Shown here one piece after another: positions 1 to 64,000 of a stretch of 64,000 nt of DNA. Both the position numbers and the translations under genes were made by a program. How positions within the stretch are numbered: the first letter of the stretch is position 1; the number at the start of each line of letters is the position of its first letter. Below the pieces are notes generated by a model. The model saw only the letters and a list, made by a program, of their open reading frames with translations, was not told the origin of the DNA and searched no databases. Source of the stretch: Rubripirellula tenax (GTDB lineage Bacteria; Planctomycetota; Planctomycetia; Pirellulales; Pirellulaceae); contig NZ_SJPW01000004.1 in NCBI RefSeq assembly GCF_007860125.1, positions 218,372 through 282,371 of the forward strand, given 5' to 3'.

Positions 1-728
1 TCCCCCATGCGAAAATACGTATTATCAGCGGTGATCTGATGGACAAACGGAAGTGAGGGCACGTTTCGGGCACCCAGTTTGAGATCAAGTAGCCAGACTC
101 TTGAGTCCGAGGCAATTACGGCAAAATCACAGGGCATCAGCCCGATTCCATGCAGTCGCAGCGTACTTGGATGATCACTGCCGACTACCGTTACGGGCCG
201 GCTAAGCTTTTTCTGGATCGTCCTATCTCCCCATGCGAACGTCAGCTCGGTTTCGCCAAGCGGATTACCACCGTGCAGCGGATAATTTTCCGGGGCCGCT
301 GTGCGGGGAGGGTCGTTGCCGAACCTTGAGGGCGACGCTTCGTGTAGGCACTGAATTCGGTGGCGCCCCACCAATAGCTCCAATTCGGGTCGCATGATCC
401 CCCACCTGGAAAAGGCGAGCGCACAAAGCGGCCAAGCTTCGATAAACGAGCCGAAGCAACATGCCAAATAAGCAACGTCCGGTACCCGACCACCGGGAAT
501 GCGTATTCCACAGGTGGGGTGTCCTCCAATCAGAACAAACGGTGCCTCCGGCTCGACAACGCAGGAACCTTCCGACGTCTGCAAGGAAGGAGCGATCGTG
601 AACCGCCAACGGGAGTAGTTCCAGTAAGGCTGAGCTTCTTCGATTGACCTGAAACCGCGTACGGCCTGGTTATGAATTGACGGAGAAGCCACGCAAATTC
701 GCTTGGGGGTGAGAGAAATCCGGTTCAT
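1..728 (-). CDS. FHA-like domain protein, 5' part only (runs off left edge)
   Basis: A continuous minus-strand frame of 242 codons runs from an ATG at 728 to the window edge without a stop. The peptide begins MNRISLTPKRICVAS. Two stretches look like forkhead-associated beta-sandwich cores: one around VLIGGHPTCGIRIPGG (about residues 64-79) and one around VTVVGSDHPSTLRLHG and FAVIASDSRVWLLDL (about 179-210). The canonical FHA Gly-Arg and Ser...His phosphothreonine-binding residues are not obvious, so binding may be lost or altered. The frame stays open upstream of 728 to a TAG at about 850, so an alternative TTG or CTG start between 728 and 790 is possible. The gene is divergent from the exosortase locus. 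That it is a real gene is fairly sure; the FHA assignment is a guess from pattern. Confidence 0.62.
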   Translation of the reverse strand, partial: MNRISLTPKRICVASPSIHNQAVRGFRSIEEAQPYWNYSRWRFTIAPSLQTSEGSCVVEPEAPFVLIGGHPTCGIRIPGGRVPDVAYLACCFGSFIEAWPLCALAFSRWGIMRPELELLVGRHRIQCLHEASPSRFGNDPPRTAAPENYPLHGGNPLGETELTFAWGDRTIQKKLSRPVTVVGSDHPSTLRLHGIGLMPCDFAVIASDSRVWLLDLKLGARNVPSLPFVHQITADNTYFRMG

Positions 729-796
729 GTACCCACTGAACTCGCGATTGTAGGAAACTCTCGCAAGCACTGCCAGCAAATGGAACGCTCGATCGT

Positions 797-810
797 GGGG
801 CGAAAGCCCC
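797..810. repeat. GGGGC-GAAA-GCCCC hairpin
   Basis: A perfect 5-bp GC stem (797-801 with 806-810) is closed by a GAAA tetraloop, a GNRA class loop that is unusually stable in RNA. It sits just upstream of the FHA-like gene start on the minus strand, or inside a longer version of that gene if a more upstream start is used. No T-tract follows on either strand, so it is not a standard terminator. Confidence 0.5.
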
Positions 811-1213
811 CAATGTTGAAAGATTCGATCAAAGGACCCACCCTTATGGTTAAACTACAGACTACCATAAGAACCTACTTGGTCCATGCACTTTTATCCA
901 GGCTTCCCCAAATCGCACTGCCAAGGGAGCGTAAAGGGCCGCTAGGCGAAGGTTCCAATGGAAGCATTTAACGACATAGAAACTTTGAAATTTTCGACTA
1001 GAATTCCGCACTCACCGGACTCTGCGTAAGTTGTTCCGTCCGATTCCTATTTCGGTCCGAGGAAGCTTGCGTTGGACCCTTGACGCTTCGAGTGGCGTCG
1101 ACCAAGAATGCAGTTTCGAAGGTTCAGTGTTCAATGTCCATGCGTGCACTAGTGCCGTAAGGAAGAACCGTTTGACTTCCACCGAAGGAACTACCAGGAT
1201 GTAATCCGATCGG

Positions 1214-1231
1214 GCTGGCTTCCAAGCCAGC
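1214..1231. promoter_or_regulatory. Perfect dyad GCTGGCTT-CC-AAGCCAGC upstream of exosortase
   Basis: Two 8-base arms (1214-1221 and 1224-1231) are perfectly inverted around a 2-base centre, about 60 bases before the exosortase start. It could be a binding site for a dimeric regulator of the 40 kb locus or an RNA hairpin in the leader. The tight 2-base spacer favours a DNA operator. Function is inferred only from symmetry and position. Confidence 0.45.
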
Positions 1232-1291
1232 ACGCGTTGGGAGTGAAGCGAACCACAAACGAGAATCGGATAGGGTTGAAACTTGGCGAAC

Positions 1292-2272
1292 ATGAAACCA
1301 AAAAAGCGACGTCGCGCCGGCGGTAGTGTAAGTCGCATCAACCTGAAGGACGTGGCTGCGGCCCAACCGGCAACCCAGGTTTTGTTGCCCTTTGAATCGT
1401 GTGGTGGCGTCAAGCATTGGGTAATGTTGGCGATACCCGTTTTATTGACGGTGCTATACGCCTACTGGCCGACGTTTCTGTGGATGGAAGATGCTTGGCG
1501 GAATGAACCGGACTACTCGCACGGTTATCTCGTTCCGTTCCTAACCTTGATGTTGCTTGTTCACCGTGGTGACATGTTTCCTGGGATTCGCCCAAGTGTC
1601 AGTTACAAGGGCATTTCGTTGATTGTCCTTGCGATATTAATGCGGTTCGCAGGTCGCTTTCTGTACATGGACTTCCTTGACGCATACTCACTGCTACCAT
1701 TGATTGCCGGTGTGGTTTGGACGCTGCTTGGTTCAGCCGCGTTGAAATGGAGTCTTCCGGCGATCGGCTTCCTGTTTTTCATGATCCCGCTCCCCTACCA
1801 GGCCGAGAGTTTGCTCAGTTGGAAGTTGCAAGGCGTTGCAACATCACTAAGCACCGTGTTTTTGCGTGTGCTGGGCCAACCTGCTGTGTCGGAAGGGCAT
1901 GTAATTTGGATTGCAGACCAGCGACTTTTGGTCGAGCAAGCCTGTTCTGGCATGCGAATTTTCATCGGGGTAGCGGCGCTTGCGTACTTCTGGGCGGTGA
2001 TGGTCAAAAGGACATGGGTTGATCGGGTTGTTTTGTTGGCGTCGGTCATTCCTTTAGCGGTGTTCGTCAATGCAATTCGGATTACGGTAGTGGGGTTGCT
2101 GTACCAATGGGTGAGTGGCGAGCAGTACCGCCACGGAATTCACGATTGGTCCGGATACTTGATGATTCCGACGGCCTTTGCGCTGCTGTGGGGAGTAAAG
2201 AAATTTTGGGAGAATCTATATGGACCGGTTGAGCATTTGACCGCACGAGACTTTGTTAAATCAACGGGCTAG
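1292..2272 (+). CDS. xrtU: Exosortase (planctomycete XrtU-like)
   Basis: A polytopic membrane transpeptidase expected to cleave PEP-CTERM tails and transfer the protein to an acceptor at the cytoplasmic membrane. The 326-residue protein has about eight hydrophobic segments after a basic N-terminus (MKPKKRRR). The exosortase catalytic residues are all visible: Cys218 in EQACSGMR, Arg263 in VNAIRI and His284 in GIHDWSGY. An in-frame TTG at 1283 has a better-spaced AGGG (1272-1275) than the ATG at 1292, so translation may start three codons earlier. It is the first gene of the plus-strand polysaccharide locus, with a Wzc-like kinase next. The exosortase call is firm; the U subtype rests on the planctomycete setting and neighbours rather than on a profile search. 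Confidence 0.9.
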   Translation: MKPKKRRRAGGSVSRINLKDVAAAQPATQVLLPFESCGGVKHWVMLAIPVLLTVLYAYWPTFLWMEDAWRNEPDYSHGYLVPFLTLMLLVHRGDMFPGIRPSVSYKGISLIVLAILMRFAGRFLYMDFLDAYSLLPLIAGVVWTLLGSAALKWSLPAIGFLFFMIPLPYQAESLLSWKLQGVATSLSTVFLRVLGQPAVSEGHVIWIADQRLLVEQACSGMRIFIGVAALAYFWAVMVKRTWVDRVVLLASVIPLAVFVNAIRITVVGLLYQWVSGEQYRHGIHDWSGYLMIPTAFALLWGVKKFWENLYGPVEHLTARDFVKSTG

Positions 2273-2374
2273 GCTCCTTTGCGAAGGGGCATCCGCTCGA
2301 GAAAACATTTAACGGCTTAGACACTAAGACATTCATTCACGCACAACATTTAGCCTCGGTGTGAGGTCCAATTT

Positions 2375-4795
2375 ATGGCAACGTCTCGCAAAAAAACGAC
2401 TACCCCCAATCGCAATCCTGAAACCGGCGCTGACCGGGACCAGGCAAGGCCGAGACGAAAAGGACCGGTGATGACCGGTCCCCCTTCTCGCGCTGCAACA
2501 GACGAAACTTCGTTTGACCCTTGGATCATTTGGGTGACGTTTCGTCGCTGCTGGGCCTGGGCGATTCCTGCCGGAGCCGTGCTTGCCGGCTTGACTGCTA
2601 TGGCCGTGTTGCGAGGCTTCGTGCCACGATACGAAGCGAGTCACTTGCTTGTCGCAAACGATGAGTATGTCGTTTTCAACAATGTGATGAAGGTCAGTAA
2701 AGATTTGGCCCGAACCGAGACAGCTCTGATACTAAACCCGATTGTCCTTGATCCCGTTCTTGCTGACTCCAGCTTGCATGACGTACCAAGCTTATCGGAT
2801 CCTGCAACCGCAGAAGCGAATCTGCGGGCGAATTTGAAGATCAAAGGCGGTGGTGATCCGAAGAGCCTTGAGGTCAGGTACCAGGATACGGATCGCGACG
2901 CAGCAGCCAGGGTCTGCAACGCCGTCGTGGAGTCCTATCTACGCCAGAGAGATTCATTCGACGATGCGAGAGTCAATGATGTTGAGCGTTGGCTCGAACC
3001 TGAAATCCTGCGCTGGGAGCAAGAGGTTGAAAAACGCCAATCGCTCGTTCAAGCGCTTAGCGAGGAGGCGTTGGGTTTTTCACCCGGCCACGCTTTGGAT
3101 CGCGCTGAGAATGACACCAATGTTGCTTTGCTGACGCAGTTGCGATCGGAAATCGGTGATCTCAAGATCGAGTTGGCGATGTTTGATGCGGGTTTAGCCG
3201 ATAGCGGATTCAGTGCTGGTGGCGCAGCCAAGACTGGCCTCACTCCCGGAAGCGTTGAAGCGATTGTGGTCAAACGCGCGGAACCAAGAGAATCTCAGAT
3301 TTTAGCGGCGATTGAAAACGATTCAAAAGTCCGCGAAACGGTGCGAAAGGTTGATCGCTATCGAGCCATGATCCTGGACCTCGAAGTGAAAGACATGGTC
3401 CGCGTCAGCCGGACCTACTACAACGAATTGATTCGCAGTCTAGCTGAAGCAGAGTCAAAGCTAGAGGGGATTCGACAGGAAGCTCGTCCGCGTGCGATCG
3501 CAAAGCTAGATCAGATTGCCGAAGAGCAGTACCAGCGAGATTTGGCGAATGCGGAACGGGAAATGGAATTTCAGCGGGAGCAATTGCTTGCACGCTTGAA
3601 ACAGGAGGGTCGAGAGTCAGAGCAGATGAAGGAAGCCCGCGCCGCAGCGGTGCGGATGGAGCATGACGCACAGAGAAAAGTAATTGCTTCCAGACTTGAT
3701 ATTTTGCAGTCCCAATACAGCGAAGAGCGTCAGCGACTAGAGAAGTTCGGGGGCACAACGGCTCAACTGCAATTCGCCCAGGACGAACTAGACGTGGCTT
3801 CCGGTCTTTTGAAGAAATTGCGAGACAGGGTCGCTGCAATACATACCGAACGACGGCAAGATGGTGCGGTCAGGACGTTAGCGGTGGCTCGCCCTCCTAA
3901 ATCACCAATCGAAACGGCGCCCTATAAGAAATTAGCGATGGTATCTTCGGTTGCGTTTCTTATCCCGTTCCTTATTGGACTTGCGTTTGAGTATCGCGTT
4001 CAGCGTGTGACCGATGCTTCTTCGTTTTCCAAGGCGGGCGACATGGTTCCGATCATGGGAGAGGTTGCAAGGCTTCCTACTGGATCCAGATCACAAAAAC
4101 GGCGGCGGGTTTTCGAAGAGAGTATCGACACCCTCCGCGCCAACCTATTTCTTTCAATGGACACGAACAAAACTCGCTCAATCGCGGTCGTCAGTGGAAT
4201 GTCGGGAGAAGGGAAAAGTAGCGTGTCGTCGCAACTGGCGCTTTCGATTGCCAAAGCGACGGGCGGGACCGTACTTCTGGTTGACGGGGACTTACGTTGC
4301 CCTGATCAACATGAGATTTTCGGCTTGGAGATGGGCGTCGGTTTCGCTGGCGTGCTCGCCGGTAAAGCGACACTTGCTGAAGCCGTTGATACGAGCCTGG
4401 GCGGATTGATCCACGTTCTGCCCGCTGGACGCTTGACCGCCAGCCCGCATCGATTGGTCAGCCCGTCTGGTATCAGAGACTTTATCGACGATGCGCTATC
4501 ACAGTACAGTTACGTTGTGATGGACACCGCCCCCGTTTTATCAGCAGGTGAAACGCTTGCTGTGGCATCAGCGGTTGATGCGACGTTGATATGTGTCATG
4601 CGAGATGTAAGTCGCATTGACAATGTGACCCGCACAACGCGCCGCCTCGAAGCGGCTGGGGCTAGCATTGCTGGCACCGTTTTTTCTGGAGTGTCCGCTC
4701 GTCAGTATTCGTATCGATACGGGGACTACGACTATGCCATCGGAGACGGATCTTTTGGCGATTCCTATCACGACGAAGAACAGGCTTCATCGTAG
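2375..4795 (+). CDS. Wzc/GumC-like polysaccharide chain-length determinant with tyrosine autokinase
   Basis: An inner-membrane polysaccharide co-polymerase with a cytoplasmic BY-kinase domain, expected to control chain length and export in a Wzx/Wzy pathway. Of 806 residues, TM1 lies near 59-80, a long periplasmic coiled-coil Wzz-type region spans about 200-490, and TM2 near 521-540. The kinase follows with Walker A MSGEGKSS (Lys614), Walker A' LLVDGDLRCPD and Walker B YVVMDTAPVL. The C-terminus has the tyrosine cluster expected for autophosphorylation (RQYSYRYGDYDYAIG). The ATG at 2375 is preceded by GAGGT at a 7-base spacing. The first 50 residues are Arg/Lys/Pro rich and probably cytoplasmic. 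Confidence 0.92.
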   Translation: MATSRKKTTTPNRNPETGADRDQARPRRKGPVMTGPPSRAATDETSFDPWIIWVTFRRCWAWAIPAGAVLAGLTAMAVLRGFVPRYEASHLLVANDEYVVFNNVMKVSKDLARTETALILNPIVLDPVLADSSLHDVPSLSDPATAEANLRANLKIKGGGDPKSLEVRYQDTDRDAAARVCNAVVESYLRQRDSFDDARVNDVERWLEPEILRWEQEVEKRQSLVQALSEEALGFSPGHALDRAENDTNVALLTQLRSEIGDLKIELAMFDAGLADSGFSAGGAAKTGLTPGSVEAIVVKRAEPRESQILAAIENDSKVRETVRKVDRYRAMILDLEVKDMVRVSRTYYNELIRSLAEAESKLEGIRQEARPRAIAKLDQIAEEQYQRDLANAEREMEFQREQLLARLKQEGRESEQMKEARAAAVRMEHDAQRKVIASRLDILQSQYSEERQRLEKFGGTTAQLQFAQDELDVASGLLKKLRDRVAAIHTERRQDGAVRTLAVARPPKSPIETAPYKKLAMVSSVAFLIPFLIGLAFEYRVQRVTDASSFSKAGDMVPIMGEVARLPTGSRSQKRRRVFEESIDTLRANLFLSMDTNKTRSIAVVSGMSGEGKSSVSSQLALSIAKATGGTVLLVDGDLRCPDQHEIFGLEMGVGFAGVLAGKATLAEAVDTSLGGLIHVLPAGRLTASPHRLVSPSGIRDFIDDALSQYSYVVMDTAPVLSAGETLAVASAVDATLICVMRDVSRIDNVTRTTRRLEAAGASIAGTVFSGVSARQYSYRYGDYDYAIGDGSFGDSYHDEEQASS

Positions 4796-4834
4796 AGTCA
4801 ATTTTTCCGCCATGGCGATTTGCAGGTCAGTCTG

Positions 4835-7800
4835 ATGAGCACCACAGGAGCGGATTGGCCGCGAAACGAATCCAAGCGATCAACCAATAGGGGACGCGCG
4901 ATTAAATCCAATAACGAGGCTACCGAACAATACAACGCTGCGCGTGAAGCTAAGCTTGAACAGCGTCGATACACGTGGAAAATCGATGCTCGTTTGCTGA
5001 TCGTTTCACTTGTAGTTTTCGCGGTTGTCGGTATCGCGGCAACTTGCTCCTACTTCTACTTCTCCGCTTCAACTGCTCAAACGTTTTTGAAGTTGGCAGA
5101 TGCGGCCGAGCAGGAAAAAGACTTTGCTGCGCAGGCAAAGTGGCTGCAACGCTACTCGTTGACCAACCCGGACGACGCGGAGGCTCCTTACCGTATGGCA
5201 GTTGCGGCCGATCGGGGCGCGACTCTCGCCATCATGCGACATGAAAGTCGTGACGAAGTTGGGCAACGCATTGATGCGTCACGCCGCGCCCTAAGCTTGG
5301 GCATCGGCCCGGTGAGCCGAAATGATCGCGATAACACAGCCGACCTGCGGCGGCGTTTGATTCGAAGACTTCTGCAATTGGGCGGTCAGTGGAATCGGGA
5401 GGTTGAGCAACAGGTCATCATGCTCAATCCGCCCGAAGATGACACGCAAGCGGTCGTCTCGACGGCCCTTTCGTTGGTCGGTCAGCTTGACAGCGGTTTC
5501 TATCAAATGCGCCGGCCGGATTCGGTGCCCAGGAACGAAAACTATTGGGGCTGGCTCTGCAATCAAAAGGTTGGTTATGTGTTGGCAACCGCCTTCGAGA
5601 AAGAGCCCAATAACGTTGACCTTGCTTCATTCATTCTGACGACGCCGGCGCGATATCCAGAGCAGTTTTCGTTTGTTGGCGACGAAGCTGGTATATCAAA
5701 AAACGTGCTAGCGGAACTGCAGACCAAGGCCACCGAAGCGTTGAAAGCGGCACCCTCAAGCCGCGCGAAACTGATCCTGAGTGACCATCTCTCGAACTCG
5801 AATCAACGCGAAGAGGCTATTGCCGTATTGCAGCAAGCCGCTGTCGACGCACAACAGCGACTCGTGCTGATGAGCAGCAAATCCGCGGCGAAGCTGATCG
5901 AAACTGCCGGCGAACCGGGATCCCTCAAAGCGGCATCCGATCTTGTGGGTGATGATCCAAAAGTGTTCATATCACCCTATATTGTCGGTCCTGGCTACTG
6001 GGACTATCTGGTCGTCTACGATTCAGCAAGAAGCACTGCGATCAAAGAACCGAAGAAGGCGCTCGAGACGCTAACTTCGCTACTTGAGCTAGAACTTCCG
6101 AGTGCGCCGCCTGACGTTGAAGAAAAGGCATATTTGCTGGCCGGTTCGCTGATGATAGCCGCTGGCCAAACCGAGCGTGCGGTTGCCTTGCTGAACAAGG
6201 GGGTGGAGCAGGTTGGCGATCAGAGTGTTGTCTTGTTGTCGGAAGTTGCCCGCGTCCAACGTCGGCTTGAAGACTTTTCGAGCCTGAAGGCTACCACCGA
6301 GAAGCTAAGGTTAGCTGTTGATAGGACCCGCGCTTCGATGGCGACCGACAAGGCCGCGCAAATGGATCAGGCGCAGCGCGTCGCCCTCGGGCGGCATATC
6401 GACTTGGGGGAGTGGACGTTAAAGGTGATGCGAGCCACTCTCGCAGAATCGAATGGCGATTCGCTTAGCGCAATGAAGCTGTTCGACGAAGCTCTGCATT
6501 CGAGTGTCGGAGTCAGTGATGTTGACCGCGTTTCCGTGGCTGAAGGCCTGGCGAAGATCCAGAGCGATCAGGGAATGTGGGACCAAGCGGCAAATTCACT
6601 CGATCAAGCCAGTCAGCTGTTCCCAGGCGACGCCCGGCTTCACATGATGGCCGCCAATGTGTGGTTGCGTGCCGGCAACAGCGAGCAAGCGTCTCGCCAC
6701 TGGCAATCGAGCAGCAAGACCCCCTCGCCATCCGTATTGATAACTCAACTGCAATCACAGCTTCAGCAGCAATTCCGACGCTTGCCCGGCCAGCGTGACT
6801 TCGATGCCATTCGACGCGAAGTTGAGCAGATACGGAAGCTCTTGAAAGCGTCTTATGAAGGCGAACTTGGAGCCGATGAGAAAGCCGCGCTTGACAAAAG
6901 TGGACGCGAAAGTTTGCTCCGCGCACTCACACTTCTTAAGGCAATTGATCTAACAATCCCTCCTGGCAATCAGGTTGCCGACACTCCCCAGTCGATTCTG
7001 AAAACGGCTACGTCGCTTGACGAGTTTGCCGCCGAACACCCAAACGATGTGCGACTTCAGTCGTTCGTCACCGAGCAACTCGCGCAACTTGGCGAGGGAG
7101 AGCTTGCAATGAAGGCTGTGGAACGGCTTGAGGAAAGTACTGGTGCAGATTCAATCGAGTCGTTGGTCGCAAAGGCAAGCGTCGTTGCTTTCGATGAACC
7201 GATTGCTGCGGCGATTCTGTTGCTTGATAGTGCATCAGAGAACGAGATCCACGAAGCTGATCTACTGCAATACGCCGCGGGCTATGCTGCCCAGGGCGGT
7301 GATAGCGAAGTCCTTTACAAAGCGCTGACCCGACTGAATCAGAAGCGACAATCGCTGTCGACCCTGTTTGGGATTGTGGCGACGTCCAAAGTTTTGCCCG
7401 AGGGCTCGGAACTGCTGGCGATCAACGGAAAGCAAGTAACGGCAGCCGAGCTGTCTGCGCATTGGCAAGAACAATTGCGTCAGCGCGAAGGCGAATCGGG
7501 GACCTATTGGCGATTCGCACGGGCGGTTGATTTGGTTGGCAAGCATTCCAATCTTGACGACGTCAATGCGAAGGATGCCCCAGCGTTGATCGAAGCACAG
7601 AAACTCGTTCGAAATGTTTTAATCAAAAGACCTCGCTGGGGTGAAGCGATTTCGCTTGACGGAACCATATTGGCCTTGCTCGGAAAACGCGATGAAGCCG
7701 TCGTGCAACTGCGACGCGGGATCGCAGCCGGTGACAATCAAATTCAGTCTCGGAACCTGCTTTGGAAGCTATTGATTCTGCTAGATCGCGGCGATGAAGC

Positions 7801-9826
7801 CGAAGCGGAGATTCGGAACACGTCGCTGGTCCACCAAGCTGATCTCGACCCCAACGCTGCGGTTCGAATCGGGTTGGCCCAAAGCCGTGGCGACTTTGAA
7901 AAAAGCATGAAATTGGCTCAGGATTCTGCCAACGAGAACCCAAATGATTTCCTTCCGCAAATGATCTTGGCGATCACGGGCACCAAAGCGATTGAGAACA
8001 CCGTTGATCAACAACGGCGGTCGGCACTGCTGGAGGTGACCCGACAAGCGATCGATCGGGCGGCGAAGCTAGCGACCAAAGAGTCCCCTCAGATTTTTGG
8101 AATGCAGCTCGAACTGGCGTTTGTCCTAAAGGACGAGAAATCGGTTTCCAAAACCATTGACGACGTGATTGCCAGCGAAATTGATGCACTGCCCAAAGCA
8201 AGGCTTTTGGCTAGAGCGTACTTCTCGAAAAAGGAGTTTGAGGCAACGCTTGAGCAATTGACGATCGCGGATCGACTGGACCCTTCGTCGAGGTCACAGT
8301 TGGATTTGGCCGATGTCTACGCAGCAATGAATCAGCCCGAAGGCGAGATTGATGCTTTGCGCAACGCCCTGCAACGCGATCCAGCGAGCCCATCGCTGCG
8401 CAATCGCTTGGCGCAAAAAATGGTTGTCTCGACCGACGGCACAAAGGTGCTTGACTGGAATGCCATCAGCGAATTGCTGTCGGGAGAGGACGCCAACAAT
8501 TCGACCAACCAGCTTATGTACGCTGTCCTGCTCGGTCGCGAAGCGGTTCGTGCTTTTGAAGCGGACAAGACGTCTACCGTGGACGGAAAACGTTTAGAAC
8601 AGTCTCAGACGATCCTACGCAACTTAATTTTAGACGATTCGGTTAGTAGCGACGACGCTCGGCGATTCCTGGCGATGTTGTTAGAAAAGATCGCGACTGT
8701 CGATAACATTACCGACAAATCACCTGCGAAGCTGGATGACGAGATTCGATCACTGTATTCGCATCTTTATGATCGCGGGTATAAGAATCCGGTCGATGTC
8801 TATCGGTATTCCCAGTATCTTCTATCGAAAAATGTCGCGGGCGATCAATCAAGACTGAAGCGGCTTGCCGACGAACTCAAGATTTCGTCGCCGGCGACGG
8901 TACAAGCTCTGAAAGTTGCTCTGCAAGTTGCAGAACGCTTGGAGCAAACGGAGCGGTACCCCACCGTTATCGGCGAGTGGGCAGATGGGGCGATCAATGC
9001 GACCGCAGGTTCCTTGACACGAACTGCCGATGCCGCGGCTATCTACTCAACCGCCGGATCAGCCATGGTGGATTTGGGCTTGGTTGCTGAGTCGGTTGTG
9101 TGGTTCGAAAAGGCATATAAAACGGATCAGCAGCGTCTCGCCACGTACGTTGTGGCACTCACACGAGTTAATAAACGACAGGAAGCGATTCGCGTTTGCT
9201 TGAAACATTTCGATGCGAATTCTGATCCCGTCTCAGCGACGTTACTGCTTGAAACACTGTTGAGCGTGAAGGATCCTCAGCGGCAACTCGAACTCGCGAA
9301 AGATAATGCCGAAGTCGTCGATCGCGCTGTTGCGATGTTCCAAGGTGACTCGCGACTGCTTGAAAGCTTCGGCACGCTTCGGATGGCACAGGGCGATTTC
9401 GAGGGAGCAGTCATTGCCTTTCAAAATGCACTCAAAAAAGATCCTTTGAGGATCCGAACGCTAAACAATTTAGCGATGGCATTTTCGGAAATTCCAGGCC
9501 GGGAATCCGAAGGCCTTGTCCATATCGAAACAGCACTCGAGCTGACCAACGACGATCCAGAACTCTTGGACACCAAGGGGGTCATCCTAATGGCTTCGGG
9601 GCGAACCGAAGATGCCGAGGCGACTTTCGAGAAGGCATTCTCTAAATCGAACGAGCCTCGGCACTTGTTCCACGTCATCGTTTCCCAATTGATCCAGGGA
9701 AAGGAAAGCCAAGCCCAATTGAACTGGGGCAAAATCGACCTTAGCAAACTAGATCCGATGGGGCTAACGCGAAGCGAACGCATCAAGCTGGAAAAGATCA
9801 AGACCAAGTTCGACACGTCACTATGA
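4835..9826 (+). CDS. Giant membrane-anchored TPR protein (1663 aa)
   Basis: An unusually large tetratricopeptide-repeat protein, probably a periplasmic scaffold of the exosortase/polysaccharide machine. One transmembrane helix near residues 50-75 follows a basic, Asn-rich N-terminus. The rest is alpha-helical repeats with TPR-type Ala/Gly/Tyr spacing; the clearest repeats are at the C-terminal end (for example LRMAQGDFEGAVIAFQNAL and LDTKGVILMASGRTEDAEA). The start at 4835 is chosen because AGGT lies 7 bases upstream; an in-frame TTG at 4820 lacks this. It lies 39 bases after the kinase gene and overlaps the EpsI-like gene by 4 bases. TPR proteins are regular members of PEP-CTERM loci, but this one is much longer than usual. 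No catalytic motif is seen. Confidence 0.85.
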   Translation: MSTTGADWPRNESKRSTNRGRAIKSNNEATEQYNAAREAKLEQRRYTWKIDARLLIVSLVVFAVVGIAATCSYFYFSASTAQTFLKLADAAEQEKDFAAQAKWLQRYSLTNPDDAEAPYRMAVAADRGATLAIMRHESRDEVGQRIDASRRALSLGIGPVSRNDRDNTADLRRRLIRRLLQLGGQWNREVEQQVIMLNPPEDDTQAVVSTALSLVGQLDSGFYQMRRPDSVPRNENYWGWLCNQKVGYVLATAFEKEPNNVDLASFILTTPARYPEQFSFVGDEAGISKNVLAELQTKATEALKAAPSSRAKLILSDHLSNSNQREEAIAVLQQAAVDAQQRLVLMSSKSAAKLIETAGEPGSLKAASDLVGDDPKVFISPYIVGPGYWDYLVVYDSARSTAIKEPKKALETLTSLLELELPSAPPDVEEKAYLLAGSLMIAAGQTERAVALLNKGVEQVGDQSVVLLSEVARVQRRLEDFSSLKATTEKLRLAVDRTRASMATDKAAQMDQAQRVALGRHIDLGEWTLKVMRATLAESNGDSLSAMKLFDEALHSSVGVSDVDRVSVAEGLAKIQSDQGMWDQAANSLDQASQLFPGDARLHMMAANVWLRAGNSEQASRHWQSSSKTPSPSVLITQLQSQLQQQFRRLPGQRDFDAIRREVEQIRKLLKASYEGELGADEKAALDKSGRESLLRALTLLKAIDLTIPPGNQVADTPQSILKTATSLDEFAAEHPNDVRLQSFVTEQLAQLGEGELAMKAVERLEESTGADSIESLVAKASVVAFDEPIAAAILLLDSASENEIHEADLLQYAAGYAAQGGDSEVLYKALTRLNQKRQSLSTLFGIVATSKVLPEGSELLAINGKQVTAAELSAHWQEQLRQREGESGTYWRFARAVDLVGKHSNLDDVNAKDAPALIEAQKLVRNVLIKRPRWGEAISLDGTILALLGKRDEAVVQLRRGIAAGDNQIQSRNLLWKLLILLDRGDEAEAEIRNTSLVHQADLDPNAAVRIGLAQSRGDFEKSMKLAQDSANENPNDFLPQMILAITGTKAIENTVDQQRRSALLEVTRQAIDRAAKLATKESPQIFGMQLELAFVLKDEKSVSKTIDDVIASEIDALPKARLLARAYFSKKEFEATLEQLTIADRLDPSSRSQLDLADVYAAMNQPEGEIDALRNALQRDPASPSLRNRLAQKMVVSTDGTKVLDWNAISELLSGEDANNSTNQLMYAVLLGREAVRAFEADKTSTVDGKRLEQSQTILRNLILDDSVSSDDARRFLAMLLEKIATVDNITDKSPAKLDDEIRSLYSHLYDRGYKNPVDVYRYSQYLLSKNVAGDQSRLKRLADELKISSPATVQALKVALQVAERLEQTERYPTVIGEWADGAINATAGSLTRTADAAAIYSTAGSAMVDLGLVAESVVWFEKAYKTDQQRLATYVVALTRVNKRQEAIRVCLKHFDANSDPVSATLLLETLLSVKDPQRQLELAKDNAEVVDRAVAMFQGDSRLLESFGTLRMAQGDFEGAVIAFQNALKKDPLRIRTLNNLAMAFSEIPGRESEGLVHIETALELTNDDPELLDTKGVILMASGRTEDAEATFEKAFSKSNEPRHLFHVIVSQLIQGKESQAQLNWGKIDLSKLDPMGLTRSERIKLEKIKTKFDTSL

Positions 9827-10548
9827 TGAGCACTAAATTGCCGACCAAACCATCCGAACAACCCATTGACGAATTGCTTGAAATGGAAAGCGAATCGACG
9901 ATGCCAGTACCATCCGACCCATCTGTCTCTGGCCGCGGCCTAGCACTGGTCGTGCTCGTCAGTTTAGTGCTTGTGTCATGCTTGGTGCACGGTTATCTGG
10001 ATGGCCGTTGGGCAGCCAACACAAACCTTCAAGATCAAGGAAAGTTGTTAGAAGGTATTCCCTCGCAAGTTGGGCAATGGAAACTGTCTAAAACGTCTGA
10101 GCTTGACGAAAAGGCTAGCCAGTTGCTTCGCTGTTTTGGCTCAACCGTTCGCGAGTATTCAAATGAAGCCACTGGCGAGTCAGTAAACGTGGCAATCATG
10201 TTTGGCCCACGTGGGCCAATCGCCGTTCATACGCCCGAGGTTTGTTACAGTTCCGTCGGTACCGAAATTGTCCGCGAACGCGACATCGAATCGATCGCAG
10301 TCGGTGAGATGAAGAGTGACCTGTGGTCGGTTCAATTCGCCACGGACTCGAGCGATATTCCATCGCTAGACGTCTGGTACGCATGGAGCAGCGGTGGCCC
10401 TTGGGAAGCACGCGAGAACCCTCGTTTTTGGCTAACCGACAATCTTTATAAGATCCAGGTTGCCGGCCCCGTTGGTTCTGGTGAGCACCGGCCCGTCAAA
10501 GAATTTTTGACTGAGTTTTTACCGGCGGCTTCTTTGGCATTGAAGTAG
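9823..10548 (+). CDS. Exosortase-associated EpsI family protein
   Basis: A 241-residue protein with one TM segment near residues 42-62 and a periplasmic domain carrying the EpsI signature HTPEVCY (about residues 137-143) followed by a Gly-rich strand. EpsI-type domains often occur fused to the C-terminus of exosortases; here the domain is a separate gene. The family is thought to assist exosortase or the linked polysaccharide, but its biochemistry is unknown. The start is the first of two consecutive ATG codons and overlaps the TPR stop by 4 bases, so translation is probably coupled. A short C-terminal part (WYAWSSGGPWEARENPRFW) is rich in aromatic residues. Confidence 0.85.
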   Translation: MMSTKLPTKPSEQPIDELLEMESESTMPVPSDPSVSGRGLALVVLVSLVLVSCLVHGYLDGRWAANTNLQDQGKLLEGIPSQVGQWKLSKTSELDEKASQLLRCFGSTVREYSNEATGESVNVAIMFGPRGPIAVHTPEVCYSSVGTEIVRERDIESIAVGEMKSDLWSVQFATDSSDIPSLDVWYAWSSGGPWEARENPRFWLTDNLYKIQVAGPVGSGEHRPVKEFLTEFLPAASLALK

Positions 10549-10664
10549 TGTGGCTGGAAGAGCGTTGCTTAGAAATCATCAAGACAAGTTCAGAATTAGA
10601 AACGCATGAATGACGCGACGAGACCGATCGAGTACCGGATAGCATTGGCGGGAGAGAATTCAAC

Positions 10665-11657
10665 ATGGCAAAGATATGGCAAACGCTGATGTCGCTGAAG
10701 GCACTATCTAGAACGAACAGTAAATCCCGTGTTGAGCGGGCTCGCATAAACGATCGGTGGAGGTCCCAGCCATCGACGGTTGCACAAAATATGGCTACAA
10801 AAAACATCATGAATCGCAATGCCGGTCGGCAATCAGTCGCCATGCAACCTAACTCGTTCCTACCGCATCGACGAGTTAATTTTTTTCGCAGAAAGTACTT
10901 CCTGGATAGATGCGCAGGTGCCGTGCTCCTTGTCGGAGCAGCGCCGCTGACTTTGTTGCTTTACGGTTTGGTTCGAATCACTTCGCCCGGCCCTGGCTTT
11001 TATCGCCAAAAGCGAATTGGTCTTGATGGCCAAGTTTTCGAGATCGTGAAGTTGCGGTCGATGGTGACGAACGCAGAGAAGCCTGGCGAGCCCGTTTGGG
11101 CAACGAAACGCGATGCACGAGTCACACCTCTGGGTCGCATCTTGCGAGAATTGCATCTCGACGAACTGCCACAGCTTTGGAATGTTTGCAAAGGTGAGAT
11201 GTCATTGGTCGGCCCTCGCCCCGAACGACCCTTGATTTGTGAAGAACTGGCAAAAGAGATTGATGGCTATTACGAACGCAATTTGATTAAGCCAGGTGTA
11301 ACGGGACTTGCTCAAATCAACTTGCCTCCAGACCAGTCTCTCGAGGATGTTCATCGTAAGCAAATTTTAGACATCCACTATTTGCACCATGCTTGCCTTT
11401 GGCTTGACCTGCGGATGGTCGCTGCGACGGCACTCCGCTTAGTAGGCGTCAAGGGCGAGGTTGTTATTTCATTGATGCGACTTCGTTGCCGACATTTGCT
11501 TGACAATTTCGATGCCCCCTTCAAGTCAGCTGAGCGCTCGTTGACGGAATGTGCCGACACACCGTCGCAAACTGATTCCGACGGTGAACCGCAGCACCTC
11601 GAGTCTGCAATGGCATCCGCAGGCACTGAAAGTGATGTTCGTGGTGAACGGAATTAG
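10665..11657 (+). CDS. Initiating sugar-phosphate transferase (polyprenyl glycosylphosphotransferase)
   Basis: Transfers a sugar-1-phosphate to undecaprenyl phosphate, the first step of repeat-unit assembly at the inner membrane. The 330-residue protein is the short form: one hydrophobic re-entrant helix (about residues 80-105) and the catalytic domain with FEIVKLRSM, LHLDELPQLWNV and MSLVGPRPE, all hallmarks of the bacterial sugar transferase family. It lacks the four-helix N-terminal region of WbaP/WcaJ. An unusual 65-residue basic N-terminus precedes the helix. GGAGAG sits 8 bases before the ATG. The 117-base gap after the EpsI-like gene shows no clear terminator. The last 60 residues are low complexity and not part of the family. 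Confidence 0.9.
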   Translation: MAKIWQTLMSLKALSRTNSKSRVERARINDRWRSQPSTVAQNMATKNIMNRNAGRQSVAMQPNSFLPHRRVNFFRRKYFLDRCAGAVLLVGAAPLTLLLYGLVRITSPGPGFYRQKRIGLDGQVFEIVKLRSMVTNAEKPGEPVWATKRDARVTPLGRILRELHLDELPQLWNVCKGEMSLVGPRPERPLICEELAKEIDGYYERNLIKPGVTGLAQINLPPDQSLEDVHRKQILDIHYLHHACLWLDLRMVAATALRLVGVKGEVVISLMRLRCRHLLDNFDAPFKSAERSLTECADTPSQTDSDGEPQHLESAMASAGTESDVRGERN

Positions 11658-11690
11658 CTTCCCGAGCGGTGCCAAGAGCGGGAGTCCGTT

Positions 11691-12602
11691 ATGAAAAAAC
11701 ACGGAACTGATTCGACCATTTGCCACGCGCTGACGGTCGATGTAGAGGACTATTTTCAGGTTTCGGGATTTGAAAACCGTGTGCTTCGGAAGCAATGGGA
11801 TCAATACGAGAGCCGAGTCGAGGCAAATACCGATCGGCTACTTTCCTCGTTCGATCTACATGAAGTCAGAGGCACTTTTTTTGTCCTTGGTTGGGTGGCT
11901 GAGCGGTACCCGGCGCTGGTCAAACGCATTGCCAAGGCCGGTCACGAGATTGCTTCGCACGGCTATTGGCATCGTTTGGTGTATGACATTTCGGAAGAAG
12001 AGTTTGCGAGGGATCTGGTTGATTCCAAAGATGCGATCCATAACGCGTGCGGGGTTGAGACAACGGCCTATCGAGCACCGAGTTTTTCGATCGTCGAAAA
12101 ATCACTTTGGGCGCTGGACATCCTAATTGAGCACGGCTTCACCCAAGACAGTAGTATCTTTCCGATCTCGGGGCACGATCGCTATGGCATAGCCGACGCC
12201 AAACGCGAGATCCATGTGATTGAGAGGCGCAGCGGATCAATTGAAGAGTTCCCGCCCTCCTTAGCTCATGTGATGGGCGTTAAGGTTCCCGTTGGCGGAG
12301 GGTATTTTCGATTGCTGCCGCAAGCCCTGACATCGATGGCAATCGCAAAGATCGAAAACGAACGCCGTCCAGCAATGTTTTACATTCACCCGTGGGAAGT
12401 TGATCCGCAGCAGCCTAGGGTTGATGACATTGGGCGAATGAACCGGTTTCGGCACTATGTCGGACTCGCATCTACGCAGTCAAAACTGAGCCGTTTGATT
12501 TCGAACCACAAATTCGGCACCGTTGCTGACTCGATCCGATCACACTGGGGCGATGGCCGTAAACCCCAGCTGGCACCAGATTCTAACACGGTGGCGGTTT
12601 AG
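11691..12602 (+). CDS. PEP-CTERM-associated polysaccharide deacetylase (NodB fold)
   Basis: A 303-residue metal-dependent deacetylase expected to remove N-acetyl groups from the polymer or its lipid-linked precursor. The NodB motifs are in order: TVDVEDYF near the N-terminus (catalytic and metal Asp), HEIASHGYWH (metal-binding His pair), YRAPSFS, and a late FYIHPWEVDP typical of the PEP-CTERM/exosortase-linked subfamily. There is no signal peptide, which fits this subfamily and suggests a cytoplasmic substrate. It lies 33 bases after the sugar transferase, so the two are probably co-transcribed. Confidence 0.9.
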   Translation: MKKHGTDSTICHALTVDVEDYFQVSGFENRVLRKQWDQYESRVEANTDRLLSSFDLHEVRGTFFVLGWVAERYPALVKRIAKAGHEIASHGYWHRLVYDISEEEFARDLVDSKDAIHNACGVETTAYRAPSFSIVEKSLWALDILIEHGFTQDSSIFPISGHDRYGIADAKREIHVIERRSGSIEEFPPSLAHVMGVKVPVGGGYFRLLPQALTSMAIAKIENERRPAMFYIHPWEVDPQQPRVDDIGRMNRFRHYVGLASTQSKLSRLISNHKFGTVADSIRSHWGDGRKPQLAPDSNTVAV

Positions 12603-12922
12603 GCTTTCAGCAACTTAGCCATCGTTTTCCGCTAGGTCGGCGGAAGGCAAGACATTTTAGAGAGTTCACCCGCATGGGGTTGCCTGCGCTTCGCGGTCAC
12701 CCACGTGGACGAAGTCCGCGCAGTCAGATCCCTTTGGATGTCTCCCCGTCTACGCAGACCCGATGCAGAAAAATGGCTACAGCAAGATGCGTTCGTCAGG
12801 CGTGGAACCGGAAGAGTCACTGCAATTTTAGTTACAGGTTGTTGGTCAAGAATCGATCTGATACTTGATACTCAATATTTGATTGCCGGTGCAATGTCAA
12901 CGCGATCGAACGCAAACATTAA
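12603..12922. other. Intergenic region before the flippase gene
   Basis: Some 320 bases without a convincing gene. A 6-bp inverted repeat (12627-12632 with 12640-12645, TTCCGC/GCGGAA) follows the deacetylase stop but has no T-tract. A tandem TGATACT pair lies at 12859-12872. A 63-codon frame from an ATG at 12738 ends at 12926, overlapping the flippase start by 4 bases; its peptide (MSPRLRRPDAEKWLQQDAF...) matches nothing I know. It could be a small coupled leader gene or chance. Confidence 0.4.
12859..12872 (+). repeat. Tandem TGATACT x2
   Basis: Two perfect 7-base direct copies with no spacer, 51 bases before the Wzx start and next to an AT-rich stretch. Spacing and position would suit a regulator site, but a pair of 7-mers can arise by chance. 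Confidence 0.35.
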
Positions 12923-14527
12923 ATGAACGTCGCTAAAACAGTATTGAAGAATGTTGCGTCCAGCTGGATAGGCCTGGCGTGCCAGATTGTGGTCACGCTA
13001 ATCCTTACTCCTTTTGTCATTGCCAAGCTTGGAACAGAAGCCTACGGCGTATGGCTTCTCATACAGAGCATGGTCGGGTATTACGGAATGCTCGACATGG
13101 GTTTGCGGGCGGGCCTGACCCAATCTATCACGCGTCGAATCGCGGCAGGCGACAACGATTCTGTACGTCGACACATTGCCGCTGCCATACCGCTTTTGCT
13201 TGGTTTTGGCATCGCGATCTTGGTGGTGGCTTTCGCCGTTGGAGTACTGCTTCCGTATGCCGTTGACATGACGGGCGACATAGCACACTTGGTGTTGCCG
13301 GTTGTGCTAGTTCAAGCGATTGGCGTTGCGATTAAGATGCCGATTGCACCCTACGGGTCAGTGCTCGTTGGCCTTCAACGTTACGACATTGCGAATGCGA
13401 TCTCAGTGGCTACGCGTGTGGTTTTCGCCGTGTTGACCTGGCAAGCACTTAGCGCCGGAATGGGGCTTTTCGGACTAGCGATGATCCTGGCGATCACCGA
13501 CTGCATTGATGCTGCAATTCGAGTCGCTGTGGCTCGGCGACTTTTGCCCGAGATCAAGCACTGTGGCGTGACGTTTGATCGAACCGAATTGAAGGAGATT
13601 GCGAGCGTAAGTGGATGGAATTTCATGATTGGAATCTGTCGACAGCTCATCTATTTCTCCGACGCAACTGTTGTCGCAGTTTTATTTAGTGCCAAAGCCG
13701 TGGCACCCTACGGCATCGCAGGCGCACTGGTCGAATATGGCACGAAAGTTGTCGTGACGGGCACGAAAGTACTTTTTCCATCAATGTCGCATCTTATTAA
13801 GAACGGCAGTAAGGAATCAATCGCCGAACTATACAGCACGTCGACCAGGATCGTTCTTGGGATTTCGCTGACCCTGTTGATTGTTGGCTCAACTTGGGTC
13901 AGCCCATTTCTGCATCTGTGGCTGGGCGACTCTGCGGATGCAAAGCAGTTATCTTCACAGGTTCCTGTGATCTATGTCGTTCTAAGCATCGCATTTACAT
14001 TTGTTGGGCTTCAACGAGTTGGTACGCAACTGATGTTGGCGGAGGGCCTGCTCAAGCCTATCTCCATTTTTTTAACCGCCGAGGCAGCGATCAATTTGGT
14101 CGCAAGCGTGATTGCAGGAAAGTTAATGGGACCAGTCGGAATCGCTGCTGGGACGATGGTGGCTGCTTTTTTAACGGGGCTCTTTCTTCACTTTCCAGCG
14201 CACGCAAAGATACTCGGGCAAACGAAATGGAAGCTGTTGGCCGATATCGCATCCAGGCCGATCATCTATGGGATATTGCTAAGCGGTACCATGTTAGCGC
14301 TGCACAGCTTACTGGGGAACTCTGCGACTTGGCCGCAGTTATTCGTTGCGGGCAGTCTTTCGGCAATGATCTCGCTGCTTTTTTTTCCGATACTATTGTC
14401 GACTTCGCAGATCTTGCATTTGAAAGTCGCTGTGACCGCCAAAATACGGACGGTGATTCGCCGCGGCGATCAAAGCGCCGATCGATCCGATACCGCGACC
14501 AAACCATCGAATACGACATCAGTTTAA
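12923..14527 (+). CDS. Polysaccharide flippase (Wzx-like, MOP superfamily)
   Basis: Expected to flip the undecaprenyl-linked repeat unit across the inner membrane. The 534-residue protein is hydrophobic with about 12-14 predicted helices. Its N-terminus (KNVASSWIGLACQIVVTLIL, then a GTEAYGVW loop) is typical of Wzx/RfbX-type transporters of the MOP exporter superfamily. The last 45 residues are charged and probably cytoplasmic. It starts a dense run of coupled genes: the next gene begins 2 bases after its stop. Confidence 0.88.
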   Translation: MNVAKTVLKNVASSWIGLACQIVVTLILTPFVIAKLGTEAYGVWLLIQSMVGYYGMLDMGLRAGLTQSITRRIAAGDNDSVRRHIAAAIPLLLGFGIAILVVAFAVGVLLPYAVDMTGDIAHLVLPVVLVQAIGVAIKMPIAPYGSVLVGLQRYDIANAISVATRVVFAVLTWQALSAGMGLFGLAMILAITDCIDAAIRVAVARRLLPEIKHCGVTFDRTELKEIASVSGWNFMIGICRQLIYFSDATVVAVLFSAKAVAPYGIAGALVEYGTKVVVTGTKVLFPSMSHLIKNGSKESIAELYSTSTRIVLGISLTLLIVGSTWVSPFLHLWLGDSADAKQLSSQVPVIYVVLSIAFTFVGLQRVGTQLMLAEGLLKPISIFLTAEAAINLVASVIAGKLMGPVGIAAGTMVAAFLTGLFLHFPAHAKILGQTKWKLLADIASRPIIYGILLSGTMLALHSLLGNSATWPQLFVAGSLSAMISLLFFPILLSTSQILHLKVAVTAKIRTVIRRGDQSADRSDTATKPSNTTSV

Positions 14528-14528
14528 C

Positions 14529-15077
14529 GTGCTGCGAGAAATAAAAAGGGAATACCGAGAGTGGCTGCGAGCCGTACTAAGAGGTTTGCCAGGTCGGACC
14601 GGTGAACGAGCGCGAAGGAAATTTTATGGGTTTGATGCCCCCAATACTTCGCGAGTACTTTCGAATGTTACGATCTATCACCCAGAAAACTTAAGGATCG
14701 GGAACCACTCGGCAATTTCGACCTATTGCCAACTCAATGCCAAATCGGGGATTGAGATTGGAAATGACGTACTCATTGGGCCAGGTTCGTTCATTTGGTC
14801 ACAGAATCACAATTTTACAGACACGAAGACGCCGGTTCGACTCCAGGGCTACAGCGGTTCGCGTGTCGTCATTGGAGACGATGTCTGGATCGCTGCGCGA
14901 TGCGTCATCCTACCGGGTGTCCATTTAGCGACCGGAACGATTGTGGCGGCCGGCGCGGTGGTCACGAAATCCACAAAACCTTACTCCATTGTGGCAGGCA
15001 CGCCTGCGGTTCAAGTGGGCAGTCGCAAAGATTCGGATAGCAATGGCGGCGCGTCCGAACCGGGTGCTTCATCATGA
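14529..15077 (+). CDS. Hexapeptide-repeat O-acetyltransferase (WbbJ/NodL type)
   Basis: A 182-residue left-handed beta-helix acetyltransferase, expected to O-acetylate a sugar of the repeat unit. Isoleucine-patch hexapeptides run through the centre (IEIGNDVLIGPGS, VVIGDDVWIAARCVIL, GTIVAAGAVVTKS) and the catalytic His is in SQNHNFTD. The C-terminal YSIVAGTPAVQV is the usual end of the family. The start is GTG at 14529, only 2 bases after the flippase stop, so coupling is likely. The gene overlaps the next by 4 bases. The acetyl donor is presumably acetyl-CoA. Confidence 0.88.
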   Translation: MLREIKREYREWLRAVLRGLPGRTGERARRKFYGFDAPNTSRVLSNVTIYHPENLRIGNHSAISTYCQLNAKSGIEIGNDVLIGPGSFIWSQNHNFTDTKTPVRLQGYSGSRVVIGDDVWIAARCVILPGVHLATGTIVAAGAVVTKSTKPYSIVAGTPAVQVGSRKDSDSNGGASEPGASS

Positions 15078-15976
15078 GTTCGCTGAAGTACCGCCTGAAA
15101 CGCAGGCTCAAGGCCATTCATCGCTATATCAGCAGCCCACACCTAGGACCGCAAGCTTTATCGGCTCACTTTGAAGAACTTGGACTGCGCCGGGGTGGAA
15201 TCGTGTTGGTCCATTCATCGCTGTCGTCGCTCGGTTACGTCCCAGGTGGTGCCCACTCCGTCATCGAGGCCTTGATCAAATACCTCGGCAACGAAGGGAC
15301 CCTGATGATGCCCGCTCATACCTGGATTGAGGTGAATCGGGGTAAGCGATCGTTTTCCCAGAACCAGGACCCAACCCATGTCGGCCACATCGCAGAAACG
15401 TTCCGTCGCTGGCCGGGCGTGGTCCGGAGTGCTCATCCGACCCACTCCGTCACCGCCCTGGGACCGCTTGCGAGCCAACTGACACATGGGCACCTAGAAG
15501 CGGAAAGCCCCTGCGGAGAAAACACGCCTTATGGTCGCATGATGGAAAACGACGGGCAAATCTTTCTGCTCGGCGTCGAATTGAAACGCAATACCTGCTT
15601 TCACTCTGTCGAAGCGATAGCAGACGTGCCGTACCTGCTTAAGCCGACGAAAGATGAATTTGATATCGAGCTAACGACTGGCGAGCTTAAGAAGAGTCTT
15701 GTGCGATGCCACCAGCGAGCGATCCCTAGCCGGTTCAACGCATTTAAAAATCCATTATCACAATCGGGATGCCTGCGGGAGGCGAAACTAGGGCATGGCA
15801 GTTCGATTGTCATTGACGCTTTACCCTTCCGCGACTTTATGCTGAAGGCATTAGAAATGGACCCCGATGTGCTGCTGGATCGCTCGTCAACAAGCTTTGG
15901 CACCCTAGTCGAATTGTGCACCGGAACGCCGAGTACAATGCGTCGCCCCAGCGAATCAAAGCACTCAAGTGGCTAG
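15074..15976 (+). CDS. AAC(3)-family N-acetyltransferase (YokD-like)
   Basis: A 300-residue member of the aminoglycoside 3-N-acetyltransferase fold. Motifs are VHSSLSSLGYVPGG at residues 46-59, HPTHSVTALGP with the catalytic His, and SPCGENTPYGRM. In polysaccharide loci such proteins are thought to acetylate amino sugars rather than antibiotics, and the tight coupling to a sugar O-acetyltransferase (ATGA overlap) supports that. A link to drug resistance is possible but not suggested by context. The C-terminal 20 residues are Ser/Arg rich and not conserved. Confidence 0.85.
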   Translation: MSSLKYRLKRRLKAIHRYISSPHLGPQALSAHFEELGLRRGGIVLVHSSLSSLGYVPGGAHSVIEALIKYLGNEGTLMMPAHTWIEVNRGKRSFSQNQDPTHVGHIAETFRRWPGVVRSAHPTHSVTALGPLASQLTHGHLEAESPCGENTPYGRMMENDGQIFLLGVELKRNTCFHSVEAIADVPYLLKPTKDEFDIELTTGELKKSLVRCHQRAIPSRFNAFKNPLSQSGCLREAKLGHGSSIVIDALPFRDFMLKALEMDPDVLLDRSSTSFGTLVELCTGTPSTMRRPSESKHSSG

Positions 15977-16102
15977 CAGCAACCTGGGCAACCCGAGCCG
16001 CATGCGACGACTCGGCACGACGACAACAAACTTACGATCATTGCAACTTGCGTTTGTGGCTAGCGACGACATTCACTACAGAAAACGACTTTGGCACATA
16101 TC

Positions 16103-16855
16103 ATGACCCTTAATCAAATCACACAGCGAGAGTCACTGAAGCTGAAATTCGAGGCCGAAGACGGACATGAAAACCCAACCGGTTATCGACGGTATCTCAG
16201 TCAACTCTTTGGCGATACAAACCTAAACGACAAACGGATTTTAGAAATCGGCAGCGGAAAAGGACTGATCAGCTTGCATTGCGGGCTTTCCGGCGCCAAG
16301 CACGTCATAAGTGTCGAACCAGAGATGGAGGGATCGACTTCGGGAGTCATTGCGATTCAGAACGAACGCATCAAGTTGCTTTCGCTCGAAAATGTGGAAC
16401 TGCGCCAAGAAGACTTTAACTCGCTCGATATCGCTGAGGGCTCGGTTGATTTAATCGTGATGATTGCCGTGCTGAACCACCTTTACGAAACTCCGCAAAA
16501 TGCGAGTCGCGACAAAGATGCATTTGACAAATACGTAGCCATTGCAGAGAAGTTGCATACTTTGCTTGACGAAGGCGGTGCCATCATTGCAACCGACGCT
16601 TGCCGATACTGCCTTTGGACTCAACTGCGCCGGATAGGCTGGCCGCGGAAATGGTGCCTGACCCAACGGACGATTGACTGGAGGATTCACCAACAACCTG
16701 CGGTTTGGGAAAAGATCTTTCGCGCTGCCGGGTTCTCTCGGTTTGAAGTCAAATACCCGGTTCCCAATCGTTTGCGACATTTGGAGCCTCTTATCAACAA
16801 CCCAGTTGGAAACTTCGCCGTCATGGGTGAGTTTATCTTTTATGCCTACAAGTAA
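16103..16855 (+). CDS. Class I SAM-dependent methyltransferase
   Basis: A 250-residue methyltransferase with motif I ILEIGSGKGLISL (about residues 47-59), the acidic end of strand 2 ISVEPEM, and a post-core LDEGGAIIATDACRY. It probably methylates a sugar hydroxyl or a modified sugar of the repeat unit, judged from its place between acetyltransferases and the polymerase. The ATG at 16103 is used; an in-frame TTG lies at 16091 and neither has a clear Shine-Dalgarno. A 126-base gap precedes it. Confidence 0.82.
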   Translation: MTLNQITQRESLKLKFEAEDGHENPTGYRRYLSQLFGDTNLNDKRILEIGSGKGLISLHCGLSGAKHVISVEPEMEGSTSGVIAIQNERIKLLSLENVELRQEDFNSLDIAEGSVDLIVMIAVLNHLYETPQNASRDKDAFDKYVAIAEKLHTLLDEGGAIIATDACRYCLWTQLRRIGWPRKWCLTQRTIDWRIHQQPAVWEKIFRAAGFSRFEVKYPVPNRLRHLEPLINNPVGNFAVMGEFIFYAYK

Positions 16856-16876
16856 CGCCTTTAAAACGCCAACGAA

Positions 16877-18298
16877 ATGAGCCTTACTGGACTCCTTTGG
16901 ATCTGCGTGTTCGTAGGCTTGTCGCTCGCCTCCGTGAAAAGGCCCGTCTATGCGGTCTTAGGTCACTTGATGGTCTTTTACGCCAGCCCCGTTTTTTGGT
17001 GGTTCGGCGGTGGTTTGTTGACTTCCTTGACCATGCGATGGAGCTTGGTTGCGGTTCTTGTGTTGGCCGTGGCAAACTTGTTGGGTTTTAAGAGCCGGCC
17101 GCGTCTTGATAAGCCGAGCCGTGTCTTCATGCAATTGCTGCTGTTGGTGTCGGTAAATGCGTTCTTCATTCACCATTTTTTTGCTGACTATCCACCGGAA
17201 AGCGCAAAGGTTTTTGACATCCTTTGGAAAGGGTGTTTGACGACGGCATTGTTCTATCTTTCGATTCGGAACCTGAAAGATCTTGAACTTGCCATCTTTG
17301 CAATGGTTTTGGGGTGCGGCTTTGTCGGTTATCAGATTGTTCTAAGCGGCCAGGGCTTCAGTGATGGCGGACGACTTGAAGGTATTCGGTTTGCCGGAGC
17401 GCAGGGCTCCAACGGAACGGCTGCCGTCCTTTCGGTTGGCCTTGTCTTGGCTGCCTACTTTGTCTTGACCATGAAAAACAAATGGTTCGGATTCATTTCG
17501 CTGGCCTTGGCACCGCTAATTCTTGAGTCGCTACTGCGTTGCAACAGTCGAGGCAGCTACCTTGGTTTGATCGCATCAGCGATCGCAATCGTCGTTTTTG
17601 CTCGCGGACCGGCTCGAAAACGCGCGGTCGGCTTATGCGCAATTGGTGTTGTTGCGGTGCTTGTGATGGCAAGCGATGCCAACATTTGGGCTCGATTCGA
17701 ATCGATATTTGCGAGTGCCGAAGAACGTGATGGCTCTGCATCAGAACGACTCGATTACTGGCGTGCAGCCCTTAAGATGATCGCTGACTACCCACTAGGA
17801 TCGGGAGGTGAAGCCGCGTTTACAAGCCCACGTGGTGTTGGCTATATCGCACACTTTCGAGAGGAATTCCGCTCCGTTCACAACGGTCCACTTGATATCG
17901 CCGCTGGCTGGGGAATCCAGGGACTCGTCTTCATGATGCTGATCATTGGCAAGGCGTGTTTGTTAGCCTGGCGAACACTTCATCAATGCATAAAAGACTT
18001 GAACGTTGATGATGCGTTGATCGGAACAGTCTTGATCTCGGCGATTGCGGGCCAAATGGTCTGTTCGCAGTTCACAAGCGTTTTAGACGGCGAGTGGTTC
18101 TTGTGGTTGGCTGCCTGCTGCTTTGCATATGCGCGATTGATGAAGGCTAGCCAATTGCCGGAAACTGATTTGCTGGGCGACGACGAGGAATTTGACGACG
18201 AGAACGAACCTAGTTTTCAATCAACGAATCCGTTGGGCGGTGAAAAACCACGCCCATCAGGCGGCTTTGATCCACATGACTCGGCGGCGGTGCGTTGA
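16877..18298 (+). CDS. O-antigen ligase/polymerase family protein (Wzy-like)
   Basis: A 473-residue polytopic protein with about 10-12 hydrophobic segments and the O-antigen ligase/polymerase signature: NSRGSYLGL (about residue 221), then a large periplasmic loop with YWRAALKMIADYPLGSG and SVHNGPLDIAAGWG. It is the best candidate for the repeat-unit polymerase of the Wzx/Wzc pathway here; a ligase role cannot be excluded. The last 50 residues are acidic and proline rich. It overlaps the following glycosyltransferase by 4 bases at TTGA. Confidence 0.88.
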   Translation: MSLTGLLWICVFVGLSLASVKRPVYAVLGHLMVFYASPVFWWFGGGLLTSLTMRWSLVAVLVLAVANLLGFKSRPRLDKPSRVFMQLLLLVSVNAFFIHHFFADYPPESAKVFDILWKGCLTTALFYLSIRNLKDLELAIFAMVLGCGFVGYQIVLSGQGFSDGGRLEGIRFAGAQGSNGTAAVLSVGLVLAAYFVLTMKNKWFGFISLALAPLILESLLRCNSRGSYLGLIASAIAIVVFARGPARKRAVGLCAIGVVAVLVMASDANIWARFESIFASAEERDGSASERLDYWRAALKMIADYPLGSGGEAAFTSPRGVGYIAHFREEFRSVHNGPLDIAAGWGIQGLVFMMLIIGKACLLAWRTLHQCIKDLNVDDALIGTVLISAIAGQMVCSQFTSVLDGEWFLWLAACCFAYARLMKASQLPETDLLGDDEEFDDENEPSFQSTNPLGGEKPRPSGGFDPHDSAAVR

Positions 18299-19740
18299 AT
18301 AGTCCTTTGAAATCCGTATTGATTGTTGCGTTCAACTTTCCGCCGACGGTGTCGGCTGGCATCCATCGAACGCTTCGATTCACGCGTTTTCTACCGGAGT
18401 GTGGTTGGGAACCAACGGTTCTTACATCGAAACCAAGTCTGGAATCCCAGGTCGATCCGAAGTTGTTAGACCTAGTCCCGTCCGGTGTGACCGTTCATCA
18501 GGTAGAGATGATTCGGCCCGAGGATGTCTTCAAGGCCAGAGTGAAATCGGTACTGCGACCGGGCAGAAAGCGTGAAAATTTCGATTCCACCGCAGGCCCA
18601 TTGGACGGCTCAAAGGCAACCGAGATCGTGCCAAAGTCCGACGCAAGCGATCCGCGGTACTTCAAGTCAGTCGTGTCGGGCATGCGACAAAAATCGAGTG
18701 AGCTACTTTTCGCAATTCCCGACAATCGTATTGCGTGGAAAAAAGACGCGGTCGATCGCGGGCTTCAAATCGTGCGAGAAAACAACTGTCGCTTAGTCTA
18801 TGCGACTGCTCCGCCTTTCTCATCGCTGCTGGTCGGTAGGGAGATCGCCATGAGAGCAGGCCTTCCTTTGGTGATTGATTTTCGAGATCCGTGGACGCGC
18901 GTGCCCTGGGGGCCTCGCAACAAGTCCTGGCTTGCCAACCGTTGGGTTGCCCGATTGGAGAAAAAGTGTGTCACGGACGCTTCAGCAGTCGTACTGAATA
19001 CACCCGAACTGGAAAACGATTTTGTCACGCACTATTCCCAACAACCTCGGGAGAAGTTTTCATCTATCCCAAACGGCTTCGACCCCGAAATTAAATTAAG
19101 AATCGATTCCTATACCGAGTCGCGTTCGAGTGCAGAAGAATCCGGCGCAACTGGTTCAACGGTACAGGAGAGCGGCGGAGCAATGCGACTGCTCCACCCA
19201 GGCAGTGTTTATCGCAACCGAGATCCAAGGCCAATCATAGATGCGATCGCAAAATTGCATCGTAGCGGACTATCGGTGTTCCTGGAGCAGATTGGATTTT
19301 GTGACGACAATTTCGACTTAAAGAACTACGCAATTGAAAAAGGCGTCGGAGATTTGGTTGAGGTGAAACCGGCGGTGCCGCACGATGAAATGCTCCGCCG
19401 CATGGCGAAAGTCGACGGATTCGTACTGTTGCAGCCTGGAACGGCGCTTCAAGTTCCTGGGAAGCTTTTTGAGATGCTGTTGTTTCGGAAACCGATCTTG
19501 GCGATCTGTGTTCCCGGAGCGGTTTCAAGCATTGTCCAACGCTACCAGATCGGCACGATTGCCGAAGCTGGAAATGTTGACCAAATCGCGAACGCGATCA
19601 GGCAAATTTCGAAAGGCAATTCATTGCCATCCCTTTGGGACGAGGCGCAAAAAAGGTTTGACGGGCAACAGTTGACAAAAGAAATGGCAAGCGTCTTTGA
19701 TTGTGTAAGCAATGCCGCCGAGGGCCTAAGCGACCTATGA
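18295..19740 (+). CDS. Glycosyltransferase, GT4-like
   Basis: A 481-residue GT-B glycosyltransferase. The N-terminal acceptor domain begins SVLIVAFNFPPTVSAG, with the Rossmann-type first strand and a Pro-rich loop seen in the GT4-like N-terminal domain. The C-terminal donor half contains RLLHPGSVYRNRDP and a FVLLQPGTALQVPGKLFEML helix in place of the usual E-x7-E. The start is TTG at 18295, overlapping the polymerase stop as TTGA; no in-frame ATG exists nearby. Donor and acceptor are unknown. It overlaps the next glycosyltransferase by 4 bases. Confidence 0.85.
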   Translation: MNSPLKSVLIVAFNFPPTVSAGIHRTLRFTRFLPECGWEPTVLTSKPSLESQVDPKLLDLVPSGVTVHQVEMIRPEDVFKARVKSVLRPGRKRENFDSTAGPLDGSKATEIVPKSDASDPRYFKSVVSGMRQKSSELLFAIPDNRIAWKKDAVDRGLQIVRENNCRLVYATAPPFSSLLVGREIAMRAGLPLVIDFRDPWTRVPWGPRNKSWLANRWVARLEKKCVTDASAVVLNTPELENDFVTHYSQQPREKFSSIPNGFDPEIKLRIDSYTESRSSAEESGATGSTVQESGGAMRLLHPGSVYRNRDPRPIIDAIAKLHRSGLSVFLEQIGFCDDNFDLKNYAIEKGVGDLVEVKPAVPHDEMLRRMAKVDGFVLLQPGTALQVPGKLFEMLLFRKPILAICVPGAVSSIVQRYQIGTIAEAGNVDQIANAIRQISKGNSLPSLWDEAQKRFDGQQLTKEMASVFDCVSNAAEGLSDL

Positions 19741-20927
19741 GTATTTCTTACCAGCAATTGTCAAAGCACATCAGTATCGACACCCAAGTTGGTCCCGTAA
19801 AATACTTGCACATCTTTCCTGAATACAATCGGGGAGGCGCAGAGATCCGCGTTTCGCGGACGATCAACGCAATGGGACCGGGACATGGGCACGCCGTCCT
19901 TTCGATCAGTGGACGGACAGATGCGGCCGACGTGCTTGACCCATCATGCAATGTTCGCGTCTTTCAAGGTCCGCCGAAGAAAGGCCCAATCCGATTTCCC
20001 ATCGACCTTTGGAAGTGTGTTCGGGACATTAACCCAAGCGTGGTCCTGACTTACAACTGGGGCGCCACCGACGCGGTCTTAGCTGCGAAAATCGCTCGGT
20101 TCCGACCTGTGATTCATAACGAGTGCGGGCTTTCGGCGGACCTGGACGGCAAGGGCTGGCGAAGACAACTTGCGCGGCGAGTCCTGTTGCCCGGATGCTA
20201 CCGCGTTGTCGTGACCTCGTTCACGCTCTACGACCTTGCCATACGCAAGTTTGGCGTGCCGAAGAACAAAATCGCTTTCATTAAAACCGGGGTCAACACG
20301 GAACGTTTTTCACCCGGCATGAACGATGAACTGAGGGAGAAAATCACACACGGCGATTGCCGGAGCGTCGTATTTGGGTACGTCGGATCACTAAGGCCAA
20401 GCAAGAACGTGCCAATGCTTTTGCGTGCTTTCGCTGCGGCGAAGCCTTCGATGGAATGTCCCGCGGTTCTTGCCTTGTTCGGTGACGGTCCCGAACGTGA
20501 GCGTTTGACCGACCTAGCCCGCGACCTTGGGATATTGGAATCGCTGTATTTCCATGGCTACATCGACAATCCGGAATGTGCTTTCAACGCGATCGATGTA
20601 AATGTTACCGCGTCGATGTCGGAAGCGGCCTCCAATTCCCTGCTCGAGGCAATGGCCTCGGGGCTTCCGGTAGTGTCGACTGACATCGCTGACAATAAGC
20701 GAATGCTAAGCGATGAAAATCGTCCCTTTGTGTACGCACATGACGATCACGCGGGCTACACGTCCGCGCTTAAGACACTGGCCAATGATTTGCAAATGCG
20801 GAATCATTTGGGGGAAGCCAATCGTTCCCATGTTTGCCAAGAGTACCCCGTGGACCGCATGTACCGCGAATACGCGAACCTCTGGTCCCAGGCCGCCGAA
20901 TTCGCCATGACTCGACCAGGCCGTTAG
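19737..20927 (+). CDS. Glycosyltransferase, GT4
   Basis: A 396-residue GT-B enzyme. The N-terminal domain has the open glycine loop HIFPEYNRGGAEIR. The donor-binding half carries FGYVGSLRPSKNVPMLLRAF and the E-x7-E motif in SEAASNSLLEAMASGLPVV, typical of GT4. It probably adds one sugar of the repeat unit on the cytoplasmic face. The start at 19737 overlaps the upstream stop as ATGA. An in-frame earlier start would extend into the previous gene and is unlikely. Confidence 0.88.
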   Translation: MSISYQQLSKHISIDTQVGPVKYLHIFPEYNRGGAEIRVSRTINAMGPGHGHAVLSISGRTDAADVLDPSCNVRVFQGPPKKGPIRFPIDLWKCVRDINPSVVLTYNWGATDAVLAAKIARFRPVIHNECGLSADLDGKGWRRQLARRVLLPGCYRVVVTSFTLYDLAIRKFGVPKNKIAFIKTGVNTERFSPGMNDELREKITHGDCRSVVFGYVGSLRPSKNVPMLLRAFAAAKPSMECPAVLALFGDGPERERLTDLARDLGILESLYFHGYIDNPECAFNAIDVNVTASMSEAASNSLLEAMASGLPVVSTDIADNKRMLSDENRPFVYAHDDHAGYTSALKTLANDLQMRNHLGEANRSHVCQEYPVDRMYREYANLWSQAAEFAMTRPGR

Positions 20928-20975
20928 TCGCTGATCGTTCTCTCTTTTAACTTTTCCTACATTCACTAAACAATC

Positions 20976-23900
20976 ATGTTCTTGCTAAAGCAGTCCACGC
21001 ATCGGATGCTGATCCAACACGATCCGGACATCGGCCATCGATTCGTTCCCAATCAAAATGCACGGCTGACGAACGAGGCCGGTGGCTATTTTGTCAAGAC
21101 AAACTCAACCGGTTTTCGTTCGGACGTTGAGTTTGCCAAGCCGAAGTCGGATCGGCCGCGAATCTTAATGTTTGGTGATTCTTATACCGCGGGTGACAAC
21201 GTATCGAATTGCGATCGCTATTCCGATCAATTGGCAAAGCTTCACGGATGCGAGGTCTACAATTTTGGAATTTCCGGAAGCGGAACGGACCAGCACCTTT
21301 TGGCATTTCGCAAGTTTGCCAAAGATATTGAAGCCGACGCGATTGTCATTTGTGTGCAGATCGACAGCTTTCACCGAATTCAAACATCGCATCGTCCTTC
21401 GGTAGACCGAATCACGGGGCAACGCGTTCGAGTGCCCAAGCCCTACTTCGAACTCAATGAAGGCAAGTTGGAACTATGCCAAGTGCCCGTTCCGACCGAT
21501 CGACCCAAAGACGACACTGGCTCACAAGCGGCTTCTAGCAAACGAGACGACGATCTTATCAACAAAGTCCACGACTTGTATTCGATGGTGCCGGGACTGA
21601 AGGAACTGCGGAACTCGTCATTGCTTTCGGACGCGGGATCGCGTTTGATCACCGAGTTCAAAAGGATACGAGGTCACCACCCTTATCCCGATATCCTTTC
21701 CGATCAAACGGCCGGGTGGAGATTGATGGAAGCTATCCTTCGTCAATTCATCGCAGAAGTCCAACCATTGCCGGTTGTCATTTTCCCGATTCCGACGCGC
21801 GACTTTTATCTTGTCGGAATGGAACCGGTGTACCAGACACTGTTCGAGAAACTCGATTCGCCTGAACACAACGTTCACGTCGGCGATGTTTCGACAGAGT
21901 TAGGGAAACTCCCTTACCAGGAACGCTTGAAACTGAGCTTCGAACAGGGTGGCCACTTCACACCCTATGCGAACAACTTAGTCGCGAAAAAAATGGATTC
22001 GTTTTTGACCAAGCGGAATATCGCCATCGTTGCGGATGCTGCGAAGGATCAGACGCAGGCGTCCGACTCTTCACCGGTTTTGCCGGATCGAACGACGTCC
22101 AATCAGGGTGAATATATCCTGGGCGTGTCGTGCTTCTATCACAATTCGGCGGCGACGCTGTTAAAAAACGGCGAGATCGTTGCGGCGGCTGAAGAAGAAC
22201 GATTCAGTCGCGTCAAGAACGATCGACGGTTCCCCGTGAACGCAATCAACTTCTGTCTAGAACAGGCTGGCATCAACCAGGACCAAGTTTCGGCGGTATC
22301 ATTTTATGACGATTCGGCGTTGACGTTTGAACGAATCATGCACAGCCTGATGGCGATCGACGTTGAGTCGGCGCGGAAAATGTGGGCGACGATTGTCCCT
22401 GACTGGGCGCGATCCAAACTTCATCTTCCGAAACTGGTCCGTGACGCGATGTGCTTTGAAGGGCCGGTGCTGCAGGGCAACCACCACCGTTCGCACGCGG
22501 CAAGCTGCTTCTTTCCGTCGCCGTTCGAATCTGCAGCCGTGATCACGATTGACGGTGTGGGCGAATGGGCAACCGCATCCATCGCACACGGTCAAGGCAA
22601 CTCGATCAAGATGTTGCGCGAGATGACGTTTCCGAATTCACTTGGCTTGCTGTATTCGGCGTTCACGCACTTCACCGGGTTCAAGGTCAATTCGGGTGAG
22701 TACAAGATGATGGGCCTGGCTCCCTATGGCCGTCCGATCTACACGCAATTGATTTTAGACAACATCGTTGACTTGAAAGAGGACGGATCAATTGAGTTGA
22801 ACATGGAATATTTCGCGTTTCTTAGCGATGTTAGCACGACATCGAAGAAATTTGACGAACTATTCGGAGGCCCTCGACGGGATCCCGAGAGTCGGATTAC
22901 CCGTCGCGAGATGGATCTGGCGCGATCGATTCAAGAAGTGACCGAGATGGCGATGATTCGCATGGCTCGGCACGCACGCGAACTGACCGGCGAGTCTCGT
23001 CTCTGCTTGGCCGGCGGAGTGGCGCTAAACTGCGTCGCCAATGGAAAGCTGCTAAAGGAAGGCGTGTTCGACGAAATTTGGATCCAACCGGCTGCGGGGG
23101 ATTCAGGATGCGCGCTGGGTGTTGCGCTGGATACTTGGCATACCTATTACGGGCAACCTCGAAAAGAACGCAGCGAATTGTCGGATCAAGGCGGTTCGTA
23201 TTTGGGCCCAGGTTTTTCCGGCGACGAAGTCAAGGCTTACTTGGACACGCACGGCTTCCCCTATCGCGAACGGACCGGCGACGATCGGAACCAGTTTCTC
23301 GCCAAACAGTTGGCCGATGGCAAGGTCGTTGGGCATTTTTCGGGCCGACTAGAATTTGGTCCAAGGTCACTGGGGGCTCGCTCGATTCTTGGCGATGTTC
23401 GCAATACCGAGATGCAGACGACGCTGAACCTGCGGATCAAGTATCGCGAGTCTTTTCGTCCATTTGCGCCGGCAGTGTTGCACGAGCGCGTGTCGGACTA
23501 CTTTGATCTTGACCGCGAAAGTCCATACATGCTGCTGGTCGCACCAGTGAAGGAAAGTCGCCGAATTGCGATCGAGCTAAAGGACGAAGACGTCGACCAG
23601 GATTTATTGCCGATTGTCCGTCAGTTGCGATCGGATATTCCCGCCGTTACGCACGTCGACTACTCGGCTCGCATCCAATCGGTGCGACGCGAACACCATC
23701 AAGCCTTTTACGATCTGATCAAACAGTTTGAAAAAGACACCGGCTTCGGCGTGCTGGTTAACACTTCATTCAACGTTCGAGGCGAACCGATCGTGTGTAC
23801 GCCCCAGGACGCTTACCGATGCTTCATGCGAACCGAGATGGATATCCTGGCTCTGGACGACTGCATCTTGGTGAAGGGCGAACAGCCTGAGTGGCCCGAG

Positions 23901-24323
23901 GGCAAAGGCGAAGGACTTGAGAATGAAGACGTCTATGCTGTGCCTCAGGCCAAGCCGACGGATCCATATCACGAACAGATCGCCAAATTGTTCGAATCAT
24001 CGTTCTGGCCCGAAGCAACGAAAGCGAAAAGCCAGGGCATGGCGATGGTGTCGGTGGACACGCCGCCCAAACGAGCGAGCACCTGGTCGGATACATCGAC
24101 AACAGACACAGCTCGTGAAGAGTTTGAATTCGCGTCGGCACTGACGAATCCAGACGCCAACGCGTCGCTGGTCGCCGCCGCGGTTGTGTCACGATGGCGA
24201 GATCAAAAAGTGGGGCGATTGCTTGAACCGACCGTCGCAAAAATCTTGCAGGTCGCATCGAAGCATCCGGTCGACGAAGACCAAGCGGCGGAAATTTCAG
24301 AGTCCGTCTACGTGATGTTCTAA
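20976..24323 (+). CDS. SGNH-domain/carbamoyltransferase fusion (NodU/CmcH family)
   Basis: An 1115-residue two-domain protein. Residues about 60-345 form an SGNH/GDSL-type domain with FGDSYTAG (Ser69), YNFGISGSGTDQ and a C-terminal catalytic pair GGHFTPYAN (His327). From about 381 follows a full carbamoyltransferase: ILGVSCFYHNSAATLL, the metal-binding GNHHRSHAA (about residues 501-509), ITIDGVGEW, and the YrdC-like C-terminal half with SGRLEFGPRSLGARSIL and NTSFNVRGEP. A further 130 residues at the end match nothing I know. The carbamoyltransferase family uses carbamoyl phosphate and ATP to O-carbamoylate sugars or antibiotics. The SGNH half could be an esterase or transferase acting on the same polymer. 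It has no signal peptide, so the protein is probably cytoplasmic. Confidence 0.9.
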   Translation: MFLLKQSTHRMLIQHDPDIGHRFVPNQNARLTNEAGGYFVKTNSTGFRSDVEFAKPKSDRPRILMFGDSYTAGDNVSNCDRYSDQLAKLHGCEVYNFGISGSGTDQHLLAFRKFAKDIEADAIVICVQIDSFHRIQTSHRPSVDRITGQRVRVPKPYFELNEGKLELCQVPVPTDRPKDDTGSQAASSKRDDDLINKVHDLYSMVPGLKELRNSSLLSDAGSRLITEFKRIRGHHPYPDILSDQTAGWRLMEAILRQFIAEVQPLPVVIFPIPTRDFYLVGMEPVYQTLFEKLDSPEHNVHVGDVSTELGKLPYQERLKLSFEQGGHFTPYANNLVAKKMDSFLTKRNIAIVADAAKDQTQASDSSPVLPDRTTSNQGEYILGVSCFYHNSAATLLKNGEIVAAAEEERFSRVKNDRRFPVNAINFCLEQAGINQDQVSAVSFYDDSALTFERIMHSLMAIDVESARKMWATIVPDWARSKLHLPKLVRDAMCFEGPVLQGNHHRSHAASCFFPSPFESAAVITIDGVGEWATASIAHGQGNSIKMLREMTFPNSLGLLYSAFTHFTGFKVNSGEYKMMGLAPYGRPIYTQLILDNIVDLKEDGSIELNMEYFAFLSDVSTTSKKFDELFGGPRRDPESRITRREMDLARSIQEVTEMAMIRMARHARELTGESRLCLAGGVALNCVANGKLLKEGVFDEIWIQPAAGDSGCALGVALDTWHTYYGQPRKERSELSDQGGSYLGPGFSGDEVKAYLDTHGFPYRERTGDDRNQFLAKQLADGKVVGHFSGRLEFGPRSLGARSILGDVRNTEMQTTLNLRIKYRESFRPFAPAVLHERVSDYFDLDRESPYMLLVAPVKESRRIAIELKDEDVDQDLLPIVRQLRSDIPAVTHVDYSARIQSVRREHHQAFYDLIKQFEKDTGFGVLVNTSFNVRGEPIVCTPQDAYRCFMRTEMDILALDDCILVKGEQPEWPEGKGEGLENEDVYAVPQAKPTDPYHEQIAKLFESSFWPEATKAKSQGMAMVSVDTPPKRASTWSDTSTTDTAREEFEFASALTNPDANASLVAAAVVSRWRDQKVGRLLEPTVAKILQVASKHPVDEDQAAEISESVYVMF

Positions 24324-24330
24324 CATCCGC

Positions 24331-24366
24331 ATGCGAGACTCGCATCTCGAACGGAAAAAACTCCGT
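24331..24366 (+). promoter_or_regulatory. Two adjacent inverted repeats between carbamoyltransferase and MBOAT genes
   Basis: ATGCGAG-A-CTCGCAT (24331-24345) and ACGGA-AAAAAC-TCCGT (24351-24366) fill most of the 60-base intercistronic gap. They could be mRNA processing or stabilising hairpins that separate expression of the two genes. No T-tract follows, so a terminator is unlikely. Confidence 0.4.
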
Positions 24367-24383
24367 AGCGTCTCCCATTCAAC

Positions 24384-25937
24384 ATGCTATTCAATTCATA
24401 CGAATTCATCTTCTTGCTTTTGCCGATTGCTTTTCTGGGCAATCGGTTGCTGGCAGGGCGGTACAATGCTCGAGTCATCTGGCTGCTGGCGTGTTCTCTG
24501 TTCTTTTACGCATGGTGGAATCCGATCTACCTGCCACTGCTGTTGGCGACCGTTGGTTTCAACTACACCGTTGGCAAAAAACTTTGCGTTAGCCGAAACA
24601 AACAGTTGCTGGTGCTTGGGGTCGCCGCAAATCTTTGTTTGATTGGCTATTTTAAGTACGCGAATTTTTTCGTTCAAAGCGTGACCAGCCTTGGTGGCGG
24701 CGAATTCACTTTGGGGCAAATCGCTTTGCCTCTGGCCATTTCATTTTTCACCTTTCAACAGATTGCGTATCTGGTCGATTGCTATTCGGGGGTTTCAACG
24801 GGTTATCGCCCGATGGAATATGCGTTGTTCGTCAGTTTCTTTCCGCAACTGATCGCCGGCCCCATTGTTCATCACGCGGAAATGATGCCACAGATTCGCG
24901 TTCCATCGCGTCGGATTCGCGAAGACCTGTCGGTGGGACTCACCATCTTCTCGATTGGGCTGTTCAAGAAGGCGGTGCTTGCCGACGGGATCGCTCCTTA
25001 CGCCAACTCGCTCTTTGACAACGAATCTGCTTGGCACTCCGTTACGTTCTTTCATGCTTGGATTGGCTGCCTCGCGTATGGGCTGCAGATCTACTTTGAC
25101 TTTTCGGGCTACTCGGACATGGCCATCGGTGCGGCAAGAATCTTTGGGATCAAGTTGCCGCTAAACTTCTTCGCACCTTATCGATCCGAGACGATCAGCG
25201 ATTTCTGGCGACGATGGCATATGACGCTTTCACATTTTCTTCGCGACTATTTGTACTTTCCGCTGGGCGGGAATCGGAAAGGCACGCTCAATAGATACCG
25301 AAACCTGATGATCACGATGCTGTTGGGTGGGCTGTGGCATGGTGCCGGATGGACGTTTGTCTTGTGGGGGCTCTTGCACGGCGGCTTTCTTGTTGTGCAA
25401 CACGGCTGGAGCCACATGACACGCGGCATCATTGGGTGGAAGGGACGCCCGCCGTATCGGATGGCCGCTTGCGCAGTCACGTTCGTCGCGGTCCATTTCG
25501 CTTGGGTCTACTTTCGCGCGGGCTCACTGGACTCTGCAAACGAAGTGGCCCGAGGAATGGTGGGCATGAACGGAGCTGCAATTCCGGACGCCATTTTCAA
25601 CCGGCTAGGTCCCTTGGAGACGCCGCTGGGCATCTTGGGCATCGGTGAAGACACCGCAAGCGGTTCATTGTTTGTTGCTGCGATCACTTGGATCACCGCA
25701 CTTTTGACAATCGTATGGACGATGCCAACGACCCAACAATTTATGATCCAGCACGAACCCGCGTGGGAGTACGCTAACGTCGAACACATGCAGACGCTTC
25801 CAAGCCCAGGTGTCGGCTGGCAAGTGCCCCTGACATGGAAGCCAACGTTAGGGTGGTCGATCGTGATCAGCTTGATTTCTGTGGCTGGAGTTCTGTCGCT
25901 CGCCGAATTGTCTGAGTTTCTCTACTTTCAGTTTTAG
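24384..25937 (+). CDS. MBOAT-family membrane O-acyltransferase (AlgI-like)
   Basis: A 517-residue polytopic protein that should move acetyl groups across the inner membrane for polymer O-acetylation. AlgI/DltB hallmarks are FFPQLIAGPIVHH, SDFWRRWHMTLSHFLRDY, FPLGGNRKG and GGLWHGAGWTFVLWGLLHG with the invariant His319. It begins MLFNSYEFIFLLLP, the standard AlgI N-terminus. Immediately downstream is an SGNH protein suited to be its AlgJ/AlgX-type partner. Substrate is inferred as the polysaccharide of this locus. Confidence 0.93.
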   Translation: MLFNSYEFIFLLLPIAFLGNRLLAGRYNARVIWLLACSLFFYAWWNPIYLPLLLATVGFNYTVGKKLCVSRNKQLLVLGVAANLCLIGYFKYANFFVQSVTSLGGGEFTLGQIALPLAISFFTFQQIAYLVDCYSGVSTGYRPMEYALFVSFFPQLIAGPIVHHAEMMPQIRVPSRRIREDLSVGLTIFSIGLFKKAVLADGIAPYANSLFDNESAWHSVTFFHAWIGCLAYGLQIYFDFSGYSDMAIGAARIFGIKLPLNFFAPYRSETISDFWRRWHMTLSHFLRDYLYFPLGGNRKGTLNRYRNLMITMLLGGLWHGAGWTFVLWGLLHGGFLVVQHGWSHMTRGIIGWKGRPPYRMAACAVTFVAVHFAWVYFRAGSLDSANEVARGMVGMNGAAIPDAIFNRLGPLETPLGILGIGEDTASGSLFVAAITWITALLTIVWTMPTTQQFMIQHEPAWEYANVEHMQTLPSPGVGWQVPLTWKPTLGWSIVISLISVAGVLSLAELSEFLYFQF

Positions 25938-25943
25938 GAAACC

Positions 25944-27275
25944 ATGCAATCGCAAGATGAAACAGCCGTGACCGCCCGAACGAATGCCGATCGTCACCCG
26001 TCCTATTCGAAATACCTCGGGCAATGGCTGTTGGTGGCTCCTCTGCTGCTTAGTATGGTCGTTGCGTTCAACGTGTCGGTCGATCCGTACATTCGATTCG
26101 CCACTTCGCGAGTTGAAGGGTGGAACGCAAAAAAGCCGAAAGCGATACGGCAAGTTCGCATGACGAAGGCGTACGGAGTCGCCCGCGGCAACTTCAAAAT
26201 GCTGCTACTCGGAAATTCGCGCGTCGATATTGGATTCGATCCAAGCAGCAGCGCGATGCCGAGCCGCTTCCGACCTGCGTACAACCTTGGGCAACCCGGT
26301 GGCGGCACCGAACTTGCAACGCAATATCTTCAGCACGCCCTTGTGACTCAAACGCCAGACGCGGTCCTTCTAGGCGTCGACTTTCTCAACTTTCTTCGCA
26401 AGCCCGAACACTTGATCGACGCGTCAATCGATCCTACCGAAAATGAGCCTAGCTCTGCCCCGGATAGTCGACTGCTTTCTCGGCAAGGTGGCCCTACGCC
26501 GCTTGCAGCACTGAAGTCGCGTGCAAGTGACATGGTCGCGTCGACGGCCTCTTTGACAGCCCTTAAAGACTCGATGATTACGGTCGCCGAACAACGTTCA
26601 CCATTCACGGCCGACATGTCCGACGAGGGCTTCAATTCGGGGATCGCTTTTCGTCAGCTGATTCGCGACGAAGGGCAAGCGGCGCTGTTTCGACAAAAGA
26701 ACATCGAGTATGCCCAAAAATGCCTGACGCGTGTTGCGCCTGCAATGGATCGGTCAACTGAACTACTTGCCGTGGAAGCGGTCTTGGAAGCCTGCCAGAG
26801 TGATGACATACACATCGACGTATTCATCCATCCTTACCACGCCGATATTCTCGAAATCTTTGACGAGGCAGGACGATGGGATGATTTCGAGCGATGGAAG
26901 TCGTCGTTGACCGATCTGTGCAATCGATACGATGTGTCGCTCTGGGATTTCTCCAGCTACAACAGCTACACCACAGAGCAGACACCGACACCAAAGGACA
27001 AAAAAACCGTCATGAAATGGTATTGGGAGTCCGGCCATTACCGCTGCGAACTTGGTGACCAAATTCTTTCGACGATCTATTCGAACTCGAGTGTTGCGGC
27101 AAGACCAGTTGCGAAACGTCCGTTTGCTAAACGGCTGACACCACAAGTGTTCGAAGACTGGATAGAAGCCATACGGCAGGGCCAACAAGCCTACGCTCAA
27201 CAATTTGCGTCTTCATCGCAGCGAGCGCGTGGCCTTGTTCAGAACCTCACAGCGAAAGCAGACACATCGCCGTGA
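25944..27275 (+). CDS. Membrane-anchored SGNH-like protein (AlgJ/AlgX-type partner)
   Basis: A 443-residue protein with one N-terminal TM helix (about residues 30-52) and a periplasmic SGNH-type domain. The nucleophile block is LLLGNSRVDIG (Ser92) and the catalytic His is in WESGHYRCELGDQI (His365). A NLGQPGGGTE loop carries the oxyanion glycine. This layout matches the AlgJ/AlgX/DltD-like group that receives acetyl groups from an MBOAT protein and transfers them to a polymer. It starts 6 bases after the MBOAT stop and ends in a GTGA overlap with the next gene. The family is divergent, so the exact subfamily is uncertain. Confidence 0.72.
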   Translation: MQSQDETAVTARTNADRHPSYSKYLGQWLLVAPLLLSMVVAFNVSVDPYIRFATSRVEGWNAKKPKAIRQVRMTKAYGVARGNFKMLLLGNSRVDIGFDPSSSAMPSRFRPAYNLGQPGGGTELATQYLQHALVTQTPDAVLLGVDFLNFLRKPEHLIDASIDPTENEPSSAPDSRLLSRQGGPTPLAALKSRASDMVASTASLTALKDSMITVAEQRSPFTADMSDEGFNSGIAFRQLIRDEGQAALFRQKNIEYAQKCLTRVAPAMDRSTELLAVEAVLEACQSDDIHIDVFIHPYHADILEIFDEAGRWDDFERWKSSLTDLCNRYDVSLWDFSSYNSYTTEQTPTPKDKKTVMKWYWESGHYRCELGDQILSTIYSNSSVAARPVAKRPFAKRLTPQVFEDWIEAIRQGQQAYAQQFASSSQRARGLVQNLTAKADTSP

Positions 27276-28474
27276 ACGTCCTTAGCGTATGCACGAATCT
27301 GCCAACCCAACGATCGCCCTTACATGGACTTTTTGTTCGCCGTCGGTTGGAAGAACTTGCCAAGCTGCTGCCCGTTCGCGCGTTGGCTCCACAACCGTGG
27401 TTTCCCCTCGTTCGCCCTCGCCGGATCGACCCAGCGATCAGCACCGCGAATTTAACGGTGGACGCAGCCAGCATGCTCTACTTTCCAGGCGTTGCCAAAG
27501 GACTTGACGGCTTTTGGCTTGATCGGTGCGTCGATCGATGGCTCGACGAGATGGATCCAGATGTCGTGGGCGACGCCATTCTGGACGCTCACTTCGGTTA
27601 CCCCGAGGGCGTTGGCTGCTGGCGAGTCGCCAAGCGCCGCGGCATGCCGATCTTCATCACCATCCGTGGACTTGAAGTCGACCTCTTCGGACGGTCATCG
27701 CGTGGCGACCAATTGCTGCAAGCGCTTTGTGAAGCGACCGGGGTCATTGCCGTAAGCCATTCTCTCAAGAAGGTCGCCGTCTCGGCTGGAGTTCCCGCCG
27801 ATCAAATCACAGTCATACCCAACGGAGTCGATACGGCGACGTACAGCATGGGCGATCAAACGACAGCACGGCGCCAAGTCGGGTACGAAAGCCCAAAAAA
27901 GTTAATTGTGTCGGTGGGCAACCTGAAGCCCGTCAAAGGACACGATGTCTTGATCCGCGCCGTTGCCAGAATCAAAAACGACGTCGACTTCCAATTGGTC
28001 TGCATTGGAGGAGGCGTCCAATCAACGTGGGGAAAAAGCTTGCAGAACTTAGTTTCCGAATTGGGCGTTCAAGACCACGTTCGCTTCATCGGCAGCAAAC
28101 CACCCCATGAAGTAGCCGATTGGCTACGAGCCGCCGATCTTTTCGCCTTGGCAAGCCATCGCGAAGGATGCTGCAATGCAGTCCTCGAAGCGTTGTCCAC
28201 CGGTCTACCGGTTGTCGCAACGGATGCGGGGGATAATGCTGAGTACATAAAGGACTCGAACATGGGCTGTGTCGTTCCAACGAAAAGCCCCGCCGATCTT
28301 GGCAAGGCGATTGTCGAGTCTTTGAGTAACCAATACGACAAAGCGTCAATCGCAAACGCAATGGTCGATACGACGTGGTCAAGCGTTGCCGGCAAAATAG
28401 TTGGGCTGCTGAACCAGTTACCGAATCGTCGCCCGATCGCCTCAGTTCCCGAGAATGCAGATTGCGTACCATGA
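27272..28474 (+). CDS. Glycosyltransferase, GT4
   Basis: A 400-residue GT-B enzyme. Its N-terminus LSVCTNLPTQRSPLHGLFVR is typical of GT4 enzymes of exosortase-linked loci. The donor half has IVSVGNLKPVKGHDVLIRAV and the E-x7-E motif SHREGCCNAVLEALSTGLPVVA. The start is GTG at 27272, overlapping the SGNH protein's stop, and the end overlaps the next glycosyltransferase by ATGA. No signal or TM segment is seen. Confidence 0.9.
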   Translation: MNVLSVCTNLPTQRSPLHGLFVRRRLEELAKLLPVRALAPQPWFPLVRPRRIDPAISTANLTVDAASMLYFPGVAKGLDGFWLDRCVDRWLDEMDPDVVGDAILDAHFGYPEGVGCWRVAKRRGMPIFITIRGLEVDLFGRSSRGDQLLQALCEATGVIAVSHSLKKVAVSAGVPADQITVIPNGVDTATYSMGDQTTARRQVGYESPKKLIVSVGNLKPVKGHDVLIRAVARIKNDVDFQLVCIGGGVQSTWGKSLQNLVSELGVQDHVRFIGSKPPHEVADWLRAADLFALASHREGCCNAVLEALSTGLPVVATDAGDNAEYIKDSNMGCVVPTKSPADLGKAIVESLSNQYDKASIANAMVDTTWSSVAGKIVGLLNQLPNRRPIASVPENADCVP

Positions 28475-29661
28475 AAATTTTGTACCACCACCGAACTCGC
28501 GGTGACGGCGCGGAAGGGGTACACATTTCCGAAATCGTATCGGCATTGAAAGGTCTAGGACATGACGTTGAGATCGTATGCCCCAGATCCGCTGCCCGGT
28601 CCCCTGGCCTCGCATCAACCGGTACCGGCAGCAACCGTAGTGCGCTGCAACCCTTGAAAACGCTTGCCAAACAAGCAGGTGAGATCGCGTACAATATCGT
28701 GTCATTCTTCCGTGTAAGGAATGGAGTACGCAAGCATAAACCCGACTTTATCTACGAACGATATTCTTCGCTGAACTTTGGTGGTATCGCTGCTGCAAAG
28801 CGTATGGGCGTGCCCGTCATTCTCGAAGTCAACGCAACCTTCGCAGGCAAATTTGGCAGTCGACATCCAGTTTGCTTTCCTGGCATTCTCGAAAAAACGG
28901 AACGCTACTGCCTCGAACAGGCCGATGGAATCGTTGCCGTTTCACACGCACTACGATCGTGTATCTGCGAACGAAACGTCGCCCCCGAGCGAATAATTGT
29001 TTCGCCCAATGCTGTTAATCCGAAACGCGTGCTCGAAGTCGACCGAAAAACTGCCCGTAAGTCGAAACGAAATCAGCTAAACATTCGTGATGACGAAATT
29101 GTGGTTGGTTTCGTCGGCTCATTGCGTCAGTGGCATGGGATTGATTTTTTCGCCGATACTATGGTCGATATTCTAAGTAAAAACGAGCGTGTGATGTTCT
29201 TGATCGTCGGAAGGGGCGAATATGAGGACGAGTTGCGGCAGCGGATAGCCAGCGGAGGCATCCAGAGCAGAGTAAAACTACTGGGCGCGGTTCCGCACAG
29301 CGAGGTCTATCCAATTGTGGCGGCGATGGACATTGGTGTGATGCCGGACTCCAACGAGTTCGGGTCCCCAATGAAGATCCTCGAATATATGGGAATGGGT
29401 TGCGTTCCCGTCGGACCTCGTCTCGGGCCGATCGAAGAGATAATAGAAGAGGGAGTGACCGGAAAACTATTTGACCGTCGAAACAAGATTTCGCTGATAA
29501 ATGTGATCGTCGACCTGTCACAGAATAACGAACAGCGCCATCAAATCGCGTCGAATGCTGCGGAGTATGTGGTTCGCTTTCGAACGTGGGAAATAAATGC
29601 TCAGCAGATCATTAGCTTGCATGAGCAAATTTTGGAACGACCAATTTCGAAACGGATCTAA
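28471..29661 (+). CDS. Glycosyltransferase, GT4 (paralogue of the one at 39913)
   Basis: A 396-residue GT-B enzyme beginning MKILYHHRTRGDGAEGVHIS. Donor domain motifs are VGFVGSLRQWHGIDFFADTM and NEFGSPMKILEYMGMGCVPV, where the first Glu of the usual E-x7-E pattern is replaced. It closely resembles the protein encoded at 39913 in the first 20 residues and in the WHGID and SPMKILE blocks, so the two are paralogues bracketing about 10 kb of the locus. Start at 28471 is set by the ATGA overlap. Specificity is unknown. Confidence 0.88.
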   Translation: MKILYHHRTRGDGAEGVHISEIVSALKGLGHDVEIVCPRSAARSPGLASTGTGSNRSALQPLKTLAKQAGEIAYNIVSFFRVRNGVRKHKPDFIYERYSSLNFGGIAAAKRMGVPVILEVNATFAGKFGSRHPVCFPGILEKTERYCLEQADGIVAVSHALRSCICERNVAPERIIVSPNAVNPKRVLEVDRKTARKSKRNQLNIRDDEIVVGFVGSLRQWHGIDFFADTMVDILSKNERVMFLIVGRGEYEDELRQRIASGGIQSRVKLLGAVPHSEVYPIVAAMDIGVMPDSNEFGSPMKILEYMGMGCVPVGPRLGPIEEIIEEGVTGKLFDRRNKISLINVIVDLSQNNEQRHQIASNAAEYVVRFRTWEINAQQIISLHEQILERPISKRI

Positions 29662-29730
29662 TGGACATGACTGGCAGGGGCGGTCTCTGCGCTGCAACTA
29701 CAAAAACGTAAGGATTCGAAACGAAGTCCG

Positions 29731-31176
29731 GTGCCATGGTGGTACCTTACGTCGAACGAATCATTCAGAGATGAAGTCCAAGTTATGGAAAAAGTAGACG
29801 TACCCAGTTTCGATCAACGGCGGATACTGGTCGCGCGAGACACCGGTGAGACATTCGTTCGTGACGGAAGGGCGATACCGAAGCCGACTGGGCCTGCACG
29901 TGAAACGATTGATCGCGATGCCCTAGCCACTTTGCTTCATTCTGGAACCGTCTTTCCACCTTCTACCATCTTTACCCAGTACTGCTCTATAGGCATGGGG
30001 GGATCGCTTCAACTTGAAGACGGGAAGCCTAGCTATGAAAGTTCCGAAAACCTATTCGTAGGCGAATCGTCATTACCTCCGCCAGGCTTCGATTGCATTT
30101 CCGAGCTAGCGGGATCCATGGGGACCAGCGACATTGAATTTGATCGAGCAACCTTGCTGTTAAGCGAAGGGAAAGATTCGACTGGAATCGCGTTGGCAAT
30201 CGCTGAACTAGGAAAAAAAGTCGACTGCATGACGTTCGCCAACTCGGACACGAATATTGACTATGTCGAGTCCTTGGCCAATCGTCTTGGATTTCGTTTG
30301 ACCGTCGTGCGGTACAGTGACATGCGGATTTCAGATGATTCGCTAGACCGCTTGGGGAATGTCTTTGAGCCGACGTTGGACCAAGCGTTTCTGTCGTACT
30401 TGCTATTGCCAATGGCATCACTTCACGGACGAACGATCCTGGATGGCATGGGCAACGATATTTACATGGGGCACCTACCGTCGAAGCAGCAGCGGCAGGC
30501 TACGGCGGTATGTCACGCACTTACAAAATGGATGCCGAGTTCGCTGCGAAACCGCTTGCGTGACATGCGGTGCACCGACCATCCTTCGACCGGCGTTCCG
30601 TTTCGAAGCTTTACGGAATGCCAGGGATTCTTTAACGGGTTCAGCCAATCGCTTATTGAATCAAGCACTTGCGGAAAAATAGAGAAGCTTTGCGACGTTG
30701 ATAAAAACTGGAACTCGATGGGTTTCGAGCAGGCAAGAGCGTTGTCACGCGGTCGATTTTTGGACAACTATAGCTATAGCGGAAAGTCGGTCGCTTTAGC
30801 CGAAATGATTCAAGGACGCGTCGTATTTCCATGGTGCGACCAGTCGTTGGCAAATCGGTTTTCGACGATCAAAAATGAGGCTCGTTTCCAATGGCCTTCC
30901 GTCAACAAGCTGCTGCTTCGAGAAGCGATATCAAAGCGAATGGATTACGAACAGCCGAAGGTCGGGTTCCGCGCGCCCGTCGCCAGAATCTTGAGCGAAA
31001 ATAGAAAACTTTTGGAATATGTCATCGATCATTCCGAGACGCTCGGACCGAGAATGAAGCCGTTCTTGCTGGGGCTTGCGCCGCACAGCCCCAGATTGGC
31101 TTGCGGATTTCTCTACGCCCTTTGGGAACACTCCCTAAAACCGCACAGCGAGGGACGAGGCAATGCTCTTCACTGA
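29731..31176 (+). CDS. Asparagine synthase-like protein without a glutaminase domain
   Basis: Up to 481 residues. The C-terminal AsnB-type ATP-binding half is clear: LLSEGKDSTGIALAI is a PP-loop with Glu where SGGKDS normally has Gly, followed by DGMGNDIYMG and QPKVGFRAPVARIL. The N-terminal glutaminase domain and its Cys2 nucleophile are missing; only a linker like the AsnB one (ALATLLHSGTVFPPSTIF) remains. It may use ammonia or another amine donor, or be an adenylating enzyme acting on a uronic sugar carboxyl. The GTG at 29731 is the earliest plausible start; the ATG at 29785 is an alternative. AsnB-type amidotransferases are common in exosortase polysaccharide loci, usually full length. 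Confidence 0.75.
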   Translation: MPWWYLTSNESFRDEVQVMEKVDVPSFDQRRILVARDTGETFVRDGRAIPKPTGPARETIDRDALATLLHSGTVFPPSTIFTQYCSIGMGGSLQLEDGKPSYESSENLFVGESSLPPPGFDCISELAGSMGTSDIEFDRATLLLSEGKDSTGIALAIAELGKKVDCMTFANSDTNIDYVESLANRLGFRLTVVRYSDMRISDDSLDRLGNVFEPTLDQAFLSYLLLPMASLHGRTILDGMGNDIYMGHLPSKQQRQATAVCHALTKWMPSSLRNRLRDMRCTDHPSTGVPFRSFTECQGFFNGFSQSLIESSTCGKIEKLCDVDKNWNSMGFEQARALSRGRFLDNYSYSGKSVALAEMIQGRVVFPWCDQSLANRFSTIKNEARFQWPSVNKLLLREAISKRMDYEQPKVGFRAPVARILSENRKLLEYVIDHSETLGPRMKPFLLGLAPHSPRLACGFLYALWEHSLKPHSEGRGNALH

Positions 31177-31236
31177 CAAGCAGACACATCCTGTTGCCAC
31201 AATGCGATGTGCGACATTCTTAACACGGGTAACGAA

Positions 31237-33420
31237 ATGAGAATGCCGACTCGAGTACTGATCGTGCTTTTCACTTTGTCGATTTGTGGTGGATGGCTTT
31301 TTAAAAGCGGTTCAACTTTCACAGTTCTAGGGCAGATTCATGGACTTTTTGCGACCGGCGATGGACGGACGGAGGCCAACGCAAAACCTTTGGCGAACCT
31401 GCGACGCTTGAGCGATGCTGGGTGGTCCATTCCGAATCCAACGGAATGGTGGCTCAAGCGGCCTGATTCCATTCAGCTCAAACAGGCAATCATTGCCCCG
31501 GCGCTCAACAACGATTCGGGCATTTGCATCAAGCGATTTTGGATCCCACGAAACCTAGAATTTGGGAACTACGACCCCAAGCTACTGAAGTCAGTGATTT
31601 CAGATTCGAGCTTCAACAAGTCCACCATCGCTCGCCTAGCGCTCAGATCCCATTTTGAGCGCGAAGTGAACCGCGACTACGTCGCGAGCAGCAGGGCGAT
31701 GTCGGATGCCAAACTAGTGTTCAACCGCCAGATCGATGAAAAGCTGGCGAGCGGGCGAGGCTTTTCTGGTTTTGTCGCCGCCTCCGTTGGCACGCGTGAT
31801 GAGTTGACCGCAGTCCTGGGGCTAGATTGGATTCAGTGGAGCGATGAAGCCGAATTTGAAGATGCTTTTGCCAAAGTAAAGGCCCTGATCGAACTCAATA
31901 TATTGACGTGCGAAAAGGGTGGAAGGAATTGGCGTTTTGACGGCACGAGTCCAGGCGAAGGTCATTGGAACGCGAGCAGTTTTTCAACAAACGCCTATTA
32001 CCTTGAACAGTTCCTCGCCATTGGGGTGTTTGGCGTCAATCCAGATGGAGAATCACATCGCTGGGCCGACCAGGCGATTGATCGAATCGGCATCGACCCC
32101 ACGAACGATCGCAGCGCCGTATACTCGACCTTCGATGCAGCAAATGCACTCAACTTACTCTCGCTTGGCAATGGTGGAGGACGCGAATGGGGCGCGCATG
32201 ATTCGAGCACGTCCCTCGGTGGTTATGAAACGAGCCTTGCCTTCGCAGCAACCGTTCAACTTCGGATGTTTGATACGGCAACCGATTCGAAATGGAACTT
32301 GGTCGGGAAAAGCCTTTATTTGAACAGTCGTTTTATCGGCCTTTGTGCTCACGAAGATTTGTTTGTGGAACACACTGGCTTTCATCCCGATGCTGCGGGT
32401 ATGGTTGAAACATGGGCACGCATGTTCCGTGGCCAAGTCGCTGGTGGACGATATTCTTGGTTGACGCAGCGTTCACCGAACCACACGTCGACCAAGTTGT
32501 CTTTGTTTCAGGCGCTCGCCGGGCCGCAGGCGATTCCGCAGGCACCGCCGAGCGAACCGTTTGCCGATCGAGTTGGTTCGCGATGGTATTACTTGGCAGA
32601 CCAATCACGACCGGACAACACGTTTCGAACATGCGTCCACCTAAGATCGCTTGATTGCCATCGAGAAATTGGGGATGAGCGTGTTTTAAGATTCGCCGTT
32701 GGGAAAGTGGGGCTCGTCGAGGGGCACGCGAATCGAAGTGCACCTAACGGGGCCTTGTCCAACGGCATTTGGGTCGGCCGAAAGGCTCCGTCGGGTAATC
32801 CGCTCTTTGCTTCGAACGGCTGGTGGAGTCAGGGGATGTCTCAGGAGATTTACCACAGCCCCAATCGTGCGAGTATGCCGATGCCTGTGGCAAGCGAGGC
32901 AAGGTACTTGAAAGGGAAGCAACCCAAACCCGTGTTGGTAGACGGTAAGTACTCCTGGACTCAGGACTGGTCGGAGTGGAGCGGCACCTATGACGGCAAG
33001 CAGTTGACAGCGGACCGTCGTTGGACGAGAGCGGTATCTAGTTTCGAGCTTGATACCGTTGCGGAACAACTGCAAGTCACTGACACCCTCGACATCAACC
33101 TAACGGACGATCTTTACCTCGGCTGGCACTTCTCACCCTCGCACCCGCCTAAGCTATTGTCGAACGGGTTCGAATTTGGCGATGGCATTGATCTGATCCG
33201 CGTCACAGTCGAACCGCTTGGGGATTTCAAACTCAAGACACGCGTACGCACTAAGTTGGATGGCTTTGATCTAGGAAACTACAAGCTAGACCTGGACTGG
33301 CATAACACCGGCAACGGCGGAAAGCTCGATCGGATCGCTGCGAACGTCAGCTTTGTCCCGACGGCTCGAAGTACGGACGGGACCTACAACGTACGTGTAA
33401 CCATACAAGCGAATCCTTAA
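31237..33420 (+). CDS. Secreted heparinase II/III-like protein
   Basis: About 727 residues. Starting at ATG 31237 gives an N-terminal signal-anchor (basic MRMPTR, then VLIVLFTLSICGGWLF); an ATG at 31207 is in frame but buries it. The first two thirds look alpha-helical with WNASSFSTNAYYLEQFLAIG and GLCAHEDLFVEHTGFHPD, like the toroid of heparinase and alginate lyases. The final third (from about residue 560) is beta-rich and reads like the beta-sandwich of that superfamily. A lyase role in trimming or releasing the polymer fits the locus. Catalytic residues cannot be assigned with confidence, so the call is at fold level only. Confidence 0.6.
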   Translation: MRMPTRVLIVLFTLSICGGWLFKSGSTFTVLGQIHGLFATGDGRTEANAKPLANLRRLSDAGWSIPNPTEWWLKRPDSIQLKQAIIAPALNNDSGICIKRFWIPRNLEFGNYDPKLLKSVISDSSFNKSTIARLALRSHFEREVNRDYVASSRAMSDAKLVFNRQIDEKLASGRGFSGFVAASVGTRDELTAVLGLDWIQWSDEAEFEDAFAKVKALIELNILTCEKGGRNWRFDGTSPGEGHWNASSFSTNAYYLEQFLAIGVFGVNPDGESHRWADQAIDRIGIDPTNDRSAVYSTFDAANALNLLSLGNGGGREWGAHDSSTSLGGYETSLAFAATVQLRMFDTATDSKWNLVGKSLYLNSRFIGLCAHEDLFVEHTGFHPDAAGMVETWARMFRGQVAGGRYSWLTQRSPNHTSTKLSLFQALAGPQAIPQAPPSEPFADRVGSRWYYLADQSRPDNTFRTCVHLRSLDCHREIGDERVLRFAVGKVGLVEGHANRSAPNGALSNGIWVGRKAPSGNPLFASNGWWSQGMSQEIYHSPNRASMPMPVASEARYLKGKQPKPVLVDGKYSWTQDWSEWSGTYDGKQLTADRRWTRAVSSFELDTVAEQLQVTDTLDINLTDDLYLGWHFSPSHPPKLLSNGFEFGDGIDLIRVTVEPLGDFKLKTRVRTKLDGFDLGNYKLDLDWHNTGNGGKLDRIAANVSFVPTARSTDGTYNVRVTIQANP

Positions 33421-33688
33421 ACGTCGAATTATGTCGACCGCACGACCCAACGAAACCAGATTGTTGGGATTTTTTCCTTGATCATTCTCAAGTCCAACTT
33501 TGCGGCTTGACAATGATATAAATCGTTTTTTAGACCATGCTACTACGATGAGTAGATGCAACTCGCAATAAATGCGATTGTCGCGTCAATGGGTCCGCTC
33601 GCGACACTGCCGGAAAACGATAAGTGTCGAAGGCTGACGTTGTTGATTCATTTATATTCGAGTTCTTCTCACTACTATTAACTATTTA

Positions 33689-34834
33689 ATGATTTGGATT
33701 TTCTGGATTTCGGCGTTTGCGTTTGCGACGCCGTTTTTGTTTTATCCCGTTGGGGTCTTCCTACTGTCTCGATTGCGGCGAAAGCCTGCGATTGGCTCGG
33801 CGACGCCTTCGGCGACGCTAGTGGTCAGCGCGTTCAATGAGGCGGGGTGCATCCGTGATAAGATCGCCAATGCGTTGGCGTTGGATTACCCGTCGCATCT
33901 TTTCGATGTGATGGTGATCTCCGATGCGTCCGATGACGGAACGGATGAAATCGTTGAAGGATGGAATGACCCGCGGGTGAAGCTATGTCGCATGGAACGT
34001 CGTTCGGGTAAGTCCGCTGGACTGACCCGGTTTTGTCCGCGAGCGTCGGGCGACATCCTTGTCTTTACAGACGCCAATTCTATCTTTCAACCCGATGCGT
34101 TGACCAAATTGGCGAGGCATTTCGATGATTTCGACTTGGGCTATTCGGTGGGTCGACAGAGCTACACAAACATCGATTCATCCTCATCGGACTCGGAGAA
34201 CATTTATTGGTCCATCGAATTGATGATGAAGGCGTGGGAAAGCCGATTGAGCAGCGTCGTCGGCGCCGACGGCGCGATTTATGCGCTGCGAAGCGAGTTG
34301 TTCGAACCACTTTCGGCGGAAGACATCAATGATTTCCTGCTTCCGTTGAAGGTGGTCGTCAGAGGGTATCGAGGGGTTTTTGATCCAGAGGCCGTTTGCT
34401 TCGAAGACGCGGCGCCCGACTTCGCGGGCGAATTTCGGCGCAAGCGACGGATCGTCAATCGCAGCATGCGGGCCGTTTTGAAGGTGCCCGGGGCGATGAA
34501 CCCGTTCCGCGTCGGCTGGTTTGCCGTCCAGCTGATTGCCCACAAAGTGCTGCGTTGGCTTTGCCCCCTCTTTTTGGTGACTATGCTGATCAGTTCGGCT
34601 GTTCTGTCGTTTCAGGAAGTGAACGACCGCAGTCTGGGCTGGACGTATTCGGTACTGCTGTTATTGCAGTTGCTCGGCTATGCGATCGCGTGCCTGCACA
34701 TATTTCCCCCGTTTCGTCGGATTCGATTGGTGTACATCGCCTACTATTTTCTGATGGTCAATATCGCGTCGGCTCGAGGCCTTGCGATGCTGGCCGGGGG
34801 ACGCGCAATTGGTGTCTGGAAGCCCGAACGATGA
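33689..34834 (+). CDS. Glycosyltransferase, GT2, membrane-bound
   Basis: A 381-residue processive-type GT2 enzyme. An N-terminal TM helix is followed by LVVSAFNEAGCIRDKI, VISDASDDGTDEI, the DxD-like LVFTDANSIF and an acceptor block GADGAIYALR. The R-rich FRRKRRIVNRSM stands in for the QxxRW region. Two to three TM helices follow at the C-terminus (about 275-370). It is followed by a tandem paralogue that overlaps it by ATGA. A 268-base AT-rich gap precedes it and may hold a promoter (TATATT at 33653-33658, no clear -35). Confidence 0.9.
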   Translation: MIWIFWISAFAFATPFLFYPVGVFLLSRLRRKPAIGSATPSATLVVSAFNEAGCIRDKIANALALDYPSHLFDVMVISDASDDGTDEIVEGWNDPRVKLCRMERRSGKSAGLTRFCPRASGDILVFTDANSIFQPDALTKLARHFDDFDLGYSVGRQSYTNIDSSSSDSENIYWSIELMMKAWESRLSSVVGADGAIYALRSELFEPLSAEDINDFLLPLKVVVRGYRGVFDPEAVCFEDAAPDFAGEFRRKRRIVNRSMRAVLKVPGAMNPFRVGWFAVQLIAHKVLRWLCPLFLVTMLISSAVLSFQEVNDRSLGWTYSVLLLLQLLGYAIACLHIFPPFRRIRLVYIAYYFLMVNIASARGLAMLAGGRAIGVWKPER

Positions 34835-35988
34835 TCCAGTGCATTTTCTGGCTAGCGGCGGGATTGTTGTTACACACGTATGTGCTGTATCCCCTTTTCG
34901 TTGGTTTCGTTCGACGCTCTCAACGGCCAGAGAATTCCGGCGAACTTCCAAGTATTAGTGTGATTGTGCCTGCACACAATGAAGCAGCCGTATTAGAAGC
35001 AAAGATTGAAAACGTCCGGCAATTAGATTACCCGGCTGATCGAATCGAACTATTGATCTTTGACGATGGCAGCAGTGACGAGACGGCGCAAATTGCCGAG
35101 GCGCACGCGGGCGAACGGGTTCGTTTCTTTCGTGGCGAAACGAGGTCAGGCAAGGCGAACGCCGTCAACCGATTGGTTGACGAAGCGGCACACAAGATGT
35201 TGCTATTGACGGACGCGAACGTTTCCATGAATCCCGACTCTGTTTCCCAGATGGTGCGGCATTTGTCCGACCCCGCCGTTGGTGCGGTAACGGGCGAGGT
35301 CCGATTGGTCGGCAGTGACAAGGAATTTCGATCCGGTGAAATGCTTTACTATCGACTTGAACGTCGCATTCAAAACGCCGAGTCGAGCGTGGGCAGTGTG
35401 ATGGGCGTTGACGGCGCGATGTATGTGATGCGGCGCGAACTATTCGGAACCTTGCCATCCGATACCATCTTGGATGATTTCCTGATCTCGATGAACATTC
35501 TGCGTGCCGGTAAACGGATCGTCTACGAACCGATGGCGACGGCCGTGGAAACGGGGACGCCCTCGGCCCGGCAAGAATTCAATCGTCGCATTCGCATTGC
35601 CGCGGGCGCAGTTCAGTTGCTCAAGCGTGGCAACGTCCCCCGCTGGAACGACCCCTCCATCTGGTTTCAGTTTCTTTCGCACAAAGTACTGCGGTGGACT
35701 TCACCCGCCATGATTGCATTGATGCTTGCTAGCAGTGCCGCTTTGGCGACGACGCACTGGTTCTATAGCGTCATTCTGATGACTGAAGTGATCTTGTTGG
35801 CGATCGCTGTCATTCTGGTTGTTAAGCCCTCACTTCGTTCGACGAATTTAGGTGGAGTGATCTTTTTCTTTGCGCTCAGCCAAGTGGCAATTGCGATTGG
35901 GCTTTTTAAGGGAGTCTTTAATCGCCAACCGCCACAGTGGGAAAAAGGCCAACGCGTGAAACACACGAAAATTCTTGACGGCCAATGA
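34831..35988 (+). CDS. Glycosyltransferase, GT2, membrane-bound (tandem paralogue)
   Basis: A 385-residue GT2 enzyme with the same plan as its upstream neighbour: one N-terminal helix, then ISVIVPAHNEAAVLEAKIEN, LLIFDDGSSDETAQI, LLLTDANVSMNPDSV, GVDGAMYVMRRELF and FNRRIRIAAGAVQLL, with C-terminal helices from about residue 280. The start at 34831 comes from the 4-base overlap. The pair probably arose by tandem duplication, and the two may act on successive residues or as a heteromeric synthase. Confidence 0.9.
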   Translation: MIQCIFWLAAGLLLHTYVLYPLFVGFVRRSQRPENSGELPSISVIVPAHNEAAVLEAKIENVRQLDYPADRIELLIFDDGSSDETAQIAEAHAGERVRFFRGETRSGKANAVNRLVDEAAHKMLLLTDANVSMNPDSVSQMVRHLSDPAVGAVTGEVRLVGSDKEFRSGEMLYYRLERRIQNAESSVGSVMGVDGAMYVMRRELFGTLPSDTILDDFLISMNILRAGKRIVYEPMATAVETGTPSARQEFNRRIRIAAGAVQLLKRGNVPRWNDPSIWFQFLSHKVLRWTSPAMIALMLASSAALATTHWFYSVILMTEVILLAIAVILVVKPSLRSTNLGGVIFFFALSQVAIAIGLFKGVFNRQPPQWEKGQRVKHTKILDGQ

Positions 35989-36221
35989 AAACGGCCGTAC
36001 GGTGAGGTTTGACAGACGTCCTTTTCTACAGGTCGGCTATATGAGGGCCGATCACTTGTCTCACCATCTACTCCTTTTCGCTCGCACTTTGTCGGGTTAG
36101 TGGGCGCCAAACCGATGTCGCGAATCGATATTCGTGCATTAGTCGCTTGACGCGTTGCTGCTCGCGTTGGTAGATCGATCCGAAGAGACAGGATGTCAAA
36201 TCTTTTCGGAGACGGATCAGA
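35989..36221. other. Gap before the large beta-helix gene
   Basis: 233 bases without a gene. A consensus TTGACA hexamer sits at 36009-36014, but the nearest -10-like hexamer (TATATG at 36038-36043) is 23 bases away, so a standard promoter is not supported. Otherwise I see nothing. Confidence 0.4.
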
Positions 36222-39200
36222 GTGTTTACCATTGCCCCACGCGTTCTTGATCTGTTTCGACAACCGACGGGGTCGACCCGTCGCCGCTCAAAACAATGGG
36301 TTCGACGAGCGTTGCGTTCGGAAATTCTTGAGAACCGAATGGTTCTGAGTGGCATTTCGCTGGTGTCGCTCCCCCACGATGAATCTTCGATTGAAGCTGT
36401 AGCTTCGATCGAAGCGATTGTTCCGGCGGTCGATGATGCTGCCGACGTGGTCACTTTGGAGAGCTTCGCCCAGCAGGATTCGAGCGAAGCAGCTTTACCG
36501 GAAAGCAACGCAATCACTCCGTTTTGGCGAAAGGTCGGCGACGCACCGACGTTTGCACCGGAGTGGTACGCCAACCAGGGCGAGGTCACTCAGCACGTCT
36601 ACTACGACGATGCGCTAACACCCGCTGAGAACGGTGCGTTGTTGAGGGATGTGATCAGCAACCTTTCCGCCGGCGACCACATTCAAATCCATGCTGGCAC
36701 CTACTCCATCGACTCGTATTACACGATTCAGGCTTCGGGCACCGAGTCACAACCGGTAACGATTGCAGGAGCACCGGGCGAGGAGGTCACCATCACCCGC
36801 TTCAATGCGACGCAGAATGTGATGAACATTTTTCCGTCGCAGTATTTGATCATCGAGGGCTTGCATTTGCGCGGCGGATCGACCGGGCTAAAAATCCAGG
36901 AGGTCAGCCACTTCATGTTGCACAATGTTGAGATTTCGGAAACGAAGGGCAATGGAGTTGCGGCGAATTCCAAGGACACGTCGTATCTTTACTTCATTGA
37001 CAACGAGATCCATGACACAGGCGGGAACGGCGAAGGGCTCTATCTGGGTGCCCATGATGGATCGAAGATTACACACAATTCGTATGTGATCGGCAATTAC
37101 ATTTACAACTTGAACGCGTCCGACGTTGGCCAAGGTGACGGGATAGAGATCAAAGATGGATCTTACGCCGTGACGATCAAGCACAACTTTGTCCAGAATA
37201 CGAACTACCCCGGAATCATTGTCTATCGAACGGGTCGAGGTGCCGAAGATCGCAACATCATCGAAGAAAATGTGATCATCAACTCGAATGACACCGCCAT
37301 TCAAGCGACCGCGGACGCCGTCATTCGCAACAATCTTGTCGTGACCAATCGAACGGGATTTTTGTCCAAGCCATTCACCACCGTCCCTCAAAATTTAACG
37401 GTTGTGAATAACACGATTGTTGCTGGGACCGACGGCGTGCGAACGATCGGCTGGGATAGCGAGGACGCGGTCGACAACGTGTTCGCCAACAACGTCATTC
37501 ATTCTGCGGTTGATCGCCCCATCCCCAACGGCCTTGGCAATGCGACGGTTGTGGGCAACGTCGTGGTGACCGATCTTGCAGCGACGTTCGCCGATATCCA
37601 ATTCAACGGAACCAGCTGGGACCCAACTCCGCTTCCGAACACCCAATTGATCGGGACTGCTGATTTGAGTTACTTACCGGAGGTTGACTTGACGGGCCGG
37701 CCTCGGATCACTGGTGGTGACGTTGGTGCGGTCGACTATCGCGAAGTGGGTGGCGAACTGCCTGACCCCGACGTTCCGGCCGACGGCGTTTACGGACGGT
37801 TCGACTTTGGAAGTGATACGTCGCCATTGGGATCCGAATATACGCGAGTCACGCAAGCGGATCGTTACGACTACATTGCCCCGTATGGTTGGATCAGCGG
37901 CAGCGTTGGTTCGCGAGATCGAGCCAGAGGTGACGACTTGAACCGAGACTTTAATTTTGTTTCCTCGGGATCGATGACGTTTGTGGTCGACGTTCCCGAC
38001 GGGAATTATCAGGCGACGGTCGGCTTCAGCGATCAGTCCTACGCGATCGACGGTATGCAGGTGTCTATCGAGGGCACGTCCGTTGACACCATTTCAACGG
38101 TGGCTGGCGAAACGGTCTTGCGAACGTACGAGTTTGAGATTCGAGATCGGCAACTGTCGCTGACACTGACTCGAGGTGCGAGTGGTTTTGCGCTGATCAA
38201 CTCGCTTGAACTGAAGCGAGTTTTGGATGTCGGTGCGGGTGTGTTGGTGACGCCGGGGCTGAACCAGACGACGACGGAATCGCTTGGCACGTCAACTTTT
38301 GCTGTCCAATTGAAGACACGTCCGACGGCGCAGGTAACGATCAATCTGTTGTCAACCGATAGCAGCGAAGGAATGTTGTCGCAAACGCAACTGGTATTTA
38401 CCCCAGACGATTGGGACCAGCCTAAAACGGTAACGGCCATCGGCGTTGACGACTCGGTGCTCGACGGCGATATCGAGTACACCATCATGACTTCGGCGAC
38501 GGAAAGTGAAGATCCGGCGTACGACGGGCTGCCGGTCGACGACATCAATCTTGTCAACCTCGACAACGAAGTCGTCACGGACCGGCTGATTTCGCAGTTC
38601 GACTTTGGTACCGCCGGTTCACCGGTTGCGACGGGCTATACGCAAGTCACGCCATCAGATCGATACGACCCCGCGGTTGGACATGGCTGGCTAGGTAGAA
38701 GCATTGGCGGGCGGGACCGCGCGAGGATGGATGACACGACCCGCGACTTTAACTTTGTTGCATCTGGGTCAATGACGTTTGGCGTCGACATCCCCGCTGG
38801 CAACTATCAGGTCGAGATTGTCGTCGCAGATGCGATTTACGAGAATCAGGGCATGCAGGTTCTGGTCGAAGGGGAGCAAGTCGATACGCTGTCGATCTCG
38901 GGGGGTGAATCGATCACGCGAACGTACGATGTCATGGTTCAAGATGGGCAATTGACGTTGACGATGGTTCGCGGGACTCGTGGATTCGCATTGATCAATG
39001 CATTGAAGTTGACATCTTCGTCGACACCAAACGCCGATCCCGGTGTGATCGTACGGGCGGCGGCCAACCAGGTCACTTCTGAAAATCTGGACAGCACCTC
39101 ATTCACCGTCGAGCTAGGATCGGCGCCGACGTCACCCGTTGAGATCAACCTTGGATCGAACAACGAGAACGAAGGCACGTTGTCGACAGGCCAACTTGTT

Positions 39201-39830
39201 TTTACGCAGGAAAACTGGAACCAACCCCAGACGGTTACTGTCACGGGAGTGGACGACGACTTGGTCGATGGCGATATTCCCTATCAAGTGATCACGTCGA
39301 ACACGACGAGCCTTGATCCCAGTTATCAAGGGCTGGATGTGGATGATGTCTCAATTACCAATTTGGACAACGATATATCGGCGACCGAGTTGGTCAACCG
39401 GTTCGATTTCGGCAGCAGCACTTCGCCCACCGAAGCCGGGTATACCAAGGTGGTCCCGACCGACCGCTATGATGCATCCAAGGGATTCGGTTGGCTAAGC
39501 GGGCAACTCGGATCGCGCGATCGCACGGACGCGGACGATTTGACGCGTGACTTCAACCATGTTGCGTCAGGGGCGATGGAATTTGCCGTGGATCTTGCCA
39601 ATGGCGTTTACCGAATTTCTGTCATCATTGGCGATCGATACTACGCTCATTCCGGCATGAAGGTATCGGTCGAGGGCGAATTGGTGGACACACTTTCAAT
39701 TGGCCCCAACGAGTTCTTTCGCGATAGCTACATGGCGACGGTCAGCGACGGGCAATTGACGCTAGAAATCGCTCGCGGTGAAAGTGGTTTCGCGCTCATC
39801 AACTCGATGACGATTGAGCGGATCACTTAG
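36222..39830 (+). CDS. LEPR-XLL-like beta-helix surface protein with three carbohydrate-binding-like domains
   Basis: A 1202-residue multidomain protein. The N-terminus (ALRSEILENRMVLSG, about residues 29-43) resembles the planctomycete LEPR-XLL motif found on large exported proteins. Residues about 125-455 form a right-handed parallel beta-helix of the pectate-lyase/NosD type (repeating N-x-I and N-V-I turns such as IGNYIYNL, IKHNFVQN, IEENVIIN, VVNNTIVA). Then three copies of a galactose-binding-like domain starting FDFG and containing RDF-NFV or RDF-NHV and GFALIN (about 524-665, 792-931, 1059-1202) alternate with two Calx-beta-like domains ending VNLDNE and ITNLDND. The FDFG domain resembles those in rhamnogalacturonan-active enzymes. 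It has no PEP-CTERM tail. Start is GTG 36222. It is probably an adhesin, epimerase or lyase bound to the polysaccharide. Confidence 0.82.
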   Translation: MFTIAPRVLDLFRQPTGSTRRRSKQWVRRALRSEILENRMVLSGISLVSLPHDESSIEAVASIEAIVPAVDDAADVVTLESFAQQDSSEAALPESNAITPFWRKVGDAPTFAPEWYANQGEVTQHVYYDDALTPAENGALLRDVISNLSAGDHIQIHAGTYSIDSYYTIQASGTESQPVTIAGAPGEEVTITRFNATQNVMNIFPSQYLIIEGLHLRGGSTGLKIQEVSHFMLHNVEISETKGNGVAANSKDTSYLYFIDNEIHDTGGNGEGLYLGAHDGSKITHNSYVIGNYIYNLNASDVGQGDGIEIKDGSYAVTIKHNFVQNTNYPGIIVYRTGRGAEDRNIIEENVIINSNDTAIQATADAVIRNNLVVTNRTGFLSKPFTTVPQNLTVVNNTIVAGTDGVRTIGWDSEDAVDNVFANNVIHSAVDRPIPNGLGNATVVGNVVVTDLAATFADIQFNGTSWDPTPLPNTQLIGTADLSYLPEVDLTGRPRITGGDVGAVDYREVGGELPDPDVPADGVYGRFDFGSDTSPLGSEYTRVTQADRYDYIAPYGWISGSVGSRDRARGDDLNRDFNFVSSGSMTFVVDVPDGNYQATVGFSDQSYAIDGMQVSIEGTSVDTISTVAGETVLRTYEFEIRDRQLSLTLTRGASGFALINSLELKRVLDVGAGVLVTPGLNQTTTESLGTSTFAVQLKTRPTAQVTINLLSTDSSEGMLSQTQLVFTPDDWDQPKTVTAIGVDDSVLDGDIEYTIMTSATESEDPAYDGLPVDDINLVNLDNEVVTDRLISQFDFGTAGSPVATGYTQVTPSDRYDPAVGHGWLGRSIGGRDRARMDDTTRDFNFVASGSMTFGVDIPAGNYQVEIVVADAIYENQGMQVLVEGEQVDTLSISGGESITRTYDVMVQDGQLTLTMVRGTRGFALINALKLTSSSTPNADPGVIVRAAANQVTSENLDSTSFTVELGSAPTSPVEINLGSNNENEGTLSTGQLVFTQENWNQPQTVTVTGVDDDLVDGDIPYQVITSNTTSLDPSYQGLDVDDVSITNLDNDISATELVNRFDFGSSTSPTEAGYTKVVPTDRYDASKGFGWLSGQLGSRDRTDADDLTRDFNHVASGAMEFAVDLANGVYRISVIIGDRYYAHSGMKVSVEGELVDTLSIGPNEFFRDSYMATVSDGQLTLEIARGESGFALINSMTIERIT

Positions 39831-39912
39831 GCGACGAGTGTGGTAGGGGATTGCGAAAGGGTGGGGGCGCAGCCAGTATCTTGGCCCAACCCTCCCCCCG
39901 TGTTTGGCAATC

Positions 39913-41115
39913 ATGAGAATCCTGTACCACCATCGGACGTTAGGCGATGGCGCCGAAGGGGTGCACGTTGCCGCCATGATCGCGGCGTTTCGCCAACTTG
40001 GGCATCAAGTGCTAGTGGTCGCACTGGCTGGCGAACCGACGTCGAACGGCACCGACTCGCTGGCACCAGACTTACCAGCACCTCAGATAAACGATCGCCC
40101 GTTGTCGAAGAAAATCCTGTCACGCCTGGCCGGGATATTGCCAGGTGTCACTTACGAATTGGCAGAACTTGCCTACAACGTTCCGGCGAAGCGGCGATTG
40201 AGACGTGCGATTCGTTCCTTTCAACCCGACTTTGTCTACGATCGATACAACAGCTTCTCAACAGCCGCCATTGATGCAGCCGCTTCCGAGAACGTGCCGG
40301 TTTGCTTGGAAGTCAACGCTCCGGTTGCTCTGGAGCGACGAATGGCGGGCGAGAACCGGCCCTTAAGACTCGAAAAGTTGGCGATTCGTTGCGAACGACG
40401 GATTTGCCGTGCTGCTGATCGGGTCGTCGTGGTTTCAACGCCGCTGAAGACCTTTTTGGTAGAACAGCGTGGTGTTTCTGCTGATCGCGTCTCGGTGATC
40501 CCCAACGGTGCCGACCCCATTCAGTTTGATCCGCAGAGGTCGGGAGACGACGTTCGGCGGCGACTGGGGATTGAAGGTCGGATTGTTGTTGGATTCATCG
40601 GTATCTTGCGACGATGGCATGGCGTTGATTTGCTAGTCGACGGGTTCGAGCGAATCGAGCTGCGCGACCCTTTGCCGCACTTGCTGATCGTGGGGGATGG
40701 CCCCATTGAGGCTGAGCTTCGGGAGTTGGTGAATCAGAAGGGGTTGCAAGATCGAGTCACATTCACGGGACGCATCGTCCATAGCCAGGTGCAAGATTAC
40801 CTAGCCGCCTTTGACATCGCCGTCAGCCCGCGAGCAACGTTCTATGCTTCCCCCATGAAAATCCTAGAATCGATGGCGATGGGGACCCCGATCGTCGCCG
40901 CGGATACTGAAAATATCCGAGATCTGATCTCGGACGGTCACGATGGGTTGCTGTTCCAACCCGAGGATAGTGACTCGCTAGCAAAGGCGATCCAGAGGCT
41001 GGCCGAGGACCGAGAGCTAGCAAGTACCTTGGGGCGAAACTCTCGAACGAAGGTCGAAGAAGAACGAAACTGGTTAAGCATTGCGAAAGAAGTTGCTTCG
41101 CACTTTGAACGGTGA
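39913..41115 (+). CDS. Glycosyltransferase, GT4 (paralogue of the one at 28471)
   Basis: A 400-residue GT-B enzyme beginning MRILYHHRTLGDGAEGVHVA. The donor half has VGFIGILRRWHGVDLLVDGF and TFYASPMKILESMAMGTPIV. ATG at 39913 is preferred over an in-frame TTG at 39904. Conservation with the protein at 28471 in the first 20 residues, WHG-D and SPMKILE blocks marks them as paralogues. It is the last gene of the long plus-strand locus. A 74-base G/C-rich gap separates it from the beta-helix gene. Confidence 0.9.
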   Translation: MRILYHHRTLGDGAEGVHVAAMIAAFRQLGHQVLVVALAGEPTSNGTDSLAPDLPAPQINDRPLSKKILSRLAGILPGVTYELAELAYNVPAKRRLRRAIRSFQPDFVYDRYNSFSTAAIDAAASENVPVCLEVNAPVALERRMAGENRPLRLEKLAIRCERRICRAADRVVVVSTPLKTFLVEQRGVSADRVSVIPNGADPIQFDPQRSGDDVRRRLGIEGRIVVGFIGILRRWHGVDLLVDGFERIELRDPLPHLLIVGDGPIEAELRELVNQKGLQDRVTFTGRIVHSQVQDYLAAFDIAVSPRATFYASPMKILESMAMGTPIVAADTENIRDLISDGHDGLLFQPEDSDSLAKAIQRLAEDRELASTLGRNSRTKVEEERNWLSIAKEVASHFER

Positions 41116-41318
41116 CCTGGCGTGCAGCCGGCACTCAAGAACCCCATTCAAGCAAAGTCTCGACTTTTCTTTCGGGGCTCTTGATTCTAAGCCGATCTGT
41201 ATAGGTATTCGCAGTAAACGCGGATTGCGCGATTGGGAAAAATGGTCCGACGACGGAACAACAGGTGCACATTTAGCAACTAGTTTCTCTTCTGCCGCCA
41301 TCTTTTCGTAGAATCCCC

Positions 41319-41347
41319 TTGCCACCCCCCCGTCCAATCGCTACAAT
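41319..41347 (+). promoter_or_regulatory. Near-consensus sigma70-type promoter abutting a start codon
   Basis: TTGCCA at 41319-41324 and TACAAT at 41342-41347 match 5 of 6 bases each and are exactly 17 bases apart. The ATG of the following gene is only 7 bases beyond the -10, so transcription should begin at or within a base or two of the A of ATG, which would give a leaderless mRNA. There is no Shine-Dalgarno sequence for that gene, consistent with this. Confidence 0.65.
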
Positions 41348-41354
41348 CATCGGT

Positions 41355-41690
41355 ATGTTCCGCATCCTCCTCCTTACCGCAATTCTCACTTCGATTGGGC
41401 TCACCTCCGCCGAAGCTGGAATTCTCACTCAAGTTACGGACCAAGTCCGTGGCGATGCGGGCGCTTTGGAGGACTTTTCGCCGTCCGAACCAAGTGAACA
41501 ACGTCCAGTCATCAGTTCAGGCAGTTTTGATTTCGCGGTTTCATCGCAATTAGTACATGATTCGGGCTCCCAGCCCGCATCCCTAAGTCGATGGTCGTTC
41601 TGGCTCAGCTTTCCCTCCGGGGATGTCTTTGAGTTTTCGGAACGCTCACCGCGCCAACCGCTAGTGAGGGGTTTGCTAAGGCCTGCGTAG
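41355..41690 (+). CDS. Small secreted protein of unknown function
   Basis: A 111-residue protein with a clean signal peptide (MFRILLLTAILTSIGLTSAEA then Gly). The mature part is Ser/Pro rich, contains no Cys, and matches no family I recognise. A promoter directly upstream places its start codon at the transcript 5' end. The PEP-CTERM gene begins 67 bases after it, so the two may share a transcript and function. The peptide ends PLVRGLLRPA and has no sorting signal of its own. Confidence 0.6.
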   Translation: MFRILLLTAILTSIGLTSAEAGILTQVTDQVRGDAGALEDFSPSEPSEQRPVISSGSFDFAVSSQLVHDSGSQPASLSRWSFWLSFPSGDVFEFSERSPRQPLVRGLLRPA

Positions 41691-41757
41691 CGTTGTTGAG
41701 AAATCGATTTTTGCTTTTGATTTACAACAATTCTATTTTGACCTTAGGAAACTTACT

Positions 41758-42513
41758 ATGAAACGTGTTCTATCTGTTTTGGCCCTGATGATGGTCGCCA
41801 CCGCTGTTCAAGCTGGTGTGTTGGTTGAATCGTCGCTCATCGTCGATAACTTCCGCTTGGTTGATTCGAGCGGCATGATTTTGCAAGCTGGCGTTGACTA
41901 TCAAATCAGCGCAACATCGCCTGCCTTGAGCCTGACCTCGAACGAAGTCAACGGCAGTGGTGTCGCTGTGTCGTCCCTGGCCGGGAACGCTTTGGTTGCA
42001 CCTGGTGCGATGGGCACGACCACGGCGACTTTGGCGCTGGCTGACGGGTTCATCGGAAGCGCCAACGAAGTTTTGGCCAGCTTGACTGCTCAAAGCTCAT
42101 TCACCGCAAACCGCGATCTGAGCGGCGTGAAGGCGTTGTTCGATGTTTCTGCATTCGTTGACGTTTCGCGAGATTCGGGCATGCCTTTGGGTACCGGCCG
42201 GGGAACAACCGAGTTGACTTTCGGCGTTAGCGGTTTCGGTTCGAACGTTGAAGTCGTTCTGACCCCCGTTGGAAACTTCAACCTGACCCAAGTTGGCGTT
42301 GGTCGTGCGGAAAACACCCCAACTCCTCCTCGTGCCTTCGAAACACAAGCGTTCAGCTTGTTGACCAACCGCACCTATGGCTTCACCGTTTCGCAGACCG
42401 TAACTGCGAACTTCAGTGCCGTTCCTGAGCCATCTTCGATCTGCGCCTTCGGTGCATTGGGAGTTGTTGGCTTGGTTGCTAGCCGTCGTCGCAAAGCTGC
42501 GAAGAACGCTTAG
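41758..42513 (+). CDS. PEP-CTERM sorting-domain protein
   Basis: A 251-residue secreted protein and the only obvious exosortase substrate in the window. It has an N-terminal signal peptide (MKRVLSVLALMMVATAVQAG), a beta-rich Ser/Thr/Val/Ala-rich middle without Cys until the tail, and a canonical C-terminal sorting signal: VPEPSS at about 223-228, a short hydrophobic helix, and a basic tail SRRRKAAKNA. AGGA lies 8 bases before the ATG. A weak promoter (TTGCTT 41711-41716, TATTTT 41734-41739, spacing 17) may also drive it alone. A strong terminator follows. The mature function is unknown; it is probably a matrix component. Confidence 0.9.
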   Translation: MKRVLSVLALMMVATAVQAGVLVESSLIVDNFRLVDSSGMILQAGVDYQISATSPALSLTSNEVNGSGVAVSSLAGNALVAPGAMGTTTATLALADGFIGSANEVLASLTAQSSFTANRDLSGVKALFDVSAFVDVSRDSGMPLGTGRGTTELTFGVSGFGSNVEVVLTPVGNFNLTQVGVGRAENTPTPPRAFETQAFSLLTNRTYGFTVSQTVTANFSAVPEPSSICAFGALGVVGLVASRRRKAAKNA

Positions 42514-42557
42514 TTTCTTAGCGGTAGTTTACCGCTTCAGATAATTTGAACCTTAGA

Positions 42558-42587
42558 AGCTCGCGATTTCGGTCGCGAGCTTTTTTT
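42558..42587 (+). terminator. Rho-independent terminator after the PEP-CTERM gene
   Basis: A perfect 9-bp stem AGCTCGCGA/TCGCGAGCT (42558-42566 and 42573-42581) with a TTTCGG loop is followed by a run of T. It lies 45 bases after the PEP-CTERM stop and separates it from the convergent FAD oxidase gene. Confidence 0.92.
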
Positions 42588-42647
42588 ATTGGGCGACCGT
42601 GTGTTGGCTCGATCAACCCAAATGGGCCCCGCAGACGCCGTTCGCCG

Positions 42648-42706
42648 GGATAGAACTGCGAAGCAGTGCGATCCATGTTACCGCGTGCCACGCCTAACAG
42701 CCTGTT
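42648..42706. repeat. Short palindromic intergenic elements
   Basis: ACTGC-GAA-GCAGT (within GAACTGCGAAGCAGT) lies near 42655-42667 and AACAG-C-CTGTT at 42696-42706. The first shares a 15-base core (one mismatch) with a hairpin at 63893-63907 beyond fabF, which suggests members of a dispersed palindromic repeat family. The second resembles palindromes sometimes seen near insertion sequence ends, but no transposase is present. Confidence 0.4.
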
Positions 42707-42778
42707 GAAAAAGGGGGATCCCACGGGTATCACAGAAGACGCTACCAGTGCGGACGTAACCGAAATCCGGGTTGCGGC

Positions 42779-44368
42779 TTACGCCGCGATTTTTATCGAA
42801 GACGTTCGGTATAGCGGATATCCCATTTCGTCGAGCCGTTGCCGCATGGCGCCATAGCAATGCTCGGCACGACTCGCTTCGTCAGCGTCCGACTTGTCGA
42901 ATGACAAATTCATGACCGCGACGGCCGCTCGCGGGATTACAGGAGAGATGGTTACCGGCAAGTCGAAGCCAAATTGGCTGGCAATCGGCTCAAGTTCCGT
43001 AGTAAGTCGCAAGACGTCACCGCTTCGAAATGGGATCACCGGGGCGATCCACATCAAGCCAACGTCGATAACGTTTCCCGAATCGGGGCGGTTTCGATAG
43101 AAAGCACCTTCGAGGTGTTTCGCTGATGGTTTACCGTTAAGCAAGTCGTAAACGTCAGTTACAGCGGCGGTCAAATTGCGAATCCGTTCGGGGATCACGT
43201 AGCTTGGCATTCGATCGACCGCAAAATTCAGGGCGTTTACGTGCCGTTGGCGAAAGAATCGCACGGGGCATATGCCGGAGAGGGCTTTTTTGATGTCCTT
43301 CCGCTTTGCAGCGACGATACGGTTCGTCCCGTAGAGGCCGCCAAGTCCATTCCACTTAGCCACCCCTGCCTTTTTCGCACGGTAGGCGCGTTGACGGTCA
43401 GTAAACGGTTTTCGGCGATCGAGAGCGTTACCATCCCCAGCCACTTGCGTTTGCGATGATAGCACTCGTAGATCGTTTGCAAGGTGAACAACGCTTCCAA
43501 TCACGTTCTCTTGGCGGAGCTTCCCGATCCGGTCCGCCATTCGGGCGAATACGCTTAGGTCATCTGTTTTGAATGCAAATCCATCGATTCGCTGTGGCCG
43601 GGGCATTAACCAAATTGTCATTCGAGTGACCACAGCGGCATTGCTTTGCGCAAGAACGCCCTGGAAATTTGGCCCTTGCCCATAGGGATAGACATGCCCA
43701 ACCGTCGTCTTTTCGATGTCTCCGAAACCGGTTCGCGTCATATTTCCATCGGGCCAGACTGCTTCATAGTTACAAGCGTGGGCGGTGCGATCCCCGTAGG
43801 GCGTGTGACCAAAGCCTCGTTGAAGGACATTTCCAACAATGCTGGCATCTGGGCCAGCACCTGTCACATCAAGCATTAGCCGCGATCCAGACGAATTCAG
43901 TGCGTCGGCTAGTTGTCCTTGGGTGACGCCTGGTTCGATGACTGCGTAGGCCAAATCTTCATTGATTTCGACAATACGATTCATTTCGCCCATATCAATG
44001 ATCAGATGACCATCGCCCGACGCACATGAATCGCCGTACCCCCAATTCCGGCCACGAGAGATCGTGTGCCAGGGGATTTGATGACTCGAAAGGATCCGCA
44101 TCAGCGAACTGACTTCGTCACGGTTGACCGGCCATACGACACCAAGCGGCGTCGTCGACCGAGGCAATGTCGTTTTTGCGTAGCGGTTGCGGACGGCATT
44201 TGCATCGGAAAATCGGCCGTCGGGGAACAAGTTCGCCAACTGATCTCTAACCGCGTCGAGTGACCGCGCGAAAGGGGTTTCGCAGCCTCCATCAGGCGAG
44301 TTGCCCAATACGGGACTCGCTCCCCCGAAGGGTGCCGTCGCAGCGGGTAACGACGGTGACCATGACAT
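42779..44368 (-). CDS. FAD-binding oxidase of the vanillyl-alcohol oxidase type
   Basis: A 529-residue flavoprotein. The PP-loop FAD-binding domain is visible as PVNRDEVSSLMRIL, then TISRGRNWGYGDSCASGDGHLIIDM and the glycine-rich LDVTGAGPDASIVGNVLQRGFGHTPYGDR. The C-terminal half fits the cap domain of 4-cresol dehydrogenase and vanillyl-alcohol oxidase. Such enzymes oxidise phenolic or alcohol groups; the natural substrate here is unknown. It is cotranscribed (100-base gap) with an upstream FeeM-like acyltransferase, which suggests the oxidase modifies an N-acyl product. No signal peptide. Confidence 0.85.
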   Translation of the reverse strand: MSWSPSLPAATAPFGGASPVLGNSPDGGCETPFARSLDAVRDQLANLFPDGRFSDANAVRNRYAKTTLPRSTTPLGVVWPVNRDEVSSLMRILSSHQIPWHTISRGRNWGYGDSCASGDGHLIIDMGEMNRIVEINEDLAYAVIEPGVTQGQLADALNSSGSRLMLDVTGAGPDASIVGNVLQRGFGHTPYGDRTAHACNYEAVWPDGNMTRTGFGDIEKTTVGHVYPYGQGPNFQGVLAQSNAAVVTRMTIWLMPRPQRIDGFAFKTDDLSVFARMADRIGKLRQENVIGSVVHLANDLRVLSSQTQVAGDGNALDRRKPFTDRQRAYRAKKAGVAKWNGLGGLYGTNRIVAAKRKDIKKALSGICPVRFFRQRHVNALNFAVDRMPSYVIPERIRNLTAAVTDVYDLLNGKPSAKHLEGAFYRNRPDSGNVIDVGLMWIAPVIPFRSGDVLRLTTELEPIASQFGFDLPVTISPVIPRAAVAVMNLSFDKSDADEASRAEHCYGAMRQRLDEMGYPLYRTSSIKIAA

Positions 44369-44468
44369 GCGTTTGCGTCCTTGTGATAGCGAAGGGAGAC
44401 ATGACTATGTCACCCTTCTCCGCGTGAAAAGATGGAAGGTTTCTATGCCCGCAAGCCTCCTGCGGCGG

Positions 44469-45263
44469 CTAGGCCGCAGCCTTCGCCTTGGTAGCGGAAG
44501 CTAACTCGACGGCTGATTGGGCGAAGTGTGCCGCGTCGTCGGGGTGCATGGGGCGGCTTTGCAGGTCGTTGTCCGCGAAGTTTCCATCCAGGCAATAATC
44601 GCGCCACCTCGGGCTGTACCGCGAACGGTCGTTAACGCTTCCGACGACGGCGATTCCCGGCTTTCCACCGACGGCGACGTACGGAGTTTCACGTCCGATG
44701 ATTTCACACCCCATGGCGCGGGTGTAGAAACGCGCGTGCCGGGGATGCACCACGGCAACCAGATGTTCCAAACCCTGGGCTCGGGCGAAGGAGATTGAAA
44801 GGCGAGTGAGCTGGCCAAAAACCTCGCCTCGCGGGGCTTTATCCGAATCGATGGCCAGGGACGTGATTTCGCCGACTCGAAAGCCACTTTCTTGCTGAAG
44901 TCTGGCGACCGCCTTGGGGTATGTCGAAGCAGCCGGCAGGCGACTGTGCCCAAGAACCAGCGTGACGGTGCCTACGACTTCGCCGCGATACGTGGCGATA
45001 AATACCTGGGAATCGCCGCTAAGGTGAAAATCCATGATCCGCATGCGTTGGCGATTGTGCCTGGACAGGCCCGCATCTTCGTATCGTTGCTGGAGCAGAC
45101 GAAACGCGCTTGCGAAATCATCTCGCGTTGCGGCTGTTTGAGACCGAACGAAATCCACGTTGGTCGATCCCGCAACTCGAACACGTCCGTAAAAGACTTC
45201 GGGCGGTTTTTCGACAGTTTCCAAGATCGCACCAAAGCGCTGATTTGTGTCGGTTTGTTCCAT
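44469..45263 (-). CDS. PEP-CTERM/exosortase-type acyltransferase (FeeM-like N-acyl amino acid synthase fold)
   Basis: A 264-residue GNAT-fold protein. The centre shows MDFHLSGDSQVFIATYRGEVVGTVTLV and SGFRVGEITSLAID, then HLVAVVHPRHARFYTRAMG with the RHARFY acyl-binding turn used by the FeeM and PEP-CTERM acyltransferase families. These enzymes join acyl groups from acyl-ACP to amino acids, and are linked with exosortase loci. GAGGG lies about 9 bases before the ATG at 45263. It precedes the FAD oxidase on the same strand. The substrate is unknown and not a PEP-CTERM protein itself. Confidence 0.8.
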   Translation of the reverse strand: MEQTDTNQRFGAILETVEKPPEVFYGRVRVAGSTNVDFVRSQTAATRDDFASAFRLLQQRYEDAGLSRHNRQRMRIMDFHLSGDSQVFIATYRGEVVGTVTLVLGHSRLPAASTYPKAVARLQQESGFRVGEITSLAIDSDKAPRGEVFGQLTRLSISFARAQGLEHLVAVVHPRHARFYTRAMGCEIIGRETPYVAVGGKPGIAVVGSVNDRSRYSPRWRDYCLDGNFADNDLQSRPMHPDDAAHFAQSAVELASATKAKAAA

Positions 45264-45687
45264 GGGATTACCCTCGCGAATAGGACTAGAAGATCAGAAC
45301 GGTGATACGAACTTTTTTTTGCCGCCGACAAGGCCTTTCACCCCAAAAAATTTCGAATTGGTGCTTGCGAATTCACGATAAGGCGGGGGGGGAGGGAGTC
45401 GAGGAAACGGGTGTCTCCGTTGCCCCAAAACTTGGTTTCCCAGCCCCTGCAAGTCGCCGAAACGACCTCTTTCGGCGGGTTAGCGGCCCTTTTAAAAACA
45501 CGTCGCTACCGACCGAATCGCCGAGAACACTCGAAAATGCGAATGAATCGACAAAGTTTTGCCACCAGGCTGGAAAGATGAATCTGCCCCTAGTTTGATT
45601 TGGCGAATGCCGAGCTACACTGGGTCCCACCCCCTCTCCTTCTGACCTTGTTCTTTATTCGATCCGGTTCTCAGCCGCTCCAACCCT
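45264..45687. other. Divergent intergenic region
   Basis: About 420 bases between the FeeM-like gene (minus) and the UDP-sugar dehydrogenase (plus), with no convincing gene. A weak plus-strand promoter may be TTGATT (45595-45600) and TACACT (45616-45621), 15 bases apart. A GC-rich tract with a run of G lies near 45384-45390. A plus-strand frame at 45302-45598 has no features of a protein. Confidence 0.45.
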
Positions 45688-47019
45688 ATGAAATCAACGC
45701 ACTGCTCTTCGCTTCTGAAACTGATCACGGATCGCAAATGCAATGTGGGTGTTATTGGCCTTGGGTATGTAGGGCTTCCGCTGATTGACGCTTTCGTCAA
45801 TGCGGGCTTTACATGCACCGGCATCGATGTGGATCAGTCGAAGGTGGACTCGCTCAAGGGTGGCAAGAGCTACATCAAGCACATTGACAGCAAAAAGATC
45901 GTCAATTGGCTTGCTAAGAAGCAGTTCGACGCTACCGCCGATATGGCGCGCATGAGTGAACCGGACGTTTTGTTGATTTGCGTCCCAACACCTCTGGACG
46001 ATGCACGCGATCCGGATTTGGGATATGTGATTCAGACTTGCGAGAAGATTTCGGAGGCGTTGCGAGCAGGGCAACTGGTTGTGCTCGAGAGCACGACTTA
46101 TCCAACGACGACGCGTGATGTGATGGTTCCGATTTTGGAACGAAGTGGTTTGAAAGCAGGAATCGATTTCTTCGTTGCCTATAGTCCTGAGCGTGAAGAT
46201 CCTGGGAATCCGAACTTCTCTGCTGCTGGAATTCCGAAAGTCGTCGGCGCGATCAATGACGAAAGTTTGGAAGTCGCTCGAGCACTGTACGAATCGGCGG
46301 TTGCAGGAACGGTGCCAGTCAGCAGTTGTGAAGTCGCCGAAGCTGCCAAAGTACTTGAAAACATCTACCGCGCCGTCAACATCGCTTTGGTCAACGAGTT
46401 GAAGATCTTGTTCGATTCCATGGACATCGATATTTGGGAAGTCATCAACGCGGCGAAAACCAAACCGTTCGGTTTCCACGCTTTCTATCCCGGGCCGGGT
46501 TTGGGTGGACACTGCATCCCGATCGACCCCTTTTACTTGTCGTGGCTAGCCCGCAAACAGGGATTGAACGCACGGTTCATCGAGTTGGCCGGTGAAGTGA
46601 ATCGTTCGATGCCCCAGTACGTGATTGCGCGTACGATGGAATTTTTGAACGAGGTTAAAAAGCCAATTCATGGCAGCAAGATCTGCATGTTGGGTGTGGC
46701 GTACAAAAAAGACGTCGACGATCCTCGCGAGAGCCCATCATTTGACTTGATGAAAATCTTGCTCAAACACGGCGCCGAACTGACCTACAGCGATCCTCAC
46801 GTGCCAACATTGCCGAAGATGCGGCATTACGACTTACCGCCGATGGAAAGCCAGAAATTGACGCCCGCATTCCTGGCGTCTCAGGATGCGGTCATCATTG
46901 CGACGGACCACTCGGACTTCGACTACGACCATATTGTCGCCAATGCTTCTTTGGTGGTCGATACTCGAAATGCGACCGTCGACGTCGTCAACCATCGCGA
47001 AAAAATTCGCAAAACCTAA
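45688..47019 (+). CDS. UDP-sugar 6-dehydrogenase (WbpA/UDP-GlcNAc dehydrogenase-like)
   Basis: A 443-residue NAD-dependent dehydrogenase that oxidises C6 of a UDP-hexose or UDP-HexNAc to the uronic acid. The Rossmann fingerprint is VGVIGLGYVGLPL (about residues 20-32), followed by VPTPLDD, ESTTYP, AYSPERE, and the catalytic Cys in LGGHCIPIDPFYL. The WbpA-type form is favoured over the UDP-glucose type because of the NPNFSAAGIPKVVG loop and the neighbouring epimerase and WecB, though the exact substrate is inferred. It supplies a uronate precursor to the locus. Confidence 0.9.
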   Translation: MKSTHCSSLLKLITDRKCNVGVIGLGYVGLPLIDAFVNAGFTCTGIDVDQSKVDSLKGGKSYIKHIDSKKIVNWLAKKQFDATADMARMSEPDVLLICVPTPLDDARDPDLGYVIQTCEKISEALRAGQLVVLESTTYPTTTRDVMVPILERSGLKAGIDFFVAYSPEREDPGNPNFSAAGIPKVVGAINDESLEVARALYESAVAGTVPVSSCEVAEAAKVLENIYRAVNIALVNELKILFDSMDIDIWEVINAAKTKPFGFHAFYPGPGLGGHCIPIDPFYLSWLARKQGLNARFIELAGEVNRSMPQYVIARTMEFLNEVKKPIHGSKICMLGVAYKKDVDDPRESPSFDLMKILLKHGAELTYSDPHVPTLPKMRHYDLPPMESQKLTPAFLASQDAVIIATDHSDFDYDHIVANASLVVDTRNATVDVVNHREKIRKT

Positions 47020-47026
47020 GCGATCG

Positions 47027-48010
47027 ATGACAAGCCAATCTAAACATTATCTCGTCACCGGTTGCGCCGGTTTCATTGCTTCCAGAGTCACAGCAATGTT
47101 GTTGGATCAGGGCCACCATGTGGTCGGGGTCGACAACATGAATGATTATTACGATGTCAGTCTGAAGCAGCATCGCGTTGACCAACTCGCTAACGACCGA
47201 TTCACGTTTCGGGCGATGGACATCGAAGACGAGCCGGATGTTGAATCGCTGATGGATTCGGCGCCGTTTGACGCGGTGCTTAATCTGGCCGCTCGGGCCG
47301 GCGTGCGATACAGCATGGAGAATCCGCGTGTCTACATGACGACGAATCTAATGGGGACGCTGAACTTGCTAGAGTCGATGCGTCGACGGTCGATCGGCAA
47401 GCTCGTGCTAGCATCCACCTCTTCGCTGTATGCCGGCCAACCGATGCCGTTTGACGAGACATTGTCGGTCAATACACCGATCTCTTCCTATGCGGCTTCG
47501 AAGAAGGCCGCCGAAATGTTGGCGCACTCGCATCATCATCTTTACGACGTTGATGTCTCTGTATGTCGTTATTTCACGGTATACGGCCCAGCCGGCCGCC
47601 CCGACATGTGCGTCTTTCGATTCATCCATTGGATTGACCAGGGTGAACCGATCGAATTGTTTGGCGATGGAACGCAGTCGCGCGACTTCACTTACGTGGA
47701 TGACATTGCTCGCGGCACGATTGCGGCAATCAAGCCAGTCGGCTTTGAAGTGTTCAATTTGGGTGGCGGAAACGAACCGGTCAGCCTGCTTGCGATCATC
47801 GAAAAGTTGGAAACGCTACTTGGGAAGAAAGCCAAGTTGACCCATCGAACATTTCACAAGGCCGACATCACGACGACCCAGGCCAATATTGCGAAAGCAC
47901 AGAAGCAACTTGGTTGGCAGCCGACTGTTGGATTGGATGAGGGGCTGGCTGCATGCGTGGACTGGTACCAATCGAATAAGCCGTGGTCGGCCGCGATACG
48001 GTTGCCGTAG
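47027..48010 (+). CDS. NAD-dependent UDP-uronate or UDP-HexNAc 4-epimerase
   Basis: A 327-residue extended SDR enzyme. TGCAGFIASRVTAMLL is the glycine motif, STSSLYAG contributes the catalytic Ser, and YAASKK provides the catalytic Tyr/Lys pair (SSYAASKKAAEM). RYFTVYGPAGRPDM and RDFTYVDDIARGT are family blocks of the uronate 4-epimerases (CapI/WbpP group). Start at 47027 is 7 bases after the dehydrogenase stop. Together with the dehydrogenase it probably makes a galacturonate-type sugar nucleotide. Confidence 0.9.
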   Translation: MTSQSKHYLVTGCAGFIASRVTAMLLDQGHHVVGVDNMNDYYDVSLKQHRVDQLANDRFTFRAMDIEDEPDVESLMDSAPFDAVLNLAARAGVRYSMENPRVYMTTNLMGTLNLLESMRRRSIGKLVLASTSSLYAGQPMPFDETLSVNTPISSYAASKKAAEMLAHSHHHLYDVDVSVCRYFTVYGPAGRPDMCVFRFIHWIDQGEPIELFGDGTQSRDFTYVDDIARGTIAAIKPVGFEVFNLGGGNEPVSLLAIIEKLETLLGKKAKLTHRTFHKADITTTQANIAKAQKQLGWQPTVGLDEGLAACVDWYQSNKPWSAAIRLP

Positions 48011-48117
48011 TAGTCGGGCAAAGGGCAGTCGGGCAGTGACGTCCTCTGATTCGCCACTCTCTATCCCCCATAGCCATCAGCTTGCAGACCAATTTTATCG
48101 ATCCCGAGGACAATCCT

Positions 48118-49239
48118 TTGCCAAAACGCTTTGCCATCGTTGCGGGCGCACGCCCAAACTTTATGAAGATCGCGCCGATCCTTCGGCAGCTTGATGCGCG
48201 CGAAAGTTTGGTGACGACGCTGATTCACACCGGGCAACATTACGATCGAAATTTGTCGGATGTCTTCTTTGATGATCTTGGGATTCGACGACCAGATTTG
48301 TCGCTGAATGTCGGTTCCGGTTCGCACGCACGTCAAACCGCCGACGTGATGGTCGCGATCGAAGATGTGTTGGTCGAAGCGGCGAAAAGAAACGAGCCCT
48401 ACGACCGCCTTGTTGTGGTCGGCGACGTCAATTCCACCATGGCAGCGGCAATCGCAGCGACTAAGGTTCACGTTCCGGTGGCACACGTCGAAGCGGGTTT
48501 GCGGAGCTTCGATCGTTCGATGCCTGAAGAAATCAATCGAATGGTCACCGATTCGATTTCGGATCTGTTGCTGTGTAGTGAACCCGCGGGCGTCGAGAAT
48601 CTGATTCGCGAAGGTCATCCACAATCGCGTGTTCACCTAGTCGGCAATGTGATGATTGACACGTTGTTGGTTCACTTGGAAAAAGCAAAGTCCCAAAACA
48701 CGCTTTCCCGTCTCGGTCTGTCGCCACAAAATTACGGCGTGGTTACTTTGCATCGGCCGTCGAATGTCGATGATCCGAAAATGTTGCATGAGTTGCTGGA
48801 GGTATTGGCGGGCATCTCGAATCAATTGCCGTTGGTGTTCCCCGTACACCCACGAACACGCGCTCGGATCACCGAGTTCGGATTCGAATCGATGTTGGCC
48901 AGCAATGCCCAGCTGCGTCTGCTTGATCCAATGGGCTATCTCGAGTTTCTTTGTTTGACGTCGCAAGCCAAGGTCATCGTCACGGACTCGGGCGGATTAC
49001 AAGAAGAGTCCACGGCGTTGGACGTACCTTGCTTGACCATGCGAGAAAACACCGAACGTCCGGTCACCTGCGACGAGGGTTCGGGCACATTGATTGGTCA
49101 GTCTGCGTCCAAACTGCGACAACAACTGGAGTCGGTGTTGGCGGGGACTTACAAGGTCGGCAAGTGCCCGACATTGTGGGATGGCAACGCGGCGGTTCGG
49201 ATAGCGGATGCCTTGGTCGGATCGGTGTGCAAGAGTTGA
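48118..49239 (+). CDS. wecB: UDP-N-acetylglucosamine 2-epimerase (non-hydrolysing)
   Basis: Interconverts UDP-GlcNAc and UDP-ManNAc. About 373 residues with FAIVAGARPNFMKIAPI at the N-terminus, VVGDVNSTMAAAIAA, HVEAGLRSFDRSMPEE with catalytic acidic residues, TLHRPSNVDD and SDSGGLQEEST. The TTG at 48118 is preferred because GAGGA stands 8 bases before it; an earlier in-frame TTG at 48082 has no ribosome site. The UDP-ManNAc product can be oxidised by the dehydrogenase upstream if that enzyme takes HexNAc, giving ManNAcA. Confidence 0.92.
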   Translation: MPKRFAIVAGARPNFMKIAPILRQLDARESLVTTLIHTGQHYDRNLSDVFFDDLGIRRPDLSLNVGSGSHARQTADVMVAIEDVLVEAAKRNEPYDRLVVVGDVNSTMAAAIAATKVHVPVAHVEAGLRSFDRSMPEEINRMVTDSISDLLLCSEPAGVENLIREGHPQSRVHLVGNVMIDTLLVHLEKAKSQNTLSRLGLSPQNYGVVTLHRPSNVDDPKMLHELLEVLAGISNQLPLVFPVHPRTRARITEFGFESMLASNAQLRLLDPMGYLEFLCLTSQAKVIVTDSGGLQEESTALDVPCLTMRENTERPVTCDEGSGTLIGQSASKLRQQLESVLAGTYKVGKCPTLWDGNAAVRIADALVGSVCKS

Positions 49240-49244
49240 CCGAT

Positions 49245-50288
49245 ATGAACATTGAAGTCTTGGCCTCAGACTTCGATTGGGCCAGTGATAGTGAATCGAT
49301 GCCGCCAGTGTGCGCCATGCCGCGATTGGCAGGACATCGTTCGCAGTGGCTTGCTGCGCTTGGCGACGGGTTTGGGCACCGCGGCTATTTGATCCGAGCA
49401 TCGGATGCGACGGGAACCAAGGGACTGCTTCCCGTGGTTTACGTGAAGGGGCCCATTTTTGGCAAGTTCTTGGTCAGTCTTCCGTACTTAAACACGGGCG
49501 GCGTTTGGGCCGCGACCACCAACGTTGCAACCGCGCTGGTTGATGCGGCATGCGATCTTTCCGACCAACTTGATGTCAAGTATTTGGAACTTCGTCACGA
49601 GGTGCCACTTGATCATCCGAAACTCAATTTTGATCGAACGGACAAAGTCCACATGCGATTGAAGTTACCTGAAACGGACGCCATTTTCGAAGACAAGTCG
49701 CTGAAGTCGAAAGTCCGCAGCCAGATCAAGAAAGCCGACGTTCACGAGTTGTCGGTGCATTTTGGTGGAAACGAATTCGTCGGCGATTTCTATGACGTGT
49801 TCGCCCGCAATATGCGAGACCTAGGAACACCGGTATTCGCAAAGAGACTTTTCGCTTCGATCGTGCGTCGGTTCGACGGAGACGCCGAGTTCTGTGTCGT
49901 CCGTAAGGCGGGCCAAACGATTGCCGCCGGATTGATCACGCACGAATCGGGGGTCAGCGAAGTTCCCAGCGCCAGTTGCTTGCGAGACTTCAATCATACC
50001 AACGCCAATATGATGATGTATCGTCACTTGATTCGACGATCGATTGAAAAGGGAAGTCAGACCTTCGATTTTGGTCGCAGCAGCCAAGGCAGCGGCACCT
50101 ATCGGTTCAAGGCCCAGTGGGGCGCGCTACCGCACGAAGCGACGTGGCAGTACTATGTTCGAAAGGGCGATCCCAATGACATGCGTCCCGATGCTGGCGG
50201 GAATCAAAGGCTTATCCGAGTCTGGCAAAAACTTCCTGTCTGGTTAACTCGGCTGGCCGGCCCGATGATCGTTCGCGGCATTCCTTAA
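49245..50288 (+). CDS. FemAB-like protein, PEP-CTERM-system associated
   Basis: A 347-residue GNAT-related peptidyltransferase-like protein. The duplicated GNAT fold is seen as WLAALGDGFGHRGYLIRA early and FCVVRKAGQTIAAGLITHE later, with MMMYRHLIRRSIEKGSQTFD and FDFGRSSQGSGTYRFKAQWG near the end, blocks typical of the PEP-CTERM FemAB family. Its role in those systems is unresolved; aminoacyl transfer to an unknown acceptor is the general hypothesis. ATG at 49245 is 5 bases after the WecB stop, so it is in the same operon. Confidence 0.82.
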   Translation: MNIEVLASDFDWASDSESMPPVCAMPRLAGHRSQWLAALGDGFGHRGYLIRASDATGTKGLLPVVYVKGPIFGKFLVSLPYLNTGGVWAATTNVATALVDAACDLSDQLDVKYLELRHEVPLDHPKLNFDRTDKVHMRLKLPETDAIFEDKSLKSKVRSQIKKADVHELSVHFGGNEFVGDFYDVFARNMRDLGTPVFAKRLFASIVRRFDGDAEFCVVRKAGQTIAAGLITHESGVSEVPSASCLRDFNHTNANMMMYRHLIRRSIEKGSQTFDFGRSSQGSGTYRFKAQWGALPHEATWQYYVRKGDPNDMRPDAGGNQRLIRVWQKLPVWLTRLAGPMIVRGIP

Positions 50289-50297
50289 CGGTGGCGG

Positions 50298-50972
50298 GTG
50301 ACGACTATCGCGAGTAACCCAGCCATGACTGATGATGATCGAAGCCTCGTCGAATCTCGACGCGCACGACGTTGGCGTTTGAGATTTTGGTTGTCTTGGG
50401 TCGCGTTCGCAATCATTGGCTTGGCAACCTCCATACCCACTGTGCGAGGTTGGTTGATTTCCCCCCTGCACGTTCACGACGTCACGGCGCGAGGTGAATT
50501 GGCATACGTTATGGCGGGCGGCCCCGCCGTTTGGGAGCGATTGCGAGCGGCATCGGATTTGTTTCACGAGGATCGCGTTTCACAAATCTATTTGCTACGC
50601 GAAGACGAATTGGCCGGCTTCAACTACGTCCAACATCAAAAAGAATCTCGTTTACAACGAGAAATTGCCTACCTGGGACTGTTCGGTGTGCCACCCGATC
50701 GGATCCGATCGGTGTCTGCGGATCCCGATGATTGGCTAAGCTCTCGAAGCGAGGCGGTTGGACTAGCCAACGCGCTCAATACGCCGGCCAACATCGTGGT
50801 CGTTACTTCGTCACCGCATACTCGCCGAAGTCTTTTGTGCTTTCGCCGCACGCTTGGACCCGATTGCAAAGTCTCGATTTACGCGGCGAGCGAGCCAAAC
50901 GAGGGCAGCGAAATGTTCTCGCCGATTTGGATCGAGTACGCCAAATTGCTAGTCTATTGGATATGCGTTTAA
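50298..50972 (+). CDS. DUF218/YdcF-like membrane protein
   Basis: A 224-residue protein with one N-terminal TM helix (about 31-48) and a periplasmic alpha/beta domain of the ElyC/SanA/YdcF type (AYVMAGGPAVWERLRAAS, IYLLREDELAGF, SSRSEAVGLANALNTP). The family is tied to envelope integrity and polysaccharide carriers. Start is GTG 50298 or ATG 50325; neither has a clear Shine-Dalgarno. It follows FemAB by 10 bases and may recycle or monitor an undecaprenyl intermediate, which is inferred. Confidence 0.75.
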   Translation: MTTIASNPAMTDDDRSLVESRRARRWRLRFWLSWVAFAIIGLATSIPTVRGWLISPLHVHDVTARGELAYVMAGGPAVWERLRAASDLFHEDRVSQIYLLREDELAGFNYVQHQKESRLQREIAYLGLFGVPPDRIRSVSADPDDWLSSRSEAVGLANALNTPANIVVVTSSPHTRRSLLCFRRTLGPDCKVSIYAASEPNEGSEMFSPIWIEYAKLLVYWICV

Positions 50973-51008
50973 CTGGACCTAGAACTCGACGCTGAGAGAT
51001 TGCACGTT

Positions 51009-51485
51009 ATGAATCGTTATCGAATAAGTCTGTGTGCCGCGGGACTGGCGTTCTTTGCTTCGAGCGCGATCGTGGTCAGCCACCGATGGGCCAACGCACA
51101 GGATGCAACGGAGATACAGGGCGGAAGCACCGCAGCGATCACCGACAAAATTCGGTACGGCGATGTTCCGCCGGCGGCTCTGTTGACCGAACGAGGTCGG
51201 CAGTTGGCCGAGGAACTGGGCCATTTGGAACGTAGCAAAGCGTCGATGGGCGCTCGGCACCCGTCTAGGGCGGCGATCGATGCCCAAATGGAATCGATTC
51301 GCCGTGAATTGAAAGCATGGGCTTCGGCGCCGGAAATGACCGCCGAGACGGACGAAAATCCTTTCGCCGAGCGAGACGCGGCGCCGCAGATGAACGGAGT
51401 CGACTTGAGGCAATTGGTGCTGATTTTGACCGAACGGGTCGAACGGCTCGAACGAAAGGTGACGGCGTTAGAGCGACGTCAGTAG
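51009..51485 (+). CDS. Small exported coiled-coil protein, function unknown
   Basis: A 158-residue protein with an N-terminal signal anchor (CAAGLAFFASSAIVV) and a final 25-residue heptad region LRQLVLILTERVERLERKVT. The middle is Glu/Arg rich and likely helical. No known family. It precedes the ABC exporter genes by 129 bases and may be a periplasmic companion. Confidence 0.6.
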   Translation: MNRYRISLCAAGLAFFASSAIVVSHRWANAQDATEIQGGSTAAITDKIRYGDVPPAALLTERGRQLAEELGHLERSKASMGARHPSRAAIDAQMESIRRELKAWASAPEMTAETDENPFAERDAAPQMNGVDLRQLVLILTERVERLERKVTALERRQ

Positions 51486-51614
51486 TGGAAGTCCGCCTCG
51501 ACTCGAACGGAGCGAATTTGGTAACGGGGGTAAAGATGGCGTTCGGTATCACCGATAAACTGCTGATGCCCGCTACAAATTACCACTCATACCTCTCCTT
51601 TTTGATCGAGCGCG

Positions 51615-52742
51615 ATGCTTTGGAACATTGCCACGCGCACCCTGTTTCACGACCGCGGGAAACTTGTGGCCGGATTGGTTGGCGTTATTTTTTCCGTCGT
51701 TTTGGTGAATATCCAAGGCGGTTTGTTCTTCGGATTGATCCGCAAGGCCAGCTTGCTGATCGATAACGGGAATGCCGACATTTGGGTCGGACACCGCGGC
51801 ATGCACAACGTCGACTTTCCGCACGATATCCCCGAGCGGTGGATTCATCGTGTGCGCAGTATCCCTGGGGTCCGCGAAGCCGAACCGATGCGAATCGGCT
51901 TTTCCGAAATCACGCTTCCCGGTGGTGGCTTTGAAGGCACGATGGTGGTGGGGCTGAGTCCCCACACCGACCTTGGTCGCGCCTACGAACTCCATGAAGG
52001 GCCTGACGACGCGCTCAGCCATATTCACGGCGTGATCGTTGACGCCTGCGACGATGACAAACTCGATTCACCTGCGATCGGTTCGTTTCGGGAACTTGGT
52101 GGACGGCGCGTGAAAATCATTGGCAAGTCGTATGGCATCCTCAGTTTCTTGGTCACGCCCTACGTCTTCACGACGTACGACCATCACAACGAATTGACGG
52201 GCAGCGATCCCACGATGGCATCGTACTTCTTGGTTCGCTTAACGCCAGGCGTCGATGCCGATGCGGTTTGCAGCGAGATCAACCAGCGGCTTGACGATGT
52301 GACGGCGCTGACGGCGGAAGACTTTGCCGATCGCAGCGTGCACTACTGGCTGACCCGAACCGGGTTGGGGATCAGTTTCGGTGCGGCGACGGCTCTGGGA
52401 TTGTTGGTCGGATTGGTGATGGTCGCACAGACACTGTACGCGATGGTCTTGGACCGGATTACCGAGTTCGCGACTCTGAAAGCAATCGGATCGACCGAGC
52501 GAGAGATCTTGTTGCTTTTGGGAGCTCAGAGCTCGCTTGTTGCCAGCATCGGCATCGCGATCGGCATCGTAACAAGCATCGTGATCCAACAGCTTTTCAG
52601 CACCCCGCGTGCCGAGATTATGTTTTCGCCAAAGCTCTATGCGGGCAGCGCAATTTTAGTGTTTGTGATTTGCCTCGCTGCATCGGGGTTGCCGTATTTG
52701 CGAGTTCGCCAGGTCGACCCTCATTCGATTTTGCAAGGCTGA
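51615..52742 (+). CDS. ABC transporter permease (DevC/MacB-like FtsX family)
   Basis: A 375-residue permease with four TM helices: one near residues 16-40, then a large extracellular domain to about 250, and three C-terminal helices ending GLPYLRVRQVDPHSILQG. Such permeases of the DevBCA type work with an ATPase and a membrane-fusion protein, both encoded next, to export lipids or glycolipids. Start ATG 51615 is preceded by a weak GAGCG. Confidence 0.9.
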   Translation: MLWNIATRTLFHDRGKLVAGLVGVIFSVVLVNIQGGLFFGLIRKASLLIDNGNADIWVGHRGMHNVDFPHDIPERWIHRVRSIPGVREAEPMRIGFSEITLPGGGFEGTMVVGLSPHTDLGRAYELHEGPDDALSHIHGVIVDACDDDKLDSPAIGSFRELGGRRVKIIGKSYGILSFLVTPYVFTTYDHHNELTGSDPTMASYFLVRLTPGVDADAVCSEINQRLDDVTALTAEDFADRSVHYWLTRTGLGISFGAATALGLLVGLVMVAQTLYAMVLDRITEFATLKAIGSTEREILLLLGAQSSLVASIGIAIGIVTSIVIQQLFSTPRAEIMFSPKLYAGSAILVFVICLAASGLPYLRVRQVDPHSILQG

Positions 52743-52746
52743 TCGC

Positions 52747-53607
52747 ATGTCAATTCAATCTCAATCTGACGCTTCGATGCCGGCCGGCGATCCGGTCGTG
52801 CCTCGCGTTTTGCCAGCTCACTTGGCGATGGACGTCGACGGGTATGCGCCCGCTGCCGTCCCTGGACCAACACCTGCACACACACCGGCACCTGTCGCGG
52901 TGCCAACGGCGGCGCCCGCGCGGCGATCTGTCGAACAGGACGTCGTCTTGAACGCGATCGGCGTTCGCAAGGGATATGTCATCGGCGGCAAAAAACATTG
53001 GGTACTCAACGGCGTCGACTTTCACGCCCGCGCCGGCGAATGTGTTTTCTTGTCAGGCCCTTCCGGCAGCGGTAAAAGCACGTTGCTATCGATCATCGGT
53101 TGCCTACTTGAAAGTGACAAAGGCGAGATCCACTTGGCCGGTCAGCGGGCCGATCTGTTGTCGGTCAGCCAGCGGACAGCGATGCGCCGCGACAACATCG
53201 GCTTTGTGTTTCAAAGATTTCAACTCATCCGCGGATTGTCGGCCAAAGACAATGTTGCCGTCCCGCTGACGATGCAAGGGATGCCGCTGGCGAAAGCTCG
53301 CGAGCGTGCCAGTGAGATGCTTCGGCGAGTAGGGCTAGAAACGCATCGCGATCAATTGCCGACTTCAATGAGTCCCGGGCAGTGCCAACGCGTCGCGCTG
53401 GCTCGGGCGGTGGTCACGTCGCCACGGTTGCTGCTGGCCGACGAGCCGACGGCCGCTCTGGATAGCAAGTCGGGACGCGAAGTGATGGAACTACTGCGTG
53501 AGCTGGTTGATTCGACGGGGGCTGCGACGATCGTAGTGACTCACGACCCTCGAATTTCCGCCTATGCGGATCGAATTTGTGAGATCGAAAACGGATTGTT
53601 GACATGA
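52747..53607 (+). CDS. ABC transporter ATP-binding protein (DevA-like)
   Basis: A 286-residue ATPase. The first 60 residues are Pro/Ala-rich (PGPTPAHTPAPVAVPTAAPA) and unlike the usual family, where the domain begins at once. The catalytic region has Walker A SGPSGSGKST (Lys110), a FQRFQ Q-loop, signature SMSPGQCQRVALARA, Walker B LLLADEPTAALD and a VVTHDP switch. The signature reads MSPGQ rather than LSGGQ, still compatible with function. It overlaps the membrane-fusion gene by 4 bases and follows the permease by 4 bases. Confidence 0.93.
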   Translation: MSIQSQSDASMPAGDPVVPRVLPAHLAMDVDGYAPAAVPGPTPAHTPAPVAVPTAAPARRSVEQDVVLNAIGVRKGYVIGGKKHWVLNGVDFHARAGECVFLSGPSGSGKSTLLSIIGCLLESDKGEIHLAGQRADLLSVSQRTAMRRDNIGFVFQRFQLIRGLSAKDNVAVPLTMQGMPLAKARERASEMLRRVGLETHRDQLPTSMSPGQCQRVALARAVVTSPRLLLADEPTAALDSKSGREVMELLRELVDSTGAATIVVTHDPRISAYADRICEIENGLLT

Positions 53608-54719
53608 GCCAAACCAACACCATCTTGATCACGCTTGTCGTGTGCTGTTGTGGGATCGCAATCGCCGAAACTCAACGGCGCAACAACGTCGCGACACAGA
53701 GTGATGTCATCAAACCAACGCCGACTCGGTTTGTGGGGCAAACGATCCGCGCGCCCGGTCGCATCAAAGGTTTGACCGAGGAAATCGGCCTGCGCGCACA
53801 AATCCTGGAACCCATCGAACAGGTTCACGTTCGGTTGGGCGACCGAGTGAAGGCCGGCGACTTGCTGGTTTCATTGGACAGCCGGTCCCTGGAATTCAAG
53901 CGTGACCTCGCCGTGGCTGTCTTAGAAGAGAGCCAGGCTCGATTGTCGCGTCTGAGGAACGGAGCTCGCGAGAGTGATCTCGATGTGGCGCGTCGTGAAT
54001 TTGATGCGGCCGTCGCTCGATTGGAATCAGCAACCGCTCGACTTGCGCGATACAAACGCCTTTTCGAATCTGATGCCATCAGCGAACAAGAATTCGAGGA
54101 CGCAAAGTTTGAATTTCAAAGCCTGAGCGCGGTAGCCGACGTCGCGAAAAACCAACTCAAATCGCTGCAAGATCCCGCCAGAGCAGAAGATATCGAGGCC
54201 GCCGAATCGGCGGTGCGGGCAGCACGTGCGAAACTGTCGATTGCCGAAGACCAATTGCGGCGAACGAAGATCATTGCGCCCATCGACGGTACGATCCTGA
54301 AAATTGACGCCAGGGTTGGCGAGCTTCCCGTGGAAACAATCGTCGAACCGTTGATCATCATGTGCAACACACAGCGTCAGCGTGTACTTGCTGAGGTCGA
54401 TGAATTTGACGCGTTGAGGGTGATGGTCGGACAGCCTTGCGAATTGCTCGCCGAGTGTTTCGAAGGTGTGATCGCTCGCGGCACAGTGACCGAGGTCGAA
54501 CCGCGTATGGACCGCAAGAAACGGTTCGGGCAATGGGCCGGTGAGCGGCTGGATTCATTCAGTCGACGTATCTGGGTCGATCTGGACAGCGACAGTCCAA
54601 TGATGCCTGTGGGGTTGCCCGTGCGAACGATCATCCAGATCGATCAACCGGATCACGAGACCAGCGTCGAAGCAGTGATCAATCATGCCGAGCCGAAACC
54701 GGTCATTGGAACGCTGTAA
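53604..54719 (+). CDS. HlyD/DevB-like membrane-fusion protein
   Basis: A 371-residue periplasmic adaptor. The N-terminus is a short TM helix (TILITLVVCCCGIAIA), followed by a lipoyl half (HVRLGDRVKAGDLLVSLDS), a long antiparallel coiled-coil hairpin (about 95-210) and a beta-barrel with the second lipoyl half (TKIIAPIDGTILKIDARVGE). It should link the ABC permease to an outer-membrane partner, not seen here. The start overlaps the ATPase stop. Confidence 0.9.
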   Translation: MSQTNTILITLVVCCCGIAIAETQRRNNVATQSDVIKPTPTRFVGQTIRAPGRIKGLTEEIGLRAQILEPIEQVHVRLGDRVKAGDLLVSLDSRSLEFKRDLAVAVLEESQARLSRLRNGARESDLDVARREFDAAVARLESATARLARYKRLFESDAISEQEFEDAKFEFQSLSAVADVAKNQLKSLQDPARAEDIEAAESAVRAARAKLSIAEDQLRRTKIIAPIDGTILKIDARVGELPVETIVEPLIIMCNTQRQRVLAEVDEFDALRVMVGQPCELLAECFEGVIARGTVTEVEPRMDRKKRFGQWAGERLDSFSRRIWVDLDSDSPMMPVGLPVRTIIQIDQPDHETSVEAVINHAEPKPVIGTL

Positions 54720-54726
54720 CGCAAGA

Positions 54727-55644
54727 TTACAATTGCAGCGAAGCCGTTTCCGTTTCACCCAACTGCGTACGATCCTGCTCACGAGTTGACGATGAAAGAA
54801 TTTCGTGGTGCCGTTGTACTTCTGCACCAATTTGCCGGTTCAACATGCGTCCGTTGACGTGGCCCGCGATGACGGATCCGTAATAGATCGGCATTGAATA
54901 CGCGGGGGCGAAGTTGCCAAGTGCGCTGCCGACGTAAGTGCCGTAGGCCGGATATAGAATTCGGTTTGCTTCGGCGATCCCTTCGGCATCCGAACGATCG
55001 TACAAATATGACATTGCGTCGCGAGAAGCGATCGTTTCATGCCACATCGGAAAGAACGTGTAAGCGAGAGCGTAGGTTCCTTGGTACTCTCGCCGCGTAA
55101 AATCTTTTGCGTGGGCGAGTTCATGTAACGCAATCGCCGGCACGTCGCTGTAGATGTGAACGGTTTGCGTGAAGGGATTGAAGTGATCGCCACCGACAAC
55201 TCGTCCGGGAAGAATCGCTTCGCCACCGACCGCCAAAATCCCGAGCGTGTACCGATAGGGCCAAGCCACGGTCTTGTTTTTTCGCAAACGTCGAAAGTCC
55301 TCGAGGGGCGCGTACTGGTTGATTCGAACCTTCACGTGGGGCAGATTGCTTGCCGCCAAGTAGTCAATCGACGTCTCCATCGTGTCCGACGTGATGCGGT
55401 GATTGTCGATACGGCGGTCCCACAACATCACCTTGCCGGGAATGCCAACGACCCATCCAACGGTGTCGAGCCAGGGGATCGGACGACCGATTTCGATCTG
55501 GTCGTCGGTATCGCTGACCAATTCGGGAGGAACGTATTGGTGCTTAGCCGCAATCCGTTTCGGTGACAGCACATTGCAGCCTCCCGAAGCCAATGCAGAC
55601 AGCGAGAGTGCGACAACGAGTGAACGAAATGGGCGTGAACGCAT
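54727..55644 (-). CDS. Lipoprotein with HExxH metallopeptidase-like motif
   Basis: A 305-residue protein with a lipoprotein signal (SALASGGC, lipidated Cys23) and a zinc motif HELAH at 174-178, preceded by a YSDVPAIAL strand. It is probably an envelope-anchored metallopeptidase or peptidase-like protein. Its stop is 7 bases beyond the stop of the convergent exporter operon. The 216 bases upstream separate it from the next minus gene. Family not identified. Confidence 0.75.
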   Translation of the reverse strand: MRSRPFRSLVVALSLSALASGGCNVLSPKRIAAKHQYVPPELVSDTDDQIEIGRPIPWLDTVGWVVGIPGKVMLWDRRIDNHRITSDTMETSIDYLAASNLPHVKVRINQYAPLEDFRRLRKNKTVAWPYRYTLGILAVGGEAILPGRVVGGDHFNPFTQTVHIYSDVPAIALHELAHAKDFTRREYQGTYALAYTFFPMWHETIASRDAMSYLYDRSDAEGIAEANRILYPAYGTYVGSALGNFAPAYSMPIYYGSVIAGHVNGRMLNRQIGAEVQRHHEILSSSTREQDRTQLGETETASLQL

Positions 55645-55860
55645 GGAGGGATCCAGGACTTACAAGTGCAACTTCGCCGGGGCTCGTTTCGTCTGCACTC
55701 GTCCCTCAAGGCCGATGCGGATTGGATGGAGAGCTTGGCGTTGATCTTCGATCGTCATCCGTTGGCACCGGCGAATCCACTGGAACTTGCGCCGGGATTG
55801 AATGCGTTCGTGATAACGGTTCAAAAGATTTTTAAACAACGCCGTCCCGCCACGTCCATG

Positions 55861-56502
55861 TCAAAGCGATTTGACATCAAATCGCGTCACCTCCAAATCG
55901 CCGTGTTGGATGCTTAGCTTTGTGATTGCCTTTCTTCGTGCCAGCAGCGGATCGGATACCGAAAAGGACTCGCCATTGACGGTGAAGTCGGCTTGTTGTC
56001 CGACCAAGCTAACCGTCAACGTGTTGACCTCGCCCTGTTTCAGCTTGGGAAGCATCTTGTTGAGCACCATGGGCTTTGGTTTTTCGCCACCATCGTTGAC
56101 CGAGTAAGTCATCGCGTTGGAAGGGCGTTCGTCACCCATCAATCGAATTCGAAACGCATGTCCGCCACCCTCGGCATCGAATGTGAAGACCACCACGTCG
56201 GCATTTTTCGGTGTGAATTCGATCGTGACCTCGGCATCGTTCATCGGCGTCCGGTAAGAGACCATGGCGCCGTGGTCCTGGAACTTTTGGAACAGCGGGT
56301 CGCTGAAAACGACGCTGGCCTTGCCATCAGCGACGGTCCAGTTGCCGCGCGTCAACATTCGGCCGGGAAACTCGGCTCGCGAGAAGTCGTCGACGATTTG
56401 GACGGCCGAAGCCGAATGGGCCGCGGTCGACTGTTGGGCGAAACACGGGCTGGACAAACCGCAAATCAGGAACAACACGACCAGAGGAGATCGAAGCGGC
56501 AT
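55861..56502 (-). CDS. Secreted DUF1080/LamG-like protein
   Basis: A 213-residue protein with a signal peptide (MPLRSPLVVLFLICGLSSPCFA then QQ). The mature part is beta-rich with FSRAEFPGRMLTRGNWTVADG, AMVSYRTPMNDAEVTIEFTP and VSLVGQQADFTVNGESFSV, which fits a concanavalin-like jelly roll of the planctomycete DUF1080 type. It may bind sugars. Its start is divergent from the double-CxxCH protein at 56646. Confidence 0.65.
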   Translation of the reverse strand: MPLRSPLVVLFLICGLSSPCFAQQSTAAHSASAVQIVDDFSRAEFPGRMLTRGNWTVADGKASVVFSDPLFQKFQDHGAMVSYRTPMNDAEVTIEFTPKNADVVVFTFDAEGGGHAFRIRLMGDERPSNAMTYSVNDGGEKPKPMVLNKMLPKLKQGEVNTLTVSLVGQQADFTVNGESFSVSDPLLARRKAITKLSIQHGDLEVTRFDVKSL

Positions 56503-56645
56503 TGGAAGTCTCTTTAATTGGAACGGGAAATCAAGAATGGCGGTTTTGGTGACTGGGTAATCCAGGCGAGTACTTTATAGTGGGCGGAAACGTTCATTGT
56601 GTGCCATGGTGGCTATTTCGGTTCGAATCTGAGTGGTGTTTGTCG

Positions 56646-58643
56646 ATGCGTGGATTGATCTTGGTTGGCGTCAGCGTCGTCGTGGCTTTGGCGAGTGCCG
56701 GCATTGCGGTCGCCGCCGATGGCGTCGGTTTAGGACAACGCAAAGCGATCTTGTCCGCCAACGCAGCGGTTCAGAAGGCAGGGACACATTTTTCGGCGCG
56801 CGACTATGCGGCCGCGGGCGACGCCATCGGCGAAGCGATGCGTCAGATCGAAACAGCGGGGCCGGCATCATCGATCGAAGTTTACGACTTGCTGCTTCCG
56901 GCGATGAAGCGAGTTGGCAAGGCTCACGCGATGTTGCAGTTCGAGGGCATTTCGTTGCCTCCGTTTCGCATCCCCGCCCGCCCTGTAGCAGCGGCGGCGG
57001 AACCGGCAGTGGCCGAAACAGCAGTCGTCGAAACCGAGCCGATGATGCCCGTTGTACCAGCCGGCGAAAGCACGCGGCCAATGACTGCACCGGAGACCGC
57101 GTTTTCGCCAGCACCGAACTCAACGGAGATCAGCTTCACCAAGACGATCGCTCCCTTGCTGAGTAGTCGATGTGGCGGATGCCATATCAACGGCAGCAAG
57201 GGCGGGTTCAGCTTGGCAACATTCGCTGCGCTAATGAAAGGTCCGCCCGAGGGTGTCGTGATTTTTGCCGGTGACACCGTCGGTAGCCGATTGATCGAAA
57301 CGATCGAGACCGGCGACATGCCACGCGGCGGCGGAAAGGTCTTGCCGGCCGAACTGGCAACACTGAAACAGTGGATCATGACGGGCGCAAAGTTTGATGG
57401 CGCCGACCCGACGGCGCCGATTTCCGCTACGGGCGCAGGACCGACGCCAGCGATGAACGCGGACGCAGCTCGTCCGGAAGTGCGTCGATCAACGGGAAAG
57501 GAAACGGTCAGTTTCGCCAAAGACATCGCACCGATTTTGGTGGAAAATTGCAAAGGCTGTCACATCGACGCCATGCAGACTCGGGGCGGATTGAACATGG
57601 ACAACTTTGCAAGGTTGCTGCGTGGCGGCGACAGCGGCGCGGTCATTCAACCGGGCAAGGGAAGCGAAAGCCTGGTCGTTAAAAAACTTCGCGGCATGGA
57701 AGGCGATCGAATGCCAGCCGGTGGGCGCCCCGCGCTGCCGGAAGCCAGCATTCAATTGATTTCGACTTGGATCGACGAAGGCGCCACGCTGGACGGTGCA
57801 AGCGAGAATCAACCTCTCGGCGTGATGAGCCAGTTGGCTTGGGCGGCGTCAGCGACGGATTCCGAAATGAGCGACCGACGTGAAAAGTTGGCGGGCGATC
57901 ACCTGAAACTTGCCAACGCGTCGGGGGCGCCAGTTACCGAGAAGGTGACGGAGCACTTCAAAGTCATCGGAACCGCTTCGGAGCCGACGTTGGAATTGGT
58001 CGGCAAGTTGGCGGAAGCTCAAATGAAAACGGTGGGAACGGTCGTTTCCGGCAAACCGGGCGAAGGTTTCTATCACGGCCGAGCGACGATTTTTGTGATG
58101 CCTCGGCGATACGATTACAGTGAATTCGCCAAAATGGTCGAGGCTCGCGGTGTTCCCAGGGATTGGTCGAGCCATTGGCAATTCGACGGCATCGACGCCT
58201 ACGTCGCGATGGTGGCCACCGATCGTGACGAAGAAGAACAGATCGCCAGCCGGTTGCTATTGCCGCTGACCGGTTTGGCTGTTGCCACGCGAGGTGGTGA
58301 TGTGCCGCGATGGTTGGCCGAAGGGGTCGCGACCGCGACGGCGGCTCGCAAACGTGGTGCCGACCGTGAAGAGCGGATGAAAATGGATGCCGAAATCTCG
58401 CAAGCGATCGCAGCAATGGGCAATGCCAAGAAGTTTTTGGATGGCAAAATGACGCCCGAGCAGTCCGACCGCGTCGGCGCGGCAATTGCATCCAGCCTGC
58501 TGGATCGCACGCATCGCCGGAACTTTGACCGATGCATGCGGTTGCTTGACGAAGGCAAGTCGTTCGACCAAGCGTTTCAGCAATCGTTCGGCGTGACGAC
58601 AACCGCGTTTGTCGAAGCGTGGATCAAGTGGGTGCGAGGATAG
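56646..58643 (+). CDS. Secreted protein with two CxxCH heme motifs and a peptidase-like C-terminal domain
   Basis: About 665 residues. ATG at 56646 gives a signal peptide (MRGLILVGVSVVVALASAGIAVA). Two cytochrome c-like planctomycete domains follow with CGGCH (Cys176, Cys179, His180) and CKGCH (Cys302, Cys305, His306), each with a downstream Met as possible second ligand (GDMPRGG, GDRMPAGGR). The last third has a WLAEGVATATAA helix like gluzincin MA-type peptidases, but where HExxH should stand it reads LAVATRGG, so it is probably not catalytic. Such fusions are typical of Planctomycetes. Possible role in periplasmic electron transfer linked to polysaccharide. Confidence 0.8.
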   Translation: MRGLILVGVSVVVALASAGIAVAADGVGLGQRKAILSANAAVQKAGTHFSARDYAAAGDAIGEAMRQIETAGPASSIEVYDLLLPAMKRVGKAHAMLQFEGISLPPFRIPARPVAAAAEPAVAETAVVETEPMMPVVPAGESTRPMTAPETAFSPAPNSTEISFTKTIAPLLSSRCGGCHINGSKGGFSLATFAALMKGPPEGVVIFAGDTVGSRLIETIETGDMPRGGGKVLPAELATLKQWIMTGAKFDGADPTAPISATGAGPTPAMNADAARPEVRRSTGKETVSFAKDIAPILVENCKGCHIDAMQTRGGLNMDNFARLLRGGDSGAVIQPGKGSESLVVKKLRGMEGDRMPAGGRPALPEASIQLISTWIDEGATLDGASENQPLGVMSQLAWAASATDSEMSDRREKLAGDHLKLANASGAPVTEKVTEHFKVIGTASEPTLELVGKLAEAQMKTVGTVVSGKPGEGFYHGRATIFVMPRRYDYSEFAKMVEARGVPRDWSSHWQFDGIDAYVAMVATDRDEEEQIASRLLLPLTGLAVATRGGDVPRWLAEGVATATAARKRGADREERMKMDAEISQAIAAMGNAKKFLDGKMTPEQSDRVGAAIASSLLDRTHRRNFDRCMRLLDEGKSFDQAFQQSFGVTTTAFVEAWIKWVRG

Positions 58644-58766
58644 GGCGACGCGGTGTGAGACAAAGGCTCAGGCCAGCGGCTGGGTCTTGAGAGAAGTCGT
58701 CTTTTCGGCCACCATTCGAGGGCGATTTACCTCTTTCCCTAACGCCGCGAAATCGAAACCCGATCC

Positions 58767-59753
58767 ATGTCGACTGCTCAAGAACGCACGCTGGCTCAAT
58801 ATCACAGTCTGATGCAGGTCAACGCGTCGGCACATTTGCTTCGCACGGCTCGCGAGCTCGGTTTGATCGACGAGCTTCGCCATGGTCAGCGGACGGCCGA
58901 ACAGTTGACAGAGTCGCTGTCGTGGTCCCCTCATTCCGCTTCATTGCTTTTGGATGCCCTGTTGGCGATCGGCGTGGTCGAAAAGTACGACGACGACTTT
59001 GCTCTGTCGCGTGCCGGGCACCTGCTGTGCCAGTACGACGACGATTTGGGCGATGCGACGTGGGGCCGGTTGGTCGACGTGGTCCGCGGTAACGACCGAC
59101 GGGCGGATCACGACGACGGCAAACAATTCGATTACCTCGCCGCGACCCAGTGGGCACATACCGGCGCGGCGATGCAGGCGGCTGAGATCTTGGACATCGG
59201 CGAAGGTGGCGAATTCAATGCTTTGCAGATCCTTGATTTGGGATGTGGGTCGGGCGTGTGGAGTTGCGCCATGGCTCACCGCGATCCTACATCCACGGTG
59301 ACTGCGGTTGATAACCGAGCCGCGCTGGAGGCCGCTTCCGCGACCGCCGAGTCGATCGGGATCAGCGAGCGGTTTGAAACCATCGAAGGGAACCCGATCA
59401 ATGCCGAGGTCCCGACCGGGAAGTTTGACCTGGTTTTGGTGGCACAGCGGATTTCGTGCTTGGACGGAATTGCGGGCAAAAAATTGTTGGCCCATGCCGT
59501 GGAAGCGACTCGTCCGGGCGGTCGCGTGGTGGTGATTGACCTGTTTCGTGGACCGGCGAAGGCAAATCTGGCCGAATGCGTCGAAGCGTTACGGCTTGAC
59601 CTGGGGACGAAGGGCGGCCGGATGCGGTCGCTTCAAGAAGCCCAGATCGACATGCGCGAAGCCGGATTGGAGAGGATTCAGTTCACTTATCTTGCGGCCA
59701 GCCAAGTGAATCTTGGATTGGCAGTAGGTGCCAAGCCGACCGCTTCGACTTGA
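58767..59753 (+). CDS. O-methyltransferase-like SAM methyltransferase with winged-helix N-terminus
   Basis: A 328-residue protein with an N-terminal winged-helix/dimerisation domain (about 20-110) and a C-terminal class I fold with ILDLGCGSGVWSCAMA and TRPGGRVVVIDLFRG. This two-part plan is that of the plant-type O-methyltransferases and related small-molecule methyltransferases. No operon partner is obvious; the substrate is unknown. Confidence 0.82.
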   Translation: MSTAQERTLAQYHSLMQVNASAHLLRTARELGLIDELRHGQRTAEQLTESLSWSPHSASLLLDALLAIGVVEKYDDDFALSRAGHLLCQYDDDLGDATWGRLVDVVRGNDRRADHDDGKQFDYLAATQWAHTGAAMQAAEILDIGEGGEFNALQILDLGCGSGVWSCAMAHRDPTSTVTAVDNRAALEAASATAESIGISERFETIEGNPINAEVPTGKFDLVLVAQRISCLDGIAGKKLLAHAVEATRPGGRVVVIDLFRGPAKANLAECVEALRLDLGTKGGRMRSLQEAQIDMREAGLERIQFTYLAASQVNLGLAVGAKPTAST

Positions 59754-59903
59754 ATTTTGGAGCTGACGTGCCAATTTCTTCGGAAAAGCTCACTTTTGCT
59801 CGAAAAAGTTGGCTTGGCTACGTTGACGATTCGGGCTCTGACTTCCTAAGCTACGCGGCTCGACACGAACCCTTCCTGACCCTGGAAATCGGACTCTGCA
59901 GCC

Positions 59904-60086
59904 ATGGCTGTCCCAAAACGCAAACACTCCAACGCACGTACCGGCAGCCGCCGCGCCCACGACCACGTTAAGAAGCGTCAAATCGGCTACTGCCCCCAGT
60001 GCAGCAACGCCGTCCCGACTCACTCGATTTGCCCCAAATGTGGTTATTACCAAGGGCGAACCGTGATTGAGCACGAAGAAGCCTAG
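59904..60086 (+). CDS. rpmF: 50S ribosomal protein L32
   Basis: A 60-residue protein with MAVPKRKHSNARTGSRRAHD at the N-terminus and four zinc-ligand cysteines in two pairs (CPQC and CPKC), the zinc-binding form of L32. It lies ahead of fatty-acid synthesis genes, as in many bacteria, but the usual plsX and fabH are absent and fabD follows directly. A weak promoter may be TTGACG at 59823 with a poor -10. Confidence 0.97.
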   Translation: MAVPKRKHSNARTGSRRAHDHVKKRQIGYCPQCSNAVPTHSICPKCGYYQGRTVIEHEEA

Positions 60087-60089
60087 TCT

Positions 60090-60131
60090 AACGTTGCCTC
60101 TTCCCGTTTCCGGGCTGCGGACGTTGTTTTT
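60090..60131 (+). terminator. Possible terminator after rpmF
   Basis: An AACGT/ACGTT outer stem (60090-60094 and 60121-60125) encloses a CCCG/CGGG inner stem, and five T follow at 60127-60131. The internal loops make it imperfect. If active it would separate rpmF from the fab genes. Confidence 0.4.
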
Positions 60132-60234
60132 CGTGTTGAAATAAGCCGAAGGACGCCACGGTTGTCGCTAGGTCTTGGCCCGAAATTTCATTGCGGCTGG
60201 ACGCGAGCCCGCCGGTTTCCCCTTGGTTGGCAAC

Positions 60235-61149
60235 ATGAATTCAGTTGGCATTCTCTTCCCTGGCCAGGGTGCTCAAGCACCGGGCATGGGCGTTTGGCTT
60301 TGCAATACCCACCCGACAGCTCGTCGATTGTTTGACGAAGCTGCCGAAGTGCTCGGGTATGACCTGTTGGCACTCTGCACCGACGGTCCGCCTGAGAAAC
60401 TGAATGCGACCGAGTTCAGCCAGCCCGCGTTATTCACCGTCGGGATCGCGGCGGCAAACGTGCTTCGCGAGACTCAGCCCGATCGCATCGCTGCGGTCAA
60501 AGCAACGGCCGGATTGAGTCTGGGCGAATATACGGCTGTCTGCTTTGCGGGTGGCTTGTCCTTTGCGGATGCCTTGCGTCTTGTTCAACGACGTGGCGAA
60601 GCGATGCAGGCCGCCGCCGACGCGGTCCCCAGCGGGATGGCCAGCGTGATCGGCATGGAACTGGAGGCCCTCGAAACGGTCTGTGCCAGTTGCCGTACGG
60701 GTGACGAAGTGCTGCAGCCGGCCAATCTGTTGTGCCCCGGCAATATCGCGGTATCGGGCCATTTGACGGCGATCGAGCGGCTGATTCCTGCGGCGACCGA
60801 AGCCGGCGCCATGAAGGTGATTCCGCTTTCCGTGGCGGGTGCATTCCACACGTCGCTGATGGCCCCGGCGGTCGAGAAGTTGCGGGCGGCTCTCGATGAG
60901 ATGCCGATCACCGATACGACCATGCCCGTCTACAGCAACGTCGATGCCGCACCGCACACCAAAGCCGACGAGATCCGCGAGCTGCTCAGCCGCCAAGTCG
61001 TAAACCCCGTGATGTGGGAATCATCGATTCGGCGAATGCTTGACGATGGCATCGCAGGCTTTGAAGAAGTCGGCACCGGCCGGGTGCTCCGCGGGACCCT
61101 GAAGCGGATCAACCGCAAGATCGAAACTGACGGTTTCGGCGACGAGTGA
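60235..61149 (+). CDS. fabD: Malonyl-CoA:ACP transacylase
   Basis: Loads malonyl groups onto ACP. The 304-residue protein has ILFPGQGAQAPGMG at the N-terminus, the nucleophile in GLSLGEYTA and the catalytic His in GAFHTSLMAP. ATG at 60235 is the family start; an in-frame TTG lies 60 bases upstream and would add a non-homologous tail. Neighbours fabG, acpP and fabF complete a fatty-acid cluster. Confidence 0.96.
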   Translation: MNSVGILFPGQGAQAPGMGVWLCNTHPTARRLFDEAAEVLGYDLLALCTDGPPEKLNATEFSQPALFTVGIAAANVLRETQPDRIAAVKATAGLSLGEYTAVCFAGGLSFADALRLVQRRGEAMQAAADAVPSGMASVIGMELEALETVCASCRTGDEVLQPANLLCPGNIAVSGHLTAIERLIPAATEAGAMKVIPLSVAGAFHTSLMAPAVEKLRAALDEMPITDTTMPVYSNVDAAPHTKADEIRELLSRQVVNPVMWESSIRRMLDDGIAGFEEVGTGRVLRGTLKRINRKIETDGFGDE

Positions 61150-61251
61150 CCCGAGAAACAAAGTATCAATCGCCGGGCACCGTTCATGGTCCGGCCCAAT
61201 GAAGCAACTCACCCAAACAACTCAATCCAGCAACCCAGTACTGAAAGAATC

Positions 61252-62010
61252 ATGCAACTGTCACTCACCACCGACCTGAAGGGTCAAGTCGCCATCGTGA
61301 CCGGTGCCTCGCAGGGTCTCGGAAAAGCGGTCGCGATCGCACTGGGGATGAACGGTGCGACGGTCGTCTGTTTGGCCCGTAACGCCGAGAAATTATCAGG
61401 CACCGTCGCCGAAATCGAAGCGGCCGGCGGCAAGGCCGAAGCCGTTTCGTGCGACGTGACCGACCGCAAAGCGGCTGCGGCGGCGATCGAGGGGGCGAAC
61501 GAAAAGCATGGACGTTTGGACATTTTGGTCAATAACGCCGGAATCACCCGCGACAAATTGATGCGAGGCATGTCGGATGAAGAATGGGACGATGTGATTG
61601 CGACCAATCTGACCAGCTGTTTCGTGTGCTGCCGAACGGCGGCCGGAATCATGCGCCGCAAAAAATATGGCCGAATCATCAATATGGCCAGCATTTCGGG
61701 GCTGATCGGTAACCCCGGCCAAGCCAACTACTCGGCCAGCAAGGCGGGAATGATCGGGATGACGCGGACGATGAGCAAAGAATTGGTCAGCCGCGGCGTG
61801 ACCTGCAACGCCGTCGCACCCGGTTTTATCGCCAGCGAAATGACCCAAGAATTGGGCGACGTGGTGCTGGAAGAGGTGAAAAAGCGGATTCCGGCTAAGC
61901 GAGTCGGAACGCCCGAAGACGTCGCCGCAGCCGTACTTTTCCTGGCTTCCAAGGACGCTGGGTATATCTCTGGACAAACCCTAGTCGTCGACGGCGGCAT
62001 GATCGGCTAG
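61252..62010 (+). CDS. fabG: 3-oxoacyl-ACP reductase
   Basis: A 252-residue SDR enzyme with TGASQGLGKAVAIAL, NNAGITRDKL, catalytic NMASISG and YSASKAG, and GYISGQTLVVDGGM at the end. ATG at 61252 is chosen, since an earlier GTG start adds an unrelated 22-residue head. It reduces 3-oxoacyl-ACP in each elongation cycle. Confidence 0.96.
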   Translation: MQLSLTTDLKGQVAIVTGASQGLGKAVAIALGMNGATVVCLARNAEKLSGTVAEIEAAGGKAEAVSCDVTDRKAAAAAIEGANEKHGRLDILVNNAGITRDKLMRGMSDEEWDDVIATNLTSCFVCCRTAAGIMRRKKYGRIINMASISGLIGNPGQANYSASKAGMIGMTRTMSKELVSRGVTCNAVAPGFIASEMTQELGDVVLEEVKKRIPAKRVGTPEDVAAAVLFLASKDAGYISGQTLVVDGGMIG

Positions 62011-62044
62011 AAACTAGGCCATAGAAGTTCATTCGTGCTGCGTA

Positions 62045-62074
62045 TTGACGCGTTTTGCTTGTTTGACCTATCTT
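62045..62074 (+). promoter_or_regulatory. Candidate promoter upstream of acpP
   Basis: TTGACG (62045-62050) and TATCTT (62069-62074) are 18 bases apart. A small hairpin TGCCCG/CGGGCA (62090-62104) lies in the predicted leader. Acyl carrier protein is needed in large amounts, so a separate promoter is plausible. Matches to consensus are partial. Confidence 0.4.
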
Positions 62075-62173
62075 TTCGGCGAATGAGACTGCCCGCGACG
62101 GGCACTTAGATATTTGACGCTTCTCCCATTACCAAACCACCCTCAGCTTGCTGACCATTTTTAAAGATTGCTC

Positions 62174-62419
62174 ATGGCTACCATCGAAGAACGTGTGATC
62201 GACATCGTTTCCGAACAACTCGGCGTCGACAAAGACAAAATCACTCGCGAAACCTCGTTTGTGAATGACCTCGGTGCCGACTCGCTCGACACCGTCGAAC
62301 TGGTAATGGAACTCGAAGAAGAGTTCGATATCAGCATTCCTGACGAATCGGCAGAAAAGATTCAAAAGGTTGGCGAAGCCGTTGATTTCATCGAAGCCGC
62401 AAAAGGCGACGACGCCTAA
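62174..62419 (+). CDS. acpP: Acyl carrier protein
   Basis: An 81-residue acidic four-helix protein with the phosphopantetheine Ser in [10 protein letters not shown]. It begins [20 protein letters not shown]. The ATG at 62174 is preferred to a TTG two codons upstream. The acyl-ACP pool made with its neighbours is the likely donor for FeeM-like acyltransferases. Confidence 0.97.
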
Positions 62420-62596
62420 ACGTTCGATGGGTGGCCCGCCTCGAACATCGACGGCGTGCCTCTAAAGACGATACCCTTTGCCGTCCCAGAATTTCGAACC
62501 AACGCTGATGGCGTTGGCTCGCGAGGATGAGGGCGGCATTTGTTTTTTGATTGGCAAGCTCTCTCGATCTCGAAAGTAATGGCAAAGGCATACTCG

Positions 62597-63847
62597 ATGC
62601 AAAACCAACCCCAGCGACGCATTGTGGTGACGGGTATCGGCGTCGTGACGCCACTTGGCAATGATGTCGACAATTTCTGGAGTCGATTGATTGCCGGTGA
62701 AAGTGGCGTTCATGAACTGAGTATCATGGACACCAGCCAATACAAGATCCACTTCGGTGGCGACATTCCCGACTTCAATGTCGAAGACGTCGTTGATCCG
62801 CGAGAAGCCAAACGACTCGATCGATTCACCCAGTTCGCCGTTTATGCGTCGACTCATGCGATCAAGGATTCCGGCGTCGATTTTTCGTCCATCGACTGCA
62901 CCAAGTGTGGCGTGATTCTTGGGTCCGGTATCGGCGGCCTTGGCGAGATAGAAATCCAGATTGAACGCATGCTGACGAAGGGTCCCGACCGTGTCAGCCC
63001 GTTCACGATCCCAAAGATGATGGTCAACGCGGCCGGCGGGAACATTTCGATCACACACGGATTGAAAGGCCCTAACTATGCCGTCGCGACCGCGTGTGCA
63101 AGCGCCACCAATGCGATGGGCGATGCGCTGCGAAGTATCCGGTTGGGCGAAACCGACTTGGTGATCACCGGCGGAACCGAAGCCGCCATCACACGGATGG
63201 GTCTTGCCGCGTTCCAAAACATGAAAGCGTTGTCGTCTCGAAACGAGGATCCGGCAACGGCAAGTCGCCCGTTCGACGCTGATCGCGACGGATTTGTGAT
63301 GGGTGAGGGCGCGGGCGTTTTGGTGTTTGAAGAACTGGAACATGCCAAGGCCCGCGGTGCAAAGATCTACGCGGAAGTTCTCGGCTATGGAACGACCAGC
63401 GACGCCGGTCACATCACGGCGCCCGATGCCGAAGGACGCGGCGCCGGTGCAGCAATGCAAGCAGCCATCGATGATGCGGGTGTTGCCTTGACGGACGTCG
63501 ATTACATCAACGCGCACGGCACCAGCACGCCGCTGGGCGATAAAGCTGAAACAGCAGCGATCAAGAGAGTCTTCGGCGACCACGCCTACAAGACTTCGAT
63601 CAGCAGCACGAAAAGCTCGCTCGGCCACTCGTTGGGCGCCAGCGGCGGCATCGAAGCGGTCGTCCTTTGCAAGACGATCGAGTCGTCAACGATTGCACCC
63701 ACCATCAATTTGCAAACGCCCGATCCGGCTTGCGATTTGGATTACACGCCCAACGTCGCGAAGCCGAAAGACGTCAACATTGCGATGAGCAATAGCTTCG
63801 GCTTCGGCGGCCACAACGCCTGCATCGTGTTCGGAAAATACAAGTAA
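62597..63847 (+). CDS. fabF: 3-oxoacyl-ACP synthase II
   Basis: Condenses malonyl-ACP with acyl-ACP. The protein (416 residues from 62597) has RIVVTGIGVVTPLGND, the catalytic Cys in ATACASATNA, His in NAHGTSTPLGD and SSLGHSLGASGG, and the ending NSFGFGGHNA. An ATG at 62579 is an alternative start. It ends the fatty-acid cluster and is followed by three hairpins. Confidence 0.97.
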   Translation: MQNQPQRRIVVTGIGVVTPLGNDVDNFWSRLIAGESGVHELSIMDTSQYKIHFGGDIPDFNVEDVVDPREAKRLDRFTQFAVYASTHAIKDSGVDFSSIDCTKCGVILGSGIGGLGEIEIQIERMLTKGPDRVSPFTIPKMMVNAAGGNISITHGLKGPNYAVATACASATNAMGDALRSIRLGETDLVITGGTEAAITRMGLAAFQNMKALSSRNEDPATASRPFDADRDGFVMGEGAGVLVFEELEHAKARGAKIYAEVLGYGTTSDAGHITAPDAEGRGAGAAMQAAIDDAGVALTDVDYINAHGTSTPLGDKAETAAIKRVFGDHAYKTSISSTKSSLGHSLGASGGIEAVVLCKTIESSTIAPTINLQTPDPACDLDYTPNVAKPKDVNIAMSNSFGFGGHNACIVFGKYK

Positions 63848-63948
63848 CGTCGAATAACCCGACGTGGCGCTGTGACTCCGCTCGCGGGTCGTGAACTGCA
63901 AAGCAGTTCACCAAACATGAAGCACACCCTGCGAGCAAAGTCGCAGGG
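63848..63948 (+). repeat. Three consecutive inverted repeats after fabF
   Basis: CGTCG-N7-CGACG (63848-63864), TGAACTGC-AAA-GCAGTTCA (63892-63910) and CCCTGCGA-N6-TCGCAGGG (63927-63948) follow each other within 100 bases. No T-tract follows any of them, so they may be 3'-end processing or stabilising structures or members of a dispersed palindromic family. The middle one shares its core with the element near 42655. Confidence 0.55.
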
Positions 63949-63981
63949 CCAAGAAGGGTCACCCGTTGGGCGCGTAGCGGC

Positions 63982-63987
63982 TACAAT
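63982..63987 (+). promoter_or_regulatory. TACAAT hexamer at the window edge
   Basis: A TACAAT -10-like element lies 5 bases before an ATG at 63993, much as at 41342, which may begin a gene cut by the window edge. No matching -35 stands 17 bases upstream, so support is weak. Confidence 0.25.
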
Positions 63988-64000
63988 GCGGCCATGGCAA

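Follow-up and report, generated by a model that had tools for sequence, protein, structure and literature searches.

Gene fusion in a polysaccharide locus

A single open reading frame (ORF) spans positions 20976–24323 of the window, the 64,000-nucleotide stretch of Rubripirellula tenax DNA that was analyzed. It begins with ATG, encodes 1115 amino acids without an internal stop and, like all features described below, lies on the forward strand. Three modules are joined in this frame: an SGNH module (residues 1–350; 20976..22025), a class III O-carbamoyltransferase (CT; residues 379–972; 22110..23891), and a small module with a C-terminal tyrosine tail (residues 996–1115; 23961..24320). Elsewhere the same parts are encoded by a widespread cassette of three genes, for an SGNH protein, a CT, and a small Tyr-tail protein, and the ORF represents this cassette in a single chain. 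The first-pass annotation was right that one long frame in a polysaccharide locus fuses the SGNH part to the CT. The further 130 residues that it described as being of unknown nature do exist as an extra segment, but they form a module that in most relatives is a separate gene, located just after the CT.

The SGNH module is described from Pfam, a structure model, and hydropathy. Pfam gives a weak Lipase_GDSL match that is above its cut-off (residues 63–123, E = 2.8e-6) and a Lipase_GDSL_2 match that is below its own, and a search of the PDB with the sequence returned marginal matches only. A good structure model of residues 1–349 (pLDDT 87.8, pTM 0.86) and its Foldseek matches to SGNH enzymes support the predicted SGNH fold. 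Block I (GDSYTAG) contains the putative nucleophile Ser69 (21180..21182), which is serine in 49/49 aligned SGNH rows. The final block reads Gly325-Gly326-His327 (21948..21956); His327 is kept in 49/49 rows, whereas residue 325 is Gly in 9 of these rows and Asp in the other 40. Unfused relatives in which the blocks are visible keep the Ser, the block III Asn, and a D-x-H motif, so the window protein, reading G-G-H, has lost the triad Asp of block V. It also has Ser131 (21366..21368) in place of the block III Asn. The SGNH blocks had been described as intact, which holds for the GDSYTAG Ser and the His but not for the GGHF block, nor for block III.

The CT module has Kae1-like and YrdC-like halves and was identified using Pfam, sequence matches to GdmN and TobZ, and Foldseek. 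Matches to both Carbam_trans_N (residues 381–718, E = 6.5e-82) and Carbam_trans_C (residues 776–967, E = 1.3e-69) confirm that it is complete, as first annotated. PDB matches of the full query cover the CT part only, and a NodU profile matches it partially. GdmN, TobZ, NovN, VtdB, and NodU share the whole CT fold. His389 (22140..22142) aligns with His27 of GdmN, given as the catalytic His in PMC9633730, and His503 (22482..22484) is, by alignment and conservation, the equivalent of iron ligand H133. Alignment with GdmN places the other iron ligands at His507 (22494), Asp526 (22551), and Asp709 (23100). By this alignment, the H, H, D, D iron ligands and the catalytic His of class III CTs, and with them the iron and base residues that GdmN shares, are intact in the window protein.

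The small module ends in the hexapeptide S-V-Y-V-M-F (24303..24320), which contains Tyr1112 (24309–24311). An AlphaFold model predicts that the module is mainly helical, with low confidence in the tail (about 51). The window copy has no match in Pfam, the module has none in PHROGs and nothing convincing in the PDB (best E = 0.033), and two free-standing relatives have no match in NCBIfam. The next gene in the window (24384..25937) codes for an MBOAT acyltransferase, identified by Pfam, that ends in -FLYFQF and belongs to a separate acylation system. It is followed by a possible SGNH-like partner (25944..27275), which has a GNSR block seen by eye and no credible Pfam match.

Linkage and tail conservation across relatives

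We compared 76 loci that contain members of the SGNH family. Two were weak matches and four were on contigs that stop no more than 7 bases from the end of the match, leaving 70 usable loci. In all 70, a CT is either fused to the SGNH part (n = 11, including L050 and L068, which are cut by contig ends) or located downstream on the same strand (n = 59). A small module was identified by HMM in 54 of these 59, two contigs end early, and in the remaining three a small, divergent ORF that follows the CT was chosen by eye, with Y at position −4. Separate HMM searches of the same 392 genomes of the phylum found the small module and the SGNH part in the same three genomes, the window's own included; the SGNH profile also matched one further genome over 146 of its 360 positions. 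The small module occurs once per genome in 10/10 cassette genomes that were searched whole. Viral contigs scanned with the SGNH alignment contained no relative.

The same module order, tail included, was identified in eight further fused genes that are complete (L049, L051–L056, and L059), from three phyla, and a branch with 100/100 support in a tree of 71 rows has the fused rows together on one of its sides. These two results rule out a sequencing error or a chance fusion of ORFs. The possibility raised with the first annotation, separate genes in relatives and a sequencing error here, fails, although other relatives do have separate genes. Another candidate, G054, first appeared fused and was rejected, as a stop separates its genes.

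A family alignment prepared for modelling (A5) consists of 73 rows, its SGNH rows trimmed until it was clean, and is free of stand-alone small modules. In a separate comparison of tails, just one residue of the small module proved invariant, a Tyr four positions before the C-terminus, within -F-[VI]-Y-x-M-[FY]. Tyr is found at −4 in 58/58 kept rows, or 58/59 when the fused relative L057, set aside from this count, is included; L057 combines the absence of a tail with a degenerate CT (H389D, H507M, D526G). M is found at −2 in 56 of the 58 kept rows, F/Y at −1 in 57, and F/Y at −6 in 43, a position at which the window protein has Ser instead of Phe. A strict motif ends 60/69 small-module ORFs and 0/7803 other ORFs of ≥60 aa, and a loose motif ends 61/69 and 4/7803, respectively (two of the four are MBOATs), counts that are biased upwards because the HMM contained the tail and three divergent ORFs were chosen by eye partly for their tails. 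The tail is fused to the transferase in L036, L079, L082, L101, and L106 and in other loci is on a separate small protein.

A proposed carbamoyl relay and competing readings

A C-terminal FXYXXF motif has been described as an "acyl shuttle" in DltX and PatA, where it hands acyl groups to SGNH proteins; the membrane systems for which such shuttling has been described to date are of the MBOAT-SGNH and AT3-SGNH types (PMC12148441). The cassette resembles DltB-DltX-DltD and PatA-PatB in having an invariant Tyr in an FXYXXF-like tail, with S at −6 in the window, and an SGNH partner (PMC12148441). The tail is separate in DltX and fused to the transferase in PatA, the same two arrangements as in the cassette; the comparison of the small module with DltX covers tail motif and arrangement. 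In contrast, the Dlt and Pat transferases are MBOATs and the cassette transferase is an enzyme that uses ATP and carbamoyl phosphate, its cargo is presumably carbamoyl, and its parts are predicted to be soluble. Carbamoylation of a partner protein at its C-terminal residue by a Kae1-type CT has a precedent in HypF and HypE (PMC9633730), in which the acceptor is Cys instead of the proposed Tyr and there is no counterpart to the SGNH partner of the cassette.

Three modules, their linkage, a near-invariant Tyr, and intact CT residues are observed directly, and from these we infer a soluble relay, including each transfer step, the Tyr cargo, and the glycan acceptor; we consider this reading about evenly balanced between right and wrong. 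The CT would convert carbamoyl phosphate and ATP to carbamoyl-adenylate, as established for the enzyme class, and then move the carbamoyl group onto Tyr1112. The flexible tail would swing to the SGNH module, which, through Ser69 in the cassette generally, would pass the group on to a hydroxyl of an intermediate in the surrounding polysaccharide pathway, a glycan still in the cytoplasm. Such a scheme would be like those of DltB-DltX-DltD or PatA-PatB, with a soluble CT replacing the membrane MBOAT. The proposed glycan substrate would differ from those of class III CTs of known structure, which act on small molecules. Hydropathy shows no hydrophobic N-terminal stretch in the SGNH module and suggests that it and the small module are soluble; if they are, a relay would not be required for crossing a membrane, which counts against the scheme, as do the low confidence of the modeled tail and its Ser at −6. 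The Ser step is least certain in the window protein because that protein lacks the Asp of the triad and the Asn of block III; the remaining Ser and His may act as a slow dyad or may only place the acceptor beside carbamoyl-Tyr. The earlier idea that one protein exchanges ester groups on a glycan comes close to this relay, but it missed the Tyr-tail module and assumed an SGNH part with all its blocks in place.

The loss of these two residues in the fused protein and its close relatives also fits an ordinary glycan O-carbamoyltransferase with accessory domains. In that case, the CT would act on the sugar directly, an SGNH relic would bind the acceptor, and the small module would be an assembly or dimerization domain with its tail packed into a partner. 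GdmN activity requires a C-terminal dimerization domain (PMC9633730), and the poor order of the tail in the AlphaFold model is also compatible. However, retention of the Ser, Asn, and D-x-H in unfused rows argues for SGNH catalysis, a sole invariant residue four positions from a free C-terminus is odd for a packing domain, and the helical small module is unlike the GdmN domain, which has central beta-sheets (same source). We regard direct transfer as unlikely, though a serious competitor to the relay.

An SGNH module that acts as an O-acyl esterase, baring a hydroxyl for the CT to carbamoylate while the tail docks both enzymes, is improbable. SGNH esterases are common, Ser-His dyad esterases without Asp exist (PMC9487903), and Polysacc_deac_1 matches 15/30 downstream neighbors scanned, but the near-invariant Tyr motif and its likeness to the MBOAT/DltX shuttle would be left unexplained.

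Slightly less probable still is a RiPP-like precursor, in which the SGNH enzyme would cut off the C-terminal peptide of the small module and the CT would N-carbamoylate it. The crocagin cluster likewise pairs an SGNH-fold protein, CgnD, with a carbamoyltransferase, CgnI, and CgnD releases the core peptide Ile-Tyr-Trp; CgnD has been characterized as a protease that acts slowly, and crocagin is a peptide natural product rather than a glycan (PMC10070186). In Foldseek, the SGNH model matches CgnD best (E = 8.4e-8), but CgnD is not among the PDB matches of the family sequence profile up to E = 1. The cassette tail is Y-x-M-F/Y, with Tyr at −4, and not Y-W, with Tyr beside a terminal Trp as in the conserved precursor core of crocagin-type RiPPs, which also use peptide-binding proteins of the CgnB/CgnE kind. 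Further peptide-tailoring enzymes were not conspicuous in the neighbors scanned. A consumed precursor in one chain with two enzymes would be uneconomical; in borosins, the precursor is fused to an enzyme.

Assignment of the SGNH module and tail to the neighboring MBOAT system, which adjoins the fused ORF in the window as first annotated and is also just downstream in L059, was already disfavored and is very improbable, as a profile built from three sequences found an MBOAT in 6/76 relative loci (a minimum, since many of the loci are short), an FxYFQF tail of their own is present on the window and L034 MBOATs, and the SGNH module has no hydrophobic stretch for export. The MBOAT is not part of the cassette in general.

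A possible membrane counterpart and significance

CT loci with SxtJ and DUF5989 microproteins offer a possible counterpart of the cassette. Of 25 CT loci chosen by hand from the CT matches, 16 have a small ORF ending in FIYTLF or similar on the same strand and ≤1.5 kb from the CT; Pfam was checked for two of these small ORFs and one SxtJ. The DUF5989 microproteins have a tail ending like that of the cassette, but with a hydrophobic stretch, and in the CT tree the CTs that accompany them are not placed in the branch of the cassette. An L037-type SGNH (two-sequence profile) was found near just 2 of the 25 CTs, so a membrane counterpart is a lead only. DUF5989 is named in no paper of the literature searched. 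That search, which was largely short of full-text level, also found no description of an SGNH/CT fusion or of the cassette, in line with the earlier remark that the architecture is not known to be characterized.

We tentatively propose, at a little less than an even chance, a third class of Tyr-shuttle glycan acylation beside MBOAT-SGNH and AT3-SGNH, in which a soluble CT would load a Tyr tail that feeds an SGNH transferase, encoded as a three-gene cassette in about a dozen phyla and as one polypeptide here, with DUF5989 microproteins as the membrane counterpart. If true, Tyr-tail acyl shuttling would be a general device that is independent of the membrane and also serves carbamoylation. A function would be gained for a small protein whose window copy matches no Pfam family, along with an idea for DUF5989 that can be tested. 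The relay would be convenient to study in its one-chain form, with a single purified protein and point mutants.

A fused reading frame and its active sites

The ORF at 20976–24323 (+) begins with ATG and runs for 1,115 codons without a stop. Pfam placed Carbam_trans_N at residues 381–718 (E = 6.5e-82), Carbam_trans_C at 776–967 (E = 1.3e-69), and, weakly, a GDSL domain at 63–123, which bears out the first-pass reading of an SGNH domain and a complete carbamoyltransferase (CT) in one frame. The C-terminal 120 residues matched no family in Pfam or PHROGs. AlphaFold gave a good model of the whole protein (mean pLDDT 87.8, pTM 0.91, 73-row alignment), in which the tail is poorly ordered, and the SGNH part modeled alone reached a pLDDT of 87.8 and a pTM of 0.86. 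The best Foldseek matches of the whole model are GdmN, TobZ, NovN, and VtdB, and those of the SGNH part include CgnD and many GDSL esterases.

Alignment to GdmN, for which iron ligands and base were taken from excerpts of PMC9633730, indicates that H389, H503, H507, D526, and D709 are kept in the window CT. The GGHF block, described as intact in the first-pass annotation, did not hold up: two positions ahead of the His, the window protein has Gly, and Asp occupies this site in 40 of the 49 aligned SGNH rows. The nine rows with Gly, that of the window protein among them, are all fused proteins, and these GGH proteins have Ser in place of the block III Asn seen in unfused rows. The Asp is still present in fused relatives L057 and L068. 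All 49 rows have Ser69 and His327. SGNH esterases with a Ser-His dyad and no Asp are known (excerpts of PMC9487903), so the window domain need not be dead; with two catalytic residues lost, it is the least certain part of the relay proposed below. Fused relative L057 (L057:4524–7691, Nitrospirota) retains D-x-H in its SGNH part, has a degraded CT active site, and lacks the tail.

Linkage of the three modules and the tyrosine tail

A five-row SGNH alignment scanned against one genome per species yielded 76 loci, near-copies included (e.g., L049 repeats genome G087 and L103 repeats G054). Two weak matches and four loci whose contig stops no more than 7 bases from the SGNH match were left out. 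A CT is present in all other 70 loci, downstream on the same strand in 59 and fused in 11, a count that takes in L050 and L068, both cut by contig ends, the latter with a CT part scoring just 17 bits. An HMM detected the small C-terminal module in 54 of the 59 loci with a downstream CT; in two (L072 and L087) the contig ends early, and in three (L077, L115, and L121) a divergent small ORF with Tyr at −4, chosen by eye, follows the CT. Eight complete fused genes with the tail were found beyond the window (L049, L051–L056, and L059), spanning Planctomycetota, Acidobacteriota, and Lentisphaerota. Twelve phylum names occur across all SGNH rows, and many rows come from metagenome assemblies; L088 and L119 have zero branch lengths yet different phyla on file, which suggests a possible error in one label or both.

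A 71-row SGNH tree groups the 12 fused rows to one side of a branch with 100/100 support. A 91-row CT tree built with a quick method separated 51 unfused and nine fused cassette CTs, together with L036, from 30 other CTs (SH-aLRT 100). Across another set of 392 genomes from the phylum, three gave a match to the small-module profile and four to the SGNH profile (E ≤ 1e-25). The four are the same three plus one more; one of the three is the window's own genome, which was present in both profile alignments. The additional SGNH match (L128, G484:C256:8026–8463; 146 of 360 positions, 102.6 bits) is partial and lies within a 767-aa frame, and the small-module profile found nothing in that genome. 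All ten cassette genomes searched whole hold one small-module match each. A search of 100 genomes in the window's family, its own included, gave one other full-length match, in G087 (66% identical).

SGNH, CT, and small protein are three separate genes in G054 and two Paraburkholderia plasmids, where the small protein has a C-terminus resembling that of the window protein. The SGNH–CT gap exceeds 1 kb in these plasmids and four further Burkholderiaceae loci; on one Paraburkholderia plasmid, a weakly amidohydrolase-like ORF (L044:8986–10401) fills it. The small module is fused to its transferase in L036, L079, L082, L101, and L106. At L036:8145–15025, a GDSL-TPR protein, a second carbamoyltransferase, and a 2OG-Fe(II) oxygenase come after the fused CT and Tyr-tail module; this locus may be a natural-product form of the cassette.

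Removal of ten near-copies and tail-less L057 left 58 of 69 small-module rows. Tyr at −4 is invariant (58/58) and is accompanied by Met at −2 (56/58), Phe or Tyr at −1 (57/58), Val, Ile, or Leu at −5 (58/58), and Phe or Tyr at −6 (43/58). No other well-filled column is invariant in these rows. The strict tail motif stands at the C-terminus of 60 of the 69 small-module ORFs versus 0 of 7,803 other ORFs of ≥60 aa in the 76 loci, and the loose motif at that of 61 of 69 versus 4 of 7,803 (two of the four are MBOATs); the small-module counts are biased, as the search profile itself contained the tail and the three divergent ORFs (L077, L115, and L121) were chosen partly for theirs.

Genomic setting and other tyrosine-tail loci

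Window neighbors encode glycosyltransferases, an O-antigen ligase-like protein, a MatE-type flippase-like protein, a bacterial sugar transferase, a polysaccharide deacetylase, and DUF3485. In relatives, Polysacc_deac_1 is the commonest downstream family (15 of 30 same-strand neighbors, hand-picked from 96 listed), and upstream no family matches more than 4 of 44 neighbors, hand-picked from 103. The window MBOAT, within 24384–27275, ends in -FLYFQF; after it comes a 443-aa protein that has a GNSR block and matches no Pfam family. This protein is possibly the MBOAT's SGNH partner, and the pair may form a second Tyr-tail acylation system directly adjoining the fused ORF.

DUF5989 microproteins adjoin planctomycete carbamoyltransferases (L037:4379–4627 and L038:8454–8762, both Pfam-checked). 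In these and similar loci they have one hydrophobic stretch and an -APFIYTLF end, a DltX-like acyl-shuttle motif, and 16 of 25 loci carry such a tail ORF close to the CT. An SxtJ-family protein precedes the tail ORF in L037. Two additional carbamoyltransferase loci in the window's genome match in the CT part only (G000:C1:1171128–1172813 and G000:C7:491238–492953); the first has a small neighbor ending in -APFIYALF.

A proposed carbamoyl relay

According to excerpts of PMC12148441, PatA acetylates the Tyr of its own C-terminal FXYXXF motif, the acetylated hexapeptide is usable by PatB, an SGNH protein, and DltX and DltD follow the same scheme with D-alanine; the two major systems named there are MBOAT-SGNH and AT3-SGNH. 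The small module resembles the PatA and DltX tails in spacing and, mostly, in its aromatic ends, is either free like DltX or transferase-fused like PatA, and has an SGNH partner, as in PatA-PatB and DltX-DltD. Unlike in MBOAT-SGNH systems, the cassette transferase is the CT; an MBOAT was detected in 6 of the 76 loci. On the basis of the tail, the SGNH partner, and the CT, we propose a relay in which carbamoyl would pass from carbamoyl-AMP to the tail Tyr, from there to the SGNH protein, and finally to a glycan hydroxyl. The degenerate CT and lost tail of L057 are consistent with such a relay, as a single case from a metagenome assembly.

Crocagin-type chemistry is a real alternative lead: CgnD is the best fold match of the SGNH part, and its cluster also encodes a carbamoyltransferase and a precursor whose core is Ile-Tyr-Trp (excerpts of PMC10070186).

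Hydropathy revealed no transmembrane-like stretch in the N-terminal 70 residues of 74 SGNH proteins or in 63 small modules (highest 19-residue means of 1.24 and 1.41, respectively; up to 1.84 across whole SGNH proteins), which would place the carbamoyl relay in the cytoplasm. Given the polysaccharide genes around the cassette, its acceptor is probably a sugar.
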